This document shows positions 1 to 64,000 of a stretch of DNA of 64,000 nucleotides, one piece after another. Position 1 is the first letter of the stretch. Each line of letters starts with the position of its first letter. Source of the stretch: Brachyspira pilosicoli (GTDB lineage: Bacteria > Spirochaetota > Brachyspiria > Brachyspirales > Brachyspiraceae); assembly GCF_036997485.1 (NCBI RefSeq), contig NZ_JAWLPU010000002.1:124001-188000 (forward strand). The letters are read 5' to 3'. Made by a program: the position numbers and the translations under genes. Under the pieces are notes generated by a model. The model was given only the letters and a program-made list of their open reading frames with translations, made no database searches and was not told the DNA's origin.

Positions 1-362
1 TTAATATGTTTTTCCATATGAACATCGCGTTTATTGATATCTATTTCTTTTTCTTTTAAAGCATCAACTATTGTCTGCTGACTAACAGAACCATATAGTT
101 TACCATTATCAGCAACTTTAGCAGGTATTATTACGCTTATATCAACAATTTTTCCCTTAAGTATTTCTGCTTCCATTTTTCTTTTAGCTCTTTTTTTCTC
201 TAAGCTTTTTTGCATTTGAGCTAAAGTTTTTAAGTTAGCAGCATTTTTTACAACAGCTATACCTCTTGGAATAAGAAAATTTCTTGCATAACCGTTTTTT
301 ACTTTACATATATCTCCTTCATAGCCAAGTGATATAAAATCTTTCTTTAAGATAATTTCCAT
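1..362 (-). CDS. rplI: 50S ribosomal protein L9 (partial, C-terminus outside window)
   Basis: The reading frame begins with ATG at 362 and runs off the left edge without a stop, giving about 120 of the roughly 150 residues usual for L9. The N-terminus (MEIILKKDFISLGYEGDI), the GYARNFLIPRGIA block and the following lysine-rich helix are the L9 signature. L9 binds 23S rRNA at the base of the L1 stalk. GGGAG lies just upstream of the start. The gene follows the CMD-family gene on the same strand but has its own promoter-like sequence at 422-450. The usual rpsF-ssb-rpsR partners are not upstream, so the gene appears detached from that operon or precedes it. Confidence 0.95.
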   Translation of the reverse strand, partial: MEIILKKDFISLGYEGDICKVKNGYARNFLIPRGIAVVKNAANLKTLAQMQKSLEKKRAKRKMEAEILKGKIVDISVIIPAKVADNGKLYGSVSQQTIVDALKEKEIDINKRDVHMEKHI

Positions 363-421
363 TGGTAAAACTCCCTATCATTTACTATATTTATACACAT
401 TCTATAACTTTTAGTCTATTA

Positions 422-450
422 ATTATAACATATTATAAATATTATATCAA
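422..450 (-). promoter_or_regulatory. sigma-70-type promoter for rplI
   Basis: Read on the minus strand: TTGATA, 17-base spacer, TATAAT, then about 60 bases to the rplI start. This is seen directly; activity is inferred. Confidence 0.6.
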
Positions 451-484
451 TACTTTACATATTATTTAATTGTTTAGAATTTAT

Positions 485-1093
485 TTATTCTAATTTACAA
501 ATATTGCTAAATCCCGCAACAGGAATTCCTAATCCCCTTATAAGCCTAGCCCAATAATTAACTTGTGCCGCTGTTGAAGCTAATATTAATATAGCCCTTT
601 CAGAATATTCTTCTTTTACTTTGTTTATTAATTCTTCTGATATTGTTATAGGAGTTTTTGTTATGGCGGATATATATTTTAATGCTATTTTCTCTTTTTT
701 TGATAAAGATGGGCAATTATCTACATCTTTATTTTGTAAAGCTTTTATTTCTTCATCTGTTACATTTTCTTTGTCATACTCAAAACTATTCATATCAATA
801 CAAAAAGGACAAGATACATCTATAGAAATTTGTATTCTTATGAGCTTTAATAATCTTTTAGGTACTTCCTTATCATCATGTGTTATTAGAGATTCCATTA
901 TGCCAGAACTAATAGCCGTTTTTGGATTCCAAGCTAAAACCTTTGCAAGGAGTAAATCTTTTTTTACCTTTTTGCTTGCTATCCATATTGGAAACCTTAA
1001 AAAAAATGGTATTCTTTTAGGAGGATTAATATATGCTTTATCTTGAGATTCAAAATAATTATTTTTATCTTTAATATTAAATTTAAACATCAT
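485..1093 (-). CDS. carboxymuconolactone decarboxylase (AhpD-like) family protein
   Basis: A 202-residue protein whose centre carries SCPFCIDMNSFEY, the CxxC block of the CMD/AhpD fold, followed by an acidic helix (NVTDEEIKAL) and the typical KIALKYISAITKTP segment. Members range from gamma-carboxymuconolactone decarboxylases to AhpD-like peroxidase partners; the CxxC favours a thiol redox role over ring cleavage, but the substrate cannot be read here. The histidine usual after the CxxC is replaced by Ser/Phe, so canonical AhpD proton relay may be altered. The start is a double ATG (1093 or 1090) behind AAGGA. It is 18 bases downstream of the addA-like gene on the same strand and is probably cotranscribed with it. 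Confidence 0.8.
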   Translation of the reverse strand: MMFKFNIKDKNNYFESQDKAYINPPKRIPFFLRFPIWIASKKVKKDLLLAKVLAWNPKTAISSGIMESLITHDDKEVPKRLLKLIRIQISIDVSCPFCIDMNSFEYDKENVTDEEIKALQNKDVDNCPSLSKKEKIALKYISAITKTPITISEELINKVKEEYSERAILILASTAAQVNYWARLIRGLGIPVAGFSNICKLE

Positions 1094-1111
1094 CTATTCC
1101 TTAATAAAAAA

Positions 1112-4100
1112 TTATCCTAAAAATATTAAATCTATATATACTTCTCTATTAATATTAAATGTTTTTTTTAAAATATCTCTATACATTTCAAGCTGTGCTA
1201 TATATTTCTCTTCTTTTTCTTTAGAATATTTTGTAGTTTTATAATCTAAAACAAAATATTCATCGTTTGTGTTTTTTGTAATTATATCTATTTTAGCATT
1301 AGTAATTTGCGGTATATTTTCAACTAATTTTCTATTTTGAAACTTATGCTCCCTTGAAACAATTAGCTCTTTTTCGTTTATAATATTTATTATATGCTTA
1401 TTGTTTAAGAAGTTTATAAAATATTTATCAAGCTTATTTTTTAAGTCTTTTTCATCATAATGTTTATTTTGTTTTATAGCATAATCTTTTATTTTTTCTA
1501 TATAATTATCTTTACTTATTTTATATTCATCGAAATCAAAATGCTCAAGCAAGTCATGCATCAAAGTACCCATATCTATTGCTTTTATTGTTTCAAAATT
1601 TTCCAAATCAAAGTTTTTATCATCATCTAAAGATATAGAAATATTTTTATTTAATAATCTGCTAATAACATTTTTATCAAATTCTGTTTCAAACACCTCT
1701 GAAGGATTAACATACTTTATTTTTTCTATTTTTTCTTCTATAGCGTTATTTATATTTATAGAATCTATTTTTTTATTTATTTTCTCTAAATTCTTAATAT
1801 ATAATTCATTTAAATCATAATTAGTATTTTTTGATATACCATAAGAATAATAATCCATAAACTCATTGGTATTATCATCAATATGAATTAAATCATCTGT
1901 TGTATCTATCTGATTTTCTATATCAAAATGATGATAAGACTCTACATAATTTCTATAAGATTTAGGCTTATCAAATTTTTTATATCTATCCTCACCAGAT
2001 ATTATCAATCTTTCTTTTGCCCTTGTTAAAGCAACATACAATAATCTTTTTTTCTCAGATTTATCTGCCAAAGAATTATAATCATCATCTTTGGAAAAGA
2101 ATTTCAATTTTTCTTCCAATTCTCCATGTATAGGGACCTCTATGTACGGAAATTTTTCAACAAAGTCAAATATTTCATTAGGAACATTCCTATAGTATCC
2201 AGCACCAGCTAAAAATACATTATTGAACTCTAATCCCTTTGATTTATGTATAGTCATTATTCGTATAGCATCAACTGATAATTTTGGTATTGTAGCATAA
2301 GAAATATCCTTAGCATTCATATCCAAACTGATAACAAAATCATAAATATTAACACCTGCCCTATTTTCAAAGTCATAAGCTAATTTCTTTAATTTTTCTA
2401 TGTTAGCATAGGATATTTCAGCATCTTCTTTTAGCATTAAATAATTATAATAATTTGTATCTACGCATATTGTTTCTATTGCATCATAAGAAGACATTGT
2501 GCTAATTTTTAATTCTATATTATTTAATAGCTCTTTTGCTTTTTTTAATTCATCATAATATTTTTTATTCTTTGCTATTTCCAAAGTTTTTTCTTTGCAA
2601 TCATTTAATGAAAAATAATCATATAAATTATAATTGTCATTTAGTTTTAAATCTATTGAAAAATCATATAAATCTATAATTTTTATATCAAATAATTCGG
2701 ACATTAGTAAATTTTGTAATAATGAATAATCTTTTAAAACTAAATATTTAAGACATATTATTAAATTAGATATTTCAACTCTCTCATAAAATCCATTTCC
2801 TCCATCAACATAATAAGGTATTTTTTCTTCTGCAAATACTGATAAGTAAATATTTAATCTGCTAAATGTTTGAAGGAGTATTGCAGTATTTTTATAATCA
2901 TTTTTTAGATTTGTTTTTATAAATTTAGCTATGGCATAAGCTTCTAATATGGTTTTAGAATCTGTGTTTAATTTGACATCATCTGAAATATTATTATCAT
3001 TAAATGCCAATAAAGATACTAATTTATTTCTTGTATCATCATTTTGTTTTGAAATTAAATTATCATCTTTTGTGTATTTTATACTATCATCTTTAAATAT
3101 TATGTTTGCAAAAATATCATTAAAGAAGTTTATAAGCATTTTTTTACTTCTATAATTATCTTGCAAATATCTTACATAATCTCTAAAAATATCTTGAGCA
3201 TTTGTAAATACATTTAAATCAGCATTTCTAAATCTATATATGGATTGTTTTCTATCTCCAACTATAAGTATCTTTTTATCTTTTATAGCAGTTTCTTTTG
3301 TAATTTCTCTATTTCCAAATACTATTAAATTTATAAAAGAAAATTGAAGTTTACTTGTATCTTGAGCTTCATCTAATATCACAGTATTAATATTATTTCT
3401 TATCTCTTTATTTATTGATTCATTTTCTAACGCTTCTATTGCCTTTGATATCATATCTTCATGAGAATATACTCCCATTTGTCTTTTAGTGTTTTCTAAT
3501 TTGTTATAGGCTTCTTTTATAAAATTAATAAGTTTCTTATATATATCTTTATTTCTTTGTATTTTTATATACTTTTCAAAATTTGGTATTAAACTATCTT
3601 TTAATTCATCAAAAGCAGTTTTAAAATCTATATGATTAGTTTTTCCAAGTTTTCTATTATTTTTTACTATACTTAATGATTTTAATATATTATCATACAA
3701 ATCATCGTTTTCTATGTTTTTAATATCTTTTAATTTTTTTATAATATCTATTGAATCATTAATAGAATCTATTATGTTTTTTATAATAACACCTTCATTC
3801 TTTTCAGGTTTATTATCTATTAAATAATTTATAGTTTTAAACATCTTATTATAAGCATTATCATAAAGTTCTATCTCTAAAATCTTATTAGCTTCTTCTT
3901 CAAATGTTTTTATATTTTCTAACCTTGGTTTTATTTTTATTAAAAAATTAAATATATCTTTTATGAATTTTGCTTTCGATTCATCTGTGAATATTCTGTA
4001 AGTATTTCTAATATCTTCTGAATATTTACTATCATTTAATAATTGTAAGATTTCATTATAAATTACTTCATAAAAATCATTATTCTCTTCAAGTATTGTT

Positions 4101-4468
4101 ATTTTTGGAGGTATATTAAGATAAATAGAATATTCTTTAACAATTGAATTAGCAAATGAATGTATAGTAGATATTTTGGCATTGGTTAATATTTCTTTAT
4201 AAATATTTTTCCAATATTCTGCATCTTTATTTTCATTAATCTTTTCTCTAATTTTTCTTCTTATTCTAATTAACATTTCATTAGCAGCTGCTTTTGTAAA
4301 AGTAATAACAACTATATTAGAAACTTTTTGCTTTTTATTTTCTAATAATTGCAAATATGCTTCTGTAATAGTTGTTGTTTTACCAGTTCCAGCGGATGCA
4401 CTAACAAAACAAATGCCTTTATTCAAAAATAAATCTATTATTTCTTTTTGTTTATCATTAAGTTTCAT
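1112..4468 (-). CDS. addA: AddA-type UvrD-family helicase-nuclease
   Basis: An 1118-residue superfamily 1 helicase with a C-terminal nuclease. Visible motifs in order: Walker A ASAGTGKTT near residues 24-32, motif II ILDEAQD near 363, VGDRKQSIYRFRNAD, the DNYRS block, IMTIHKSKGLEF, motif VI LYVALTRAKERL near 811, the nuclease-region helix MGTLMHDLLEHFDF, and the catalytic LDYKTT followed by QLEMYR near 1073. This matches AddA, the subunit that processes double-strand ends for RecA loading with AddB. No AddB is adjacent: the upstream neighbour is a divergent unrelated gene. RecB is the alternative name, but the length and nuclease layout fit AddA better. No clear Shine-Dalgarno precedes the ATG. 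Confidence 0.85.
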   Translation of the reverse strand: MKLNDKQKEIIDLFLNKGICFVSASAGTGKTTTITEAYLQLLENKKQKVSNIVVITFTKAAANEMLIRIRRKIREKINENKDAEYWKNIYKEILTNAKISTIHSFANSIVKEYSIYLNIPPKITILEENNDFYEVIYNEILQLLNDSKYSEDIRNTYRIFTDESKAKFIKDIFNFLIKIKPRLENIKTFEEEANKILEIELYDNAYNKMFKTINYLIDNKPEKNEGVIIKNIIDSINDSIDIIKKLKDIKNIENDDLYDNILKSLSIVKNNRKLGKTNHIDFKTAFDELKDSLIPNFEKYIKIQRNKDIYKKLINFIKEAYNKLENTKRQMGVYSHEDMISKAIEALENESINKEIRNNINTVILDEAQDTSKLQFSFINLIVFGNREITKETAIKDKKILIVGDRKQSIYRFRNADLNVFTNAQDIFRDYVRYLQDNYRSKKMLINFFNDIFANIIFKDDSIKYTKDDNLISKQNDDTRNKLVSLLAFNDNNISDDVKLNTDSKTILEAYAIAKFIKTNLKNDYKNTAILLQTFSRLNIYLSVFAEEKIPYYVDGGNGFYERVEISNLIICLKYLVLKDYSLLQNLLMSELFDIKIIDLYDFSIDLKLNDNYNLYDYFSLNDCKEKTLEIAKNKKYYDELKKAKELLNNIELKISTMSSYDAIETICVDTNYYNYLMLKEDAEISYANIEKLKKLAYDFENRAGVNIYDFVISLDMNAKDISYATIPKLSVDAIRIMTIHKSKGLEFNNVFLAGAGYYRNVPNEIFDFVEKFPYIEVPIHGELEEKLKFFSKDDDYNSLADKSEKKRLLYVALTRAKERLIISGEDRYKKFDKPKSYRNYVESYHHFDIENQIDTTDDLIHIDDNTNEFMDYYSYGISKNTNYDLNELYIKNLEKINKKIDSININNAIEEKIEKIKYVNPSEVFETEFDKNVISRLLNKNISISLDDDKNFDLENFETIKAIDMGTLMHDLLEHFDFDEYKISKDNYIEKIKDYAIKQNKHYDEKDLKNKLDKYFINFLNNKHIINIINEKELIVSREHKFQNRKLVENIPQITNAKIDIITKNTNDEYFVLDYKTTKYSKEKEEKYIAQLEMYRDILKKTFNINREVYIDLIFLG

Positions 4469-4535
4469 AACTTAAATATCATAACATAAATATAAATAAT
4501 TAAAACATTCGATTAATATTTTAATTATATAAAAG

Positions 4536-4564
4536 TTGAAAAACAATGAGAAATTATGTATAAT
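4536..4564 (+). promoter_or_regulatory. sigma-70-type promoter for the orphan gene at 4617
   Basis: TTGAAA (4536-4541), 17-base spacer, TATAAT (4559-4564). The TTG of the -35 box is in frame with the downstream gene and mimics a start codon; the promoter places transcription start near 4571, so translation cannot begin there. Confidence 0.7.
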
Positions 4565-4616
4565 TTATTATAGTGTGTTTTTATATAACACTAAATTAAA
4601 TACTAAACTATTAAAT

Positions 4617-5657
4617 ATGCATAAAATACTATTCTTTGATAATAATAACAAAATAATTAATATATCCAACAATATTAAAGAAAATAATAAAAATATATTA
4701 TATAAATTTGCAAAATATATTAAAGAGCAAAATGACAATATAGCTAATATAACAGAAGAAAATGATAAAATAATAATAGATAATAATGATATATTTCAAT
4801 ATGAACTATTTTTTGATATAGAAAATAATATAAATATAAAAATAATTAAACATAAAGATAAAATGGCTTTTAATAATTTTAAATATTTAGAAGAAGAATT
4901 TTATAATTACACAAACGGTATTAATATAATAGAAGCACAAAAAATTATAAAAAAGATTAATGAATCAATCAAAGATAATATGTGGTTAGATTTTATGATT
5001 AATGATTATAAATCAGACTTACATATAGTAGGAAGCAATGATTTATTTTGTTATCATGATGTAGAAATAATATTTAAAAATGTTTTATTTATAGAGTGTG
5101 CTACACATTTTAATGCCTGCCCTTCAGAGTATGATGTTTTCAGGGTAGATGAAAATTATAAAGATTCTAATATAAAAATAAATATACATACAGATAATAA
5201 AACATTTTATATAATATGCGAAGGTATAGATTTTAATAATAAGATGGTAAGATATGATTATAACTACAACTCTCTATATTCCGCTGATAAAGAAAATATA
5301 ATAAAAAAATATGGACTAATAAAAGAAAATGATAAATGGTATCAAGAGAAAGAAAACTCACATAAAGCATTAATTTTTACAGATAAGTTTTTTAACACTA
5401 ATGATACTATTGGAATAATATTTAGAATATATAAATTATGTTTTGCTAAGGTAAAATATTTTAGAACATTTTATTATAAGTTTGAGTATTATAAATATGA
5501 TTATAAAAAGGGATTTGTAGAAACAGAGTTATGGGATGTAGAGTTTTTTAAGCATATAGATTCTGGTTTAATGATAGATTTAAGATATTTGCAGTCTATT
5601 ACTGTTTATGAAGAGTTTGTTAAGTTTTGTAATGAACTTGATAATTATTCAAAATAA
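4617..5657 (+). CDS. uncharacterised protein
   Basis: I do not recognise this 346-residue protein. The frame is open from a TTG at 4536, but that TTG is part of a -35 box, so the first usable start is ATG 4617 (MHKILFFDNNN). The first 60 residues are extremely rich in Asn, Ile, Lys and Asp. The middle has an alternating strand-like region with two cysteines (FIECATHFNACPSEYDVFRV), and the C-terminal third is aromatic and basic (FRTFYYKFEYYKYDYKKG), ending in a hydrophobic-acidic helix. No signal peptide or membrane segment is seen, so it is probably cytosolic. It stands alone between the divergent addA-like gene and the glycosyltransferase. Confidence 0.7.
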   Translation: MHKILFFDNNNKIINISNNIKENNKNILYKFAKYIKEQNDNIANITEENDKIIIDNNDIFQYELFFDIENNINIKIIKHKDKMAFNNFKYLEEEFYNYTNGINIIEAQKIIKKINESIKDNMWLDFMINDYKSDLHIVGSNDLFCYHDVEIIFKNVLFIECATHFNACPSEYDVFRVDENYKDSNIKINIHTDNKTFYIICEGIDFNNKMVRYDYNYNSLYSADKENIIKKYGLIKENDKWYQEKENSHKALIFTDKFFNTNDTIGIIFRIYKLCFAKVKYFRTFYYKFEYYKYDYKKGFVETELWDVEFFKHIDSGLMIDLRYLQSITVYEEFVKFCNELDNYSK

Positions 5658-5724
5658 AAAAATAATATTGAAAACATAAAAAAATAATATATAATATTTT
5701 AAAATTTAAAAAATAGGAATATAA

Positions 5725-6447
5725 ATGAAAGCAATAATAATAATACCTACTTACAATGAAAAAGATAATATAGAGAAAATGATTAATACTGTATTGGCAC
5801 TTCCAGAATATATAGAAATATTAGTAGTTGATGATAATAGCCCAGATGGTACAGCAAATATTGTTGAGAAATATTTAGATAACAACAGAGTTCATTTATT
5901 AAAAAGAGAAAAAAAAGAAGGACTTGGACCTGCTTATATAGCTGGGTTTAAACATTCTTTCCAGTATAATCCGGATTATGTTATAGAGATGGATGCTGAT
6001 TTTTCTCATGACCCTAATTTTGTTGTTAAATTTGTTGATAGAATGGAAAAAGAGAATTTGGATTTAGTGATAGGTTCAAGATATTGTAATGGTATTAGTG
6101 TAGTTAATTGGCCTTTAAGAAGATTATTTTTATCATATTATGGAAACAGATATGCTTCATTTATATTAGGTTCAAAGATAATGGATATTACTGGCGGATT
6201 TAAATGCTTTAGAGTATCTGTATTAAAAACTATGAACTTCGACAATATTTTATCTGCTGGATATTCTTTCCAAATAGAGATGAATTATTCTTTTGAAAGC
6301 ACTGGTAAAAAAGTATCAGAAGAGCCTATAATATTTTATGAAAGAAGAAGCGGTCAATCAAAAATGTCTAAAAACATAATAGCAGAAGCATTGTTTAGAG
6401 TGATTCGTTTAAGATTTAGAAATAAATCAAAATATTTTAATAAATAA
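5725..6447 (+). CDS. polyprenol monophosphomannose synthase-like glycosyltransferase (GT2)
   Basis: A 240-residue GT-A enzyme lacking the C-terminal membrane domain of longer relatives. The N-terminus AIIIIPTYNEKDNIEKMI, the nucleotide site VVDDNSPDGTA, the catalytic metal motif EMDADFSHDP and VIGSRYCNG are the signature of dolichol/polyprenol-phosphate mannose synthases, which move mannose (or glucose) from a nucleotide sugar to a polyprenyl phosphate at the inner membrane. The lipid-linked sugar would feed periplasmic glycosylation or glycolipid synthesis; the sugar is not determinable here. AGGAA precedes the ATG. The gene converges on aroA with only seven bases between stops. Confidence 0.88.
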   Translation: MKAIIIIPTYNEKDNIEKMINTVLALPEYIEILVVDDNSPDGTANIVEKYLDNNRVHLLKREKKEGLGPAYIAGFKHSFQYNPDYVIEMDADFSHDPNFVVKFVDRMEKENLDLVIGSRYCNGISVVNWPLRRLFLSYYGNRYASFILGSKIMDITGGFKCFRVSVLKTMNFDNILSAGYSFQIEMNYSFESTGKKVSEEPIIFYERRSGQSKMSKNIIAEALFRVIRLRFRNKSKYFNK

Positions 6448-6454
6448 TTATATA

Positions 6455-7723
6455 TTAATCTATTTTAGCACCTATACTTTTAAACTGTTCCAAAAAGTTA
6501 AAAGAAGATTTATTAATAGACTCAGCATCATCTATAACAATATCATTATTAGATACAGTAGAAGCAATACTTAAAGCCATAGCTATACGATGATCATTAT
6601 GAGAGGTGGTGCTTCCTCCTTCTAATTTTTCAACACCCTCTATATAGATTTCATCATCTGTAACTTCTATTTTTGCCCCTATTTTAGTAAAACTATCTTT
6701 TAAATCATTAATCCTATCGCTTTCTTTGTATCTTAAACGGCTTGCATTATATAGTTTTGTAGTTCCTTTAGCAGTAGAAGCTAATGCCGTAATTATTGGA
6801 GCTAAATCTGGTATATCTGATACATCTATATCCATAGCATGAAGTTTTCCTGTTTTTTTAACTGTAATAGAACCATCTTCATTACAATTAATAGAAGCTC
6901 CCATAAACTTTAATATATTTAGTATCTCTTTATCACCCTGTATAGAATATTTATTTAATCCGTAAAGAGTAACCTCTCCGCCCAAAGCACCAGCAGCAGC
7001 AAAAAAAGCAGCATGAGACCAATCGGACTCTATTTCATAGTTAAGAGCTGAATATTCTTGAGAGCCATATATTTCTATGAGTGAGTTTTCCATATTTTTT
7101 GATATTTCTATCTTAGCCTCTTTCAATGTCTTTAATGTCATAAATACATAAGGAGATGATTCTAATTCGCCTTCAATTATAATTTTAGAATTACCCTCAA
7201 GCAAAGGAGCAGCAAACAATAAACCGCTTATAAATTGACTGCTAATATTGCCTTTTATTGTAAAATCTCCGCTTTTTAATTGACCTTTTATTGTAAGAGA
7301 GTCTTCTTTTTTATCAAAAAATAAACCTTGTGCTTGCCATATTTGTTCATATACTGATATAGGTCTAGAAAATAATTTTTTTGAACCAACAAAAGTTGTA
7401 TTGATATTAAGAGCTGACATTATAGGAATAAGAAGCCTTAAACTAGTACCAGACTCTTTAACATCCACTACTATATCATTAATAGAATTATCTTTTTTAG
7501 GAATTACCCTCAAATAATCTAACTCTGGAACTAAATCTGCAAAATTAGAAACAGCATTTTTTGTTACTTCTATATCATCACCCACATTTTTCATCCAAGG
7601 TTTTAATATGCTTATATCTTTAGAAAGAGCAGCAGCTATTAAAGCCCTATGAGCATCACTTTTACTTATTTGTATATATACAGAACCATAAATATCATAA
7701 GAAGGTTTTACTACTAAAGACAT
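6455..7723 (-). CDS. aroA: 3-phosphoshikimate 1-carboxyvinyltransferase (EPSP synthase)
   Basis: Catalyses the sixth shikimate-pathway step, joining PEP to shikimate-3-phosphate. Diagnostic motifs are present: KSDAHRALIAAALS near the N-terminus, ESGTSLRLL (the usual N-[AS]-G-T-x-x-R-x-L, with E for N), the catalytic Asp in DIPDLAPIITALA, LRYKESDRI, and DHRIAMALSIA near the C-terminus. The start is ATG 7723 because GGAG lies six bases upstream; an in-frame TTG at 7741 overlaps the end of ftsY and is not needed. That gives 422 residues, normal for the family. It is transcribed with ftsY, whose stop is 18 bases upstream. Confidence 0.95.
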   Translation of the reverse strand: MSLVVKPSYDIYGSVYIQISKSDAHRALIAAALSKDISILKPWMKNVGDDIEVTKNAVSNFADLVPELDYLRVIPKKDNSINDIVVDVKESGTSLRLLIPIMSALNINTTFVGSKKLFSRPISVYEQIWQAQGLFFDKKEDSLTIKGQLKSGDFTIKGNISSQFISGLLFAAPLLEGNSKIIIEGELESSPYVFMTLKTLKEAKIEISKNMENSLIEIYGSQEYSALNYEIESDWSHAAFFAAAGALGGEVTLYGLNKYSIQGDKEILNILKFMGASINCNEDGSITVKKTGKLHAMDIDVSDIPDLAPIITALASTAKGTTKLYNASRLRYKESDRINDLKDSFTKIGAKIEVTDDEIYIEGVEKLEGGSTTSHNDHRIAMALSIASTVSNNDIVIDDAESINKSSFNFLEQFKSIGAKID

Positions 7724-7741
7724 ACGAATCTCCAAAAACAA

Positions 7742-8701
7742 TTATTGCAAAATAGAATCAATAAACTCTTCAGCATTAAACTCTCTAAAATCTTCTACCT
7801 TCTCACCAAATCCTCCATAGTATATAGGAAGCGATAAATAATGAGCCACACTTATAGCAACTCCGCCCTTAGCAGAACTATCCAATTTTGAAACAATAGC
7901 TCCTTGTATATTTAAAGCATTAGTAAATACTTTAGCCTGCTCTATACCATTATGCCCAACATTAGCATCCAACACAAGTATAGGCACAAAATTAAACTCG
8001 CTAAATCTCTCTGTAGCTATTTTTTTCATCTTTTCTAATTGTTTAACTAAATTATCTTGATTATGAAATCTACCAGCCGTATCAACTATTACTATATCAG
8101 CATTTGTTGCTTTAGCCTTATCTAAAGCAGAAAATAATACGCTAGCGGGGTCGCCTGCCTGCTGACCTTTAACTATAGTTACAGATAATCTATTAGCCCA
8201 TTCTTCAAGCTGTTCTATAGCGGCTGCCCTAAATGTGTCTGATGCTGCTAATATTATTTTATGATTTTGTTTTAATATATTTGCTAGTTTTGCAATTGAA
8301 GTAGTTTTGCCTACTCCATTAACTCCTACTATAAATAATATATTCTTTTCTTTTAATTCTATTTTTTTATTTATAAACTTTGATATTAAAATCTCTCTTA
8401 AATGCTTTTTTACTTCTGATGAATCTTTTATATTTTCTTTTTCTACAATTTCTCTTAATTTTGAAATAATATCTTTTGTAGTTTCAACTCCTGCATCTGC
8501 TGTTATAAGCATATTCTCTAAACTTGCAAAAAACTCATCATTAATTGATGACTTATTAAATAATGATGATAGAGAAAATTTTGATTTTGAAGTTGTTAAA
8601 GATACTTGAGGTTTTTTAGATTTATTTTTTAATACTAATAATATTATTAAAGCCAAAATAACAACAATGGCTATTATTATATATAATAAATAATTTTGCA
8701 T
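7742..8701 (-). CDS. ftsY: signal recognition particle receptor FtsY
   Basis: A 319-residue SRP GTPase that docks SRP-ribosome complexes at the membrane. GTPase motifs: VGVNGVGKTTSIAKLA (G1), DTFRAAAIEQLEEWA, VDTAGRFHNQDNL (G3) and KLDSSAKGGVAIS (G4/G5). Instead of the long acidic A domain of E. coli FtsY, the N-terminus is a single hydrophobic segment (about residues 4-24) followed by a basic linker, so this FtsY is probably anchored by a transmembrane helix. GGAG lies ahead of the start and a promoter is at 8735-8762. aroA follows in the same operon. Confidence 0.95.
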   Translation of the reverse strand: MQNYLLYIIIAIVVILALIILLVLKNKSKKPQVSLTTSKSKFSLSSLFNKSSINDEFFASLENMLITADAGVETTKDIISKLREIVEKENIKDSSEVKKHLREILISKFINKKIELKEKNILFIVGVNGVGKTTSIAKLANILKQNHKIILAASDTFRAAAIEQLEEWANRLSVTIVKGQQAGDPASVLFSALDKAKATNADIVIVDTAGRFHNQDNLVKQLEKMKKIATERFSEFNFVPILVLDANVGHNGIEQAKVFTNALNIQGAIVSKLDSSAKGGVAISVAHYLSLPIYYGGFGEKVEDFREFNAEEFIDSILQ

Positions 8702-8734
8702 CTATTTGTTCTCCACTAAAAAATTATTAGAGAT

Positions 8735-8762
8735 ATTATATAAAGTATTAATATTTTTTCAA
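8735..8762 (-). promoter_or_regulatory. sigma-70-type promoter for ftsY-aroA
   Basis: On the minus strand: TTGAAA, 16-base spacer, TATAAT, about 34 bases upstream of the ftsY start. Confidence 0.65.
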
Positions 8763-8818
8763 GTTATGTAATTTTCTAATATAGTGTATTTTACTAAAAG
8801 AGAATGCAAAAGTTTTAG

Positions 8819-8846
8819 TTTACATAATAAAATTATAGTTTATAAT
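8819..8846 (+). promoter_or_regulatory. sigma-70-type promoter for the ankyrin gene
   Basis: TTTACA, 16-base spacer, TATAAT, about 34 bases before the ATG at 8880. Confidence 0.6.
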
Positions 8847-8879
8847 AATTAACAATAATTTAGATAATGGAAAACAATA

Positions 8880-10160
8880 ATGATAAAAAAGTTAGTAATA
8901 CTCTATATCCTAATAATAAACATATCATACGCACTTACAGAAAATGAAAATAAAATGATTAATGCTGTAAAAATAGGCGACATAAAAACTATACAAAATA
9001 TGCTAAGTCAAAATGTTAATCCAAACATAAAAGATGAAAGAGGATTTTATTTAATACATATAGCAACAGAAAATAATCAAACCGATTCTATAAAAACATT
9101 AAAAAACTCTCCATATTTAGATTTAAATAAATTACTAGATAAAAATACAAAAATTATAAAAAGCAATGAAACTATAGATGCTTCATATTTCTCTGCTATG
9201 GATATTGCTGCAATATACAACAATTTTGAAACATTAAAACTATTAATAGATTATGGAGCTAATATTAACTTTAAAATGATAGAAAAACCAAGAAGTGAAT
9301 TTGTAGCTTCAAGATATTCTAACTCAAAAATATTAAAAGCATATTTGGATAAAAACATCTACTTACTTATGAATAGCGAAGATGTTATATCAATAATGAA
9401 AGCAGCTATTTTTGGTGATAATGTAGAAAATATAAATTATTTAGTAAGAGAGCTTGGCATAGATGTAGACACTAAAGATACAAATACAATGCTTCATTAT
9501 GCTTCTGGTGTTGGTTCTATAAAATCTATGAAAACACTTATTTATCTTGGAGCAAATGTGGATAATACTAATTCATATTTTCAAACAAGCTTGCATTATA
9601 TTTTAGACATTAATGCAAATAAAAAAACAGAAAGCGTAAAAATACTTTTAGATAGTAATGCTAATATTAATTTACAAGAAACAAATGGAAACACACCTTT
9701 GCATTTAGCATTAATTAATGCAAGCAAATCTCAAGAATACAGCAAAGTAATAGACATGCTTTTAGAAAAAAATGCTAATGTTAATATCACTAACAATAAC
9801 AATGAAACAGTATTAAATATAGCAGTAAAAAATAATGATTATAATAATTCTCTAAAACTTATAAACAAAGGCTCTGATTTAAACCATATAGATAAATATT
9901 ATAGCCCATTGCATATGGCAATAAAAAACAATAATACAGAACTAGTAAAAGCTCTAATAGATAATGGTGCTAATATAAGTTTGAAAGATAAAAATAAAAA
10001 TTACAGTCCATTAAATATGGCAATAGAAGTTGGAAACTTTGATATATGCAAACTTCTTGTAAAAAATGGTGCCGCCGTTGACAATGTTTCTATAGAATTA
10101 GCAAAAAAGTCTAAAAATGAAAATATAAGAAACTTCTTTGAAAGCAGTCGTATGAATTAA
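8880..10160 (+). CDS. secreted ankyrin-repeat protein
   Basis: A 426-residue protein with an N-terminal signal peptide (MIKKLVILYILIINISYA, likely cut after SYA) and then ankyrin repeats to the end. Repeat hallmarks such as TPLHLALINA, SPLHMAIKNNNTELVKALI, DNGANI and SPLNMAIEVGNFDICKLL recur about every 33 residues, with roughly nine or ten repeats and a longer, irregular stretch in the first third. Ankyrin stacks bind protein partners; the signal peptide places this one in the periplasm or outside. No enzymatic domain is attached. The gene has its own promoter and converges on hisS with a four-base overlap of the stops. Confidence 0.88.
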   Translation: MIKKLVILYILIINISYALTENENKMINAVKIGDIKTIQNMLSQNVNPNIKDERGFYLIHIATENNQTDSIKTLKNSPYLDLNKLLDKNTKIIKSNETIDASYFSAMDIAAIYNNFETLKLLIDYGANINFKMIEKPRSEFVASRYSNSKILKAYLDKNIYLLMNSEDVISIMKAAIFGDNVENINYLVRELGIDVDTKDTNTMLHYASGVGSIKSMKTLIYLGANVDNTNSYFQTSLHYILDINANKKTESVKILLDSNANINLQETNGNTPLHLALINASKSQEYSKVIDMLLEKNANVNITNNNNETVLNIAVKNNDYNNSLKLINKGSDLNHIDKYYSPLHMAIKNNNTELVKALIDNGANISLKDKNKNYSPLNMAIEVGNFDICKLLVKNGAAVDNVSIELAKKSKNENIRNFFESSRMN

Positions 10161-11404
10161 TTAATAAATTTAGCTATATCAGATAAAGCAACATCTCTCT
10201 CTTCGCTAGTATCCATATTCTTTAGCTTAAACTTATTGTTTTTTAATTCTTCCTCACCTACTATTAAGGCATATTTAGCATTTCTTTTATTAGCAGATTT
10301 AAACTGATTTTTAATAGATTTAATATTATAATCAAAATCACAAGAAATATTTTTAGCTCTAAGAAGCTGCATAATATTCAATACTTCATTTTGAGTCTCT
10401 TTAAAAGCTATAACAAAAACATCTAATCTGTCATTAATAATATTATTATTGTTTTCAAGCACTATAAGAAGTCTCTCAAGCCCCATAGCACTTCCAACAG
10501 CAGGAACATCTTTATTAGAATTAAAAAGCCCTATCAAGTTATCGTATCTTCCGCCTCCAAGTATAGCACTCTGTGAACCTAATGCATTTGTCTGCACTTC
10601 AAAAGCGGTTTTAGTGTAATAATCAAGCCCGCGTACAAGCATATTGTCTATAGTAAAGTTTTGATTAATTTTAGTAAGCTCATTACATAAAGAATCAAAA
10701 TGCTCTTTACATTCATCGCATACATAATCATAAAACTTTGGTATATCTTTCAATATTGCTTTGCACTTTTCATTTTTACAATCTAATATTCTTAAAATAT
10801 TATTTTCGTATCTATTTTGGCAAGTTTCACAAAGCTCAGTTTTTCTCTCTCCAATAGCTTCTCTAAGAGCTTTATTATAATTAGGCTTACAATTACTGCA
10901 TCCAACAGTATTAATTAGCAAATTAACATTATCTATGCCAAACTCTTTTAATATATTAATATTTAAAGCTATAACTTCAGCATCTATTATAGGAGAAGTT
11001 CCGCCAATACATTCTATTCCAAATTGATTAAACTCTCTATATCTACCCTTTTGAGGTCTCTCAGCCCTATACATAGTACCCAAATAAAAAAGCTTATTAA
11101 TAGCAAGCTCATTTTGCAAAGAATTCTCAACATAAGCACGCGCCACCGAAGCAGTACCCTCAGGTCTTAAAGTGAGAGAACGTCCTCCCCTATCTTCAAA
11201 GGTAAACATCTCCTTTCCAACTATATCAGTGCCCTCTCCAATACCTCTAGTAAAAAGATCAGTATATTCAAATAAAGGAGTTCTTATTCTTTTGTAACCG
11301 TATAATCTTACTATCTCTTTTATTTTATTTTCTATAAACTCCAATCTCTCAGATGAATCATAAAAAAAGTCGTTTGTACCTCTAGGTTTTTTTATATTAA
11401 GCAT
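10157..11404 (-). CDS. hisS: histidyl-tRNA synthetase
   Basis: A class II synthetase charging tRNA-His. Motif 1 region KPRGTNDFF, motif 2 FYLGTMYRAERPQKGRYREF, the histidine-specific LVRGLDYYTKTAFEV and GGGRYDNLI, and motif 3 AVGSAMGLERLL are all visible, with a C-terminal anticodon-binding domain (residues about 330-415). The insertion domain carries four cysteine pairs (GCSNC, LCETC, CKNEKC, CDEC), the form seen in clostridial-type HisRS and likely zinc-binding. ATG 11404 is preferred over the GTG at 11407 because GGAGA sits at proper distance. Length 415 residues is normal. Confidence 0.95.
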   Translation of the reverse strand: MLNIKKPRGTNDFFYDSSERLEFIENKIKEIVRLYGYKRIRTPLFEYTDLFTRGIGEGTDIVGKEMFTFEDRGGRSLTLRPEGTASVARAYVENSLQNELAINKLFYLGTMYRAERPQKGRYREFNQFGIECIGGTSPIIDAEVIALNINILKEFGIDNVNLLINTVGCSNCKPNYNKALREAIGERKTELCETCQNRYENNILRILDCKNEKCKAILKDIPKFYDYVCDECKEHFDSLCNELTKINQNFTIDNMLVRGLDYYTKTAFEVQTNALGSQSAILGGGRYDNLIGLFNSNKDVPAVGSAMGLERLLIVLENNNNIINDRLDVFVIAFKETQNEVLNIMQLLRAKNISCDFDYNIKSIKNQFKSANKRNAKYALIVGEEELKNNKFKLKNMDTSEERDVALSDIAKFIN

Positions 11405-11451
11405 CACATCTCCAGTTAATTATTAATATTTTAAAAATGCCTAATATACAG

Positions 11452-12720
11452 CTATTGATTATTCATATTATTAACTAATTTACCCTCTTTTACTTCTACA
11501 TAAAGCAGATTATAATACCCTTTAGTAATTTTTACTTTATTGTTATACATCTTATCAGCTATATAAATCTGTACATCATATTCGCCTTCAGGCAAATCAA
11601 TGGTAAAATTATCATTATTGTAAATATTATATTCTTTTCCAGCTATATTTATTCTAACACTATCATAAGTATTAACTTTATCTACAAGTACATTTAAAGT
11701 ATATGTATCTACATTAGAGAAAGTTTCTATAGTATTATTGGTAATCATATCATTAGTAATAAGTTCATTTGTGATAATATCGTTAGTGTTTATCATCTCA
11801 TTAGTAACTACAGTATTTGTAAATATATCATCTGTAATAATATCATTAGTTACAGTTTGATTGGTTTCTATATAGAATTTTTCAGTAAATATTTTTTCTA
11901 AAACTTCTCTTTCTTCTATAAGTCTTCTTCTATTATCGCCAGGGTCTGGCACTCTGCTTGCAGGAGGATATTCCTCAAAAGAAGGAGAAACCTGTACACC
12001 ATAAGTAGGCAATACTTTATCTTCTGGTATAATAGGTACAGAATCACTAACTAAAGTATAAATATTCATACCATTTTGTGTCCATTGATAAGTATTTGGT
12101 TTCACATCTTTAGGGGCAGGTATTTTAGCTAACATTTCTGGAATACTTTTATAAGTAGCTGTAGCATAATCATATATTATAGCTACAGGATAAACTTGAG
12201 TTTCTTGAAGTGAAACTAATCTATTATAGTATGTATTGTATGTTTCTTTATCAAGATAATTTAAATATAATGCCCAATATACTGAAGTAGGATAATCAGG
12301 GTCAAATGGACTAGTATTTGCTATATAATAATTAAATATTCTAGCAGGTAATTCTTTGTCTCCAGGTATAGTAGCAAGAAGTCCTCCCAAATATAACATA
12401 GCTCTATTGTTAAAATAAAACACATTATCATTTGGTATTTCTAAAGCCTGTCTAAAATCGCTTGCAGCTCTATTGGCATCATCTATAGTACCTTTGTATC
12501 TGGCATATTTATGATATCTGCTTATACCTCTATAGAAAATAAATATACGTTTATCTACACCATAAGCATCAGAATATCCATTTTCTTCAAACCACTGTAT
12601 GGCTTTTTTAGGAACTTGTCTTTGAAGTCTTTCCATATATTCTGGGAAAGTATAGTTATTTTGTGCCATTAAAGGTGATAAAATAGATATCGTTAAAATT
12701 ACAGAAATTATTTTTTTCAT
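11452..12720 (-). CDS. secreted protein with TPR-like N-terminus, Thr/Asn repeat and PEGA-like C-terminus
   Basis: 422 residues with a signal peptide (MKKIISVILTISILSPLMA). Residues about 30-200 look helical and TPR-like (YHKYARYKG, ASDFRQALEIPNDNVFYFN), matching a 'number of items per row' arrangement. Around 295-340 there is a low-complexity run in which TND/TNE alternates with hydrophobic pairs (TNDIITDDIFTNTVVTNEM and onward), with a rough period of seven. After it comes a beta-rich domain (TYTLNVLVDKVNTYDSVRIN to YNLLYVEVKEGKL) resembling a PEGA domain, often seen in surface proteins. A TATGACGATAA string 39 bases before the start matches one in the flgL promoter. I do not recognise a precise family. 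Confidence 0.75.
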   Translation of the reverse strand: MKKIISVILTISILSPLMAQNNYTFPEYMERLQRQVPKKAIQWFEENGYSDAYGVDKRIFIFYRGISRYHKYARYKGTIDDANRAASDFRQALEIPNDNVFYFNNRAMLYLGGLLATIPGDKELPARIFNYYIANTSPFDPDYPTSVYWALYLNYLDKETYNTYYNRLVSLQETQVYPVAIIYDYATATYKSIPEMLAKIPAPKDVKPNTYQWTQNGMNIYTLVSDSVPIIPEDKVLPTYGVQVSPSFEEYPPASRVPDPGDNRRRLIEEREVLEKIFTEKFYIETNQTVTNDIITDDIFTNTVVTNEMINTNDIITNELITNDMITNNTIETFSNVDTYTLNVLVDKVNTYDSVRINIAGKEYNIYNNDNFTIDLPEGEYDVQIYIADKMYNNKVKITKGYYNLLYVEVKEGKLVNNMNNQ

Positions 12721-12919
12721 TATCTTATTTCCTCAGTAGTTACATATATTATTACTCATTATCGTCATAAAAAACTTAAAAATAATAATATACAAAAAAA
12801 TAATCTTATAATACAAATTTACATTATAATAAATATTTTTCAAGTATAAATTATAATTGCCTTAATAGTTCATATATAAATACCGAGACTAATAAATAAA
12901 TTTTTATTTTGTAGGATTT

Positions 12920-14734
12920 ATGAAAAAACAGCTATTATTTCTAATAATGTTATTATCAATTATATTATCATGTCAAAGTATAGAATATAAAGAAGAGAAA
13001 ATCATTAATAAAATGCTTTTAACTAGTATCGATGAAGATAGAAGCCAAAACCCTATGTATAGAGAGTTTAGGGCTGCTTGGTTTTCTACAGTTGCCAACA
13101 TTGACTGGCCTGTAATGGGCGGAAATGAAGCTAAACAAAAGGCTTTAATAATAAAATATTTAGATACACTCTATAATAATAATTTTAACGCTGTGTTTGT
13201 ACAAGTTAAGCCTGATGCTGGTGTAATATTCAAATCAAAAATTAACCCTACTACAAGGTATTTTTTTGGTGTTAATCCAGAAGATGAGAGAGATGATTAT
13301 CCATTCAAAACAGATATGCTTGAGTTTATAATAAATGAAGCTCATAAAAGAAACATAGAAGTTCATGCTTGGTTTAACCCATACAGAATATCATTAAAAT
13401 ACGATACAAATAAAAGCTATGAAGAACAATTCTCTAAAAAGAACTTTATTCACACATATGTATCAAACGGACTTAAGCCTGTTCATTGGTATGATAATAG
13501 ACTATATTTAGACCCAGGTGAACCTATAAGTTCAAAATATGTAATGGATTCTATTATAGAAGTAGTTGAAAACTATGATATAGACGGAATACATTTTGAT
13601 GATTATTTTTATCAAAACTCATTAAACGGCAAAACATATAGAGATTGGCCTGATAGTGTAAGCTCTTCAAAATATGCAAGCAATTTAGGTTATGACCCTA
13701 ATAATACTTCTTATGATGATTATGGAGTTGATGGGTTATATGCTTGGAGAAGAAACAATATTAATAATTTAGTTAGCAGCATATATAAAGAAATAAAATC
13801 AAGAAAACCTTATGTAAAATGGACTATATCCCCTGCTGGAGTTTGGAGGAATAAACAGCCTTTAAGCGAATATAAAGGCGATATTAATGGAAGCGACAGT
13901 AAATCTTATAATCCAAACTTCGATGCTTTGCATGCTGATGTTTTACTTTGGATGCTAAATGGAGAGCAAACTACAACACTTAGTAATGCCACAGAAAAAG
14001 ACGGATTAAACAAGATGTATATTGATGCTATTATTCCGCAAATTTATTGGAGTTCTTCGCATCAAACAGTACCTTTCGATAAAATGGTTGATTGGTGGAT
14101 AGGTGAAGCAAGCAAATCTACAAACAAAGGAAACATCGCTGACATATATATAGGACATGCTTTATACAAAATGGGAAGAGAAGATAAATATGAACCTTGG
14201 AAAGATGTATGGGTGATGTCTAAGCAAGTTGATTATATAAGATATGTTGGCAAAGGTTATATAAAAGGCTCTTCATTTTTTACTATGCATAATATGTATT
14301 TAAATGATGTAGGCACTGGAGATTATGGATATAAGGCCATTGATAATATTAAGAAAAATAATTATATATTCAAAGCAGTAGTTCCAACAATGAACACAAT
14401 GAAATATATTAATACTCCTCCGCTAAAATTAGAAAATCCAAGTCTTAAAAAATCTTTCGGGGTAAATGTAATTAGCTTCACAGACCCTAATGAATATAAA
14501 CTTGATAAATACTCTCATGTTTTAAATAGCGTTTCAGTTTATTATGTAATATACAGAAAAAAAGTAAGTGATGGTAAACTTGAAATTTTAGATAAAATAA
14601 GAAGAGAAGATTTTAATACTAATTGTAAAGTGGTTTATAGAGATGAAAAAGCAGATAAAAACATTAAATATATATATTATGTTACTGCATTAGATAGAAT
14701 ACATAATGAAAGCGAATATCTTGTAATACAATAA
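12920..14734 (+). CDS. GHL10 (DUF187)-type glycoside hydrolase-like lipoprotein
   Basis: 604 residues. The N-terminus MKKQLLFLIMLLSIILSC ends in a lipobox cysteine (Cys18), so it should be lipidated. From residue 45 on it matches the YngK/GHL10 family: EFRAAWFSTVANIDWP, VFVQVKPDAGVIF, EVHAWFNPYR, DIDGIHFDDYFYQ, and a C-terminal fibronectin-like segment after about 490. Family members are TIM-barrel proteins thought to act on envelope glycans; the acidic residues of HFDDYF are candidates for catalysis. It is 84 bases upstream of a SpoIID-type gene on the same strand, which fits a role in peptidoglycan glycan-strand processing. An AGGAT sits ahead of the ATG. Confidence 0.85.
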   Translation: MKKQLLFLIMLLSIILSCQSIEYKEEKIINKMLLTSIDEDRSQNPMYREFRAAWFSTVANIDWPVMGGNEAKQKALIIKYLDTLYNNNFNAVFVQVKPDAGVIFKSKINPTTRYFFGVNPEDERDDYPFKTDMLEFIINEAHKRNIEVHAWFNPYRISLKYDTNKSYEEQFSKKNFIHTYVSNGLKPVHWYDNRLYLDPGEPISSKYVMDSIIEVVENYDIDGIHFDDYFYQNSLNGKTYRDWPDSVSSSKYASNLGYDPNNTSYDDYGVDGLYAWRRNNINNLVSSIYKEIKSRKPYVKWTISPAGVWRNKQPLSEYKGDINGSDSKSYNPNFDALHADVLLWMLNGEQTTTLSNATEKDGLNKMYIDAIIPQIYWSSSHQTVPFDKMVDWWIGEASKSTNKGNIADIYIGHALYKMGREDKYEPWKDVWVMSKQVDYIRYVGKGYIKGSSFFTMHNMYLNDVGTGDYGYKAIDNIKKNNYIFKAVVPTMNTMKYINTPPLKLENPSLKKSFGVNVISFTDPNEYKLDKYSHVLNSVSVYYVIYRKKVSDGKLEILDKIRREDFNTNCKVVYRDEKADKNIKYIYYVTALDRIHNESEYLVIQ

Positions 14735-14818
14735 ATATATCAAGTACTTTTATTAACTTCCGATATTAATTTACGATAATCAAAAAATTATATACACATT
14801 TGGAGGAGAAACATATTT

Positions 14819-15964
14819 ATGAAATTAAATAGATTTTTATTTCTAATATTAGTCTTATTTATAATTAACTCTATTTTTGCATTTGCTCAAATTAATAATA
14901 TTAAAGTGTATTTAACAGATGTAAAAGCTCCATATACAATCAATATAAAAGGTCCTTACAAAGCATATAATTATAAATATGAAAGCGAAATAATATCAGG
15001 CTTAACAAATGAAACAGTAATGGTTGTAGAAAACAGATTAGGCTTAAAGGTTAATGATGTTGGAGTTTATAAAGAGGGAATAGTTTTTGAAACTAAAGAT
15101 GGTTTTAGATTAAACGGCAAAGAATATTATGGTTCATTAAAGTTTATACCTTATAACAACACTATGATAGTAATTAATGAATTAGATATTGAAGATTATG
15201 TTAAAGGTGTATTGCCTCATGAAATGTCTCCTTCTTGGCCTATGGAAGCATTAAAAGCTCAGGCAGTTGCAGCTCGTACTTATGCTATATTTCATATATT
15301 AAAAAATAATAATCAAAAACCTTTCGATGTTGATAACACAACAAAATATCAAGTATACAACGGCAGAGAAAAAATTAATTGGAATACAGAACAGGCAGTA
15401 GACAGAACAAAATCTGAAATAGCTGTATATAACAATAAAGTAATAGCTACATATTTTAGTGCTTTATGCGGAGGATACACTGACAGTGCTAAAAATGTGT
15501 TTGGTGCTAATGTGCCATATTTAGAGGGAGTGGAATGTCCTTATTGTAATGCACAGATAAGACCTTGGACTAATGCTTTAAGTTATAAAGAATTAAATAA
15601 TGATTTTGCTTTAGAGGCTAATGAAGGCTCTTCCATAAGCGTAAATAAAGACCCCAAATCTGGAAAGGCTGTTAATATAAAAATAGATGAAAAAGATATA
15701 CCTTCAAGAGATTTCAGAAATAAATTATCTCCAGCAATAGTGCCTTCTTTGCAGTTTAATATAGAAAAAGTTGATAATGGAATAATAATTACAGGTAAAG
15801 GAAGCGGACATGGTGTTGGTATGTGTCAGTGGGGAGCATTTGGTATGGCTCAAGTAAAAAAAGACTATAAAGAAATTTTGAAATTCTACTATAAAGGCAT
15901 AGAAATAGTTGATTACAATAAAGTAAATACAAAACTCGAACCAGATATATGGATTGAAAATTAA
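14819..15964 (+). CDS. SpoIID/LytB domain protein (putative peptidoglycan lytic transglycosylase)
   Basis: 381 residues with a signal peptide (MKLNRFLFLILVLFIINSIFAFA). The SpoIID core is clear: VKGVLPHEMSPSWPMEALKA followed by QAVAARTYAIF, with the Glu of HEM corresponding to the catalytic glutamate in SpoIID; then ATYFSALCGGYT, a paired-cysteine stretch GVECPYCNAQIRPW, and the C-terminal GKGSGHGVGMCQWGAFGMAQ. SpoIID enzymes cleave glycan strands lacking stem peptides. This organism should not sporulate, so the role is probably septal or growth-related wall remodelling. GGAGGAG lies ahead of the ATG. A terminator follows at 15987-16014. Confidence 0.88.
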   Translation: MKLNRFLFLILVLFIINSIFAFAQINNIKVYLTDVKAPYTINIKGPYKAYNYKYESEIISGLTNETVMVVENRLGLKVNDVGVYKEGIVFETKDGFRLNGKEYYGSLKFIPYNNTMIVINELDIEDYVKGVLPHEMSPSWPMEALKAQAVAARTYAIFHILKNNNQKPFDVDNTTKYQVYNGREKINWNTEQAVDRTKSEIAVYNNKVIATYFSALCGGYTDSAKNVFGANVPYLEGVECPYCNAQIRPWTNALSYKELNNDFALEANEGSSISVNKDPKSGKAVNIKIDEKDIPSRDFRNKLSPAIVPSLQFNIEKVDNGIIITGKGSGHGVGMCQWGAFGMAQVKKDYKEILKFYYKGIEIVDYNKVNTKLEPDIWIEN

Positions 15965-15986
15965 TTCATTTTTTAATTGAAATATA

Positions 15987-16014
15987 AACGCTCTTTTATT
16001 AAAGGGCGTTTTTT
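15987..16014 (+). terminator. intrinsic terminator after the SpoIID-type gene
   Basis: AACGCTCTTT, a four-base loop region, AAAGGGCGTT and then a T run. One G-T wobble in a 10-bp stem. Confidence 0.85.
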
Positions 16015-16081
16015 ATTTATAAAATTTATTTCAAACATAAATCAATAAATATTTATATTGTTTAAATTTATGTTCTTATTT

Positions 16082-16125
16082 TTATTCAACTTTTTCCCGC
16101 AGCAAAAAGTTGCAAAAAGTGCAAA
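16082..16125 (+). repeat. interspersed hairpin element, family A, copy A1
   Basis: Core CAACTTTTTCCCGCAGC plus AAAAAGTTG, then CAAAAAGTGCAAAT. The arms CAACTTTTT/AAAAAGTTG are perfectly complementary around a CCCGCAGC loop. The same pattern recurs at 51641, 57481, 57719, 59985, 62369 and, truncated, at 17820. It lies between convergent genes. Confidence 0.8.
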
Positions 16126-16165
16126 TTGAAAGAACTGAAATCATATTATATATACAAAATAATTT

Positions 16166-17533
16166 TTATTTCTTAAATAACTCAAACAAAAACTTTAACG
16201 CTTTTATATTTTTGCTGTAAGGCGGATATTTAGTATTAAGCTCAAAATTATAATTCTTTTTTAATACTGTAGTCTTCTTTGTAAAGCATTCAAAACTATA
16301 ATAACCATGATACTCTCCTATTCCGCTTGTTGATACTCCTCCAAAAGGAGCGTTGTTATTTAATATATGGCTTATAGTGTCATTGACAGATGCACCGCCA
16401 AAAGAAATATTGTTCAAAAAATAGTCTATAAAATTGTTATCATCAGAAAAAACATACATAGCCAAAGGGTGAGAACATACTTTATCTATAATACCCATTG
16501 CCTCTTCTTTAGTGTTATAATAAATTATAGGAAAAATGCTTCCAAATATCTCATCTCTCATCACATTATTTTCTAAACTATTAGGCTCTAATAATGTAAT
16601 TGCAAGAGATAATGCTTCATCATCATATTCACCGCCGTATAATATTTTTCCGTCATTTAAATAACTTTTTAATCTTTCATAATGACTTTTATTAATAATT
16701 CTGTTTAATTTTCTCTCATCTTCAAATAATTTTATTTCTGTATTAAATGCTTCTAAAAACTTATCTTTAATATTTTTGTTTACTAATAGATAATCAGGCG
16801 ACACACAAGTTTGCCCAGAATTAATAAACTTTCCCCATATTATTCTCTTTAGAGCTTTATTAATATTTTTTATATTATCATCAACTATAACAGGAGATTT
16901 TCCTCCAAGCTCTAATGTAAGAGAAGTTAAAAAATTAGAAGCATTATTCATTATAATTTTTCCAACCCTCGGAGAGCCTGTAAAAAATATTTTATCGTAT
17001 TCTATTTTTGTAGTCTCTTCTGCAGGAAAAGATTTATCTACAACAGTAATATACTCTTCATTAAAAGTTTCTTTTACAGAAGAATATATTGCATCATAAA
17101 CATTAGTTGTTAATTGAGAAGGAAGTATTATAGAAGTATTTCCTCCTGCAATAGAGCCTATTAGAGGAAGAAAAGTTAATTGCAAAGGATAATTCCAAGG
17201 AGATATTATAAGTGATACTCCATAAGGCTTATTCATTATAATTGTTTTAGAATCTATTGTGAGAAAATTTCTTTTTACTTTTTTATTTTTCATCCAAGTT
17301 TTTAATTTTTTTATAAAAAGATTTATCTCATCAATTATAATAAATAATTCAGTGCCAATAGCCTCAAACTCAAGCTTATTCATATCTTTATTGAGTGCAT
17401 TAATAAAATTAGCCTCATTTTTTATAATCATAGCCTTTAGTTTTTTTAGCTGCTCTATTCTAAAATAATATTCTAATGTAGCACCACTTTTAAAAAACTC
17501 TCTTTGCTTATTTCTTAACTCTTCTATATACAT
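16166..17533 (-). CDS. aldehyde dehydrogenase (ALDH3-like)
   Basis: 455 residues, NAD(P)-dependent oxidation of an aldehyde to the acid. Motifs: NKPYGVSLIISPWNYPLQLT (the N/P-x-G-x-x-x-x-x-P-W-N-Y/F-P region), FTGSPRVGKII, catalytic Glu in LELGGKSPVIVD, and catalytic Cys in INSGQTCVSPDYLLV. The short N-terminus and the C-terminal NNNAPFGGVSTSGIGEYHG block are typical of the ALDH3/fatty-aldehyde group. The preferred substrate is unknown. The last 20 residues are basic and hydrophobic and could contact membrane. A repeat cluster fills the 345 bases between its start and deoD upstream. Confidence 0.92.
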   Translation of the reverse strand: MYIEELRNKQREFFKSGATLEYYFRIEQLKKLKAMIIKNEANFINALNKDMNKLEFEAIGTELFIIIDEINLFIKKLKTWMKNKKVKRNFLTIDSKTIIMNKPYGVSLIISPWNYPLQLTFLPLIGSIAGGNTSIILPSQLTTNVYDAIYSSVKETFNEEYITVVDKSFPAEETTKIEYDKIFFTGSPRVGKIIMNNASNFLTSLTLELGGKSPVIVDDNIKNINKALKRIIWGKFINSGQTCVSPDYLLVNKNIKDKFLEAFNTEIKLFEDERKLNRIINKSHYERLKSYLNDGKILYGGEYDDEALSLAITLLEPNSLENNVMRDEIFGSIFPIIYYNTKEEAMGIIDKVCSHPLAMYVFSDDNNFIDYFLNNISFGGASVNDTISHILNNNAPFGGVSTSGIGEYHGYYSFECFTKKTTVLKKNYNFELNTKYPPYSKNIKALKFLFELFKK

Positions 17534-17574
17534 AAAAAATAATATTCCTTAAAAATATTTTTTTAATTTTAAAT

Positions 17575-17740
17575 ATTTGCAGGGATTTGCCCCCTACGAA
17601 GCGTGCCCGTAGGGTAGCACCCCAGTTCTTTTGCCGATAGGCACCTACTCGGTACGACCGAAGGAAATGCCTGCGACCGTAGGAAGTACCTTTAGGTATG
17701 GTATTGGTATAAAAGAACTGCATTTTTATTATAAATTTTA
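17575..17740 (-). repeat. interspersed hairpin element, family B, copy B1 with loop cassettes
   Basis: Minus-strand order: ATGCAGTTCTTTTATACCAA, two tandem copies (period 19) of the 18-bp cassette CGACCGWAGGAARTRCCT (17655-17672 and 17674-17691 as read on plus), AAAAGAACTGGGGTGC, a CGGGCACGCTTCG cassette (17597-17609) and TGCAAATATTT. The arms CAGTTCTTTT/AAAAGAACTG enclose the first cassettes. It is distinctly GC-richer than its surroundings. An open frame starting MQFFYTN runs through it but is not conserved in frame in other copies. Confidence 0.75.
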
Positions 17741-17771
17741 TAATTTAATTGTACATTAAAAGGCACTCCCC

Positions 17772-17855
17772 CCGCACGACTAAGAAATTATAATTAAAGC
17801 ATAACATTACCGTGCGGCAAGGTGGTACAGCTCGTACGCGGGAAAAAGAACAAGA
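17772..17855. repeat. family C palindrome fused to truncated family A element
   Basis: CCGCACG (17772-17778) and CGTGCGG (17811-17817) form a perfect 7-bp inverted repeat around an AT-rich centre. Directly after it, GTACGCGGGAAAAAGAACAAG reads on the minus strand as the left arm and CCCGC loop of family A (GTTCTTTTTCCCGC), without a matching right arm. Confidence 0.55.
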
Positions 17856-17878
17856 AAAAACAATAATCTTCGTATATA

Positions 17879-18577
17879 TCAAGCAAGCGATAAAGCCACT
17901 TCCATCATATTAGTAAAAGTTTTCTCTCTCTGTTCTGCTGTTGTAGCTTCACCTGTAACTAAAGAATCTGATATAGTTACCATACAAAGAGCATTCACTC
18001 CTGCATAAGCAGCATTCATATATAAAGCAGCAGCTTCCATCTCTACAGCTAATACTCCCATTTTTGCCCATTTAGGTGTAGCATTGTTAGCTCCATAAAA
18101 TACATCAGATGAAACAATATTACCTACATGATAATTTATTTTCATCTCATCAGCCTTATTAACAGCCTTTCTAAGCAAATCATAACTAGCGATAGGAGCA
18201 TAAGTGCCCGGAAGTTCATACTGTGAAGCATAATTAGAATCAGTACAAGCCCCCATTCCTATAACCAAATCTCCAATATGAAGCTTATCAACTAAAGCAC
18301 CTGCTGTACCAATTCGTATTAAATTCTTACAATCATAAAAATGTATAAGCTCATAAGAATAAATACTGCAAGAAGGCATTCCCATACCAGTACCCTGAAC
18401 AGAAACTCTTTTACCCTTATATGTTCCAGTAAAACCAAACATATTTCTTACACTATTATACTGCTTTACATTTTCTAAAAAATTCTCTGCTATAAACTTA
18501 GCTCTAAGAGGGTCTCCAGGAAGAAGAATAGTTTCTGCAATGTCGCCTTTGTTTGCTGATATATGCGGTGTAGCCAT
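17879..18577 (-). CDS. deoD: purine nucleoside phosphorylase (DeoD type)
   Basis: 232 residues, the hexameric DeoD length. It splits purine (deoxy)nucleosides with phosphate into base and (deoxy)ribose-1-phosphate. Key blocks: [70 protein letters not shown] and the catalytic Asp in [14 protein letters not shown] precedes the ATG. Upstream, 100 bases away on the same strand, is hldD; downstream is a repeat cluster. No other deoxyribose genes are adjacent. Confidence 0.95.
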
Positions 18578-18677
18578 AATATATAAACTCCTTTTTTATT
18601 AATATAGTTTTTCTAATAATTATTTTATATAATTTTTTGCTAAATGCTTTAAACTTTTCAAATAAAAAATATAAAAA

Positions 18678-19625
18678 TCACATTAAATATCCATTACTCT
18701 CTTCAAGCACTTTAGCATATTTTTTAACACCAGTATTAACATTCATAAACTCTTTAGTGTATCCTGCTTTTCTTAAATTATTTAAATCTGCCTGAGTGTA
18801 TTTTTGATATTTGCCTTTAAGAGCATCTGGGAAAGGCGTATATTCAATTTCAGAAGAAGTATACATCTCTTTTAGAGCCTTAGCAATTTCTACAAAACTT
18901 TCAGCTTTTCCTGTCCCACAATTAAATATACCAGAAATATTTTCATTTTCAAAAAAGAAATTATTAACACTTACAACATCATCAATATGTATAAAATCTC
19001 TTAAGAAATTTTCACTTCCTTCAAATATTTTCATTTTCTCACCAGCCTTAATCTGATTAAATAAATGAAAAGCAACTGAAGCCATTCTTCCCTTATGATT
19101 TTCTTGCGGGCCATATACATTAAAATATCTTAATCCCACAACTTGACTATTAATCTTTTTATTTCTAAATAAAATATTTACATATCTATCAAATTGATAC
19201 TTAGAAAAAGCATAAACATTAAGCGGATACTCATTTTTTTCATCTTCAATAAATCCATTTTCTCCATTTCCGTAAACAGAAGCACTTGAAGCATAAAAGA
19301 ATCTTACTCTATTTTCTAAACAAGCATGCAAAATATTTCTGCTATACTCATAATTATTTTTCATCATATATTTTCCATCAGTTTCCATTGTATCAGAGCA
19401 AGCACCTTCATGAAATATAGCTTCCACGTTATTATTTTCAATAAAAGAATAAACATCAAATTCTTCTTTATCTATATAATCTCCAAAATTAAGTCTATTT
19501 AAATTTTTATGTTTTGAAGCATTTTTTAAATTATCCACTATTAATATATCACTTATGCCTAAATTATTTAATCCTCTAACTATATTAGAACCAATAAAAC
19601 CAGCACCACCAGTTACTATAATCAT
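18678..19625 (-). CDS. hldD: ADP-L-glycero-D-manno-heptose 6-epimerase
   Basis: 315 residues of the short-chain dehydrogenase/NDP-sugar epimerase fold. The Rossmann motif [20 protein letters not shown], the HldD-typical [20 protein letters not shown], the catalytic [24 protein letters not shown] and the C-terminal [19 protein letters not shown] identify it. It produces ADP-heptose for lipooligosaccharide core, implying a heptose-bearing outer leaflet. Other heptose genes are not in the window. It follows murG by 32 bases on the same strand, so it may belong to the ftsW-murG transcript. Confidence 0.93.
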
Positions 19626-19657
19626 ATATATAAATCTCCTTTTAATAATTTTTTTAT

Positions 19658-20740
19658 TTACTTTCTTTTAGTATTTTCCATGATACTAATAATATCATTA
19701 ACAATAGCAGTAACTGCTCTGGAAGTATAATTCTTCCTAATATTTTCTCTCATAACATTAAGTCTATCTTGATTATTTAGGTTTTTTATAATAATATCTC
19801 CCAACTGCTTAGAATCAAGATCAGCTTCATTCATTAAATAAGCCATATCTTTGTTAACCAATTCCAAAGCATTATAATATTGATGATTATCAGTAGCATA
19901 AGGGAAAGGAACCAAAAGTGAAGGTACATTAACTGCCAATATCTCACTAATAGAACTACTTCCAGCCCTGGATACTACAAAATCAGCAGCATGCAGTAAA
20001 GTAGCCATATCTCTATAATAACTATGAACTGTTACATTTGTAATTTTTTTATCATTAACTTTTGCTATGATTTCAGAACCCCATTTAGGACCAGCAAGCC
20101 ATACTATATGCAAATTATTTACATTTTCTTTCACATTTTTTATGCAATCTAAAAATATATTATTTAATTTTAATGCTCCCTGAGAGCCTCCCATTACAAC
20201 AAGCAATTTATCGTTATCTTTTAGCTTCATAATGATTCTAGAAGATTTTCTATTTACAATAAAAAAATCATCTCTCACAGGGTTTCCCATTACCTTGCCT
20301 TTTGGCATATATTGCAAAGTTTTAGAAAATGTAAGATAAGAAGCTATTGCATCTTTATAAAATATCTTATTAACTTTACCAGGTATAGAGTTTTGCTCAC
20401 ATAAAAATATAGGTATATGCTTTAATTTAGCCATATATAGCATTGGCATAGAAACAAATCCTCCCATTCCTATAATACACTGAGGTTTATGTTTATTAAT
20501 GATGTTATTTGACTTTATCATTGAAGGTATAAACTTAAGTAAGAAAGCTATATTTTTTAATATATTTCCCGGAGAGTTTATCTCTAAATAATTATAGTCA
20601 TAATGCGGAGGTATTAAGTTATAATCTCTTTCCGCTACCACAAGCCTCGGATTATGCCCTGTTTTTTTAAAATAGTCGTATATAGAAATGGCAGGCGTTA
20701 TATGACCAGCTGTGCCACCACCACATAAAATTATATTCAT
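19658..20740 (-). CDS. murG: UDP-GlcNAc:undecaprenyl-PP-MurNAc-pentapeptide transferase MurG
   Basis: 360 residues, GT28 family; makes lipid II from lipid I on the cytoplasmic face. N-terminal glycine-rich loop [70 protein letters not shown] and the donor site [23 protein letters not shown] are all present. The start overlaps the end of ftsW by four bases (ATGA type), so the two are translationally coupled, an arrangement typical of division-cell-wall clusters, here reduced. Confidence 0.95.
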
Positions 20741-21831
20741 TCTTCTCTCCTTTGAGTTATTTTTAATAAAATAGCAAACATAATCATATTAATAACTAGA
20801 GCATTTCTGCCATAGCTTATAAATGGCAAAGGCATGCCGGTTGTAGGAAGCATTAAAGTTGCTACCATCATATTTAAATATGCTTGTCCGCTAATAAATA
20901 TATTTATACCAAAAGATATATTTTTTAGAAATATATCTTTTATACTAGACGAAATTATAAATCCTCTAATAGTAAAAGAAAAAAAGAGTAACAATAAAAT
21001 AATATTTCCTATAAATCCATGTCTCTGAGCAATAGATGCAAAAATAAAATCAGTTAATGCAGCAGGTAGATGGGTACTAGCTTCTCTAATCTCTTCGTCA
21101 GGTATTCCAGAAATTCCGCCATAATTAAATGCTAATTTAGCCCTATTAATTTGATACATTTCTTCCTGTGATTGAGTATGAGGTGTTAAATAAGAAATTA
21201 CTCTCGCTTTCATGTATGGCGTATTTAATATAAATAATATAAAGATAAAGCCGAGCAAAATACCTGCAGAAATTAAATATCTTAATGGTATACCGCCATA
21301 AAAAAACATAGAAAAACCGACTAAAGCAAATAATAATGCTGTACCAGAATCAGGTTCAAGCATTATAAGCAAACATATAATCACTAATACAATTAATGGA
21401 GGAAGTAAACCATTATGAACATGTTTAAGTTTATCTCCTTTATTAGTTAATACACTAGATAAATATAGAACTAATGTTATCTTAGCTATTTCTGAAGGCT
21501 GAATTGTAAAAATCCCAAAAATAGATAACCATCTTTTAGCATAACTTCCCTCTACAGATATACCAAATATTAAAACTGCTATAAGCAATAATAAAGTACC
21601 TATTAATATTGCCGGCATAAATCTATCTATTAGATTAAAAAAATCTGGAACTACTAATATTATAAAATTAACTGCTAACATTATTAGCAACAATTTAAGA
21701 TGATTATAAAAATAAGGTTCATTGGGTTCATGAATAGTTTGTGCTCCATATATTGCAACTAACCCAGCAGCAAGTAATGCTATATATATGATAAGCAAAT
21801 ATTTATCAGGTAATAATTTCCTTTTTAACAT
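20737..21831 (-). CDS. ftsW: FtsW/RodA/SpoVE-type lipid II polymerase
   Basis: A polytopic SEDS protein with about ten membrane segments. Signature stretches: KRWLSIFGIFTIQPSEIAK, LLIMLEPDSGTALLF, RAKLAFNYGGISGIPDEEIR, LTDFIFASIAQRHGFIGN and the C-terminal LPTTGMPLPFISYGRNALV. SEDS proteins polymerise glycan strands with a cognate PBP. Coupling with murG favours FtsW (division) over RodA. ATG 21831 is preferred; a GTG at 21843 is in frame but has no ribosome site and nearly abuts the upstream stop. Length 364 residues. Confidence 0.92.
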   Translation of the reverse strand: MLKRKLLPDKYLLIIYIALLAAGLVAIYGAQTIHEPNEPYFYNHLKLLLIMLAVNFIILVVPDFFNLIDRFMPAILIGTLLLLIAVLIFGISVEGSYAKRWLSIFGIFTIQPSEIAKITLVLYLSSVLTNKGDKLKHVHNGLLPPLIVLVIICLLIMLEPDSGTALLFALVGFSMFFYGGIPLRYLISAGILLGFIFILFILNTPYMKARVISYLTPHTQSQEEMYQINRAKLAFNYGGISGIPDEEIREASTHLPAALTDFIFASIAQRHGFIGNIILLLLFFSFTIRGFIISSSIKDIFLKNISFGINIFISGQAYLNMMVATLMLPTTGMPLPFISYGRNALVINMIMFAILLKITQRREE

Positions 21832-21844
21832 AAAAAACCACACT

Positions 21845-22714
21845 CTATAAAATTTTATAAACTAAAGAAGCCTTTGCTTCTACAAAAGTACTGCTATTGT
21901 AATATGGTAATTTTACATGCAAACCAGAAGATGCTAATATATCAAGTGATAGCCTGTTTTGCAAAAATTTAAAGCTAATAAAACCAACTATAGCTAATTT
22001 ATGCGTTAGTATATTTGAATTGGCAAGATAAGTTAAAGCATAAGAAGCACCTATATAAAATGGAGATATATTAGCAAGTATAAAAAAATCATTCATGATT
22101 TCAAATTCACTTTTTTTGTGAAGTATAGCAGTTCTTGAATCATAATAATAATTTTTATCTCCAGCAAAAACATAATTAAAGCTAGTACTGTTAATAAAAA
22201 CAACATATGGAAGCTTATATAAAAAATATGGTGTTATACCAGCAATTATACCTATAGCATCTGTTTTTGACATTCCAAATAAAGATGCATAAGAATAATC
22301 TATATTATTATTGTCGAATCCAGCATAACCGAAATTCATAATATTATATATATAATTAAAATAAGCATTAACTCTTATACCAAAAAAAGATAATGGTCTA
22401 ATATCTGCAAATAACCCAATCATATCTGATGATAATGAAAAGTTATTTTCTATACCCAAATCAAGTTTTGTATTTTGGTATATTTTATTTGTTCTATCAT
22501 AATTATAAATAGAAGTTCTGTAATATAATTTAGTTTCTGCATTAAATTTTATGAAATTATAACCACCTGCAAAACTCTGTTCAAAATAAAGCTGATGTTT
22601 ATTATTTGTGTTTATGACAACATCATCCATGCCTATATTGAAAAGCGTATTTATATCTGCATATATAATACTAATATATAATAAAAAAATTATTGGGACA
22701 AATTTTAATTTCAT
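21845..22714 (-). CDS. putative outer-membrane beta-barrel protein
   Basis: 289 residues with a signal peptide (MKLKFVPIIFLLYISIIYA). The mature part is a succession of short amphipathic stretches rich in Tyr, Phe and Asn (YNFIKFNAETKLYYRTSIYN, FGIRVNAYFNYIYNIMNFGY, LAIVGFISFKFLQNRLSLDI) with no long hydrophobic helix, the pattern of a transmembrane beta-barrel, ending in VYKIL. I do not recognise a family. It is immediately upstream of ftsW (13 bases from stop to ATG) and thus likely heads the ftsW-murG-hldD transcript; whether that is functional or chance is open. Confidence 0.65.
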   Translation of the reverse strand: MKLKFVPIIFLLYISIIYADINTLFNIGMDDVVINTNNKHQLYFEQSFAGGYNFIKFNAETKLYYRTSIYNYDRTNKIYQNTKLDLGIENNFSLSSDMIGLFADIRPLSFFGIRVNAYFNYIYNIMNFGYAGFDNNNIDYSYASLFGMSKTDAIGIIAGITPYFLYKLPYVVFINSTSFNYVFAGDKNYYYDSRTAILHKKSEFEIMNDFFILANISPFYIGASYALTYLANSNILTHKLAIVGFISFKFLQNRLSLDILASSGLHVKLPYYNSSTFVEAKASLVYKIL

Positions 22715-22854
22715 TTTAGCTTAATCATATAATATAAATTTATAAACATAATATATAATAACTTTATAAATTAAAAAAATCAATAGAATCAAAATTATTT
22801 TAAAAGTTATTTTTAATAGAATTAGTTAAAAAGAAGCAACTACTACTAATAATA

Positions 22855-22888
22855 AAATAGGCATTGAGTAATTTCCCAATGCCTATTT
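22855..22888 (-). terminator. intrinsic terminator after glgC
   Basis: AAATAGGCATTG and CAATGCCTATTT form a perfect 12-bp stem with a 10-base loop, followed on the minus strand by a T-rich run. It lies six bases beyond the glgC stop. Confidence 0.85.
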
Positions 22889-22894
22889 AAAGAA

Positions 22895-24181
22895 TTATAT
22901 TACTGTGCCACTCTTAACAATAGTGTTTTTAGGTATGATTACTATACCATCTCTAATACAATAAAACTCACTGTCTTGATGTTGAATTTTCTTTTTATTA
23001 GTAATAACAACCTCATTTCCTATTCTAACATTTTTATCTATAATAACATTTTTAAGCGTACATTTTTTTCCTATGCCAACTTTAGGTAAATGCTTAACAT
23101 TTAGTCTCTCTATGTCATCACTAGTTTCGTAGAAGTCGCTACCCATCATAATAACTTTTTCTAAAGTAGAACCGCTTTGTATAACAGAGCGAAGTCCTAT
23201 TACTGATTCTTTAATAGTAGCATTTTCTATTCGGCATCCATCTGCAATAATACTTGAAGTAATAGTAGCTTTTTCAACTTTTGAAGGAGACAAATAACGA
23301 ACATGTGTATATATTGGAGCATCTTCATCATAAAAATCGAAAGGAGGGTTTTTACTTCCAAAAGATATATTGGCATCAAAATAAGCCTTAATCGTACCGA
23401 CATCTTCCCAATAACCTTGGAAAGCATAACTAAATACTTTATATTTTTTTATAGCTTCAGGAATAATATCTTTACCAAAATCTATCATTGTAACATCACT
23501 AAGAAGTTCTTTTAACACATTTCTTCTGAAAACATATATACCCATAGAAGCCAAATATTCTTTTTTAGGGTCTTCTATTTCAAACATCTTTTTTTGTTCA
23601 TCACTCAATTTTAAAGAATCTAAAACATCATCTTCTTTAGGTTTTTCTTGGAAATTAGTAATCTGCCCTCTCTTATTAACAAGCATTACACCAAATCCTT
23701 TAGCATCTTCACGCACTACAGGTACGGTTCCAACTACTATATCTGCTCCAGTTTCAAGCATATGTCTTACCATTACATTATAATCCATACGATAAACCTG
23801 GTCTCCAGAAAGTATTAAAACATTATTAACATAATCATTATCAAAATGGGCAAGATTTTTTCTTACAGCATCAGCAGTGCCTTGATACCAATCTATATTA
23901 GTATCAGTTTGTTCTGCTGCCAATATACTAACATGACCGCCGGAGAAGTTATCAAATCTATAAGCATTGTAAATGTGATTATTTAGAGAAGCACTATTGA
24001 ACTGAGTAATAACATATATATTTCTAAGACCGCTGTTTATACAGTTAGAAACTGGTATGTCAATCATTCTGTAATGTCCGCCTAATGATACTGCCGGCTT
24101 AGAACGGTCTTTAACAAGAGGATAGAGTCTTGTTCCTCTTCCTCCTCCTAAAATTAAAGCTACTGTATTGTATGATCTCAT
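22895..24181 (-). CDS. glgC: glucose-1-phosphate adenylyltransferase
   Basis: 428 residues; makes ADP-glucose for glycogen. Motifs: LILGGGRGTRLYPLVKDRSK, PAVSLGGHYRMIDIPVSNC, LSGDQVYRMDY, the GTADAVRKN segment, FQGYWEDVGTIKAYFDAN and a C-terminal left-handed beta-helix with many I/V-rich turns (SSIIADGCRIENATIKES). It stands alone between a terminator and its own promoter; glgA and glgB are not in the window. GGAG precedes the ATG. The many conserved blocks make the call secure. Confidence 0.95.
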   Translation of the reverse strand: MRSYNTVALILGGGRGTRLYPLVKDRSKPAVSLGGHYRMIDIPVSNCINSGLRNIYVITQFNSASLNNHIYNAYRFDNFSGGHVSILAAEQTDTNIDWYQGTADAVRKNLAHFDNDYVNNVLILSGDQVYRMDYNVMVRHMLETGADIVVGTVPVVREDAKGFGVMLVNKRGQITNFQEKPKEDDVLDSLKLSDEQKKMFEIEDPKKEYLASMGIYVFRRNVLKELLSDVTMIDFGKDIIPEAIKKYKVFSYAFQGYWEDVGTIKAYFDANISFGSKNPPFDFYDEDAPIYTHVRYLSPSKVEKATITSSIIADGCRIENATIKESVIGLRSVIQSGSTLEKVIMMGSDFYETSDDIERLNVKHLPKVGIGKKCTLKNVIIDKNVRIGNEVVITNKKKIQHQDSEFYCIRDGIVIIPKNTIVKSGTVI

Positions 24182-24222
24182 AAAAAAACTCCAAATATTT
24201 TTACACTTAATTTATATAAATA

Positions 24223-24251
24223 AGTATAGTAAAAAAAAATGAAGTTTTCAA
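24223..24251 (-). promoter_or_regulatory. sigma-70-type promoter for glgC
   Basis: On the minus strand: TTGAAA, 17-base spacer, TATACT, about 40 bases before the ATG. Confidence 0.65.
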
Positions 24252-24266
24252 GAAATTAACATATTA

Positions 24267-24656
24267 TTATGCTGTGGTGCTATAACATAAAATATTTTTT
24301 AAACTAGCAGATCCATCATTGAAAGTAACTGTAATTTGTAAAGCAGTATTTGAAAGAAATTGCAAATAACCACCCATTACTCCTGTTTGAAAATTATAAT
24401 TCGGATCTTCACCTCTCATTTCATTACCTGTAACAATGTTTTCTTTACCATCTGTTACAATTACCCCTTTATCATTTGAATAATATAATTTAAATCCACC
24501 ATCATTTGTAAGTTCAACTGTAATATAAGAATCACTAGAAACAGCTTTAGTACTAACAAACTTTCCAGTACGTTTTTGATCTATAGGAGTAGTGGCTGCC
24601 TTACAAGATAAAATAACAAACATTATTGATAATATCATTAAAAATATTTTTTTCAT
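24267..24656 (-). CDS. small lipoprotein, paralogue 1
   Basis: 129 residues. MKKIFLMILSIMFVILSC ends at a lipobox cysteine. The mature domain is short and beta-rich: RTGKFVS, SYITVELTNDGGFKLYY, LQFLSNTALQITVTF and SLKNILC near the C-terminus. The order of these blocks (R-x-G-x-F-x-S, then x-V-x-x-x-x-G-G, then VT...L-x-N-x-x-C) is shared with the next gene upstream, so the two are probably tandem duplicates that have diverged. Function is unknown; a membrane-anchored, periplasm- or surface-facing calycin-like barrel is one possibility. Confidence 0.75.
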   Translation of the reverse strand: MKKIFLMILSIMFVILSCKAATTPIDQKRTGKFVSTKAVSSDSYITVELTNDGGFKLYYSNDKGVIVTDGKENIVTGNEMRGEDPNYNFQTGVMGGYLQFLSNTALQITVTFNDGSASLKNILCYSTTA

Positions 24657-24715
24657 AATAATAATTACTCTCCATGCATTTTCTATATTATCGGAATCAT
24701 ATAGTTAGAATTTTA

Positions 24716-25111
24716 TTAGTTATTTGTTCTATCACAAATTACATTCTCAAGATTAAAAATACCTTGACCTTTCATTGTAACTTCTACTTGGCTGTCAGAA
24801 CGAAAAACTAATTTACAACTATAATCACTATTATATAAATTATAAACATTACCATCGCCTATAAAATTAATATATTCAATACGCTCGTATCCTGGAACCC
24901 CAGACATATCTGTGTCTCCCTCACCTCCAAAATATATAATAGCTCCTCCGCTTTTTACATTTACGTATAAATATTTATCATATCCAGTTCCAAAAATTGG
25001 TTCCCTGCTTCTGAATGTTCCCATATACCTATCAGAAATACCAACATAAGCTATATCATAACATGATATGATACAAATAATGATAATAAAAAATAATATT
25101 ATTCTCTTCAT
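24716..25111 (-). CDS. small lipoprotein, paralogue 2
   Basis: 131 residues. Signal sequence MKRIILFFIIIICIISC with a lipobox cysteine, then a beta-rich domain with RYMGTFRS, YLYVNVKSGGAIIYFGG, KLVFRSDSQVEVTM and NLENVIC. Those blocks align in order with the neighbouring lipoprotein at 24267, including the penultimate cysteine. The 59-base gap and same strand point to a shared transcript. I do not recognise the family. Confidence 0.75.
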   Translation of the reverse strand: MKRIILFFIIIICIISCYDIAYVGISDRYMGTFRSREPIFGTGYDKYLYVNVKSGGAIIYFGGEGDTDMSGVPGYERIEYINFIGDGNVYNLYNSDYSCKLVFRSDSQVEVTMKGQGIFNLENVICDRTNN

Positions 25112-25216
25112 CTCTATACTTAATAATCCAATAAATAATATAATATATATTTCGTCAAATAATTTTTATTAATAATATAATAAAAAATATGTATTAAATC
25201 AAGATTAATAAAATAA

Positions 25217-25244
25217 TTGACTTTTTTTATAATTATTATACTAT
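25217..25244 (+). promoter_or_regulatory. sigma-70-type promoter for the rhodanese lipoprotein
   Basis: TTGACT, 16-base spacer, TACTAT, about 35 bases before the ATG at 25280. Confidence 0.5.
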
Positions 25245-25279
25245 CATCTATAATATAACATATTTTGGGAAAATAGTAT

Positions 25280-25663
25280 ATGAAAAAAATTATAATAATT
25301 TTATCTATTTCTTTTTTATTTTTAGCATGTTCAAATAAAGGATATAAAAATCTTAATATAGAAAAAGCAATTAAATTAGTAAATAGCTCAACAAATCTTA
25401 TTATTTTAGATGTTAGAACAAGAGAAGAATATTTAGCGGGGAACATTCCAAACTCCATTAACATTGATGTATTAAGCCAAGACTTCAAATCAAAAATAGA
25501 TATGTTAGATAAAAACAAAGAATATTTAGTATATTGCAGAAGCGGAAATAGGTCTGCCATTGCATCCAGCATAATGTCTACAAATGGATTTATTAATATT
25601 TATAATTTGCAAAATATAGCATATCAAGACTTTGCTAATGCAATGCTAACAAATAATAAATAA
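25280..25663 (+). CDS. rhodanese-domain lipoprotein
   Basis: 127 residues. MKKIIIILSISFLFLAC gives a lipobox cysteine at 17. One rhodanese domain follows: IILDVRTREEYLAGNIPNSI and the active loop VYCRSGNRSA with the catalytic cysteine intact, so sulfur transfer is possible. A six-residue C-x-x-x-x-R loop is the normal single-domain form. Location would be the periplasmic face of a membrane. It lies 51 bases upstream of polA but polA has its own promoter. The native sulfur donor is unknown. Confidence 0.88.
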   Translation: MKKIIIILSISFLFLACSNKGYKNLNIEKAIKLVNSSTNLIILDVRTREEYLAGNIPNSINIDVLSQDFKSKIDMLDKNKEYLVYCRSGNRSAIASSIMSTNGFINIYNLQNIAYQDFANAMLTNNK

Positions 25664-25679
25664 TAAAAAAATAATATTT

Positions 25680-25708
25680 TTGCATAATTTTTCTTTTTGC
25701 TATATAAT
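25680..25708 (+). promoter_or_regulatory. promoter for polA, predicting a leaderless mRNA
   Basis: TTGCAT (25680-25685), 17-base spacer, TATAAT (25703-25708), six A bases, then the polA ATG at 25715. Normal promoter geometry puts the first transcribed base at or next to the A of ATG. No Shine-Dalgarno is present. Confidence 0.65.
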
Positions 25709-25714
25709 AAAAAA

Positions 25715-28498
25715 ATGAAAAAAACATTTCTTATTATTGATGCTTTTGGTATACTTTACAGATATCATTTTATTTTTTTGAAACGACCTCTAATAAACTC
25801 TAAAGGTCAAAATGTATCTTCAATTAATGGCTTTTTAAGAACATACTTTTCTTTAATTAATACCTACCCTGCTGATTACACCGCAATAGCATTAGACAGT
25901 TCAAGACAAACTTTTAGAAGTGAAATATACAAAGCCTATAAAGAAAATAGAGAAAGCATGCCCGATGATTTAAGAAGTCAAATACCTATACTATACAATC
26001 TTATAGATGCACTTGGAATTACAAGGATAGTTCTTGATAATTATGAGGCTGATGATATTGTAGGATGCATTGCTCAAAACAATAAAAAAGAAAATATTAA
26101 AACAATAATATATTCTCCAGATAAAGATATTCTTCAGCTTGTTGATGACAATACAAAAGTAATAGCAAGTAATAAGGATAATGAATTAATAGAATATGAT
26201 ATAAATATGGTTAAAGAAAAAAGAGGAGTATACCCTAATCAAATTATAGATTTACTTTCATTAATGGGAGATGCTTCTGATAATATACCGGGTGTTAAAG
26301 GAATTGGAGAGAAAACAGCTTTAAAACTTCTTGAAGAATATGATACATTAGATAACATCTATAAAAATATTGATTCTATAAAAGGAAAGATACAAGAAAA
26401 ACTTATTGCAGATAAAGATAATGCCTATATGAGTTATGAGCTTGCTACAATTAAAAGAGAGATAGAAGAATTAAATATAGATTATAAAGAAATTGCAAAA
26501 AATAAAATTAATATAAATGAAGTTAATAGAATATTAGATGATTTAGAATTAAAACAAATAAGAGATAAGATTAATTATTATATATACGGAAACAGTAAGA
26601 AAAAAGAAGAAAAGGTGCAAATATCTCAACTATCTCAACAGGCCAAACAAGAAACTGATGCAGAAGATAACACAGAAAAGACTACAATAGTATCTAACGC
26701 TAAAGACAACAATGCTAAATACTATTTAATAGAAAATGAAACAGAATTACAAAATCTTTTAAACGATATAAATGCTAAAAAACTCGTATGTATAGACTTT
26801 GAAACTACAGGATTAGACACTTTAACAGATGAAATAATAGGAATATCATTTGCTATAAAATCAAAAGAAGCTTTTTATTTGGACTTAAGCGGAAGAACAA
26901 ATATAGATAAAGAAGCTTGCAAAAAATTAGTATTTGACACTTTAGCAAAAGAAGACATAAAAATAATAGGTCATAATTTAAAATATGAATACAAGATGAT
27001 GCGTGCCATTGATAAGAAAATGGGAAACATGTATTTTGACACTATGGTAGCTGCCTACTTGATTAACCCAAGCAGAGGCAGATACAACATGGACGACCTT
27101 GCTTTAAGTTATTTATCATACAACACCATAAAATACAGCGATATTACAGATAATGCTAAAAAGACTTTACTTGATGTTGAATTAAAAGAAGTTGTTGAAT
27201 ATGCTTGTGAGGATGCTGATATTACATTTAGATTTTATGAATATTTTGCTCCGCTTTTAAATACATATAATCTTGAGGATTTATTTTTTAATGTGGAGAT
27301 GCCTCTTATCAGTGTGCTTGCGGATATGGAGTTTGATGGGGTTTATATAAGCACAGAAAAAATGAAATCTCTATCAGAAGAATATGCTTCGCTTTTAGAA
27401 AAGACAAAAGAGAAAATATACCAACAAGCAGGAGAAGAGTTTAACTTACAATCTCCAAAACAGCTTGAATATATTTTATTTGAAAAGTTAAAAATTAACT
27501 CTACTAAAAAGACAAAAACAGGTGCTTATTCAACAGATGAAGAAGTACTTAGAGAACTTGCACAAAGAGAAAAAATTGCTGAGTATATGCTTACATACAG
27601 AAAATACTCAAAATTAAAAAACACATATCTTGATGTATTTCCTACATTGGTACATAAGAAAACTAATAGAATACATGCTTCTTTTAATCAAACTGTAACT
27701 GCAACAGGACGTTTGTCTTCATCAGACCCTAATTTGCAAAATATACCTGCAAGAGGTGATGAAGGTAAAGATATTAGAAACACCTTTATAGCAGAAAAAG
27801 GAAATGTATTAATAGCAGCCGACTACTCTCAGATAGAATTAAGACTATTAGCACATTTCAGTAATGACCCTGTGTTAGTTGAAGCCTTCAAAAACAATGA
27901 TGATATACATAGAAAAACTGCAATGAAAATATATTCTGTAAGCAAAGAACATGTAACTCCTTCAATGAGAAATACTGCAAAAATAATTAACTTCTCTATC
28001 ATCTACGGTAAAACAGCATTTGGGCTTTCAAAAGAATTAAACATATCAAGAAAAGAAGCTGATGATTTTATTAAAGGATATTTTTCAACATATTCTCAAG
28101 TAAAACCATTTTGCGAAAAAGTTATAGAAGATGTAAAAGCCAAAGGTTATGTACGTACTATGCTTGGAAGGATTAGAGATTTATCTAAAACTATAAACTC
28201 ATCAAATGCGGTTGTAAGAAATGAAGCTGAAAGAATGGCATTAAACACTCTCATTCAAGGAAGTGCTGCGGATATGATAAAAGTTGCTATGATTGCTATA
28301 CATAAAGAGTTTAAAAATCATTTTAAAACTGCTAAAATTGTTATGCAGGTGCATGATGAATTGGTTGTTGAAGTTTCTGAAAAAGAGTCTGATAAGGCTA
28401 TGACTATAATGAAAGAGATAATGGAGCATTCTGTTAAAACTAATGTTCCTATTACAGTTGATATACATAAGGGATTAAGTTGGGGAGACATTCATTAA
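25715..28498 (+). CDS. polA: DNA polymerase I
   Basis: 927 residues from ATG 25715; an in-frame TTG at 25697 lies inside the promoter. Three domains: 5'-3' exonuclease (about 1-290; DNYEADDIVGCIA, DLLSLMGDASDNIPGVKGIG), 3'-5' proofreading exonuclease (about 345-520; IDFETTGLD, IIGHNLKYEY and EYACEDADITF keep the DEDD residues, unlike many Gram-positive enzymes), and the polymerase (about 540-927; AADYSQIELRLLAHFS, RNTAKIINFSIIYGKTAFG, MQVHDELVVEV). It fills gaps after Okazaki-primer removal and excision repair. The HAD gene begins three bases after its stop. Confidence 0.97.
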   Translation: MKKTFLIIDAFGILYRYHFIFLKRPLINSKGQNVSSINGFLRTYFSLINTYPADYTAIALDSSRQTFRSEIYKAYKENRESMPDDLRSQIPILYNLIDALGITRIVLDNYEADDIVGCIAQNNKKENIKTIIYSPDKDILQLVDDNTKVIASNKDNELIEYDINMVKEKRGVYPNQIIDLLSLMGDASDNIPGVKGIGEKTALKLLEEYDTLDNIYKNIDSIKGKIQEKLIADKDNAYMSYELATIKREIEELNIDYKEIAKNKININEVNRILDDLELKQIRDKINYYIYGNSKKKEEKVQISQLSQQAKQETDAEDNTEKTTIVSNAKDNNAKYYLIENETELQNLLNDINAKKLVCIDFETTGLDTLTDEIIGISFAIKSKEAFYLDLSGRTNIDKEACKKLVFDTLAKEDIKIIGHNLKYEYKMMRAIDKKMGNMYFDTMVAAYLINPSRGRYNMDDLALSYLSYNTIKYSDITDNAKKTLLDVELKEVVEYACEDADITFRFYEYFAPLLNTYNLEDLFFNVEMPLISVLADMEFDGVYISTEKMKSLSEEYASLLEKTKEKIYQQAGEEFNLQSPKQLEYILFEKLKINSTKKTKTGAYSTDEEVLRELAQREKIAEYMLTYRKYSKLKNTYLDVFPTLVHKKTNRIHASFNQTVTATGRLSSSDPNLQNIPARGDEGKDIRNTFIAEKGNVLIAADYSQIELRLLAHFSNDPVLVEAFKNNDDIHRKTAMKIYSVSKEHVTPSMRNTAKIINFSIIYGKTAFGLSKELNISRKEADDFIKGYFSTYSQVKPFCEKVIEDVKAKGYVRTMLGRIRDLSKTINSSNAVVRNEAERMALNTLIQGSAADMIKVAMIAIHKEFKNHFKTAKIVMQVHDELVVEVSEKESDKAMTIMKEIMEHSVKTNVPITVDIHKGLSWGDIH

Positions 28499-28501
28499 CT
28501 T

Positions 28502-29158
28502 ATGAAGATTGCTTTTTTTGATTTAGATAAAACTATTATAAAAAAAGATTCTATTGTTCCTTTTATGTTTTTCTATTTAAAAAAAAATCCAAAAAGTTTT
28601 ATTTATTATATTAGATTAATTCCATATTTTATTTTATTTATTTTCAGGATTATAGACAACTCAAGAATTAAATACGAAATAGCTCATATTTTTACGAATA
28701 TTCCTATAGAGTTTGGAGACAAAATTGGAGAGGAGTTTGCAAACACAGTTGTGCCTAATTTATATTATAATGATGCTATCAAAGAGATAAACAAATTAAA
28801 AGAAGAAGGCTATCACCTTATAATGGTTACAGCAAGTTTTGAAATATATGCAAAGTTTATAGGAAAAAACTTAGGCTTTGATAGAGTTATGGGTACAGAG
28901 TTATGGATTTTTAGAGATAAATATACTGGTTTTATGTATGGAAAAAATTGCTACAATGAAGCTAAAAGACATAGACTTTTTACTGAAGGTATTTTTAAAA
29001 AAGATGTATCTCAAAATATTGTATACAGCGATTCTATTAGCGACCTACCCTTCTTTGCTTTTGCAAGTAAAAAAATATGCGTTAATCCTGATAAAAAATT
29101 AAGAGAATATGCTCTAAACAATAAAGAAGAGAATTTTTCTATAGTGGAATGGAAATAA
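28502..29158 (+). CDS. HAD-superfamily IB hydrolase
   Basis: 218 residues, SerB-like HAD-IB group. Motif I FFDLDKTII with nucleophile Asp and DxD-type partner, motif II in the ITAS-like MVTASFEIYAK, and motif III/IV YSDSISDLPFF are visible, plus a predicted hydrophobic segment around 30-55 (NPKSFIYYIRLIPYFILFIF) characteristic of the HAD-IB membrane-associated phosphatases. Likely a phosphomonoesterase for a small metabolite or lipid-linked phosphate. It begins three bases after polA and continues into TPR and GGDEF genes. Confidence 0.88.
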   Translation: MKIAFFDLDKTIIKKDSIVPFMFFYLKKNPKSFIYYIRLIPYFILFIFRIIDNSRIKYEIAHIFTNIPIEFGDKIGEEFANTVVPNLYYNDAIKEINKLKEEGYHLIMVTASFEIYAKFIGKNLGFDRVMGTELWIFRDKYTGFMYGKNCYNEAKRHRLFTEGIFKKDVSQNIVYSDSISDLPFFAFASKKICVNPDKKLREYALNNKEENFSIVEWK

Positions 29159-29173
29159 AAATGGAGTGTTTCA

Positions 29174-30223
29174 ATGGACAATATAGAAAATGAAATAAAA
29201 GAAATAATTAAACAAACAAATGAAAATATTTTAACTACAATAAATACATTCATAGAAAAAAACAATTTAGATTATGCCAAAAAAATTGCATTACAATTAA
29301 TAAATAAAGAACCTAACTATAAAGAAGGTTATTTAGTATTATCTGATATATTTTATGAGGAAGAAGATTATAAAAGTGTTATACATATTTTAGATAAAGC
29401 ATTAGAACATCTTCCAAAAGACAAAGATATATTAGAAAGCAAAATAGAGGCATTAATTAGCACATACAAATATGAAGAAGCAAAAGAAACAATAGAAGAG
29501 ATAATATCTTTAGGAGATGTTAATGCCAGTGTATATGGACAATATGGGGTTTTACTTTCAATAGAGATGAAATATAAAGAAGCTATTGAGAAATTTAAAA
29601 CTGCTATATCTTTAGACAAAGAAGATGTATTATCTATGATTAATATGTCTATAGTTTATGTTGCTATATATGAGTATGATAATGCTATAGAAATATTAGA
29701 AAAAGCTTTTAATATTAGCAAAGATTCTAATATTCAAGAGAAAATTGATAATATAAAAAAACAAAAAGAAAACTCAATATTTAATTTTTCAAAGTTTACC
29801 GTGATTAATGCTAAGCCAGACAAGTTTAATTTGGTTGTGCCAGAAAATTTTAATGCTTGCATAGAAAATAATGTATTAAAAATTGAAAACGATGAAAAAA
29901 CTATTTCTATACTATTAAGCTATGATAATTCTAAATATGATGAAAAAGAGATATCTCAAATATTAAATAATTTTAAAGCAGAAAATAAAAACCTCTACTC
30001 TATAATATCCCCTATTTCTGTTGTAGAAAGAAAAGAGCATAATGATATATTTGGCTCTATAATTTTTAATTGTAAAACTAATAATAATAATTTATTTAAT
30101 GCTATGGCAATAGTAGTTAAAGAAGAAGAGTCAATAGTACTTACTATTATTTCAACACTCGCTACAAGCAATAATTTGATATTTTTAGCTAAAGAAATAA
30201 TTAATAGCTTATATATAAAATGA
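29174..30223 (+). CDS. TPR-repeat protein
   Basis: 349 residues. Residues about 20-190 contain at least four tetratricopeptide units (YKEGYLVLSDIFYEEEDYKS, HLPKDKDILESKIEALIS, ASVYGQYGVLLSIEMKYKEA, VLSMINMSIVYVAIYEYDNA). The C-terminal 150 residues form a separate alpha/beta domain (FTVINAKPDKFNLVVPENF to the end) that I do not recognise. No signal peptide; cytosolic. It has GGAG ahead of the ATG and its stop overlaps the next start by four bases, so it is translationally coupled to the diguanylate cyclase and could be its adaptor. Confidence 0.8.
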   Translation: MDNIENEIKEIIKQTNENILTTINTFIEKNNLDYAKKIALQLINKEPNYKEGYLVLSDIFYEEEDYKSVIHILDKALEHLPKDKDILESKIEALISTYKYEEAKETIEEIISLGDVNASVYGQYGVLLSIEMKYKEAIEKFKTAISLDKEDVLSMINMSIVYVAIYEYDNAIEILEKAFNISKDSNIQEKIDNIKKQKENSIFNFSKFTVINAKPDKFNLVVPENFNACIENNVLKIENDEKTISILLSYDNSKYDEKEISQILNNFKAENKNLYSIISPISVVERKEHNDIFGSIIFNCKTNNNNLFNAMAIVVKEEESIVLTIISTLATSNNLIFLAKEIINSLYIK

Positions 30224-31023
30224 TTAAAGAGATAAACAAAATAATAAAAACTCTAAATAACATACCAGAGCCATTTTCTGTAGATGGTATAATAAAAACA
30301 TTTGAAAAAAGCAGCAAAAAAATAATAAAAAACTTTGCACTATATTTTTATAAAGATAATAATTCAAATCTATGGTATACAACTTCAAAAAACATAAAAG
30401 AAAATAATAAATATAAATTAAAAGCAAGAAATTATGAGTTTGGATATTTAATAATAGAAAGCAGCATTGAAAAGGAATATTTAGAAATATTAGTAAATCA
30501 TTTATCTATAATACTTTATAGTGAGAAATTATCATTTTTGGCAAATAGAGATAAACTTACTAATTTATATAACAGAGGATATTTATTAAAATATTTAGAA
30601 AACAAAAAAGATGAAACATATTCTATAATTATAATAGATTTAGATAAGTTTAAGCATTATAATGATAGTTATGGTCATAATGTAGGGGACCATGTATTAA
30701 AAATAGCTTCAAAGGTAATGAGAGAAAGCCTAAAAAATATTAAATACGATTCACTTCTTGCAAGATACGGAGGCGAAGAGTTTATTATAGTTATTGACAC
30801 AAAAACTAAAAAAGAGCTTTTTAATGTAATGGAAACTATAAGAAAGAAAATATATGAAACAGATTTTTCAACCGATGATTATTCTCTAAAAGCAACTGCT
30901 TCCTTTGGAGGAGCAATTAAAACAGATGATGATGCTATTAATAGTTTAATAGAAAAAGCAGATAAAGCATTGTATGAAGCAAAAGAAACAGGAAGGAACA
31001 AAAGTATTATTTCTAATAGTTAA
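30220..31023 (+). CDS. GGDEF-domain diguanylate cyclase
   Basis: 267 residues. Residues about 1-105 look like a degenerate GAF-type sensor ending in the signalling helix (IILYSEKLSFLANRDKLTNL). The GGDEF domain follows: LTNLYNRGYLLKYL, the metal-binding IIIDLDKFKHYNDSYGHNVG, the active loop RYGGEEFIIVI and the terminal KADKALYEAKETGRNK. The active-site residues for cyclic di-GMP synthesis are intact. The RxxD inhibitory site expected before the GGEEF loop is not seen, so product inhibition may be lacking. The gene overlaps the TPR gene by four bases; the C45 gene converges on it with overlapping 3' ends. Confidence 0.9.
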   Translation: MIKEINKIIKTLNNIPEPFSVDGIIKTFEKSSKKIIKNFALYFYKDNNSNLWYTTSKNIKENNKYKLKARNYEFGYLIIESSIEKEYLEILVNHLSIILYSEKLSFLANRDKLTNLYNRGYLLKYLENKKDETYSIIIIDLDKFKHYNDSYGHNVGDHVLKIASKVMRESLKNIKYDSLLARYGGEEFIIVIDTKTKKELFNVMETIRKKIYETDFSTDDYSLKATASFGGAIKTDDDAINSLIEKADKALYEAKETGRNKSIISNS

Positions 31024-31996
31024 ACTTCAATCTTTTATCTTCTTTATATTTTTTTCTTGAAGGATTACCTTCTGCTATGTATATTTTTTTATTTTTTATG
31101 GAATATATGCTTGACCATACAGTATCTATTTCATTATCATACTGACATAAAAATCCATATTTTCCAGATAATAGTTTTTTAGAAAAATCTAAATTATATT
31201 CATAGTTTATAAAGGCATTTTTTAAGGTGCTATATCTTTTATGAGAATGGACATCATCTTTTAATTTAGTATTATACTCCATCATTGTTTTACTTAAAAA
31301 ATGATTAGTTGTAAATACATAATCATTTTTTATTATATATCTTTTATTGCAGTTACATTCAACTAAAGCTATATTAGAGTTTTTATCTGCCAATATTATA
31401 TTTTGTGCAGATGATATAGGAACTTTTTTTAAAAAATTTAAAGCATCATCAATATCTCTACACTTCTCTAAAATATAACGTATAAGCATGCCAGCATTAA
31501 AGCCATAATTTATACTTACAGGATATACAAAAGTTAAAGCACAAGCAAGTCCATTTTCATTAATACCGTCCTCTATTTCAATAAAAGCTGTAGTATTGCC
31601 TATAAATGAATATGAATTATTTAAATTATAATATACACTATCACAGTATTTTTTTATACTTTTTAAAAAATCACTGTTCTTAGCTAATATAATATCATTA
31701 TCAGTTTTGAAGGCAAACGAAGAGCATTTATTTTCAAAGGTAAAAGCGTATATTGTAAATAATAAGTCTGCTATTTTACTATAATTATTACATTTTAATC
31801 CATCAGCCATCCCCTTTATCTCTTCTATTATCTCTGGAAAAAACTCTTTATATATTGGAATACATTTCTCTGAAAAGTTTTTACGTTCTTTTGATATTTT
31901 TATTTTATTTATAGGGTTTATATTATGTTGAAAAAGTATGCTTCCATATTTAAAACCTGCTTCATAATGGCTTCCTTTAAATCTTGAATGATACAT
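31013..31996 (-). CDS. C45-family autoproteolytic acyltransferase/amidohydrolase
   Basis: 328 residues from ATG 31996, chosen because TTGGAG lies eight bases upstream; the frame is open to 32017. The family (isopenicillin N acyltransferase-like, Ntn fold) matures by self-cleavage before a nucleophilic cysteine, here Cys91 in ENKCSSFAFKTDND. Other family blocks: AKNSDFLKSIK, IEDGINENGLACALTFVYP, GMLIRYILEKCRDIDDAL and VFTTNHFLS. Relatives act on penicillins, acyl amino acids or conjugated amines; the substrate cannot be inferred. No signal peptide. The gene is isolated, with its 3' end overlapping the GGDEF gene by 11 bases. Confidence 0.85.
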   Translation of the reverse strand: MYHSRFKGSHYEAGFKYGSILFQHNINPINKIKISKERKNFSEKCIPIYKEFFPEIIEEIKGMADGLKCNNYSKIADLLFTIYAFTFENKCSSFAFKTDNDIILAKNSDFLKSIKKYCDSVYYNLNNSYSFIGNTTAFIEIEDGINENGLACALTFVYPVSINYGFNAGMLIRYILEKCRDIDDALNFLKKVPISSAQNIILADKNSNIALVECNCNKRYIIKNDYVFTTNHFLSKTMMEYNTKLKDDVHSHKRYSTLKNAFINYEYNLDFSKKLLSGKYGFLCQYDNEIDTVWSSIYSIKNKKIYIAEGNPSRKKYKEDKRLKFNY

Positions 31997-32447
31997 ATAC
32001 TGCACTCCAAAAATCAAATTTTACTGAAGCCTAACATAATAAAAATTTAAAGTAAATATGAATAAAAATTTTTTGTTTTTATTGTTAGGAATAAGATAAA
32101 TATGAAGATATAATGCAGTATAATAGTGTTTATAATTATGATTTTATTTTTAATAATCGCTATTTTTAATTATATATTTATTATTGATAGAGAATGATTT
32201 ACACGTAGTAAATTATCGCATATAGAAACATTTATAATACGAGTATTTAATTTTTTTGTTTGTTTTCAACAGTATAATATTTGTAAAAAAGATAGAATAT
32301 AAATATTTTAATATAAAAAAGTTTAAAAAACATATAATTTTATTTAAAAAACAGATTTTTATTTGATTTTAAAGAAAAAATGTACTAAAATAAAAATATA
32401 TGAAAATTAGTTTTTCTATTTTTTAATTTATGGAGGAAAACATAACT
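31997..32447. other. 451-bp divergent intergenic region upstream of the polyol locus
   Basis: Very AT-rich, with no reading frame that looks genuine and no tRNA-like fold. It holds the promoter at 32363-32391, a TTTGTTTGTTTTC string near 32255-32267 resembling DeoR-type T-rich operators, and GGAGG directly before the first dehydrogenase. The operator suggestion is only by resemblance. Confidence 0.5.
32363..32391 (+). promoter_or_regulatory. promoter for the polyol operon
   Basis: TTGATT, 17-base spacer, TAAAAT, about 57 bases before the ATG at 32448. Weaker than consensus, fitting a regulated promoter. Confidence 0.5.
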
Positions 32448-33524
32448 ATGAAAGCTTTAGCTAGATTTGGTAAAGAATTTGGTGGGTACAGAATGATTGA
32501 TGTACCTGTTCCAGAAGTAGGTCCTGAGGACATACTGTTAGAAATAAAAGCCGCTGCTATATGCGGTGCTGATATGAAACATTTTCGTGTTGAAAATGGC
32601 TCTGATGAGTTTAACTCTATAAGAGGACATGAATTTGCTGGTGAAATAGTAAAAGTTGGAAGTAATGTTAAAGATTGGAAAGTTGGTCAAAGAGTAGTTT
32701 CTGATAACAGCGGACATGTATGCGGAGTATGTCCTGCTTGTGAACAAGGTGATTTTTTATGCTGCGAACAAAAAGTGAATTTAGGGCTTGATAATAATAG
32801 ATGGGGAGGAGGTTTTACTAAATATTGTATAGTGCCTGGAGAAATTTTAAGAATTCATAAGCATGCTATATGGGAAATACCTGAAAATGTAAAATATGAG
32901 GAGGCTGCTGTATTAGATCCTATATGTAATTCCTATAAAGCTATAGCTCAGCAATCTCACTTCTTACCTGGACAGGATATAGTTGTTTTTGGTACAGGTC
33001 CATTAGGATTATTTGCAGTACAAATAGCAAGAATAATGGGAGCTGTTAATATTGTTATGGTTGGTTTAGAAGAGGATACTAAAGTAAGGTTTGGGGTTGC
33101 ACAGCAATTAGGTGCTACACATGTAGTTAATGCTTCAAAAGAAGATGTAGTAAAACGCTGTCAAGAAATTTGCGGAAAAGATAATTTAGGATTAGTAGTT
33201 GAATGTTCTGGTGCAAATATAGCATTAAAACAATCTATTGAAATGTTAAGACCTAATGGTGAAGTTGTAAGAGTTGGTATGGGATTTAAACCAATAGAAT
33301 TCTCTATTAATGACATAACTTCTTGGAATAAAAGCATAATAGGACATATGGCATACGATTCTACATCTTGGAGAAATGCTATACGTCTATTAGCATCTGG
33401 AGCTATAAAAGTTCAGCCAATGATAACTCATAGAATAGGTCTTTCTGAATGGGAAAAAGGTTTTGAAGCTATGGCAAATAAAGAAGCAATAAAAGTTATT
33501 ATTCATTATGATTTTAAAGAATAA
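32448..33524 (+). CDS. zinc-dependent alcohol (polyol) dehydrogenase 1
   Basis: 358 residues of the medium-chain dehydrogenase family. Catalytic zinc ligands lie in AAAICGADMKHF and RGHEFAGE; the structural zinc lobe is HVCGVCPACEQGDFLCC; the cofactor site is VVFGTGPLGLFAVQIARIMG. Relatives oxidise polyols such as sorbitol, galactitol phosphate or L-threonine; the polyol role is inferred from the operon. ATG 32448 is the start because GGAGG sits upstream; a further in-frame ATG at 32430 overlaps that site. First gene of the locus, 33 bases ahead of the transporter. Confidence 0.88.
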   Translation: MKALARFGKEFGGYRMIDVPVPEVGPEDILLEIKAAAICGADMKHFRVENGSDEFNSIRGHEFAGEIVKVGSNVKDWKVGQRVVSDNSGHVCGVCPACEQGDFLCCEQKVNLGLDNNRWGGGFTKYCIVPGEILRIHKHAIWEIPENVKYEEAAVLDPICNSYKAIAQQSHFLPGQDIVVFGTGPLGLFAVQIARIMGAVNIVMVGLEEDTKVRFGVAQQLGATHVVNASKEDVVKRCQEICGKDNLGLVVECSGANIALKQSIEMLRPNGEVVRVGMGFKPIEFSINDITSWNKSIIGHMAYDSTSWRNAIRLLASGAIKVQPMITHRIGLSEWEKGFEAMANKEAIKVIIHYDFKE

Positions 33525-33557
33525 TATAGCTTAATTTTAAATAGAGGGGGCATTATA

Positions 33558-34937
33558 ATGAGTAATACAAATATTGTAAATTGCGGTCCTAGATTAGATA
33601 GGCTGCCAAATAATAAATGGCATTATCAAATATTTGCAATGATAGCATTTGGCTTATTAGTATGTTGGAGTAATGCAATAGGCGGATTAGTATTAGCGCA
33701 ATTAGCAGAAATAGGCTGGACAAATAATGATATAAGTGCAATATTCTCATCATTAACTACAGCAGGTATGTTTTTGGGTGCTTTATTAGGAGGTATTATT
33801 GGGGATAAAATAGGACGTAAAAAAAGTATATTATTATTTGAACTAATACATATAGTATCAATGTTGTTAGGTGCTTGTTCTCCAAATATGACTTATTTAA
33901 TAGTTTTTAGATTTATAATGGGTTTTGGTTTGGGAGCATTACTTACAACTATGTTTGCTGGATTTACAGAATATATGCCTGGAAGAAACAGAGGTATGTG
34001 GTCAAGCAGAGTTTCATTTATTGGTAATTGGTCTTATCCTATATGTTCCACAATTGCTGTATTTATATCTCCAATTTTTACTGCTAATATGAATTGGAGA
34101 ATACAATTTATAATACCATCTGTATTGTCATTGATAGCAACATTAATAATTTGGAAAAAATTTCCTGAATCTCCTCGCTGGCTTGAATCAAAAGGTTTAT
34201 ATAATGAAGCGGAAAAAATAATGTCAGACATAGAAACACAAGTAGAACAAAATATAGGAAAAAAATTAGAACCTATAGCAACAAATTCATCAGAAGAAAT
34301 AAAAAAAACAGCAAACATTTCTTTTGCAGAATTATTTAAAGGTGCTTTATTAAAAAGAGTAATACTTGGATCTTTTGTATTAATAGCCATGAATGTAGTG
34401 CAATATACTTTAATAAATTGGCTTCCAACAATATTTTTAGCACAAGGAATAAATCTAAAAGATTCAATAGTATTAAACACAATGAGTATGTTTGGAGCTC
34501 CATTTGGAATATTTATAGCTATGCTTATTATAGATAAGATACCTCGTAAAGTTATGGGTCCTGGTTTGCTTATTGTAATAGCAATACTTGGCTATATATA
34601 TTCAATGCAGACAAATATGACTTATATAACAATAATAGGTTTCTTTTTAATAACATTTGTATATATGTATGTATGTTATGCTTCTGCTGTATATGTACCT
34701 GAGATATGGCCTACAGAGGCAAAACTTAGAGGTTCAGGAATATCAAATGCAGTTGGACGTATAAGCGGAATTATTGCTCCATATGCTGTAGCAAGTCTTT
34801 TAGACACAAAAGGGCCTATGGGAGTATTTATACTATTAGGTGTTGTATCTATTATAGTTGCTATCGCTATCATTACAATCGGTATAGAAACCAGAGGTGC
34901 TTCTATCGAAGAGATTGGTAATGTTTCTAAAAAATAA
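33558..34937 (+). CDS. MFS transporter (metabolite:H+ symporter type)
   Basis: 459 residues with about 12 membrane segments. The MFS signature GGIIGDKIGRKKSILLFELI lies between segments 2 and 3, FRFIMGFGLGALLTTMFAGF follows, and the central loop (about 205-250) has FPESPRWLESKG, typical of sugar and organic-acid porters. The C-terminal half has IPRKVMGPGLL and EIWPTEAKLRGSG. Placement between two dehydrogenases suggests import of the polyol or related substrate. GAGGGGG precedes the ATG. Confidence 0.9.
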   Translation: MSNTNIVNCGPRLDRLPNNKWHYQIFAMIAFGLLVCWSNAIGGLVLAQLAEIGWTNNDISAIFSSLTTAGMFLGALLGGIIGDKIGRKKSILLFELIHIVSMLLGACSPNMTYLIVFRFIMGFGLGALLTTMFAGFTEYMPGRNRGMWSSRVSFIGNWSYPICSTIAVFISPIFTANMNWRIQFIIPSVLSLIATLIIWKKFPESPRWLESKGLYNEAEKIMSDIETQVEQNIGKKLEPIATNSSEEIKKTANISFAELFKGALLKRVILGSFVLIAMNVVQYTLINWLPTIFLAQGINLKDSIVLNTMSMFGAPFGIFIAMLIIDKIPRKVMGPGLLIVIAILGYIYSMQTNMTYITIIGFFLITFVYMYVCYASAVYVPEIWPTEAKLRGSGISNAVGRISGIIAPYAVASLLDTKGPMGVFILLGVVSIIVAIAIITIGIETRGASIEEIGNVSKK

Positions 34938-34961
34938 AATCATAATAAAAAGAGGTTTTAT

Positions 34962-35999
34962 ATGAAAAACACAAAAGCTATTTTAAAAGTTCCAGGAACT
35001 ATGGAAATTAGAGATGCTGAATATCCTACTCCTAAAGATGATGAAGTTTTAATTAAAGTAGAATATGTTGGTATATGCGGTTCTGATATACATGGATTTG
35101 AATCAGGTCCTTTTATACCGCCTAAAGATCCAAATCAAGAGATAGGTTTAGGACATGAATGTGCTGGTACAGTTGTAGAGGTTGGGCAAAAAGTAAAAAA
35201 CTTTAAGAAAGGCGATAGAGTATGCATTGAACCTGGAGTTCCTTGCGGAAAATGCAGATTTTGCTTAGAAGGAAAATATAATATTTGTCCGAATGTAGAC
35301 TTTATGGCAACACAGCCTAATTACAGAGGAGCATTAACTAATTATCTATGCCATCCTGAGAGTTTTGTATATCATTTGCCTGATAACATGTCTATAATGG
35401 AAGGAGCTTTAGTTGAGCCTGCTTCTGTAGGTATACATGCAGCTATGACTGCAAATGTAAAACCTGGACATAAAGTTGCAATATTGGGTGCTGGTTGTAT
35501 AGGTCTTATGACATTACAAGGCTGTAAAATAATGGGCTGCAATGATATTGTTGTTGTAGATGTTATAGATAAACGTCTTGATATGGCTAAAAAATTAGGT
35601 GCTTCACAAACAATTAATGGAAAAGGCGATACTGTTTCAAAAATAAAAGAAATATTTGGTGAGCTTGGTGCTGATGTAGTGTTTGAAACAGCAGGCTCCC
35701 CTATTACAGCAAAACAAACTCAAGATATAGTAATGCGTGGCGGAAAAATAATGATAGTTGGAACTATTCCAGGAGAAACTCCTATTAATTTCTTAAAAAT
35801 CAACCGTGAAGTAACTATACAAACTGTATTCCGTTACGCAAACAGATATCCAGTAACCATTTCTGCTATTTCAAGCGGTAAATTTGATGTAACTTCTATG
35901 GTAACGCATCAATTTGATTATAAAGATGTACAGAAAGCATTTGAGGATTCTGTAAATTGTAAAAATGAAATAATAAAAAGTGTAATAAAAATAGATTAA
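34962..35999 (+). CDS. zinc-dependent polyol dehydrogenase 2 (sorbitol/xylitol dehydrogenase-like)
   Basis: 345 residues. YVGICGSDIHGFESG and GLGHECAGTV carry the catalytic zinc ligands, GVPCGKCRFCLEGKYNICP the structural zinc cysteines, EPASVGIHAA the Glu typical of sorbitol dehydrogenases, and AILGAGCIGLMTLQGCKIMG the NAD site. It is closer to the sorbitol/xylitol (D-xylulose reductase) branch than dehydrogenase 1. It would oxidise a polyol to a ketose. The two dehydrogenases are clearly distinct sequences, not a recent duplication. AGAGG precedes the ATG, 24 bases after the transporter. Confidence 0.9.
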   Translation: MKNTKAILKVPGTMEIRDAEYPTPKDDEVLIKVEYVGICGSDIHGFESGPFIPPKDPNQEIGLGHECAGTVVEVGQKVKNFKKGDRVCIEPGVPCGKCRFCLEGKYNICPNVDFMATQPNYRGALTNYLCHPESFVYHLPDNMSIMEGALVEPASVGIHAAMTANVKPGHKVAILGAGCIGLMTLQGCKIMGCNDIVVVDVIDKRLDMAKKLGASQTINGKGDTVSKIKEIFGELGADVVFETAGSPITAKQTQDIVMRGGKIMIVGTIPGETPINFLKINREVTIQTVFRYANRYPVTISAISSGKFDVTSMVTHQFDYKDVQKAFEDSVNCKNEIIKSVIKID

Positions 36000-36023
36000 T
36001 TAAATTTTTTGGAGTATGTATTT

Positions 36024-36860
36024 ATGTTGGCTAATATAAAATATTGGGAAGAAAAAGCGCAAAAGGGACATTATGCTATACCGCATTTTAATGTGTGGAA
36101 TGCAGAAATGTTGATGGGAGTAATTGATGCCGCTGAAGAGCTAAAGGCGCCAATTATAATATCATTTGGTACAGGGTTTGTTGGAAACACTTCTTTTGAA
36201 GATTTTTCTAAAATGATGGTTTCTATGGCAGAAAAAGCTTCTATACCTGTAATAACACATTGGGACCATGGGCGTAGTATGGAAATAGTAAAAAATGCCT
36301 ATGAGCATGGCATGAACTCATTAATGAGAGATGCTTCTGCATTTGAATTTGAAGAAAATATACGTTTGACTAAAGAAGTTGTAGATTATTTTCATCCATT
36401 AGGAATACCAATAGAAGCAGAACTTGGTCATGTTGGAAATGAAACTGTATATGAAGAAGCATTGGCTGCATATAAATATACAGACCCTAATCAAGCTGCT
36501 GAGTTTGTAGAGAGAACGCAGTGTGATTCTTTAGCTGTTGCTATAGGAAATCAGCATGGAGTATATACATCTGAACCGCAAATTAATTTTGATGTATTAG
36601 AAAAAGTTAGTAAAGTTGTATCTGTACCTTTAGTATTACATGGTGCTTCTGGTATAGGCGATGAAGATATTAAAAAGGCTATTTCTTTGGGTATATCAAA
36701 AATTAATATACATACTGAATTATGTCAAGCAGCTATGCAGGCTATAGTAAAAAATCAAGATAAAAGTTTTTTAGAATTAGAAAGAGCTGTAAGACAAGCA
36801 GTTAAAGAAAGGGCTATGGAAAAAATTATATTATTTGGAACAGATAAAAAGGCGGTTTGA
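36024..36860 (+). CDS. class II ketose-phosphate aldolase
   Basis: 278 residues of the class II (zinc) fructose/tagatose-bisphosphate aldolase family, from ATG 36024 behind GGAG (an in-frame TTG at 36009 sits on that site). The catalytic Asp and first zinc His lie in THWDHGRSMEIVK, the others in VAIGNQHGVY and LVLHGASGIGDEDI, and Glu in IEAELGHVGNE. Departures from the usual pattern: HWDHG for HLDHG, MRDAS for M[FI]DGS, HGASG for HGGSG, and INIHTEL near the phosphate site. It would cleave a ketose phosphate to DHAP plus an aldehyde. Its stop overlaps the kinase frame. Confidence 0.88.
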   Translation: MLANIKYWEEKAQKGHYAIPHFNVWNAEMLMGVIDAAEELKAPIIISFGTGFVGNTSFEDFSKMMVSMAEKASIPVITHWDHGRSMEIVKNAYEHGMNSLMRDASAFEFEENIRLTKEVVDYFHPLGIPIEAELGHVGNETVYEEALAAYKYTDPNQAAEFVERTQCDSLAVAIGNQHGVYTSEPQINFDVLEKVSKVVSVPLVLHGASGIGDEDIKKAISLGISKINIHTELCQAAMQAIVKNQDKSFLELERAVRQAVKERAMEKIILFGTDKKAV

Positions 36861-36862
36861 TT

Positions 36863-37819
36863 TTGGATAAGAAATTAGATGTTATTTGTCTTGGAGCAGC
36901 TATTGTAGATATTATTCTTCAGCCTGTTTCAAGAAATATATTTGATATAGAATCATATCCAATAGAAAAAATAAAAATGACTATTGGAGGAGATGCTTTG
37001 AATGAGGCTACCATTATCAGCAGACTTGGATATAAAACAGGAGTGATTAGCTGTATTGGAATGGATGCTGCTGGAAATTTTATTATCGAGTCTTGTAAAA
37101 ATGATAATATTGATATTGAAGGAATAAAAATAGTAAAAGAGATAGATACTTCTATTAATATAGGATTGGTTACAGATAATGGCGAGAGAACTTTTGTTAC
37201 TAATAGAAACGGAAGCTTGTGGAAAACAAATATTGAACATATCAATTTTGATAAAATGAAACAGGCTAAAATCCTATCACTGGCAAGCATCTTTAATAAT
37301 CCATTATTAGATGGTAAAGCATTAGTTAGTATATTTAAAATAGCCAAAGAAAATAATATGACTATTTGCGCGGATATGATTAGACCTAGGTTGGGTGAGA
37401 CTTTAAATGATATAAAAGAGTCTTTACAGTTTATTGATTATTTCTTCCCTAATTATGATGAAGCTAAGCTATTAACTGGAAAAAGCAAATATGATGATAT
37501 AGCTGATGTGTTATTAGAATGCGGTATAAAAAATGTTATAATCAAAACTGGAAAAGAAGGCTGTTTTATCAAAAATAATGAAAGAACTATTGTAATACCT
37601 GCTGTAAAGGGAATAAAGGCAATAGATACTACTGGAGCTGGAGATAATTTTGTTTCAGGATTTATATCTGCTATTTTGAAAGGTAAAAATTTGGAGGAAT
37701 GCGGTATTTATGCTAATGCCACAGCCGCAATATCTGTACAATATGTAGGTGCTACAACAGGGGTACACAATAGTGAGCAAGTAACAGAAATTTTAAAAAA
37801 ATATGAGGTAAATAAATAA
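36863..37819 (+). CDS. PfkB-family sugar kinase
   Basis: About 318 residues of the ribokinase/PfkB family. The N-terminal VICLGAAIVDIILQP, the substrate-lid GGDALNEATIISRLG, and the catalytic signature IDTTGAGDNFVSGFISAIL with its base Asp are present. It lacks an ATG: TTG 36863 is favoured because AAGGCGG then lies nine bases upstream, but TTG 36857, overlapping the aldolase stop, is possible. In context it should phosphorylate the ketose produced by the dehydrogenases before aldolase cleavage. Its stop overlaps the next ATG by one base (TAATG). Confidence 0.88.
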   Translation: MDKKLDVICLGAAIVDIILQPVSRNIFDIESYPIEKIKMTIGGDALNEATIISRLGYKTGVISCIGMDAAGNFIIESCKNDNIDIEGIKIVKEIDTSINIGLVTDNGERTFVTNRNGSLWKTNIEHINFDKMKQAKILSLASIFNNPLLDGKALVSIFKIAKENNMTICADMIRPRLGETLNDIKESLQFIDYFFPNYDEAKLLTGKSKYDDIADVLLECGIKNVIIKTGKEGCFIKNNERTIVIPAVKGIKAIDTTGAGDNFVSGFISAILKGKNLEECGIYANATAAISVQYVGATTGVHNSEQVTEILKKYEVNK

Positions 37820-38799
37820 TGGAAAAAATGAAACTTGGAAATACAAATATTGAAATTTCAAGAATAGGTTTAGGTACTTGGGCTATAGGAGGAGGACCTG
37901 CTTGGGGCGGGGATAAAGATGAACAAGTATGTATAGATACTATTAGAAAATGTCCTGAGCTTGGTATCAATTTAATAGACACTGCTCCTGGATATAATTT
38001 TGGAAACAGTGAAAAAATATTAGGTAAAGCATTACAAAAAATGAACCGTAAAGATGTTGTTATTATAACAAAATGCGGTATTGTATGGGAGAGAAAAGGA
38101 AGCCTTTTTAACAAAGTTGGAGATATTCAGCTTTATAAAAACTTATCAAGAGAATCTATACTTGAAGAGATAGAAAATAGTCTTAAACGTATGCAAACAG
38201 ATTATATAGATATTTATATGACTCACTGGCAAGCCGTAGAACCTTATTTTACCCCTATTTCTGATACAATGAAAGTTTTAAATGAACTAAAAGCAAGCGG
38301 TAAAATAAGAGCTATAGGAGCAGCAAATGTTACTGTAGAACATATTGAAGAATATTTAAAATATGGAAGTTTAGATATAGTTCAAGCAAAATATAGTATA
38401 TTAGACCGTGCTATAGAAAAAGATTTGATTCCTATATGTAAAGAAAATAATATTACTATTCAAGCATATTCTCCATTGGAACAAGGATTATTAACGGGAA
38501 CTTTACCTAGAGACTATATTCCTGTTGGTGCTCAATGTAATAAAAAATGGTTCCAAAAAGAAAATATGCAAAAAGCTATGGATATGATGGATAAATGGCA
38601 GGAACTTTGTAAGAAATATAATTGTTCTATCGCTAACTTGGCAATAGCTTGGATACTATCTCAAGGAAAATTTATTAATCTATTAAGCGGAGCAAATACT
38701 GTTGCTGAAATAGAACAAAACGTTAAGTCTATACAGTTAAAATTGTCTGATGAGGATATAAAATATATGCGTGAATTGGCTGAAAGTATTGATAAATAA
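37819..38799 (+). CDS. aldo/keto reductase
   Basis: 326 residues. The AKR catalytic tetrad is visible: Asp and Tyr in LIDTAPGYNFGNSE, Lys in VVIITKCG, His in IYMTHWQ. Also RIGLGTWAIGG at the N-terminus and QAYSPLEQGLLTG. Acts with NAD(P)H on an aldehyde or ketone. As the last enzyme of the operon it may reduce the aldehyde released by the aldolase or interconvert sugar and polyol. Translation is coupled to the kinase by TAATG. About 100 bases separate it from the regulator gene. Confidence 0.9.
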   Translation: MEKMKLGNTNIEISRIGLGTWAIGGGPAWGGDKDEQVCIDTIRKCPELGINLIDTAPGYNFGNSEKILGKALQKMNRKDVVIITKCGIVWERKGSLFNKVGDIQLYKNLSRESILEEIENSLKRMQTDYIDIYMTHWQAVEPYFTPISDTMKVLNELKASGKIRAIGAANVTVEHIEEYLKYGSLDIVQAKYSILDRAIEKDLIPICKENNITIQAYSPLEQGLLTGTLPRDYIPVGAQCNKKWFQKENMQKAMDMMDKWQELCKKYNCSIANLAIAWILSQGKFINLLSGANTVAEIEQNVKSIQLKLSDEDIKYMRELAESIDK

Positions 38800-38845
38800 A
38801 TCTCAGTTAATAATTTATTTTGCTATTTATTATAATAAAAAAACT

Positions 38846-38873
38846 TTGATATAAATCTAATAAATGGTAAAAT
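38846..38873 (+). promoter_or_regulatory. promoter for the DeoR-family regulator
   Basis: TTGATA, 16-base spacer, TAAAAT, about 25 bases before the ATG at 38898, with GAGG between. Confidence 0.5.
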
Positions 38874-38897
38874 AAATAAAAAATTGAGGTTTAAATA

Positions 38898-39650
38898 ATG
38901 AAAAAAAGATTAGATAAAATTAAGAATAAAATAGAAATTGATAAAAAGGTTACTGTTTCTGAATTGAGTAAAACTTTTAATGTAACAGAGGAAACAATTA
39001 GAAGGGACTTAGAAAAGTTAGAGATAGAAGGTTTTTTAACTCGTACTTTTGGAGGAGCAATATTTAATAATCAAACCCAAAAGGAACAAATGAGTTTTTA
39101 TACTAGGGCTTCTATTAATATAGAAGAAAAAAGAAAAATAGCAAGTTTATTTTATAATATGATTGGAAATAAAAAAACTATAGCTGCTGATTCTAGTACT
39201 ACTGTGATGGAAGCTATAAAAGCCATAAAAAACATAAATGGTTTAACTATTCTAAGTTCTTCTACTGAAATTTTTAGAGAATTATTAGGCTCTAAAATAA
39301 ATATTATTTCAATAGGAGGAACATTTAATGAGAAAACTCTTTCGTTACAGGGAAATTTAGCCAAAGAAAATATAAAAAGATATTATATGGATATTGCATT
39401 AATAAGCTGTAAAGGATTGGATATCAATAAAGGTGTTATGGATTCTAATGAAGGAGATGCTGAAATAAAAATGGAAATGATCAAGCAGGCATCAGAAGTA
39501 ATACTTCTTGCTGATAACACTAAATTTAATAGGAAAGCGCTGGTACAATTTTTAGATTTAAATAAGGTGAATTATATAATAACAGATAAAAAACCTACTG
39601 ATGAGTGGATAGACTTTTGTAGAGAGGCAAATATAAATTTGATTTATTGA
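38898..39650 (+). CDS. DeoR/GlpR-family transcriptional regulator
   Basis: 250 residues. N-terminal winged helix-turn-helix KVTVSELSKTFNVTEETIRR then DLEKLEIEGFLTRTFGGA, the exact DeoR-family layout. The C-terminal sugar-phosphate-sensing domain includes AADSSTTVMEAIKAI, ISIGGTFNEKTLSLQG, and LLADNTKFNRKALVQF. Such regulators usually repress a neighbouring sugar operon until a phosphorylated intermediate binds, so the likely targets are the promoters at 32363 and 38846. It is on the same strand and directly downstream of the catabolic genes. Confidence 0.92.
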   Translation: MKKRLDKIKNKIEIDKKVTVSELSKTFNVTEETIRRDLEKLEIEGFLTRTFGGAIFNNQTQKEQMSFYTRASINIEEKRKIASLFYNMIGNKKTIAADSSTTVMEAIKAIKNINGLTILSSSTEIFRELLGSKINIISIGGTFNEKTLSLQGNLAKENIKRYYMDIALISCKGLDINKGVMDSNEGDAEIKMEMIKQASEVILLADNTKFNRKALVQFLDLNKVNYIITDKKPTDEWIDFCREANINLIY

Positions 39651-39671
39651 TGTAACAAAAATATTCCTGTT

Positions 39672-39689
39672 TGATTATCCGTATAATCA
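39672..39689. promoter_or_regulatory. palindrome upstream of the symporter gene
   Basis: TGATTAT-CCGT-ATAATCA is a perfect 7-bp inverted repeat, 20 bases before the symporter ATG. It contains a TATAAT, so it could be an operator over a -10 box. No convincing -35 is seen. Confidence 0.4.
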
Positions 39690-39708
39690 TATATAAGCGA
39701 GGAATAAA

Positions 39709-41055
39709 ATGAAAACAAAAAAACATCAAATGTCTATTGTAAAAAAAATGTTAATAGCTGTAGTATTGGGAATAATATGCGGTATATTATTTCTATACTT
39801 AAGAGAATATTTATTATCAGTAAATAAAGAAAAAATTTGGATAATTATAAGCAAAATATTGTTTAACGATATTTCTGAAGAGAAAGGATTTTATTCCATA
39901 GGACTCTTTTATATTGTTGGTCAATTATTTATGAGATCAATACAGTTAATGATTGTTCCATTAGTTTTATCATCTTTAACAATTGCATTATGCAGCATGA
40001 CAGATACAAATAGATTTGGAAAAATTGTTGGAAAAACTATTATAATATTCATTATTTTTTATATTGTTGGAGCTTTATTGGCTAGCTGTTTTGCATATTT
40101 CCTTAAAAATTTAGGTGTTTTTTCAGTACAATTGCCTGAAATGTATGAAAAGTCTATAATAACAATGGAGGCATATAATCCGCTTGTAACAATTATAAAT
40201 ATAATACCATATAATATAATAGATTCTATATCCTCAAATAATAGTATACTTTCTGTTGTATTAATTGCTGTAATAATGGGGATTTGTCTCAATAAAATCG
40301 GAAGAGAATCTAACTATATTAAAGAATTATTAACTGGTATAAGTAATATAGTAAACTTATATATGAATTTTATTATTAATAAAATAAGCCCTATAGCCAT
40401 CTTTTGTATGATTACAAGAAGTTTTGCTATATACGGCATAGAATATTTAACACCTACAATTGCTTGGATGATATCAACTATAATTATTAGTATAGTATTA
40501 GTATTTACAATTTATCCCATTGGCATTTTTATATCTACAGGTTTAAATCCATTTGTTTTTATTAAAAAAATTACAAAAGTAGGTTTATTTGCAGCAGCAA
40601 CAAATTCATCAGCTGCCACACTTCCATTGAATACCAAAACCTGCATAGAAGAATTAGGATGCAGTGAAGAAATTAGCAGTTTTATTTTGCCAACTGGTAT
40701 GACTATAAATATGAACGGTACCACAGTAATGCATATGATGTCAATAACTTTTATTGCCACAGCAGCTGGAATTAATTTAAAACCCGAACATCTTGTTATA
40801 GCTGCTTTTCTATCAATATGTACAGCTATGGGAACACCTGCTATACCAGTAGCAGGAACAACTATGATATTTGTTATATTATCTGGACTTGGATTTACTT
40901 CTGATTTTTGTATGATTGGATATGCCTTAGTGCTTGCTATGAATTATCCGCCAGGTATGGCAGCAATTACTTTAAATGTTGTAGGAGATGCTGCGACAAA
41001 TGTAATTATAAATGAAAAAGAGAATAAATTAGATAGAGAAAAATATTATAGTTAA
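39709..41055 (+). CDS. dicarboxylate/amino acid:cation symporter (DAACS family)
   Basis: 448 residues, GltP/DctA fold. A serine-rich hairpin motif AAATNSSAATLPLNTKTCIE (HP1), the segment-7 cation site GMTINMNGTTVMHM (NMNGT where NMDGT is common) and the HP2 sequence GTPAIPVAGTTMIF are diagnostic. Substrates are glutamate, aspartate, C4-dicarboxylates or neutral amino acids; the NMNGT variant leaves this open. An expanded loop follows the first helix (ISEEKGFYSIGLFYI). It sits 59 bases after the regulator with GAGG ahead of the ATG, so it may be part of the regulon. Confidence 0.9.
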   Translation: MKTKKHQMSIVKKMLIAVVLGIICGILFLYLREYLLSVNKEKIWIIISKILFNDISEEKGFYSIGLFYIVGQLFMRSIQLMIVPLVLSSLTIALCSMTDTNRFGKIVGKTIIIFIIFYIVGALLASCFAYFLKNLGVFSVQLPEMYEKSIITMEAYNPLVTIINIIPYNIIDSISSNNSILSVVLIAVIMGICLNKIGRESNYIKELLTGISNIVNLYMNFIINKISPIAIFCMITRSFAIYGIEYLTPTIAWMISTIIISIVLVFTIYPIGIFISTGLNPFVFIKKITKVGLFAAATNSSAATLPLNTKTCIEELGCSEEISSFILPTGMTINMNGTTVMHMMSITFIATAAGINLKPEHLVIAAFLSICTAMGTPAIPVAGTTMIFVILSGLGFTSDFCMIGYALVLAMNYPPGMAAITLNVVGDAATNVIINEKENKLDREKYYS

Positions 41056-41069
41056 TGCTATTAATTTAT

Positions 41070-41108
41070 TACGGTATGAATTAGTGTAAAATATTAATTC
41101 ATGCCGTA
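41070..41108 (+). terminator. hairpin after the symporter gene
   Basis: TACGGTATGAATTA and TAATTCATGCCGTA pair over 14 bp with one G-T wobble and an 11-base loop. There is no strong T run after it, so termination is probable but not certain. Confidence 0.55.
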
Positions 41109-41490
41109 GTATGTAATTATTAATTCTAAAAATTATATCAAAATCTTTTAAATTAAAAAAACTACTTCACGCACGGTGAGTAAAATTTTGAATTATAATA
41201 AAATTTATAATTTTCAATTAATGTATATTTGTAACTTTACTCTGCGTGCGGTGAAGAGATTATAAATCTAAATAAAATTGGGGTGGGCTTTAGAATTGCA
41301 GAGAATATTTTAAAGAAGTATAAAATAAAAATAACAGATATAAATTTTAAATATATAGGGCGGGCAAATGTAAATAAATTTATAAGTAATAAATCATTCG
41401 TAATTTTTTTATATTTTATTTAATAGTATTTTTATTTGTACTTTTGATTCTTTGATGAAATTAGCACAGTGTAGACGAAAAAAGGATAAT
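41109..41490. repeat. 382-bp gap with family C palindrome and decayed family A/B elements
   Basis: CTTCACGCACGGTGAGTAAA (41162-41181) is an imperfect inverted repeat of TTTACTCTGCGTGCGGTGAAG (41234-41254) around an AT-rich centre, resembling the CCGCACG/CGTGCGG palindrome at 17772. Near 41279-41318, TTGGGGTGGGCTTT followed by TGCAGAGAATATTTTAA resembles the right end of family B. At 41452-41475, TTGATGAAATTAGCACAGTG recalls copy A6. No gene is seen. Confidence 0.45.
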
Positions 41491-41523
41491 AAAAAAGGCG
41501 ATACCTCATAAAAAGATACCGCC
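41491..41523 (-). terminator. intrinsic terminator after the alpha-2-macroglobulin gene
   Basis: On the minus strand GGCGGTATC, nine-base loop, GGTATCGCC and TTTTTT. Two G-T wobbles in a 9-bp stem. Confidence 0.85.
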
Positions 41524-41553
41524 ATTAATATTTTAATATACTTAAACTATTTA

Positions 41554-44500
41554 TTATTTAGACTCAATTATAACTTTATGCTGTCCGTCATAACCAAACA
41601 CCTCAGGGTTATACATCTCTTCGGCCTTAGTAGCAGGAAGTAAATATTCACCAGGTGTAACAGCACGAACTACATATTTGTATACATGCTCACCCTTGTC
41701 TAAAACATCAGCAAATAATAATATTTTGTCATTGTAGTTTTCAGTGTGATTAAATCCGCCCCACCACCAAGTATTATTATAATTTCCTGTGATGTTTTTA
41801 ACTTCGCTGCTTTCTGTAGCAAATGAAGAGTTTAATATTCTCATACCAGAAGCAATAGGAGTGTCAACTACAACAAAATGTCTTTCATAAGGAACTGTAA
41901 CTTTTACCACAACCACATACTCTTCGCCTTGTTTGAATTTCTCTTTAGTAAGGTCTAATACTCTGCCGTCTTTAGTTTGATACTCTCTCACAATATTTAT
42001 TCCCATATCTCTATTAACAGCTAACTCACGAGGTGCATAAGTAAGTCTTACACCATAATAAAGTCTTCCAGCACCATTTCTTCTAATATTTGCTATAGAA
42101 GCTCTTGTATTTAAATTGCTTAATCTCTCATTCATAAACTCACTTAAAGCATAATTTTGTGTTAAGCTAGGCTGAGTTCTTGAATTAAATGTTTCAGCAA
42201 GTAAAGTTTTTCCCTGATATATAAACTCTGCTTTGAAATTAGGTTTAACATTTTCGTATTTTTTGTAATACATATTCATAGCAGAAAATACTGACACATT
42301 GTCTTGAGTGTTTAAATATCTGCCGTTTTTTCTTGATTGAACAAGCCAGCGAACCACTTTTTCATTGATAGCATTGTCGTATCCTGTTTCTATCAAAGCA
42401 TATAAAGCAACTGAAGTATCTCTCACTGATGAAGAGTGTATCCAGTAAAGATTTTTATATCTCTCTTCTAATTCATAATGAGCAGTATTAGGGTCTTCTT
42501 TAATGGTGTTAAGTATATATTGTCTAACATCAGTAAATGACTTGTTATCATATTTGTTATAATACATAGCTCTCATTAATTGAACCTGTCCATAGAAAGG
42601 TATATTATTAACTTGAGGGTATATTCTGTCTATTATAGCTTTTACATCGTTAGAATTATATCCGCCTTCTGCAAGCACTGCTGCAATATAAGATATAGAT
42701 GAAAGATTAATATACTCATCAAACCAGAAGCTAGGTTTTTCAGCCTCACCGCTCTTAGCATAATTGTTAATATATTCTAATGCCAATTTTAGAGAGTTTT
42801 CGTCTATAGTGTAGCCCTCTTTTTTAGCTTTAATCATAGTCTCAGCAGCATAAGCAGTAAGCCAAGGAGATATCCAAGTTTTGCTAGGATAATAAGAGAA
42901 TCCTCCATTAGGGCTTTGATAAGTAGGCATAGCTTTTAAGAAATTATTTACTGTATTGTCTAATTCTTCTTCAGCTATATCAGTAAGCTTCATGTCTACT
43001 AATAGTCTCTTACTTGTTATTATAGGATAAACTCTTGATAACTGCTGTTCCAAACAAAGGTAAGGATAATTTATAAGATAATTTATTCCTCCTGTAAGCT
43101 CGCTAAATGCACTAGGAGACATATAAACTTCTAAACTTCCAGCACCCTTATAAGCCTCTGTAGTATTTGGCACTCTAATCATTAAATCAGTGTTGTTGTT
43201 TGTAGTGCTTGAGAACATTGCCACAGATTCTGTAGTCATAGGGATATTAACTTTAAATGTTTTCTCTACAGCATCAGTATATTCTCCGCCTTTAGCAAGT
43301 ATTGTAACTTTAGCTTCTCCGCTGTTTGTAGTTATAATATCAAATCTTACATCAGCATTGCCGCCTTTAGGCACAGTTATTTTCTGAGTAGCATTTTGTA
43401 TTAAAGCATTAGAAGATACAGCTTGAACTTCTATCTCTAAATCTTTATCAGAATAATTATAAACTATGCTTCCAGCCTTAAACTTATCTTCAACATAAGC
43501 AAACTCTGGAAGTGTAGGCATAAGCATAATATTTTTCTTAACTACAACAACATCATCAGAAGCACCAAAATAACCGTCTTTATTGATAGCAGAAGCCATT
43601 ATTCTAAATGATGTAATATTATCAGGTAAATTAAATGTAACAGTAGCCTTACCATTAGCATCAGTTTTTACTCTTCCTTGATAAAAAGCAGTTGTTAAGA
43701 AGTTCTTTCTTATACTAAACACATCCATACCCATAGCCTCAGCTTTAGCCATAAGCATATTGTCTGCTCTCATACCATCTCCGCCAGGTGTGTCTCCTTT
43801 CTCGCCATAATTACGCTGACCTATTAAGTGTATTCTTGTGTCAGCACTTGCCACACTCAAAGGTCTCTGTCCATAGAAAGTATTAAACCAGTTTGGAGTT
43901 TTATAGCCTATTAAATTCAATACTCCAACATCAACTACGCTTAGCATAATCTCTGTTTCCATAGGCTCACTTTCTTTAGTTTCAACATATAAATCTACTG
44001 TCATCTCATCACGAGGCTCTAAACTGTCAGCAGATTTTGTTATTGTTACATTAAGCTCTTTTTCACGAGGAGATACTGAAAGCCCAGCATAACCAATCTT
44101 AAACGATGGCTTTCCTTCGTCTGTAGCATAATTAGTATAAGACTCATTTTCAACTCTTCCTTTGACAAGTGAAACACCCACATAAACATTAGGTAAATAT
44201 TCAGGTTTTATAGGCACTTCTATTAAAGCAGTAGAGCCTTCAATATTTGTAACAAAAGAATCTATTACATATTCTCTCTCAACTGTTACCAAAGCAGTAG
44301 CAGATTCATAAGGAGATTTTACCATTATTCTTGCTGTTTCATAAGGTTTATACTCTTCTTTTTCTGTGATAAGCTCAAGTAAATCATCATCAAACATAGC
44401 CCAAGGAGCATAATCTTTACCTATAACATACATATATTCATCAGCAGCAACTTCTCTCTTTTTAGAATCTTTTGCTCTTGCTAACACTATATAAAGACCA

Positions 44501-47307
44501 GAGTTTGTAGGAGTAAAGCTGTAGGCAACAGGGTCTTTTTTTGTTGTAACTGTAGTAGTTTCAATAACATCATCAATCTGTGTAGACTCCCACTCAAATC
44601 TTCCGCCTGTTATAGCCTTTCTTACAGACTCCCAATGTCTTCTTATAACTTGAACTTCTATTTTTTTGCCTTCAAGCCTATTTCCTTCAGTATCAACTGC
44701 AATAAACTCTAACTCTGTAGGCTTATCAGTTTCCAAGAAATAACCTTGTCTTTTTATACCAATATAATAATCACTTCCATGAACCAATACACTCTTAGTT
44801 GTGCTTACTTTTTGAGAATCCTCACCAGATACTGTTGCCTCTATTGTAACATAAGCAGAATGTATTGAACGGCTTGCATCCACTGTCGGACTATAAGCAT
44901 ATTCTCCGTTTTCATCTAATGAACCAGTACCAGTAGCTATTGTAGAATAATAGTTATTATAATACTCATCTTCAAACCAGCTTAATTTTGTAAATCTAAA
45001 TCCTGCATTGTTAGGAGGAGTGAAGAAAGTTTCATTCATAGATATATTATAATCAACTCTATTAGATATCATAGGCTCGCCGAACAAATACCAGCCAGAC
45101 ATCTTAATAGGCATAGTGTCGCCTAAATAATAATTTTTATCTTCAACCCAAAGTCTGCTTTCATATTCTAAAGGCTTAAACTCTTCAACTCTAAAGCTCT
45201 GTGATAAACTATAAAGCTCTTCATCATTGTTTTTTTCATTAGAATTAAATGCCACCCTCACGCTATAATAGCCAGTAGGAGCATCTGCAGGAAGAGTAAA
45301 GTCTATTAAATAAGAACCAAATTCATTTAAGCTAACATCTCCCTTATAAATCTCTTCGCCTCTTGAGTTATTAACAGTAAATGAGCCATTTTTCAAATTA
45401 GTAGGTATATTCCAATTTCCAACAATGTTTTCTCTTACAACACCTTTTATATGTACTTCTTCGCCTGCCTTATAAAGTCCTCTCTCTGTAAACATAGAAC
45501 CATTATACTCTTTGTCAGCAGGTGAATAATCATAACTTATATCCATTCTCCAAGGTGAAACACCTGTACCCCAATCGCTATTGATAAAAGATACATCATC
45601 CCCCTTTGTAACTATTGCCCATTGTCTTGGTGTATCCCATCTGCTTGCTCTTTTTATCCCAAAACTTCTAAAACCTTTAGTAGTAGCTATTCCATTTTCA
45701 TCGGTTGTTGCTTTTTCTAATACTCTATTAAAGTCATCTCTTATCTCTACTTCTGCACCTGCAACAGGCATTCCTGTTTTTAAGTCTGTTACAAATATTG
45801 TATTTGAATCACCTGAGAATTTTCCTGTTACGCCCATAGATGTTATTTGTATTTGTGAAGCTGTTGAATAATCGTACTCGCTTTGGTAGCCTGTTTTACT
45901 TTTAAACTCTATTGATAAAAGACCGTACTCTTTATTATTCATATAATTTGTTAAATATAGTGCAGTTGTAATGTATCTGTTTCTTTCAACATTTGGAGTA
46001 TATTCTGTATTATTATTGTAGCCAAATAAGTTTTTATATTTATTAGTATAATTTCTAAACTCTAGAGTTTCATCATATCTATATACTTGTTTATTTACAA
46101 ACAAGAAAGGTATAATATTTTCTTTATCAACGTATCTGCTTTGTATATAAATTGTATTAGGGTTCATTACCTGCACTGGAAGTTTTACGCCTTCATAAGC
46201 TTCTACAACTCCCATTCCAGAAGGTATTGAAACGCTTGGGTTATAATCTGTAACATTTAATGTAATATTTTTTTCTTCTCCTAAAGTTTGTCCGTAAATA
46301 TCTTTTAAGCTTCCTTTAATTTTTATATTATAAGTGATATTAGGGTTAAATCTAAGGGCATAAAGCGAGAAGCTTTTAGAAGACCATGAGTTTTGTTCTA
46401 TTTCTTCTTGTGTAGGAAGCTGAATTTGCGGGCTTATTTCCATATTTTTTATTAAGTTAGCCCACTCTACTCTTGTACTGAATTTTATTTCTGGAGCTTT
46501 TGGAGAATATGATGCTGTTACTGTTTGCTCTTCTTCTCCATTAAAATAAAAATCATCATGCGTAGAGAAATTAAAAGTATCATTATCTGCTGTGCCTAAA
46601 TCTCCATTAATGGCAGCAAGTCCTTCTTCTATATACACACTTATTTCATCATCTTTATTTAAAGCTTTTTTAGGTTTTATAACCAATACCTGATTTAATT
46701 CATATTCATTAGTTTCCCATTCTCTTAAATCTTCTATTTTTGCATATCTTACATCAAAATCTATCTCTCTATAATTATTGCTTGATATTAATTCTATTTT
46801 CTCTTTTGCACTTTGCAAATATATTGGCATATTATAATAAATAACTATATTAACATCTGTAGGAAGGTCTGATTGTCTGTCATAAGGAGAACTTTTTTGC
46901 ATTATTGGTCTTAAAGTATTAAAAGTCCAAGTATAATCATTTTCTAATATATCACCTGTAAGTTCGCTTTTAATTCCTTTTTTAAGCGTAACTTCTATTT
47001 TTGTATTGTCTGGTAAAGCTTCACTAGGATAAAATGCTAAAGTATTAACAGAAAGCCACCTGTATTTACCTTTGACATCTATATTAAAATTAAAATATTG
47101 ATTAGTTACTTCTTTTACAGCTTGCAATGCAACCATTTGCTGATTGAAAGTTACTGTTATAGCTTCATAGTTAGCTCTGCTTGTATTCTCTCCAATAGGA
47201 GTAGTTCTGTCGATACTAACAGCACCAAATAAAGATAAACTGCTCATAAAAATAAATGACATAATAATAATATAAAATATTTTTAGTCTTAGAATGGACT
47301 TTCCCAT
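41554..47307 (-). CDS. bacterial alpha-2-macroglobulin
   Basis: 1917 residues, the largest gene here. The signal peptide (MGKSILRLKIFYIIIMSFIF and SSLSLFGA) lacks a lipobox cysteine, so the protein should be periplasmic or exported instead of lipid-anchored like E. coli YfhM. Tandem MG beta-sandwich domains fill the first 1150 residues; a bait-like stretch lies around 1150-1180 (RNYGEKGDTPGGDGMRADNM); then TAFYQGRVKTDANGKATVTF and LPDNITSFRI of the MG7 region, and the thioester PYLCLEQQLSRVYP near 1416 in a helical toroid. Such proteins trap attacking proteases covalently. The usual partner pbpC is absent. GGGGG precedes the ATG. Confidence 0.93.
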   Translation of the reverse strand: MGKSILRLKIFYIIIMSFIFMSSLSLFGAVSIDRTTPIGENTSRANYEAITVTFNQQMVALQAVKEVTNQYFNFNIDVKGKYRWLSVNTLAFYPSEALPDNTKIEVTLKKGIKSELTGDILENDYTWTFNTLRPIMQKSSPYDRQSDLPTDVNIVIYYNMPIYLQSAKEKIELISSNNYREIDFDVRYAKIEDLREWETNEYELNQVLVIKPKKALNKDDEISVYIEEGLAAINGDLGTADNDTFNFSTHDDFYFNGEEEQTVTASYSPKAPEIKFSTRVEWANLIKNMEISPQIQLPTQEEIEQNSWSSKSFSLYALRFNPNITYNIKIKGSLKDIYGQTLGEEKNITLNVTDYNPSVSIPSGMGVVEAYEGVKLPVQVMNPNTIYIQSRYVDKENIIPFLFVNKQVYRYDETLEFRNYTNKYKNLFGYNNNTEYTPNVERNRYITTALYLTNYMNNKEYGLLSIEFKSKTGYQSEYDYSTASQIQITSMGVTGKFSGDSNTIFVTDLKTGMPVAGAEVEIRDDFNRVLEKATTDENGIATTKGFRSFGIKRASRWDTPRQWAIVTKGDDVSFINSDWGTGVSPWRMDISYDYSPADKEYNGSMFTERGLYKAGEEVHIKGVVRENIVGNWNIPTNLKNGSFTVNNSRGEEIYKGDVSLNEFGSYLIDFTLPADAPTGYYSVRVAFNSNEKNNDEELYSLSQSFRVEEFKPLEYESRLWVEDKNYYLGDTMPIKMSGWYLFGEPMISNRVDYNISMNETFFTPPNNAGFRFTKLSWFEDEYYNNYYSTIATGTGSLDENGEYAYSPTVDASRSIHSAYVTIEATVSGEDSQKVSTTKSVLVHGSDYYIGIKRQGYFLETDKPTELEFIAVDTEGNRLEGKKIEVQVIRRHWESVRKAITGGRFEWESTQIDDVIETTTVTTKKDPVAYSFTPTNSGLYIVLARAKDSKKREVAADEYMYVIGKDYAPWAMFDDDLLELITEKEEYKPYETARIMVKSPYESATALVTVEREYVIDSFVTNIEGSTALIEVPIKPEYLPNVYVGVSLVKGRVENESYTNYATDEGKPSFKIGYAGLSVSPREKELNVTITKSADSLEPRDEMTVDLYVETKESEPMETEIMLSVVDVGVLNLIGYKTPNWFNTFYGQRPLSVASADTRIHLIGQRNYGEKGDTPGGDGMRADNMLMAKAEAMGMDVFSIRKNFLTTAFYQGRVKTDANGKATVTFNLPDNITSFRIMASAINKDGYFGASDDVVVVKKNIMLMPTLPEFAYVEDKFKAGSIVYNYSDKDLEIEVQAVSSNALIQNATQKITVPKGGNADVRFDIITTNSGEAKVTILAKGGEYTDAVEKTFKVNIPMTTESVAMFSSTTNNNTDLMIRVPNTTEAYKGAGSLEVYMSPSAFSELTGGINYLINYPYLCLEQQLSRVYPIITSKRLLVDMKLTDIAEEELDNTVNNFLKAMPTYQSPNGGFSYYPSKTWISPWLTAYAAETMIKAKKEGYTIDENSLKLALEYINNYAKSGEAEKPSFWFDEYINLSSISYIAAVLAEGGYNSNDVKAIIDRIYPQVNNIPFYGQVQLMRAMYYNKYDNKSFTDVRQYILNTIKEDPNTAHYELEERYKNLYWIHSSSVRDTSVALYALIETGYDNAINEKVVRWLVQSRKNGRYLNTQDNVSVFSAMNMYYKKYENVKPNFKAEFIYQGKTLLAETFNSRTQPSLTQNYALSEFMNERLSNLNTRASIANIRRNGAGRLYYGVRLTYAPRELAVNRDMGINIVREYQTKDGRVLDLTKEKFKQGEEYVVVVKVTVPYERHFVVVDTPIASGMRILNSSFATESSEVKNITGNYNNTWWWGGFNHTENYNDKILLFADVLDKGEHVYKYVVRAVTPGEYLLPATKAEEMYNPEVFGYDGQHKVIIESK

Positions 47308-47337
47308 AAATACCCCCAGATAATATTCAATTATAAT

Positions 47338-47365
47338 GTTATACCATAAATAATTTTAAAGTAAA
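47338..47365 (-). promoter_or_regulatory. promoter for the alpha-2-macroglobulin gene
   Basis: On the minus strand: TTTACT, 16-base spacer, TATAAC, about 30 bases before the ATG. Confidence 0.45.
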
Positions 47366-47446
47366 TAATAAATTAGAATTTATTATATTTTATTTAACAA
47401 TAATATTATGAAAAGAAGATAAAATTTTTAGTTTATAAAAAATATC

Positions 47447-47474
47447 TTGTAATATGTATCATATATTTTATAAT
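47447..47474 (+). promoter_or_regulatory. promoter for the pseudouridine synthase, predicting a leaderless mRNA
   Basis: TTGTAA (47447-47452), 16-base spacer, TATAAT (47469-47474), six A bases, then ATG 47481. The TATAATAAAAAAATG string is identical to that at polA. Confidence 0.6.
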
Positions 47475-47480
47475 AAAAAA

Positions 47481-48122
47481 ATGATTAATATTGTTTATGA
47501 AGATGAATATTTTTTAATAATTAATAAAGAATCTGGCATAGAAGTAAATGATTCTATAATAAACATAATAAAAAAAGATTATCCAAATATAAAAGAACTT
47601 TTTTTGGTGCATAGATTAGATAAATACACATCTGGAATACTTATACTTGCCAAAGATAATAATATAAAAACATATTTTGAAGATGCATTCAAAAATAGAG
47701 AAATTAATAAAGTATATCATGCTATAGTTGAAGGCATACCAAAAAATATGAAAGGCACTATAGATATACAAATAGCAAAAGACACAAATAATCCAAATAA
47801 AAGAATAGCAGTAAAGAAAGGCGGAGAGACAGCTATAACATATTATAAAATATTAAAAAAGTTTAAACTACATTCTCTTTTAGAACTTAAACCAATTACA
47901 GGAAGAACTCATCAAATAAGAGTACATTTGTCTTATTTGGGGAATCCTATAATAGGCGATAAAATATATTCTAAAAATGCCAAACTTTATAATATAAAAA
48001 GCTTTGCCCTAATAGCTAAGGAAATACATTTCATACACCCAATAACTAAAAAAAATATAGATATAGAAATAAAATACAATAAAGAATTTTTAAATAGCCT
48101 AAAAATTTTATCTCATAAATAG
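47481..48122 (+). CDS. RluA-family pseudouridine synthase
   Basis: 213 residues from ATG 47481 (MINIVYEDEYFLIINKESG). The frame is open from ATG 47454, but that codon lies between the -35 and -10 boxes. The catalytic Asp is in LVHRLDKYTSGILILAKD; KVYHAIVEG, GGETAITYYKILKKF and ELKPITGRTHQIRVHLSYLG complete the RluA set. There is no N-terminal S4 domain, as in RluA or RluC-short types. It isomerises uridines in rRNA or tRNA; the site cannot be assigned. It abuts hom tail to tail with no base between the stops. Confidence 0.9.
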   Translation: MINIVYEDEYFLIINKESGIEVNDSIINIIKKDYPNIKELFLVHRLDKYTSGILILAKDNNIKTYFEDAFKNREINKVYHAIVEGIPKNMKGTIDIQIAKDTNNPNKRIAVKKGGETAITYYKILKKFKLHSLLELKPITGRTHQIRVHLSYLGNPIIGDKIYSKNAKLYNIKSFALIAKEIHFIHPITKKNIDIEIKYNKEFLNSLKILSHK

Positions 48123-49382
48123 TTAATGCTTTATCTTTGCTATAAATATATTTTCTATATCTTCAATAGTTTTTATAGTGTTAAGTATATTATTAATAGT
48201 AGTTTTTCTTAATACAAACATCATATTATTATCTTTACTTAGAGTTTTATCTACATTTATAGAATTATTATTAAAAGCATTAATAAAAGAATCAATTTCA
48301 TTTTTTAAAGATTTAAATCTTACATAAAAATCTTCTTCTTTATCTTTAAAATCTTTTATTATTAAATCATTATTATAATGAGTAAAACCTAAAATAGGAG
48401 AAAAAAGTTCATCACTAATAGCCATATTTTTAGCAACAAATATAATATCTGAAACTATAGCACTGCTTGTATTAGTTCCTCCTGCCCCTACCCCATAAAA
48501 TACATTGTCTCCAGCAATATCACTAATAATTTTAATAGCATTAAAACTATAGCTTGTTCTAGCTAAAAAGTTTCTGTCTTTTATAAAAGTAGGCATAACA
48601 TAAACATATAAATTATTGTTTTTATCTATACTGGCATCAGCAATAAGTTTTACAGTATATCCTAATCCCATAGCAAATATAATATCATCTAATAAAATAT
48701 TTCTTATACCTCTAATGTAAATATCTTTCATATTAATAATATTACAAAAAGCTATAGATGCTAAAATGCATATTTTGTGCGCTGTATCTATACCATCTAT
48801 ATCAAACGTAGGATCAGCTTCAGCATAACCTCTATCTTGTGCCTCTTTAAGAACCATGTTAAAATCTGTTTTTTGTTTAGTCATATTAGTAAGTATGTAA
48901 TTACAAGTACCATTTAATATACCTGATATTGATTCTATATTATCAGCAGTTAAACTCTCTTTCATAGCTCTTATTATAGGAATAGCTCCCGCAACAGAAG
49001 CTTCAAAAGCAATATCTGTTTTTCTGTCTTTTATTAATTCTTCAAGACTATTAGCCAATAATGCTTTATTTGCAGTAACAATAGGTTTATTAGATTTTAG
49101 TATTAACTCTTTTGCTGTAGTCATTCCGCCAAGAACTTCTACTATAATATCTATTTCATTGTCATTTAATATATCATTTAAATCTTCTGTTTTATTTTCT
49201 ATAGTATCAAGATATTCATCATGTTTTTCTTTTATATTTCTGCTAAATACTGTTTTTACTATTAATTTAAATCCGCTTCTTCTTTCTATGCTTTTATTAT
49301 TCGTTATAATAGTTTTTAAAGTAGCCCTTCCAACATTACCATAACCTGCTATTGCAATTTTTATTTCTTTACTTTCATTCAT
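48123..49382 (-). CDS. hom: homoserine dehydrogenase
   Basis: 419 residues. Reduces aspartate semialdehyde to homoserine for threonine and methionine synthesis. NAD(P) site IAIAGYGNVGRATLKTI, VTANKALLANSLEEL, the signature ISGILNGTCNYILTNMT, GYAEADPTFDIDGIDTAHKI with the catalytic Asp/Lys region, and GVGAGGTNTSSAIVSD are visible. A C-terminal ACT-like segment (about 335-419) suggests feedback control by threonine. It is monofunctional, with no fused aspartokinase, and stands apart from the dap genes that share its substrate. Confidence 0.95.
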   Translation of the reverse strand: MNESKEIKIAIAGYGNVGRATLKTIITNNKSIERRSGFKLIVKTVFSRNIKEKHDEYLDTIENKTEDLNDILNDNEIDIIVEVLGGMTTAKELILKSNKPIVTANKALLANSLEELIKDRKTDIAFEASVAGAIPIIRAMKESLTADNIESISGILNGTCNYILTNMTKQKTDFNMVLKEAQDRGYAEADPTFDIDGIDTAHKICILASIAFCNIINMKDIYIRGIRNILLDDIIFAMGLGYTVKLIADASIDKNNNLYVYVMPTFIKDRNFLARTSYSFNAIKIISDIAGDNVFYGVGAGGTNTSSAIVSDIIFVAKNMAISDELFSPILGFTHYNNDLIIKDFKDKEEDFYVRFKSLKNEIDSFINAFNNNSINVDKTLSKDNNMMFVLRKTTINNILNTIKTIEDIENIFIAKIKH

Positions 49383-49524
49383 ATCTATCTCACTTTATTA
49401 AATATAATAGAAATTTATTTGTTAACTTTTAAGTATATAGGACTATATAAAAAAAATCAAGTTACTATATATAGTTTTTTATATTGGAAAGTTATATATT
49501 TATAAGTAATTAAATATTTATAAG

Positions 49525-51375
49525 TTAATTAAAAAATTTATTTATTATTTCTTTTAAGCTTTCTTTATCCAATTTATAAATATTAAGTAATTCATCTCTA
49601 TTAGCAGTTTCAAAAAACTTATTTGGAAGAGCATGTATTTTTGTTTTTTTATTATATATTTCGTTGTCAGAAAGAATATTCAATATGGCAGAACCAACTC
49701 CCCCCCTTTTTACACTTTCTTCAATTATTAAAATATTGTCTGATTTTTTTGCAGCATCAATTATAGTTTTTTCATCTAAAGGATTTAATGTGCATAAGTT
49801 AATAATAGTAGTATCCAAATTAATTTCATTTACAGCATCAACAATATCAATCAAAGTTTGTCCATAACTTATAATGCAATTTTTTTTACCTTCTCTAATA
49901 ATATGAGCCTTACCAATTTCAAAGTTATCAGGTATTATATTTTTATCGCATTCTCTTACAGAAGACTTATTATATCTTATCACTGTAGGACCATTATATT
50001 TATAAGAAGCTATAAACATATCTTTAAAATCTTTTTCAGCTACAGGAGCCATTATTACTATGTTTGGAATAATGCTTAAGAATGAAATATCATATACACC
50101 CTGATGAGTATCTCCGTCTTCTGGCACTAAACCAGCCCTATCAATCATAAACTTAACATTAGCATTCATTATGCCAACATCATGTATAACTTGGTCATAA
50201 GCCCTTTGCAAAAATGTTGAATACAAATAAACATAAGGTATAAGTCCGCTCTCTGCAAGACCTACAGCAAATGTAACGGAATGCTGCTCTGCTATACCTA
50301 CATCAAAATATCTGTCTTTAAAAAGTTTAGCATATTCACTAAGCCCTGTTCCAGATTCCATTGCAGCAGTTATTGCAATTATCCTTTTATCTTCTTTTGC
50401 AGCATCTACTATGCATTCGCCTGCAAGATTAGAAAAAGTTTTTGATGACTTCTTTTTTAATTCTCCTGTTTCTATATCAAAAGGAGCAATACCATGAAAC
50501 TTTGTAGGGTTTTCTTCTGCTATAGTATATCCCTTGCCTTTTATAGTATTTACCTGAACAATTCTAAGACCATGTATAGATTTCACTTTTTCAAATGTTT
50601 CAATAAGCTCTTCATAATTATGTCCATCTACAGGACCAAAATATTTAAATCCAAGTCCGCTAAATGCTATACCGGGTGCAACAAAACTTCTTATAGCACC
50701 CTTACCTCTATCTATAAACTCGTTTGCAATATCCCCAAATGGAAGTGTGGAAACTAAATTTTTTAATTTGTATGATGCATCTTGAATAATACTATCGTTT
50801 AAAGTTGTATTTAAAAACTTTGAAATAGCACCTATGTTTTTACCAATAGACATTTCATTATTGTTTAATATTATTATCATATCTTTATCAGTATGTGCTA
50901 TATTATTCATAGCTTCTAATGCCATTCCTCCTGTCATAGCACCATCACCTATAATAGCTATAACCTCTCCGCTATAGCCTAATATTTTTTTGGCACTTGC
51001 TATTCCATAAGAAAATGAAAGCGAAGTTGAAGAATGCCCTGTTTCTTCTATATCATGTTCAGACTCTTCTCTTTTTGGAAAGCCTGATAAACCTTTATAT
51101 TTTCTTAAAGTATTAAATCTATTCTTTCTTCCTGTGAGGATTTTATGCGTATAAGCCTGATGCCCAACATCAAAAATAAAAGCATCTCTTGGAGAATTAA
51201 ACAAATAATGCAAAACTATAGTTAAATCAACTACACCCAAATTACTTCCTAAATGTCCGCCTGTCTCTGATACACTTTTTATTAAAAACTCTCTTATCTC
51301 TGAAGCTAAAATTGGAAGCTCTTCTACACTAAGTTTTTTTAAATCATCTATAGAGTTAATGTTTTCTAAATACAT
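49525..51375 (-). CDS. dxs: 1-deoxy-D-xylulose-5-phosphate synthase
   Basis: 616 residues from ATG 51375 (AGAGGC upstream). An in-frame TTG at 51435 is the -35 box of the promoter and is rejected as start. Thiamine-diphosphate motif IIGDGAMTGGMALEAMNN, the HQAYTHKILTGR histidine, LNNNEMSI, the transketolase-like DRAGLVPEDGDTHQGVYDIS and the C-terminal domain (LCTLNPLDEKTI) are present. It condenses pyruvate and glyceraldehyde-3-phosphate, the entry to the MEP isoprenoid pathway that would supply polyprenyl phosphates for the wall and glycosyltransferase genes seen here. Confidence 0.95.
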   Translation of the reverse strand: MYLENINSIDDLKKLSVEELPILASEIREFLIKSVSETGGHLGSNLGVVDLTIVLHYLFNSPRDAFIFDVGHQAYTHKILTGRKNRFNTLRKYKGLSGFPKREESEHDIEETGHSSTSLSFSYGIASAKKILGYSGEVIAIIGDGAMTGGMALEAMNNIAHTDKDMIIILNNNEMSIGKNIGAISKFLNTTLNDSIIQDASYKLKNLVSTLPFGDIANEFIDRGKGAIRSFVAPGIAFSGLGFKYFGPVDGHNYEELIETFEKVKSIHGLRIVQVNTIKGKGYTIAEENPTKFHGIAPFDIETGELKKKSSKTFSNLAGECIVDAAKEDKRIIAITAAMESGTGLSEYAKLFKDRYFDVGIAEQHSVTFAVGLAESGLIPYVYLYSTFLQRAYDQVIHDVGIMNANVKFMIDRAGLVPEDGDTHQGVYDISFLSIIPNIVIMAPVAEKDFKDMFIASYKYNGPTVIRYNKSSVRECDKNIIPDNFEIGKAHIIREGKKNCIISYGQTLIDIVDAVNEINLDTTIINLCTLNPLDEKTIIDAAKKSDNILIIEESVKRGGVGSAILNILSDNEIYNKKTKIHALPNKFFETANRDELLNIYKLDKESLKEIINKFFN

Positions 51376-51406
51376 ACAGCCTCTTATAAAAAATACTATT
51401 AATATT

Positions 51407-51435
51407 ATAATACCGAAATTTTTTAAGTTTGTCAA
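51407..51435 (-). promoter_or_regulatory. sigma-70-type promoter for dxs
   Basis: On the minus strand: TTGACA, 17-base spacer, TATTAT, about 32 bases before ATG 51375. The sequence around the -35 box (AAGTTTGTCAATTTTTAT on plus) recurs at 62359-62376 next to another repeat copy. Confidence 0.7.
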
Positions 51436-51464
51436 TTTTTATAGTTTTGTTTTTATTATTTTCG

Positions 51465-51572
51465 GGGACTAGCCCTACCACTTCTTTTACGACCAAAGGG
51501 AGTCCTTTAGGACGACCGTAGGAAGTGCCTTCGGTATTGGTATAAAAGAAGCAAAAGAACTGCATTTTAATA
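51465..51572 (-). repeat. interspersed hairpin element, family B, copy B2 with loop cassette
   Basis: On the minus strand: ATGCAGTTCTTTTG, CTTCTTTTATACCAAT, a 47-base GC-richer insert holding the 18-bp cassette (51513-51530), then GTAAAAGAAGTGGTAGGGC. The arms CTTCTTTTAT/GTAAAAGAAG stay complementary (one wobble) around the insert. The insert itself folds into smaller hairpins. Forms a pair with copy A4 at 51641. Confidence 0.75.
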
Positions 51573-51640
51573 CAATTTTATAGTACTACACTATATTTAA
51601 TATATATATTACCAACATATAAATCTAAAATAATTGCATT

Positions 51641-51735
51641 TTTTGCAACTTTGACGAAGTTCGCAGAGCGACCGAAGGAAGTGCCTGTGGTGCGAAGGCT
51701 GGAAAAAGTTGAATAAAACAAAAACTTATATGACA
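51641..51735 (-). repeat. interspersed hairpin element, family A, copy A4 with loop cassette
   Basis: On the minus strand: TTTTGTTTTATTCAACTTTT, TCCAGCC, a GC-richer insert with the 18-bp cassette (51669-51686), then CAAAGTTGCAAAAAATGCAA. The outer arms CAACTTT/AAAGTTG are retained. This shows a family A hairpin carrying the same cassette as family B. Confidence 0.75.
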
Positions 51736-51790
51736 CAATATAGCTGTTTAGATATATTTATTATATGAGTATTACATTTTTTTCAACAAA

Positions 51791-52696
51791 TTATCTAATG
51801 CTAAAAGGATTAAGTAAATAGCCATTTCTAATATAATTAATAGGTGTTAATATTATATAAAAAATTAGCATATTAAACATAGATATTATAAAAGAAAATA
51901 TTAATAAAAGTGTATAAGCATCAATACAATTATTTATAAATATTAAAACGTTTTTTGGTATACCTATATTAAACAATATTTTAATGAGTATCAAAAAAGT
52001 GTTTATAATGAGAATACAAGCAAATAACACAATAACTCCTTTCCATGCATGCGATATATCTGCAGGGCTTAATTCCATATGAGAAGCTATTGATATTGAA
52101 AGATAAAGAAATATCCAAAAACTTAATTGCTTTAATGAAGAATTAACTATAATATTATTTATTATATTTTTTGATATATAATAAATTGAATTAAATATAT
52201 TAAAAAACTCATTATAAGCAAAAGAAAAAACGCCGTATTTATTGCTATAATTTATCTTTGGTATATTAAAAATATTTTCTTTAAGCTCCGGCTGTAAAAC
52301 TATAAAAAGCAAATAAACAATAAAACTTCCAACTATAATTGGTGCTATGCCTATAAAAAAATTCCCAAGCTGCTGATACCAACTGCGAGAATCATAGCTA
52401 TGAAGAACATAGCCTATTGTGTCAGATTTGGTATTAAAAAGTTTTATATCATCAATTCTATGCCTAAATATAATGCAAAATAAGGCATGAGAGATTTCAT
52501 GTATTGGCGTTCCTATCCAGCCTGTTATATATAATTCTGCCTTGCTTCCTAAAGTCTTTGCAAATAATCTTCTTGTTGTATAAGAAATAAAATAAAGCAA
52601 AAATCCAAATATTATAACATTGCCGAATAATCTAATTAAATCTATTACAGTCTTTGAAACTATTATAAACAAAAAATAAAATACATCTTTAATCAT
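51791..52696 (-). CDS. M50-like membrane protein with HExxH motif
   Basis: 301 residues with five or six membrane segments. An HEISH motif (His66, Glu67, His70) lies in GTPIHEISHALFCIIFRHRI within or next to a membrane helix, as in site-2-protease-like M50 enzymes, and a later ELSPADISHAWKG offers an Asp that could be the third metal ligand. Between them are GIAPIIVGSFIVYLLF and several hydrophobic helices. A role in intramembrane proteolysis is plausible, but some related M50-like families may not be proteases. The gene stands alone after a repeat cluster. Confidence 0.7.
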   Translation of the reverse strand: MIKDVFYFLFIIVSKTVIDLIRLFGNVIIFGFLLYFISYTTRRLFAKTLGSKAELYITGWIGTPIHEISHALFCIIFRHRIDDIKLFNTKSDTIGYVLHSYDSRSWYQQLGNFFIGIAPIIVGSFIVYLLFIVLQPELKENIFNIPKINYSNKYGVFSFAYNEFFNIFNSIYYISKNIINNIIVNSSLKQLSFWIFLYLSISIASHMELSPADISHAWKGVIVLFACILIINTFLILIKILFNIGIPKNVLIFINNCIDAYTLLLIFSFIISMFNMLIFYIILTPINYIRNGYLLNPFSIR

Positions 52697-52782
52697 TGTG
52701 TTAGTTTATATCGGAAATAATAATGTTTATAGTGAAAGAAAATTAAATATATAAAAAAACATAAAAAAATTAATTATTTTGT

Positions 52783-52810
52783 TTGACTTTTATGTTTTTT
52801 TGAATATAAT
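52783..52810 (+). promoter_or_regulatory. promoter upstream of the small ORF and dap operon
   Basis: TTGACT, 16-base spacer, TATAAT, about 27 bases to the AAGGAG and ATG of the small ORF at 52844. Confidence 0.65.
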
Positions 52811-52843
52811 AACTACATATAGAAATATTAAAAGGAGTGAAAA

Positions 52844-52936
52844 ATGTACTTATCGTATAACACCTGTCAAATTAATTTAACTTCAAATATTCATTTTCAA
52901 CTTTCTAAATTCTATAAGTCTTTCAAACGTAAGTAA
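52844..52936 (+). CDS. 30-residue small ORF, possible leader peptide
   Basis: A canonical promoter, AAGGAG at the right distance, ATG and 30 codons ending in TAA. The peptide begins MYLSYNTCQINLTSN and ends FQLSKFYKSFKRK. Four lysines and an arginine fall in the last nine residues, just ahead of a lysine/DAP biosynthesis operon that starts 129 bases on. This could be an attenuator leader or an independent small protein. In the 3' part, AATACTATA (53002-53010) can pair with TATAGTATT (53041-53049) next to the amidohydrolase ribosome site, but AT-rich DNA yields such pairs by chance. Confidence 0.5.
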   Translation: MYLSYNTCQINLTSNIHFQLSKFYKSFKRK

Positions 52937-53065
52937 TTCTAAATATTAATCTTAATTAAAAACAATAAAAAATTATAAAATATTATTAAAAAAATTAACT
53001 TAATACTATATTTAAAAGTTAACATATTATATTATTAATTTATAGTATTACAAGGTTATAAGTGT

Positions 53066-54259
53066 ATGCAAAAAAATAAATATTTAATATTAGATGATAA
53101 ACTTAATTCTATCGAGAAATATTTAATAGATTTAAGGCGAGATTTGCACAAACACCCTGAATTAGGCTTTGAAGAGTTTTACACATCTAAAAAGATTTCT
53201 TCTATACTAAAAAGTTTAAATATAAAACATAAAGTAAAAGTGGCAGAAACAGGAATAGTAGCAGATATAGAAGGAGAAGATAAAAGTTTTACAGTGGCAT
53301 TTAGGGCTGATATGGATGCTTTACCTATGGAAGACTTAAAAAAATGCGAATACTCTTCAATAAATAAAGGTAAATGTCATTCTTGCGGACATGATGTTCA
53401 TACTACAATATTAACAGGAATTGCAAAATATTTTTCTGAAATAAAGCCGCCATGCAATATAAGGCTAATATATCAGCCTGCAGAAGAGACTACAGGCGGT
53501 GCTTTACCAATGATTAAAAAGAATGCATTAAAAAATGTTAATGTAATATATGGTCTTCATGTTAATCCAGAATTAAAAGTTGGAAGCATTGGTGTAAAAT
53601 ATGGAGCAATGTATGCTAGTTCAAATATGTTTGATGTAAAAGTGTATGGAAAATCTGCACATGGGGCAAAATCATACAATGGAATAGACAGCATATTAAT
53701 AGCTAGTCATATACTAACTCAAATGCATAGTTATACTTCATCATTTACAGATGGAAGTATGAGGCTTCATGTTGGGTTGATAAATGGAGGAAGTGCGAGA
53801 AATATTGTTGCTGATTCTGTAAAAATGGAAGGCATTATAAGAATGCTTTGCGATGATAAAAAAAGAAAAGAGAGACTAACTGCAATAGAAAAAATTGTTA
53901 AAAACACTGCATATAGTTTTAATGCTAAAGCAGAGTTTATAAATATGCCTTCGTATCCTGCTTTGATTAATCATAGCAATGCTGTAGATATAGTAAGAGA
54001 ATCTGCTAATAATATTAAATTAAATATTGTAGAAGAAAATGCTAATATGACAACAGAAGATTTTAGCTATTATCTTCAAAACATAAGCGGTGCTTTTTTT
54101 AGCTTGGGAGTTGCAAACAAAAAAATAAACTACCCTATTCATAATAGTATGTTTGATATAGATGAAAGTGCTATTAATATAGGAGTAAAAATGCAGATAG
54201 CTAATGTTTATGAAAGTTATTTAAAAAAAGATTTATTTAAAAAAATAAAAAACAACTAA
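53066..54259 (+). CDS. M20-family amidohydrolase (possible N-acetyl-diaminopimelate deacetylase)
   Basis: 397 residues. Metal and catalytic blocks of the M20D amidohydrolases: LRRDLHKHPELGFEEFYTS, FRADMDALPMED, the cysteine-histidine CHSCGHDVHTTILTG, QPAEETTGGALPMI and the terminal NYPIHNSMFDID. The family deacylates N-acyl amino acids, hippurate or N-acetyl-DAP. Position immediately ahead of dapA and dapB (24 bases to dapA) suggests N-acetyl-DAP deacetylase in the acetylase branch of lysine synthesis. That assignment is inference from context. Confidence 0.85.
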   Translation: MQKNKYLILDDKLNSIEKYLIDLRRDLHKHPELGFEEFYTSKKISSILKSLNIKHKVKVAETGIVADIEGEDKSFTVAFRADMDALPMEDLKKCEYSSINKGKCHSCGHDVHTTILTGIAKYFSEIKPPCNIRLIYQPAEETTGGALPMIKKNALKNVNVIYGLHVNPELKVGSIGVKYGAMYASSNMFDVKVYGKSAHGAKSYNGIDSILIASHILTQMHSYTSSFTDGSMRLHVGLINGGSARNIVADSVKMEGIIRMLCDDKKRKERLTAIEKIVKNTAYSFNAKAEFINMPSYPALINHSNAVDIVRESANNIKLNIVEENANMTTEDFSYYLQNISGAFFSLGVANKKINYPIHNSMFDIDESAINIGVKMQIANVYESYLKKDLFKKIKNN

Positions 54260-54283
54260 TAAATAAAAAAAAGGAGAAAAATT

Positions 54284-55165
54284 ATGTCATTATTCGAAGG
54301 AGCTGGTGTAGCTTTAATAACACCATTTACAAAAGACGGAGAGATTAATTATAAAAAACTTGCTGAACTTATAGAATATCAAATAGCAAATAAAACAGAT
54401 GCCATAATAGCAGCAGGAACAACAGCAGAAAGTGCTACACTTACAAGGGAAGAGAGAATAGAAGTAATAAAATTCTGTATAGAAGTTACAAATAAAAGAA
54501 CAATGCTTATAGCAGGTACAGGAACTAATGTCACCAAAACAGCAGTGGAACTTACACAAAAATCATGCGAATATGGTGCAGATGCTATAATGGCAGTAAC
54601 TCCATATTATAACAAAGGTAATGAAAGCGGACTTATTGACTACTACACACAAATAGCAAATGCATCAAAAGCACCTGTTATAATGTATAATGTACCTTCA
54701 AGAACAGGTGTAAAACTTCCGCTTAATGTTATTAAAAAATTATCTGAAATATCAAATATAGTAGCAATTAAAGAAGCAAGCGGAGATATGAGCTATACTG
54801 CCGATATTGCAAACATTGCTCCGAAATTAGACTTATATTCTGGAAATGATGATATGGTTACTCCTATACTTGCTTTGGGAGGTAAAGGAGTTATATCTGT
54901 TACAAGCAATATTATACCTAAAGAAAATCATGATATGGTAATGAACTTCCTTAATGGTAAAGTAGAAGAATCTATAAAAGCACAAGTACATTATATAGAT
55001 TTAGTGAGAGCTATGTTTATAGAGGTTAATCCAGTGCCTATAAAAGAAGCTATGAATATAATGGGCTTTGATGTTGGACCTTGCCGTTCACCTCTTGGAC
55101 CTTTAAGTGAAAAAAATAGAGAGTATGTAGCTCAAATAATAAATAAATATGGGATTAAAAAATGA
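54284..55165 (+). CDS. dapA: 4-hydroxy-tetrahydrodipicolinate synthase
   Basis: 293 residues. Condenses pyruvate with aspartate semialdehyde. GAGVALITPFTKDGEINYKK, the GTTAESATLTREER motif, PYYNKGNESGLIDYY with the catalytic Tyr, MYNVPSRTGVKLP with the second Tyr, and the Schiff-base Lys in VAIKEASGDMSY are present, with SGNDDMVTPILALGGKGVIS. AAAGGAG precedes the ATG. The stop overlaps the dapB start (ATGA). Confidence 0.96.
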   Translation: MSLFEGAGVALITPFTKDGEINYKKLAELIEYQIANKTDAIIAAGTTAESATLTREERIEVIKFCIEVTNKRTMLIAGTGTNVTKTAVELTQKSCEYGADAIMAVTPYYNKGNESGLIDYYTQIANASKAPVIMYNVPSRTGVKLPLNVIKKLSEISNIVAIKEASGDMSYTADIANIAPKLDLYSGNDDMVTPILALGGKGVISVTSNIIPKENHDMVMNFLNGKVEESIKAQVHYIDLVRAMFIEVNPVPIKEAMNIMGFDVGPCRSPLGPLSEKNREYVAQIINKYGIKK

Positions 55166-55869
55166 ATACAACTAAAATAATAATACATGGTATTGGAACA
55201 ATGGGAACTATATTAAAAGATATAGTTGAAAAAGATGATAGTTTAGAGTTAGCTGGTTTTGCTGATAATCTTACTAATGAAAAAGGTGATGTAATAGTAG
55301 ACTTTTCTCATTTTTCATTAATTGAAGATATGCTTAATTATGGAGTAAAAAATAATATACCTATTGTAATATGTACTACAGGTTATGATGATAAAATATT
55401 AGAAAAAATAAATGAAGCATCAAAAAAGATTCCTATAGTGCTTGCTTCAAATACTTCAATAGGTGTAACACTTATGAATGAGATAGTTTCAAAAGTTGCA
55501 AGTGTATTGAATGATTTTGATATAGAGATAGTAGAAACTCATCATAATAAAAAGATAGATTCTCCAAGCGGTACAGCTAAAACTTTATATAACACTATTA
55601 ATAACACTTTGAATAATGAAATGCATTTAGTTAATGGCAGAAGCGGTACGCACAAAAGAGAAAAAAAAGAAATAGGAATGCATTCATTGAGAGGCGGAAG
55701 CGTGGTTGGAGAGCATAGTGTTATATTTTATGGAGATGATGAGGCGATTGAGATTACTCATAAGGCTATGTCAAAAAAGATATTTGCTCATGGCTCTATT
55801 AAGGCTGCTAAATTCCTCGTTGGTAATAAATCTCCAAAACTCTACAACATGAAAGAAGTATTATCTTAA
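55162..55869 (+). CDS. dapB: 4-hydroxy-tetrahydrodipicolinate reductase
   Basis: 235 residues, shorter than the about 270 typical because the region between the first strand and the VDFSHFS motif is compact. N-terminal dinucleotide loop IIHGIGTMG, VIVDFS, VICTTGY, ASNTSIGVTLM, catalytic ETHHNKKIDSPSGTA and IGMHSLRGGSVVGEHSVIF identify it. It reduces the dapA product with NAD(P)H. The four-base overlap with dapA indicates coupling. A strong terminator follows. Confidence 0.95.
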   Translation: MNTTKIIIHGIGTMGTILKDIVEKDDSLELAGFADNLTNEKGDVIVDFSHFSLIEDMLNYGVKNNIPIVICTTGYDDKILEKINEASKKIPIVLASNTSIGVTLMNEIVSKVASVLNDFDIEIVETHHNKKIDSPSGTAKTLYNTINNTLNNEMHLVNGRSGTHKREKKEIGMHSLRGGSVVGEHSVIFYGDDEAIEITHKAMSKKIFAHGSIKAAKFLVGNKSPKLYNMKEVLS

Positions 55870-55880
55870 TTTTTAATAAT

Positions 55881-55928
55881 AAAGTTATGAGCATTATGAT
55901 AAAACTTATATTATGCTCATAACTTTTT
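55881..55928 (+). terminator. intrinsic terminator after dapB
   Basis: AAAGTTATGAGCAT pairs perfectly with ATGCTCATAACTTT, followed by TT. The 14-bp stem makes it one of the strongest terminators in the window. Confidence 0.88.
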
Positions 55929-55977
55929 AATATAAAAATTAATAATAAAAAATAATTAAAAATTGATTAATTTTTCC

Positions 55978-56005
55978 TTGACAAAATATAAAAATAAATT
56001 ATAAT
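55978..56005 (+). promoter_or_regulatory. sigma-70-type promoter for the amidinotransferase leader
   Basis: TTGACA, 16-base spacer, TATAAT. It predicts transcription from about 56012 and an untranslated leader of about 228 bases before the amidinotransferase ATG. Confidence 0.75.
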
Positions 56006-56055
56006 TCTCCTTAAAGAAATAAAAATAATATTTCTTCCTGTATTAGGATTACAAA

Positions 56056-56112
56056 ATGAAAAACAAATTAATCAATCTTTTTTCTTATTCATCTATCCTC
56101 TTCTTGAGGTGA
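56056..56112 (+). CDS. 18-residue small ORF in the amidinotransferase leader
   Basis: ATG with AGGA upstream, 18 codons (MKNKLINLFSYSSILFLR) and TGA. The last codons (ATC CTC TTC TTG AGG) are unlike the A/T-ending codons used elsewhere. GAGGTGATCC at 56106-56115, spanning its stop, is an exact 10-base complement of the conserved 16S rRNA 3' end (GGATCACCTC), yet no start codon follows it. Could be a regulatory leader peptide with a pausing site; translation is unproven. Confidence 0.4.
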   Translation: MKNKLINLFSYSSILFLR

Positions 56113-56239
56113 TCCTTAATTTCTTTTTCCAACTTTAATTTAAAATAATAAAAAATAGCAAATATAGTATAATAGTTTTTCTATTATGCATTATATTATA
56201 CATTTTATACTTTTATTAACTATTTAAGGAGATTTCTAT

Positions 56240-57379
56240 ATGAAAATCGTAAATTCTTGGAATGATTTTGACCCATTAAAACATGTAATAGTAGGTAGAG
56301 CTGACAACTGCTGTATAGCTCCATCAGAACCAGCTTCAAAAGCTAAAGTACCATTAAACAGTCCAATGAGAGGTATGACAGGACCAAGACCATTGGATAC
56401 TGTAGAAAAAGCAAATGCTCAATTAGATAATCTTTGTAAAATCTTAGAGCAGCATGGAGTAAAAGTTGATAGACCTACTCCTCTTCAATGGAATCAAGCA
56501 GTTGTAACACCTCATTTTATGACTGGAAGTATGTTTGGCTGTATGCCACCAAGAGATGTACTTTTAACTATTGGTAATGAAATAATAGCAGCTCCTATGT
56601 CTTTTAGATCAAGATATTTTGAGTATTTGGCTTATTCACCTATACTTAGAAAATACTTTGATGAAGACCCTGATTTTAAATGGATATCTGCTCCACGTCC
56701 AGAACTTGGAGATGCAAGTTATGATATGCATTATTTTGACGGAGATGTTACTGAAGAAGTTTTGCTTGAAAGAACTGCTAAGCTTCATATGGTTACAACA
56801 GAACATGAAATACTTTTTGATGCTGCTGATGTTATGAGAGTTGGTAAAGATTTATTCTGTCAGCATGGTTTAACTACAAACAGAAAAGCTATGGAATGGT
56901 TAAGAAGACAGTATCCAGACTTTAGAGTACATGCTGTAAACTTCCCTGGAGACCCTTATCCAATACACATTGATGCTACTTTTGTACCTTTAAGACCTGG
57001 TTTAATAATTAACAACCCTACAAGAAAACTTCCAGTTGAACAAAGAAAAATATTTGAAGCTAATGGTTGGGAAATTGTTGATGCTGCTAAACCTGCACAT
57101 GAAACTCCTCCGCCTCTTTGTTATTCAAGTGTATGGCTTTCTATGAACTGTTTGGTATTAGACCACAAAACAGTATTAGTTGAGGCAAGCGAAGTTTATC
57201 AAATGGAGCAAATGGATAAATTGGGAATGAATGTTATACCTGTACCATTTAGAGATGCTTATCCGTTTGGCGGCGGTTTGCATTGTGCTACTGCTGACGT
57301 TTACAGAGAGGGTTCTTGTGAAGACTACTTCCCTAAACAAGTGGATGACCCTACTTTAGTTACTTACAAAAAGTGGTAA
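56240..57379 (+). CDS. glycine amidinotransferase (AGAT)-like enzyme
   Basis: 379 residues. The sequence follows arginine:glycine amidinotransferase from end to end: VNSWNDFDPLKHVIVGRADN, LFDAADVMRVGKDLF with the Asp/Glu region, PYPIHIDATFVPLRPGLII with the catalytic His, SSVWLSMNCLVLD and FGGGLHCATADVYREG with the nucleophilic Cys. It moves the amidino group of arginine to an amine, with glycine giving guanidinoacetate. The related StrB-type enzymes act on aminocyclitols, so the acceptor is not certain. AAGGAG precedes the ATG. It forms its own transcript with a long leader. Confidence 0.88.
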   Translation: MKIVNSWNDFDPLKHVIVGRADNCCIAPSEPASKAKVPLNSPMRGMTGPRPLDTVEKANAQLDNLCKILEQHGVKVDRPTPLQWNQAVVTPHFMTGSMFGCMPPRDVLLTIGNEIIAAPMSFRSRYFEYLAYSPILRKYFDEDPDFKWISAPRPELGDASYDMHYFDGDVTEEVLLERTAKLHMVTTEHEILFDAADVMRVGKDLFCQHGLTTNRKAMEWLRRQYPDFRVHAVNFPGDPYPIHIDATFVPLRPGLIINNPTRKLPVEQRKIFEANGWEIVDAAKPAHETPPPLCYSSVWLSMNCLVLDHKTVLVEASEVYQMEQMDKLGMNVIPVPFRDAYPFGGGLHCATADVYREGSCEDYFPKQVDDPTLVTYKKW

Positions 57380-57406
57380 TTTGTATATAGATTGTGTTTT
57401 TTATAT

Positions 57407-57436
57407 TGGAGGCGGGCCAAACTCGTCTCCATTTTT
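57407..57436 (+). terminator. intrinsic terminator after the amidinotransferase gene
   Basis: TGGAGGCGGG, five-base loop, CTCGTCTCCA and a T run. Two G-T wobbles in a 10-bp stem. Confidence 0.8.
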
Positions 57437-57480
57437 ATATATAAATTATAATTGTTTTAATTTTATTGTTTGTATAAGTT

Positions 57481-57550
57481 TTTTATTCAACTTTTTCCCG
57501 CAGCAAAAAGTTTTCGCCCTTCGGGCACGCTTCGCGAAAGTGCAAGTATT
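57481..57550 (+). repeat. interspersed hairpin element, family A, copy A2 with cassette
   Basis: TTTTATTCAACTTTTTCCCG, CAGCAAAAAGTT, then a GC-richer TTCGCCCTTCGGGCACGC insert and AAAGTGCAAGT. The 13-base CGGGCACGCTTCG (57522-57534) is shared with copy B1 at 17597-17609 in the opposite orientation. Confidence 0.8.
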
Positions 57551-57604
57551 CGAATTTTATATCTAAAAAATATATATAATGACACTATATGTTTATGTAT
57601 ATAC

Positions 57605-57690
57605 TTCATAAAAATGCAGTTCTTTTGCTTCTTTTATACCAATAAAAGAAGTGGGGTGCGGGGCAAAGCCCTGCAAATATTTTAATATAA
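57605..57690 (+). repeat. interspersed hairpin element, family B, copy B3 without cassette
   Basis: ATGCAGTTCTTTTG, then CTTCTTTTAT-ACCA-ATAAAAGAAG, a perfect 10-bp hairpin, then TGGGGTGCGGGGCAAAGCCC and TGCAAATATTTTAA. This is the empty form of the loop that holds a 47-base insert in B2. Confidence 0.8.
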
Positions 57691-57718
57691 ACAAATAGTT
57701 TTTTTATATTAATGTATG

Positions 57719-57790
57719 TTTTATTCAGCTTTTTCCCACCTTACACAGTGTGGACTTCATCAAAAAAGCAAACTGTTGCTCTGCTTTTTT
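57719..57790 (+). repeat. interspersed hairpin element, family A, copy A6 (divergent)
   Basis: TTTTATTCAGCTTTTTCCCA with a loop containing CACAGTGTGGACTTC and a right arm AAAAAAGCAAACTG. The arms are GCTTTTT/AAAAAGC: different bases from A1 but still paired. Confidence 0.65.
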
Positions 57791-57795
57791 AAAAA

Positions 57796-59151
57796 TCAAT
57801 TATTCGTATCATAAACCTCTTTGTTATTATAAAAATCTGTTTTCTTAATGTTTGTGTTATAATATATTATAGAAAGCAAACTCATTAATATAATCTGAGC
57901 TACAGGCATTGCAAGCCACACACCATTAAGCTTAAAAAATATAGGAAGAATCATTATGCATAATGGACTTACAAATAAAGGATCTATATATGTTAAAAAA
58001 CTTGCATATTTACTTTCACCAGAAGAATAAAAATAAGCAGTACCAATTCTTACCATAGGCTGAAGTATAAACGATATAGCTATTATAGGCATGGCAATAC
58101 TTACAATGTTGTTGGTTTCTATTGAAGCACCAAACATAATGCCTAATTTATTTTTAAACAAAAGAACTACTATTATTAATATAGAGCCTAACACAGAAGA
58201 AAATAATATTCCTCTTTTTAATACTTTTCTCATAAGCTCTTCTCTTTTAGCACCTTTAAAAAAACTAATCATAGGCTGACAACCTTCTGCAATACCCTCA
58301 AATAAATATATTATAGAGCCGTAAATATAATTAATTACAGAATAAACACTAGTTCCAATATATCCGCCATATTTTATGCATTGTAAATTATTGAATATTA
58401 CTATTAAAGAAGGAGCCATTACAAGACCAAAAGGTGAAAGACCTATTTGAATAGCTCTTTTACTCATAGATAAATCAAAATCTGATAATCTTATTTTTGT
58501 TCTATATTTCTTTCTAATAAATAAATAATATATAGAAATAGCAGAAACTATTGCTTGTGCTATAATTGTAGCTAATGCAGCCCCAAAAGTTCCTAATCTT
58601 AAAACCATTAAAAACACATAGTCTAATATAATGTTAGTTATAAGACCTATACCCATAAAGCTCATAGCATGTATAGTTTTACCAGAATTTCTTATTATAG
58701 GCATACTTCCTGCAGATATAATTTGAAAAGTTCCTCCTAATATAATAGTTGTAATATAACTATTAGCTTGCTCAAATATTATCCCCCTTGCACCAAGCTG
58801 ATAAATTAATTTGTTTTTTATTAAAAGAAGTAATACAGTTAATATGATGCTTGCTATTATTAAAGTAATAAATGTATTAATTTTCGCCTTATTAAACTTA
58901 TCTATATTTCCAGCTCCAAGATATGTAGACATTATAACAGAACCGCCCATTCCAAGCATAGCAGCTGTAGCAAATAACACTGTTCCTATAGGATAAACCA
59001 AATTGATTGCAGTAAGCCCATTGTCTCCCATAGAATTTCCTACAAAAAAGCCATCAACTACTATATAAAGCCCTCCAAGCATAGTTGATACTATAGAAGG
59101 AAGTACGTATTTGAAAAAAGATTTTTCCATCTCTTCTACTCTATTTATCAT
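57796..59151 (-). CDS. MATE-family efflux transporter
   Basis: 451 residues with 12 membrane segments in two similar halves. The N-terminal LPSIVSTMLGGLYIVVDGFF and VGNSMGDNGLTAINLVYP match the MepA-like branch, and ANSYITTIILGGTFQIISAG and EGCQPMISFFKGAKREELM are typical. Exports cationic drugs or metabolites with H+ or Na+. AAGGAG is five bases before the ATG. The 416-base gap after its 3' end is filled with repeat elements. Confidence 0.92.
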   Translation of the reverse strand: MINRVEEMEKSFFKYVLPSIVSTMLGGLYIVVDGFFVGNSMGDNGLTAINLVYPIGTVLFATAAMLGMGGSVIMSTYLGAGNIDKFNKAKINTFITLIIASIILTVLLLLIKNKLIYQLGARGIIFEQANSYITTIILGGTFQIISAGSMPIIRNSGKTIHAMSFMGIGLITNIILDYVFLMVLRLGTFGAALATIIAQAIVSAISIYYLFIRKKYRTKIRLSDFDLSMSKRAIQIGLSPFGLVMAPSLIVIFNNLQCIKYGGYIGTSVYSVINYIYGSIIYLFEGIAEGCQPMISFFKGAKREELMRKVLKRGILFSSVLGSILIIVVLLFKNKLGIMFGASIETNNIVSIAMPIIAISFILQPMVRIGTAYFYSSGESKYASFLTYIDPLFVSPLCIMILPIFFKLNGVWLAMPVAQIILMSLLSIIYYNTNIKKTDFYNNKEVYDTNN

Positions 59152-59339
59152 TGAAGCTCCTTAAAACATATTATAAAACATAACTTTTATATAGTCCGAT
59201 AGTAGACTATTATATCCATTTAAAAATTATTGTCAATACTAAAAAACTTATATCAAGTAATTTTTATATAAATATTTTTTGATTGCAAAAAAGTTAACAT
59301 AATTTATAATTTAATAAAATATAGTTTTAAGGAAAATAA

Positions 59340-59906
59340 ATGCCAATAAGACTTGCAACTTCTGAAGATACAAAACAAATATTAGATATATACTCAAATT
59401 ATATTGATACAAACATAACATTTGAATACTCACTGCCAAGCATAGAAGAGTTTGAAAAAAGAATAAAAAATATAATAGAAGTGTATCCCTATTTAGTATA
59501 TGAAGAAGATGAAAAAATATTAGGATACGCATACGGCCATAGTTTTATGGAGAGAGAGGCATATAAATGGGACGTAGAACTTTCTATATATATGGATTAT
59601 AATTATAAATCAAAAGGATTAGGAAAAAAGCTTTGTCTAACACTAATTAATATTCTTAAATATCAAGGTTTTAAAACACTTTATTCCAGAGTAACATCAG
59701 GCAATGCGGCAAGTGAAAAGTTTCATGATTATTTTGAGTTTAAAAAATGCGGTATTCTTTATAACACAGGATATAAATTATCCAAATGGCATGATGTAAT
59801 CATATATGAAAAGCAAATTAATGAATATGATGAAAAACCAAAAGATATAATAAAGATAAAAGATATAGATAGAGACACACTCAAAACTATAATATCAACT
59901 ATTTAA
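59340..59906 (+). CDS. GNAT N-acetyltransferase (phosphinothricin acetyltransferase-like)
   Basis: 188 residues. N-terminal IRLATSEDTKQILDIYSNYI, TFEYSLPSIEEFEKRI, the core VELSIYMDYNYKSKGLGKKL with the acetyl-CoA loop (K-G-L-G-K-K), and SGNAASEKFHDYFEFKKCG match the Pat/Bar-type GNAT family, which acetylates amino groups of amino-acid-like compounds; here probably detoxification of methionine sulfoximine-like molecules. The last 25 residues extend past the usual end. AAGGAAAATAA precedes the ATG. Confidence 0.87.
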   Translation: MPIRLATSEDTKQILDIYSNYIDTNITFEYSLPSIEEFEKRIKNIIEVYPYLVYEEDEKILGYAYGHSFMEREAYKWDVELSIYMDYNYKSKGLGKKLCLTLINILKYQGFKTLYSRVTSGNAASEKFHDYFEFKKCGILYNTGYKLSKWHDVIIYEKQINEYDEKPKDIIKIKDIDRDTLKTIISTI

Positions 59907-59936
59907 ATAAAAAATATTTTTTATATTTTTATTTGC

Positions 59937-60043
59937 AGTGGCTAGACACCGTATCCCCACATTATTTTATGATATGACTTAAATATTTGCACTTTTTGCA
60001 ACTTTTTGCGGCGGGAAAAAGTTGAATAAAACAAAAACTTATA
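59937..60043 (-). repeat. interspersed hairpin element, family A copy A3, next to a decayed family B end
   Basis: On the minus strand: TTTTGTTTTATTCAACTTTT, TCCCGCCGC, AAAAAGTTG, CAAAAAGTGCAAAT: the same length and form as A1, with CCGCC loop. Just beyond it, GTGGGGATACGGTGTCTAGC and CACTGCAAATA resemble the right end of family B. It lies between convergent genes. Confidence 0.75.
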
Positions 60044-60064
60044 TTGTAATTGTTTAACTATATC

Positions 60065-60874
60065 TTATATAAATATATATTCATTAAAAATATTCGAAGC
60101 ATTAATTTTATTATATGAATCTCCGCCTCTCCAATGCATTAATTTCTCGGATAGTTCAGTATCTCTGTATTCTCTTTCTTCTTTAGCTTCCAAAATATCC
60201 AAATAAGATAATATTTCTAAAAGTATAATCCTTTCATATTTTGAAGATGGAAAAATATCTTTTAAAGTTTTTTCTAATTTGTTTGCTGAGTCTTTTTCAT
60301 TGTTATATGAATCTATTTGTTTTAGAATATCATTAAAAATTTTTACATCATATGGAGTTGGATAGAATTCAAAATCATTAATTTTTTTAAACTCTTCTAA
60401 ATCAAAATAAATATATGATAAATGTTCAAGCCTCACTCCGCCCCATTTATATTTTTCAAAATTATATACATTTCTATCTTGTAAATTAAAGTCATCGCCT
60501 ATGATATAGTAATTATCATTGCATTCATTACAATATGAGGGATATGATTTATTATTTATAAAACTATGAATATTGATTTTTTTGCCTAAATATAAACTTG
60601 ATATAAAACTTCTTAAATTTAATTGTCTAGTTGACAAACTGCACAAAAATGCTCTTACTGTATTTTCAAAATTAATTTCTTTTACCAAATCATTTATTTT
60701 TATTATAAGCTCATCATGTTTAATAATTTCATCTGTAAAATCAAACATAAGTCCTTTTTCTTTTGCATATAAAAAATCATCATCATTTATTATCATTTTA
60801 TCATCATCAATCCAGCCATTTTTCCAAAAATAATTAAATAATATTTTTTTAGCTTTCTTATCAGTTATATGCAT
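60065..60874 (-). CDS. uncharacterised protein
   Basis: 269 residues, not recognised. The N-terminus is MHITDKKAKKILFNYFWKNG, followed by a long charged helix region, a CNECND cysteine pair near 116 inside an aromatic segment (YCNECNDNYYIIGDDFNL), and YPTPYDVKIFNDILKQIDSY ahead of a helical C-terminus (FPSSKYERIILLEILSYLDI). No signal peptide or membrane helix. Together with the zinc-ribbon protein at 61132 it makes a small island of poorly known cytosolic proteins on the minus strand. Confidence 0.7.
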   Translation of the reverse strand: MHITDKKAKKILFNYFWKNGWIDDDKMIINDDDFLYAKEKGLMFDFTDEIIKHDELIIKINDLVKEINFENTVRAFLCSLSTRQLNLRSFISSLYLGKKINIHSFINNKSYPSYCNECNDNYYIIGDDFNLQDRNVYNFEKYKWGGVRLEHLSYIYFDLEEFKKINDFEFYPTPYDVKIFNDILKQIDSYNNEKDSANKLEKTLKDIFPSSKYERIILLEILSYLDILEAKEEREYRDTELSEKLMHWRGGDSYNKINASNIFNEYIFI

Positions 60875-60925
60875 GTACTATCCTCATATTTTTTTATAAT
60901 ATAAAAATATTTAAATATCTAATTT

Positions 60926-61080
60926 TCAACCTTCATCATTATGATATATCATTAATTTAGTCATACCGCCATAAACTAAGTATTTCCTACTTTAGCACTA
61001 AGATGCTGTAAAATATCTTCTTTGCTAAATTCTGCATTATATTTTGAGGCATCAGTAATAACAGATACTTTATTATTCAT
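60926..61080 (-). pseudogene. possible frameshifted small gene
   Basis: ATG 61080 behind AAGGG encodes MNNKVSVITDASKYNAEFSK and EDILQHLSAKVGNT, then a TAG at 60976-60978. In the -1 frame the sequence continues without a stop as RKYLVYGGMTKLMIYHNDEG to TGA at 60926. The switch near 60986 looks like a one-base indel in a short gene, or a real 34-residue ORF followed by unrelated sequence. Family not recognised. Confidence 0.35.
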
Positions 61081-61131
61081 TTTATTAACCCTTTTATTAA
61101 ACATTATTAAGAAATAATTATAAATATAAAA

Positions 61132-62256
61132 TCAAGTTTGCTGATGGAACATTGCAGTAATATTGCAGTTTGTACAGATTTCTATAAATAAAGTACCTTC
61201 TGCTATAGATTCAATAGTATGCCATTGAATTTGCATTAAGTATTTCATTTTCTTTCCGCAGCTTGGACATTTCATATATTCCCAGTCCTGAATCCAATTA
61301 GCAAATCCGCCTATTGTATTTAAAGTATCATCAAATGCTCCATAAAACAAAGGCACTTCATGTTTTGAAAGAATATAATTATTGTTATGCATTAAATTTA
61401 ATTCTTCTTCCTCTAAATAATTTTCTTCAGAAGGATAATAATTTTCAGACTCTTTATCAAAAGGAAGTATTTTGCTTCCTCCTTTTAAATCATATTTTGA
61501 ATAAGTTGTATTATAAGTTACACAATTAGGACAGCATGAAGCCTTTATTATACCATCAACACCTATAAATTTAAGTCTTTTATCTCTGCCGTCAATAATA
61601 GCCATATCCATAGTTTTGCATCCGCATTCTGGACAATTTTCATTTCTTAATGAAGCTATTTTAATAGGGCTTTTTTCTTTTTCTTCTTTGTTTTGAGCTT
61701 TATCTAAATAATAGCATTTATCAAAATTTAGTATTTGCCTTTTTTTATCTTTATCAAAAGTCCAGCCCGCACATTCAGCATAATTGGAAGGATCAACATA
61801 AAGTTTCTTTCTCCATTCTCTTGGATTCATTTCAAAATCATATAAGCAGTCAAGTGAAATATCATCGCCCTGCATAGCTAAACATGATAATAAATTAGCT
61901 CCTTCAGAATAATCTTTAGTGGCTTTTATTCTTTTTATAAGTTCATCTCTTATTTCTTCACCTGCTTTATAATAAAATACTTTAGGATAATAAATTTTTT
62001 TCTCTAATGCTTTTTTTGCTATATCTTTTAAATCTATATTTCTATATGCAATTAAATCATAGATGTAAATCCCTTCTATTAATTCTTTATCAACATCTTT
62101 TTCATTTAGATTTTCTACATATTTATTGATCATATCTTTTATTTCATTATCAGTTAAAGATAGAGTTTTATTTCTCCCCTCTTCTGCCTTACATTTAAAG
62201 CATAAACCTTTATAACCCAATTCTACTCCGCATTTATCGCATTTATGTTTAAGCAT
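61132..62256 (-). CDS. zinc-ribbon protein with DUF1963-like C-terminus
   Basis: 374 residues. CDKCGVELGYKGLCFKCK at the N-terminus is a zinc ribbon; CPECGCKTMDMAI with SCCPNCVTY forms a second and CPSCGKKMKYLMQIQ with EICTNC a third. The C-terminal GGFANWIQDWEYMKCPSCGK pattern is that of DUF1963/YwqG proteins (GG-x-P/A-x-W-x-Q...C-x-x-C-x-x-x-M-x-x-L-x-Q). Residues 30-190 look HEAT-like helical (DEIRDELIKR region). DUF1963 relatives occur beside toxins in some bacteria, but no toxin is here. It has a near-perfect promoter at 62293. Confidence 0.78.
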   Translation of the reverse strand: MLKHKCDKCGVELGYKGLCFKCKAEEGRNKTLSLTDNEIKDMINKYVENLNEKDVDKELIEGIYIYDLIAYRNIDLKDIAKKALEKKIYYPKVFYYKAGEEIRDELIKRIKATKDYSEGANLLSCLAMQGDDISLDCLYDFEMNPREWRKKLYVDPSNYAECAGWTFDKDKKRQILNFDKCYYLDKAQNKEEKEKSPIKIASLRNENCPECGCKTMDMAIIDGRDKRLKFIGVDGIIKASCCPNCVTYNTTYSKYDLKGGSKILPFDKESENYYPSEENYLEEEELNLMHNNNYILSKHEVPLFYGAFDDTLNTIGGFANWIQDWEYMKCPSCGKKMKYLMQIQWHTIESIAEGTLFIEICTNCNITAMFHQQT

Positions 62257-62292
62257 ATTTACACCTCAAATATAAATATTTTAATTGCTTTC

Positions 62293-62321
62293 ATTATAGT
62301 AAAAAAAATACTATTTGTCAA
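62293..62321 (-). promoter_or_regulatory. sigma-70 consensus promoter for the zinc-ribbon gene
   Basis: On the minus strand: TTGACA, 17-base spacer, TATAAT, with both boxes matching consensus exactly, about 37 bases before the start. Confidence 0.8.
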
Positions 62322-62368
62322 AAATGTTTTATTTGTAGTTTATACTTGCAAATTTTAAAGTTTGTCAA

Positions 62369-62413
62369 TTTTTATGTTGTTCTTTTTCCCGCCGCAAAAA
62401 GAACCAAAAAGTG
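62369..62413 (+). repeat. interspersed hairpin element, family A, copy A5
   Basis: GTTCTTTTTCCCGCCGC then AAAAAGAAC, then CAAAAAGTGCAAT. The arms GTTCTTTTT/AAAAAGAAC differ from A1 in both arms and remain perfectly complementary. Between divergent genes. The sequence AAGTTTGTCAATTTTTAT just before it also occurs next to copy B2. Confidence 0.8.
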
Positions 62414-62516
62414 CAATTATATAATTAATATTATTTAACACAATATTTATAATGGAATGACAAATTACTATTAAAATATAGAGTTAAAAAAAATCTTCAA
62501 TAAAATAAAAAAATAA

Positions 62517-62543
62517 TAAAACAATTTTTCATTATGACGATAA
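62517..62543 (+). promoter_or_regulatory. sigma-28-type flagellar promoter for flgL
   Basis: TAAAACAA, 11-base spacer, GACGATAA, 44 bases before the flgL ATG. The -10 element matches sigma-28 consensus GCCGATAA at seven of eight bases, the spacing is exact, and the -35 keeps TAAA. Confidence 0.65.
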
Positions 62544-62587
62544 ATCAAAATGGGATGATATATATTTTTTAATTAGGAGTTAAAAAT

Positions 62588-63841
62588 ATGAGAGTTACAG
62601 AGCAAGCCCAATATAATAGAGCTATAAGCAGTATCAAGAAAAATTATAGTGAAATGGAAGCATCTCAAACAAGGCTATCTACAGGTCAAAGAGTACAAAG
62701 ACCGCATGAAAATGTTACATCCACAATCAATTCTATTTATTACAGAACAAGAAAATCATCATTAGATAGATACCAAAATAATATAGTAGACGGTAAAGAA
62801 AGATTAAGCGTAGCACATGATTCTATGAGTTCTATTACACAAGCCTTAGCAAGAGCAAGAGATTTAGCTGTACAAGGTGCAAACAGTACATATTCTGCAG
62901 AAGACAGAGCTAAAATGGCTATGGAAGTAGAAGAAATGATAGAAAGAATATACGACATATCTAAAACTCAAAGTAAGGGAGAGTTTATATTCTCTGGTAC
63001 AAGTGTAAAAACTGCACCATTCAGAGCATTATACGGACATGATGAAAAAGCAGGACGTTCAATAATTCAAACAGTAATGTATGAAGGCGATGCTAATGCT
63101 CAAAACAGAGAAATAGAAAACGGTCAATATATAAATGTAGGTACACCTGGAAACTATGCTTTTTGGGGTACAAACATGGAAATAATATCAACAGTTGATG
63201 CAGGCAATTATGTTGCTTCAGAAAATCAGGATATTATGATAGATGATATGGTTATAAACATAAAGCAAGGCGACAATATTGAAGCTATAGTTCAGAGAAT
63301 AAATGATGCTAATGGAAATGTTAGTGCTACTATAGGAGATTTAAGAGGAGGTGCTAAAGTTATACAATTAAAAACATCTACTCCTCATAAAATACTTTTA
63401 CAAGATTTAAAAGGCGGCACTGTATTACAAGATATAGGTTTAGTAAGACAAGGAGCAGGAAACATTCCAGAAAACAATTATGAACCTAGTGCTGTTATCT
63501 CTGGTAAATCTTTATTTGAGAGTTTAATATATTTAAGAGATGCTATGCTTAATGATGATGTTAGAGCTATAGGAAGCGAGGCTTTAGGATATATAGATAG
63601 TGCCATAGATAATGTTACAACTGTTCAAGCTAATGCTTCTTCAAAAGTAACAAGACTTGATATGGGTTACAATAGTTTTGAAGACCAAAAACTTGCTATA
63701 GATGAAGCTTTAGCTAAAAATGAAAATATTGATTATGCTGAAGAGATTGTTAATTTCAATATGTGGCAATATGCTCATAATGCAACATTACAAACAACAG
63801 GAAGATTATTAGGAAGAACATTATTAGATTATATGAGATAA
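62588..63841 (+). CDS. flgL: flagellar hook-filament junction protein FlgL
   Basis: 417 residues. The flagellin-like N-terminus (TEQAQYNRAISSIKKNYSEM, TRLSTGQRVQRPHENV) and C-terminal coiled helix (YAEEIVNFNMWQYAHNATLQ, TGRLLGRTLLDYMR) flank a beta-rich centre, the FlgL (HAP3) layout. The N-terminal domain includes LARARDLAVQGANSTYSAED and AKMAMEVEEMIERIYDIS. It joins hook cap FlgK to the periplasmic filament. AGGAG precedes the ATG. fliW begins 42 bases after its stop; flgK is not in the window. Confidence 0.93.
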   Translation: MRVTEQAQYNRAISSIKKNYSEMEASQTRLSTGQRVQRPHENVTSTINSIYYRTRKSSLDRYQNNIVDGKERLSVAHDSMSSITQALARARDLAVQGANSTYSAEDRAKMAMEVEEMIERIYDISKTQSKGEFIFSGTSVKTAPFRALYGHDEKAGRSIIQTVMYEGDANAQNREIENGQYINVGTPGNYAFWGTNMEIISTVDAGNYVASENQDIMIDDMVINIKQGDNIEAIVQRINDANGNVSATIGDLRGGAKVIQLKTSTPHKILLQDLKGGTVLQDIGLVRQGAGNIPENNYEPSAVISGKSLFESLIYLRDAMLNDDVRAIGSEALGYIDSAIDNVTTVQANASSKVTRLDMGYNSFEDQKLAIDEALAKNENIDYAEEIVNFNMWQYAHNATLQTTGRLLGRTLLDYMR

Positions 63842-63882
63842 TATAAACTAATTAACAATAAAAACTTAAAGGAAATTATTTA

Positions 63883-64000
63883 ATGCCAGAAATAGAATCT
63901 AGAATATTAGGAAAAGTAGAAGTTTCTGATAACAATTTATATCACCTTAACGGCAGCATATTAGCATTTGAGGACTATGATGAGTTTTATTTGCTTAATA
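63883..64000 (+). CDS. fliW: flagellar assembly factor FliW (partial, C-terminus outside window)
   Basis: The first 39 codons are present: MPEIESRILGKVEVSDNNLY, then a glycine-isoleucine-phenylalanine-glutamate turn (GSILAFEDYDEFYLLN) as in FliW (I-x-F-x-x-G-I-x-G-F-E). FliW binds flagellin and the regulator CsrA to balance filament synthesis. AAAGGAAA precedes the ATG. Its place directly after flgL is the usual flgL-fliW-csrA order, so csrA is expected just beyond the window. Confidence 0.85.
   Translation, partial: MPEIESRILGKVEVSDNNLYHLNGSILAFEDYDEFYLLN

What the first reader, a model, noticed from the sequence alone, without database searches (positions are those of the whole stretch)
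55978..56239. Amidinotransferase leader with an orphan 10-base anti-16S match
The 228-base leader holds an 18-codon ORF ending ...LFLR-stop. GAGGTGATCC across its stop complements the 16S 3' end over ten bases, longer than any ordinary Shine-Dalgarno here, but no start codon follows within range. The closing codons are rare types for this genome, as if this RNA sequence is what is selected. A terminating ribosome could stall there, and the final codon is arginine, the substrate of the downstream enzyme.
Basis: partly seen in the sequence, partly recalled or inferred. Interest (0 to 1): 0.5.

Follow-up and report, generated by a model that had tools for sequence, protein, structure and literature searches.

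The report
Conserved arginine-ended leader peptide gene
Just ahead of an arginine-using enzyme gene in some gut spirochaetes sits a tiny gene whose last three codons are the same in every copy found and which travels with the enzyme gene, so it is probably a built-in switch for that enzyme; switches of this general kind are known.

Summary
ORF 56056-56112 (MKNKLINLFSYSSILFLR-stop) lies behind a 12-of-12 consensus promoter and ahead of an arginine:glycine-amidinotransferase-like gene; GAGGTGATCC (56106-56115) occurs once outside the rRNA locus. Six of 26 genus genomes have the leader; all six keep the frame (18, 20 or 21 codons) and end TTG-AGG-TGA (Leu-Arg-stop), while fourfold sites of the enzyme gene are about 65% alike between the two leader groups. 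Leader and stand-alone enzyme gene co-occur 6 of 6, at two unrelated sites; no leader was found in the other 20 genomes, three of which carry the enzyme inside an arginine deiminase operon.

Best reading: a cis-acting leader peptide whose C-rich, G-poor message is a candidate Rho-loading site masked by a ribosome at the Arg-stop end, as proposed for Salmonella orf34/SpeFL. Rho, the signal and even translation are inferred. Shine-Dalgarno sequestration was modelled and not supported. A new member of a known kind; interest moderate.

The parts
55978..56005 (+). promoter, TTGACA-16-TATAAT
   Evidence: 12 of 12 consensus match; a TTGACA...TATAAT pair can be read upstream of the other five leaders too (sequences)
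56014..56036 (+). 5' terminal A-U hairpin of the presumed transcript
   Evidence: minimum-energy fold of L002; hairpins near the 5' end are also predicted for other leaders; transcript start is assumed, not mapped
56056..56112 (+). leader ORF, 18 codons, MKNKLINLFSYSSILFLR-stop
   Evidence: ORF kept in frame in 6 leaders of two groups; only these 6 are strong hits of a sequence model in 26 genus genomes
56056..56103 (+). C-rich, G-poor tract (10 C, 1 G in 48 nt), candidate Rho-loading site covered by leader translation
   Evidence: as extreme: 5 of 18344 coding-strand windows (one gene), 158 of 18344 antisense, 8 of 3372 intergenic; C/G before TTGAGGTGA in the six leaders 10/1, 10/1, 10/2, 11/3, 9/4, 9/3
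56104..56112 (+). invariant TTG-AGG-TGA (Leu-Arg-stop)
   Evidence: identical in all 6 leaders
56106..56115 (+). GAGGTGATCC, complement of the 16S 3' end, without a start codon behind it
56226..56231 (+). Shine-Dalgarno AAGGAG of the amidinotransferase gene, 8 nt from ATG
56240..57379 (+). arginine:glycine-amidinotransferase-like gene (379 aa)
   Evidence: human AGAT 1jdx E 1.3e-87 over residues 4-364

Best explanation
A cis-acting leader peptide gene (regulatory uORF) of a mobile amidinotransferase cassette. A ribosome translates the 18-21 codon ORF and stops at Leu-Arg-UGA; while it is there it covers a C-rich, G-poor stretch of message. If it leaves quickly or never arrives, that stretch is free and Rho ends transcription before the enzyme gene, which starts 119-137 nt further on; if it lingers at the Arg-stop end, because of the enzyme's substrate or product (arginine or ornithine) or of slow decoding of the rare AGG codon, the enzyme mRNA is completed. 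Shown by sequence: promoter, ORF, conserved end, co-occurrence with the gene, no intrinsic terminator found, a rho gene, C/G bias. Inferred: translation, pausing, Rho action, the signal and its direction. My split: regulatory leader ORF about 0.8; Rho as the effector about 0.45; arginine or ornithine as signal about 0.4. The confidence given is for the statement as a whole with the signal left open.
For: Frame-keeping and invariant LR-stop in 6 leaders against fourfold-site identity of 0.635-0.685 between the groups in the gene. Leader found in 6 of 6 genus genomes with a stand-alone gene and in 0 of 20 others, behind dapB in one group and behind an EamA-like gene in the other. Of the genomes without the gene, G025 has dapB, and 11 have the EamA-like gene directly followed by pta, with no TTGAGGTGA in the 1500 nt read. 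No intrinsic terminator. Rho over the curated cut-off in 3 of 3 genomes examined. C-rich, G-poor ORF: 5 of 18344 sense windows as extreme. Precedent in an ornithine/arginine-linked gene: Salmonella orf34 (SpeFL) also ends in a rare Arg codon next to UGA, with a CU-rich tract before the stop proposed as Rho site (PMC6386406, passages and part 1 of the Discussion). Rho-dependent termination was mapped in another spirochaete, Borrelia (PMC10319736, passages).
Against: No expression, ribosome or Rho data. In group B the C/G bias is weaker: 126 (C at least 9, G at most 3) to 261 (G at most 4) of 18344 sense windows reach it (group B ORFs are 54 nt before the end codons, the windows 48). Over 100-nt windows on both strands the own leader is not exceptional (7%). 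FSY lies 10 residues from the end in four leaders and 13 in two, which a distance-fixed sensor would not allow. Six leaders are only two lineages, linked by horizontal transfer. In Salmonella the Arg codon next to the stop was dispensable for arginine control. No leader is seen where the enzyme is in the deiminase operon, so the enzyme does not always need it. Five of the 20 genomes without leader are only 85-91% complete.
Confidence: 0.42

Rival explanations
1. tRNA-charging sensor: the single rare AGG codon before the stop is read slowly when arginine is short, and the position of that ribosome alone sets expression, as for rbfL of Staphylococcus aureus.
For: AGG is the same in 6 of 6 leaders although AGA is 81% of Arg codons in the window. 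rbfL is an 8-codon leader with AGA and AGG that senses arginine (PMC13009471, section 12).
Against: Only one Arg codon; rbfL works by covering the start site of its gene, here 119-137 nt away. No terminator or sequestering fold for such a ribosome to act on was found.
Confidence: 0.17
2. Orphan Shine-Dalgarno site: after termination the 30S slides on, pairs with GAGGTGAT(CC) and stays without a start codon, shielding the mRNA from nucleases (STAB-SD) or from Rho.
For: 7-10 base complementarity in 6 of 6, no start codon behind it; STAB-SD of cry3A binds 30S without initiating and blocks RNase J1 (PMC4113751, passages).
Against: Outer bases of the match are not conserved; the motif is in frame at the end of an ORF, roughly 93-139 nt from the presumed 5' ends; the conserved TT before it adds nothing to 16S pairing; a local hairpin is predicted over it in all six. 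RNase J was not looked for.
Confidence: 0.12
3. Translational attenuation: the leader RNA hides the gene's Shine-Dalgarno site and a ribosome at the leader stop frees it.
For: UCCUUAA behind the stop can pair with UUAAGGA of the gene's site in G000 and G007 (sequence); in G007 the model gives that pairing a probability near 0.4.
Against: Modelled opening cost of the start region hardly changes with a ribosome on the stop: 5.2/5.3, 4.7/4.6, 7.0/7.8, 4.9/4.7, 4.2/4.2, 4.0/4.0 kcal/mol without/with, in the six; the pairing is bulged in G018 and not present in group B (sequence).
Confidence: 0.06
4. No regulation: the ORF is a chance or selfish short frame, or encodes a small peptide with its own function.
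For: No translation data; group B peptides are cationic (sequence).
Against: Co-occurrence with one gene at two sites and invariant end; 0 of 20000 shuffles, for each of two leaders, give such an ORF.
Confidence: 0.13

Closest known systems
SpeFL / Salmonella orf34 leader of speF (ornithine decarboxylase)
   Same: Short ORF in its own transcript ahead of an ornithine/arginine-linked enzyme; in Salmonella last codon a rare Arg, then UGA; CU-rich tract before the stop; no intrinsic terminator; Rho in the host
   Different: 34 codons with an Arg-Arg pair that does the arginine sensing; leader of about 516 nt that sequesters the gene's ribosome site; sequence relation not tested; here only Leu-Arg-stop keeps a fixed place
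TnaC leader of tnaCAB
   Same: Short peptide ending at UGA; no intrinsic terminator found here
   Different: TnaC captures L-Trp with the peptide and has a rut site behind the stop; neither is established here
rbfL, S. aureus
   Same: Short leader ORF with a rare AGG codon near its end, in an arginine context
   Different: rbfL overlaps the ribosome site of its gene; this leader ends 119-137 nt before its gene
STAB-SD of cry3A
   Same: Shine-Dalgarno-like sequence in a 5' leader without a start codon
   Different: STAB-SD lies close to the 5' end of the transcript; here the motif is the end of an ORF, roughly 93-139 nt in

Membership tests
cis-acting leader peptide (uORF) of a metabolic gene | short ORF with own promoter and ribosome site upstream of one gene | tested here: met
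   by sequence only; the ribosome site is weak (AGGA) in group A, AGGAG in group B
cis-acting leader peptide (uORF) of a metabolic gene | conserved with the gene across relatives | tested here: met
   6 of 6 stand-alone genes, 0 of 20 other genus genomes; not in the 3 operon forms
cis-acting leader peptide (uORF) of a metabolic gene | translation of the ORF alters expression of the gene in cis | not testable with these tools
   needs reporters
ligand-dependent arrest peptide (TnaC, SpeFL) | sensor residues at fixed distance from the stop (recalled as typical) | tested here: not met
   FSY begins 10 residues from the end in 4 leaders, 13 in 2; only Leu-Arg-stop fixed
ligand-dependent arrest peptide (TnaC, SpeFL) | ligand-induced arrest at the stop | not testable with these tools
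   needs toeprinting
ligand-dependent arrest peptide (TnaC, SpeFL) | Rho site exposed when the ribosome leaves | tested here: inconclusive
   C-rich, G-poor ORF in group A, weaker in group B; 100-nt windows not exceptional
ligand-dependent arrest peptide (TnaC, SpeFL) | sequence homology to SpeFL or TnaC | not tested
   no comparison run
classical codon-run attenuator | several codons for the sensed amino acid, plus an intrinsic terminator | tested here: not met
   one Arg codon per leader; 0 terminators in the own leader
translational attenuator (erm type) | gene's ribosome site hidden and freed by a ribosome on the leader | tested here: not met
   hardly any change in modelled opening cost in 6 of 6
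STAB-SD | 30S-binding motif without start codon that stabilises the mRNA | tested here: inconclusive
   motif present without start; stability not testable
known structured RNA (Rfam) | match at gathering score | tested here: not met
   0 matches in the window

The most novel reading that the evidence does not exclude
The last codons, the stop and a strong 16S-pairing site are fused on purpose: after peptide release the 30S moves about ten bases, clamps on GAGGTGAT without a start codon and acts as a parked roadblock against Rho or nucleases, so that the rate of termination at an Arg codon, not peptide-ligand binding, sets enzyme level.
Probability: 0.1. Interest if true: 0.72.

Novelty: new member of a known kind. 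Interest (0 to 1): 0.4.

Why it matters
It would be a leader peptide for an amidinotransferase in Brachyspira. A library search for Brachyspira with leader peptide listed 6 papers, none with either term in title or abstract (listing only), and Brachyspira with amidinotransferase listed none. Because cassette, empty sites and an operon form without leader all exist in close relatives, the question when a gene needs its own leader can be tested directly. The fused Arg-stop-Shine-Dalgarno end also gives a simple construct to ask what a 16S-pairing site does to a ribosome that has just terminated.

Tried and rejected
Rfam family: none in the window. Ten-base conservation: not met. Same leader elsewhere in the genus: an exact pattern gave the six leaders plus one other match in G018, not studied further; a sequence model gave the six at E 7.3e-11 or better and then weak hits from 0.0028 up (150 candidates scored per genome, list cut). 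I looked at the sequence of the three best of those (L178, L198, L179); none resembles the leader by eye. Leader in more distant amidinotransferase loci: 43 of 79 named loci scanned, some with little upstream DNA; only L021 (Brachyspira innocens) has it; a few ORFs elsewhere end in Arg and one (L069) holds FSY, without resemblance by eye. Shine-Dalgarno sequestration: not supported. Intrinsic terminator: none in 55850-56300. Exceptional C-over-G stretch with both strands and 100-nt windows: no; the coding-strand comparison is striking, intergenic windows reach it in 8 of 3372. TTGAGGTGA occurs five times in the genome; the other four do not look like leaders by eye. L013 (partial hit, 31 residues, G045) was left out of the ortholog counts.

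Papers: PMC13009471 passages and section 12; PMC6386406 passages and part 1 of 2 of the Discussion; PMC8429421, PMC10314930, PMC4113751, PMC10319736 and PMC7815308 passages only; others listing only. The paper on SpeFL and ornithine (Herrero del Valle 2020) was not read; it is known here through citing papers.

Full report
What is there. The window lies in a 2.72 Mb genome whose nearest relatives by the amidinotransferase are Brachyspira. The gene at 56240-57379 encodes a protein related over nearly its full length to human arginine:glycine amidinotransferase (1jdx, E 1.3e-87); HsvA and SxtG follow, so its exact acceptor is not certain. NCBIfam gives no family and Pfam only a sub-threshold arginine deiminase match. 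Upstream lie an amidohydrolase gene, dapA and dapB. Between dapB and the gene are a 12-of-12 promoter at 55978-56005 and an 18-codon ORF at 56056-56112.

Is the ORF real? Ten relatives in genus and family carry the gene over most of its length (an eleventh, partial match of 31 residues, L013, was dropped). With the window's own, 6 of these 11 have the ORF: G000, G007 and G018 (group A) and G016, G024 and G017 (group B). The peptides are MKNKLINLFSYSSILFLR, MKNKLINLFSYSSIFSILFLR and MKNKLINLFSYSSISSSLFLR in A, and MKNLKPKAKKFSYPISSLLR once and MKNLKLKAKKFSYPISSLLR twice in B. Lengths differ by whole codons only, all begin MKN, hold FSY and end LR-stop, and the final nine bases TTGAGGTGA are identical. 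In the neighbouring gene fourfold sites between the groups are 0.635-0.685 alike, and the two AGG codons of G018 are AGA in group B. The wobble G of TTG and AGG and the TGA stop could have been kept by chance with a probability of a few percent to a fifth (my rough estimate), so selection on the RNA letters beyond the peptide is suggested, not proven. Shuffled leaders never gave an ATG ORF with that end (0 of 20000 for each of two).

Linkage. Of 26 genus genomes, 9 hold the gene. Six hold it alone and have the leader. Three (G022, G015, G021) hold it inside an operon with ornithine carbamoyltransferase, carbamate kinase, a sodium:solute-symporter-like gene and arginine deiminase, and have no leader upstream of it; family models name the carbamoyltransferase, kinase and deiminase in G021 over their cut-offs, the symporter only below, and for the other two the names rest on likeness in the ORF lists (the deiminase also). 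The region ahead of that operon was read in G022 only and holds no such ORF. The deiminase was found in 3 of 16 genomes searched, the same three, and in none of the six leader genomes. The cassette of group B follows an EamA-like transporter gene in all three and is followed by pta in G024 (not read in the other two); that of group A follows dapB in all three with a MATE-like gene (name recalled) beyond it in G000 and G018. In 11 genomes without the gene the EamA-like gene is followed directly by pta with no TTGAGGTGA, and the dapB site of G025 is empty too; L126, L132, L141 and L145 are cut by contig ends and not counted. Five of the 20 genomes without leader are 85-91% complete. dapB is 65-67% identical between G000 and group B and the EamA-like protein 68-70% between G024 and G000 or G018, whereas the amidinotransferase is 97-98%: the gene moved between clades and took its leader with it. 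This is the strongest evidence that the leader belongs to the gene, and also the reason why six leaders count as little more than two lineages.

What the motif can and cannot do. The ten-base match to the 16S 3' end is found only in G000 and G007; the others have 7 or 8 bases. For a ribosome terminating at this UGA the motif is in the P and A sites, while the 16S 3' end meets mRNA upstream of the P site (recalled), so pairing cannot hold the terminating ribosome. It could act after a short forward slide, on a 30S subunit. No start codon follows. A small hairpin of 3-7 pairs closes over the motif in the predicted fold of each of the six, too small to weigh by covariation.

Mechanisms tested. 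No intrinsic terminator. No sequestration of the gene's start region that a ribosome on the leader stop would relieve: modelled cost nearly unchanged in 6 of 6 (assumed footprint from 18 nt upstream to 12 nt downstream of the end of the stop codon). The leader message before TTGAGGTGA holds 10 C and 1 G in 48 nt; 5 of 18344 coding-strand windows, from one of 48 genes, are as extreme, against 158 of 18344 on the antisense strand and 8 of 3372 between genes. The other leaders hold 10/1, 10/2, 11/3, 9/4 and 9/3 in 54-57 nt; 48-nt windows with at least 9 C and at most 3 or 4 G are 126 and 261 of 18344. Over 100 nt and both strands the leader is ordinary. Rho is encoded in 3 of 3 genomes checked. 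That leaves Rho-dependent termination as the effector with most support, by elimination and by analogy.

Analogy. Salmonella orf34 (SpeFL) also ends with a rare Arg codon and UGA, has a CU-rich tract before the stop that its authors propose as Rho site, and controls an ornithine enzyme; its arginine response runs through an internal Arg pair and not through the last Arg codon (PMC6386406). SpeFL and TnaC inhibit release at the stop (PMC8429421). rbfL of S. aureus senses arginine through rare AGA/AGG codons at its end (PMC13009471). The Brachyspira leader works most like these, but membership in the arrest-peptide class is not claimed: the distance of FSY from the stop varies.

Verdict. A real, conserved leader ORF; regulatory with good probability; mechanism open between Rho masking, tRNA reading and 30S docking. 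Library searches: Brachyspira with amidinotransferase, no paper; with leader peptide, 6 listed, not read; with Rho-dependent, one, unrelated by its title.

Noticed in passing
window 56240-57379; G000, G007, G018 against G016, G024, G017: The amidinotransferase is 97-98% identical between two clades whose dapB (65-67%) and EamA-like (68-70%) proteins differ far more, so the gene with its leader was probably exchanged horizontally within the genus.
   Followed up: partly
L111, L112, L023: In three relatives the amidinotransferase sits in an arginine deiminase operon with a sodium:solute-symporter-like gene; in L112 sarcosine/glycine reductase genes lie beside it. Run in reverse, guanidinoacetate plus ornithine would give arginine for the deiminase route and glycine for reduction: a possible guanidinoacetate fermentation. 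Inference only.
   Followed up: partly
L011 upstream of the amidinotransferase (G026): A glycine-reductase-like frame (by eye) with an in-frame TGA at a likely selenocysteine position ends just before the gene.
   Followed up: no
L143 (G007): The EamA-like transporter gene is broken (2 TAG, 4 TAA in the match).
   Followed up: no
window about 57490-57680: G+C-richer, repeat-like stretch (GCCCTTCGGGCACGCTTCGCG...) downstream of the gene, in an otherwise very A+T-rich intergenic region.
   Followed up: no
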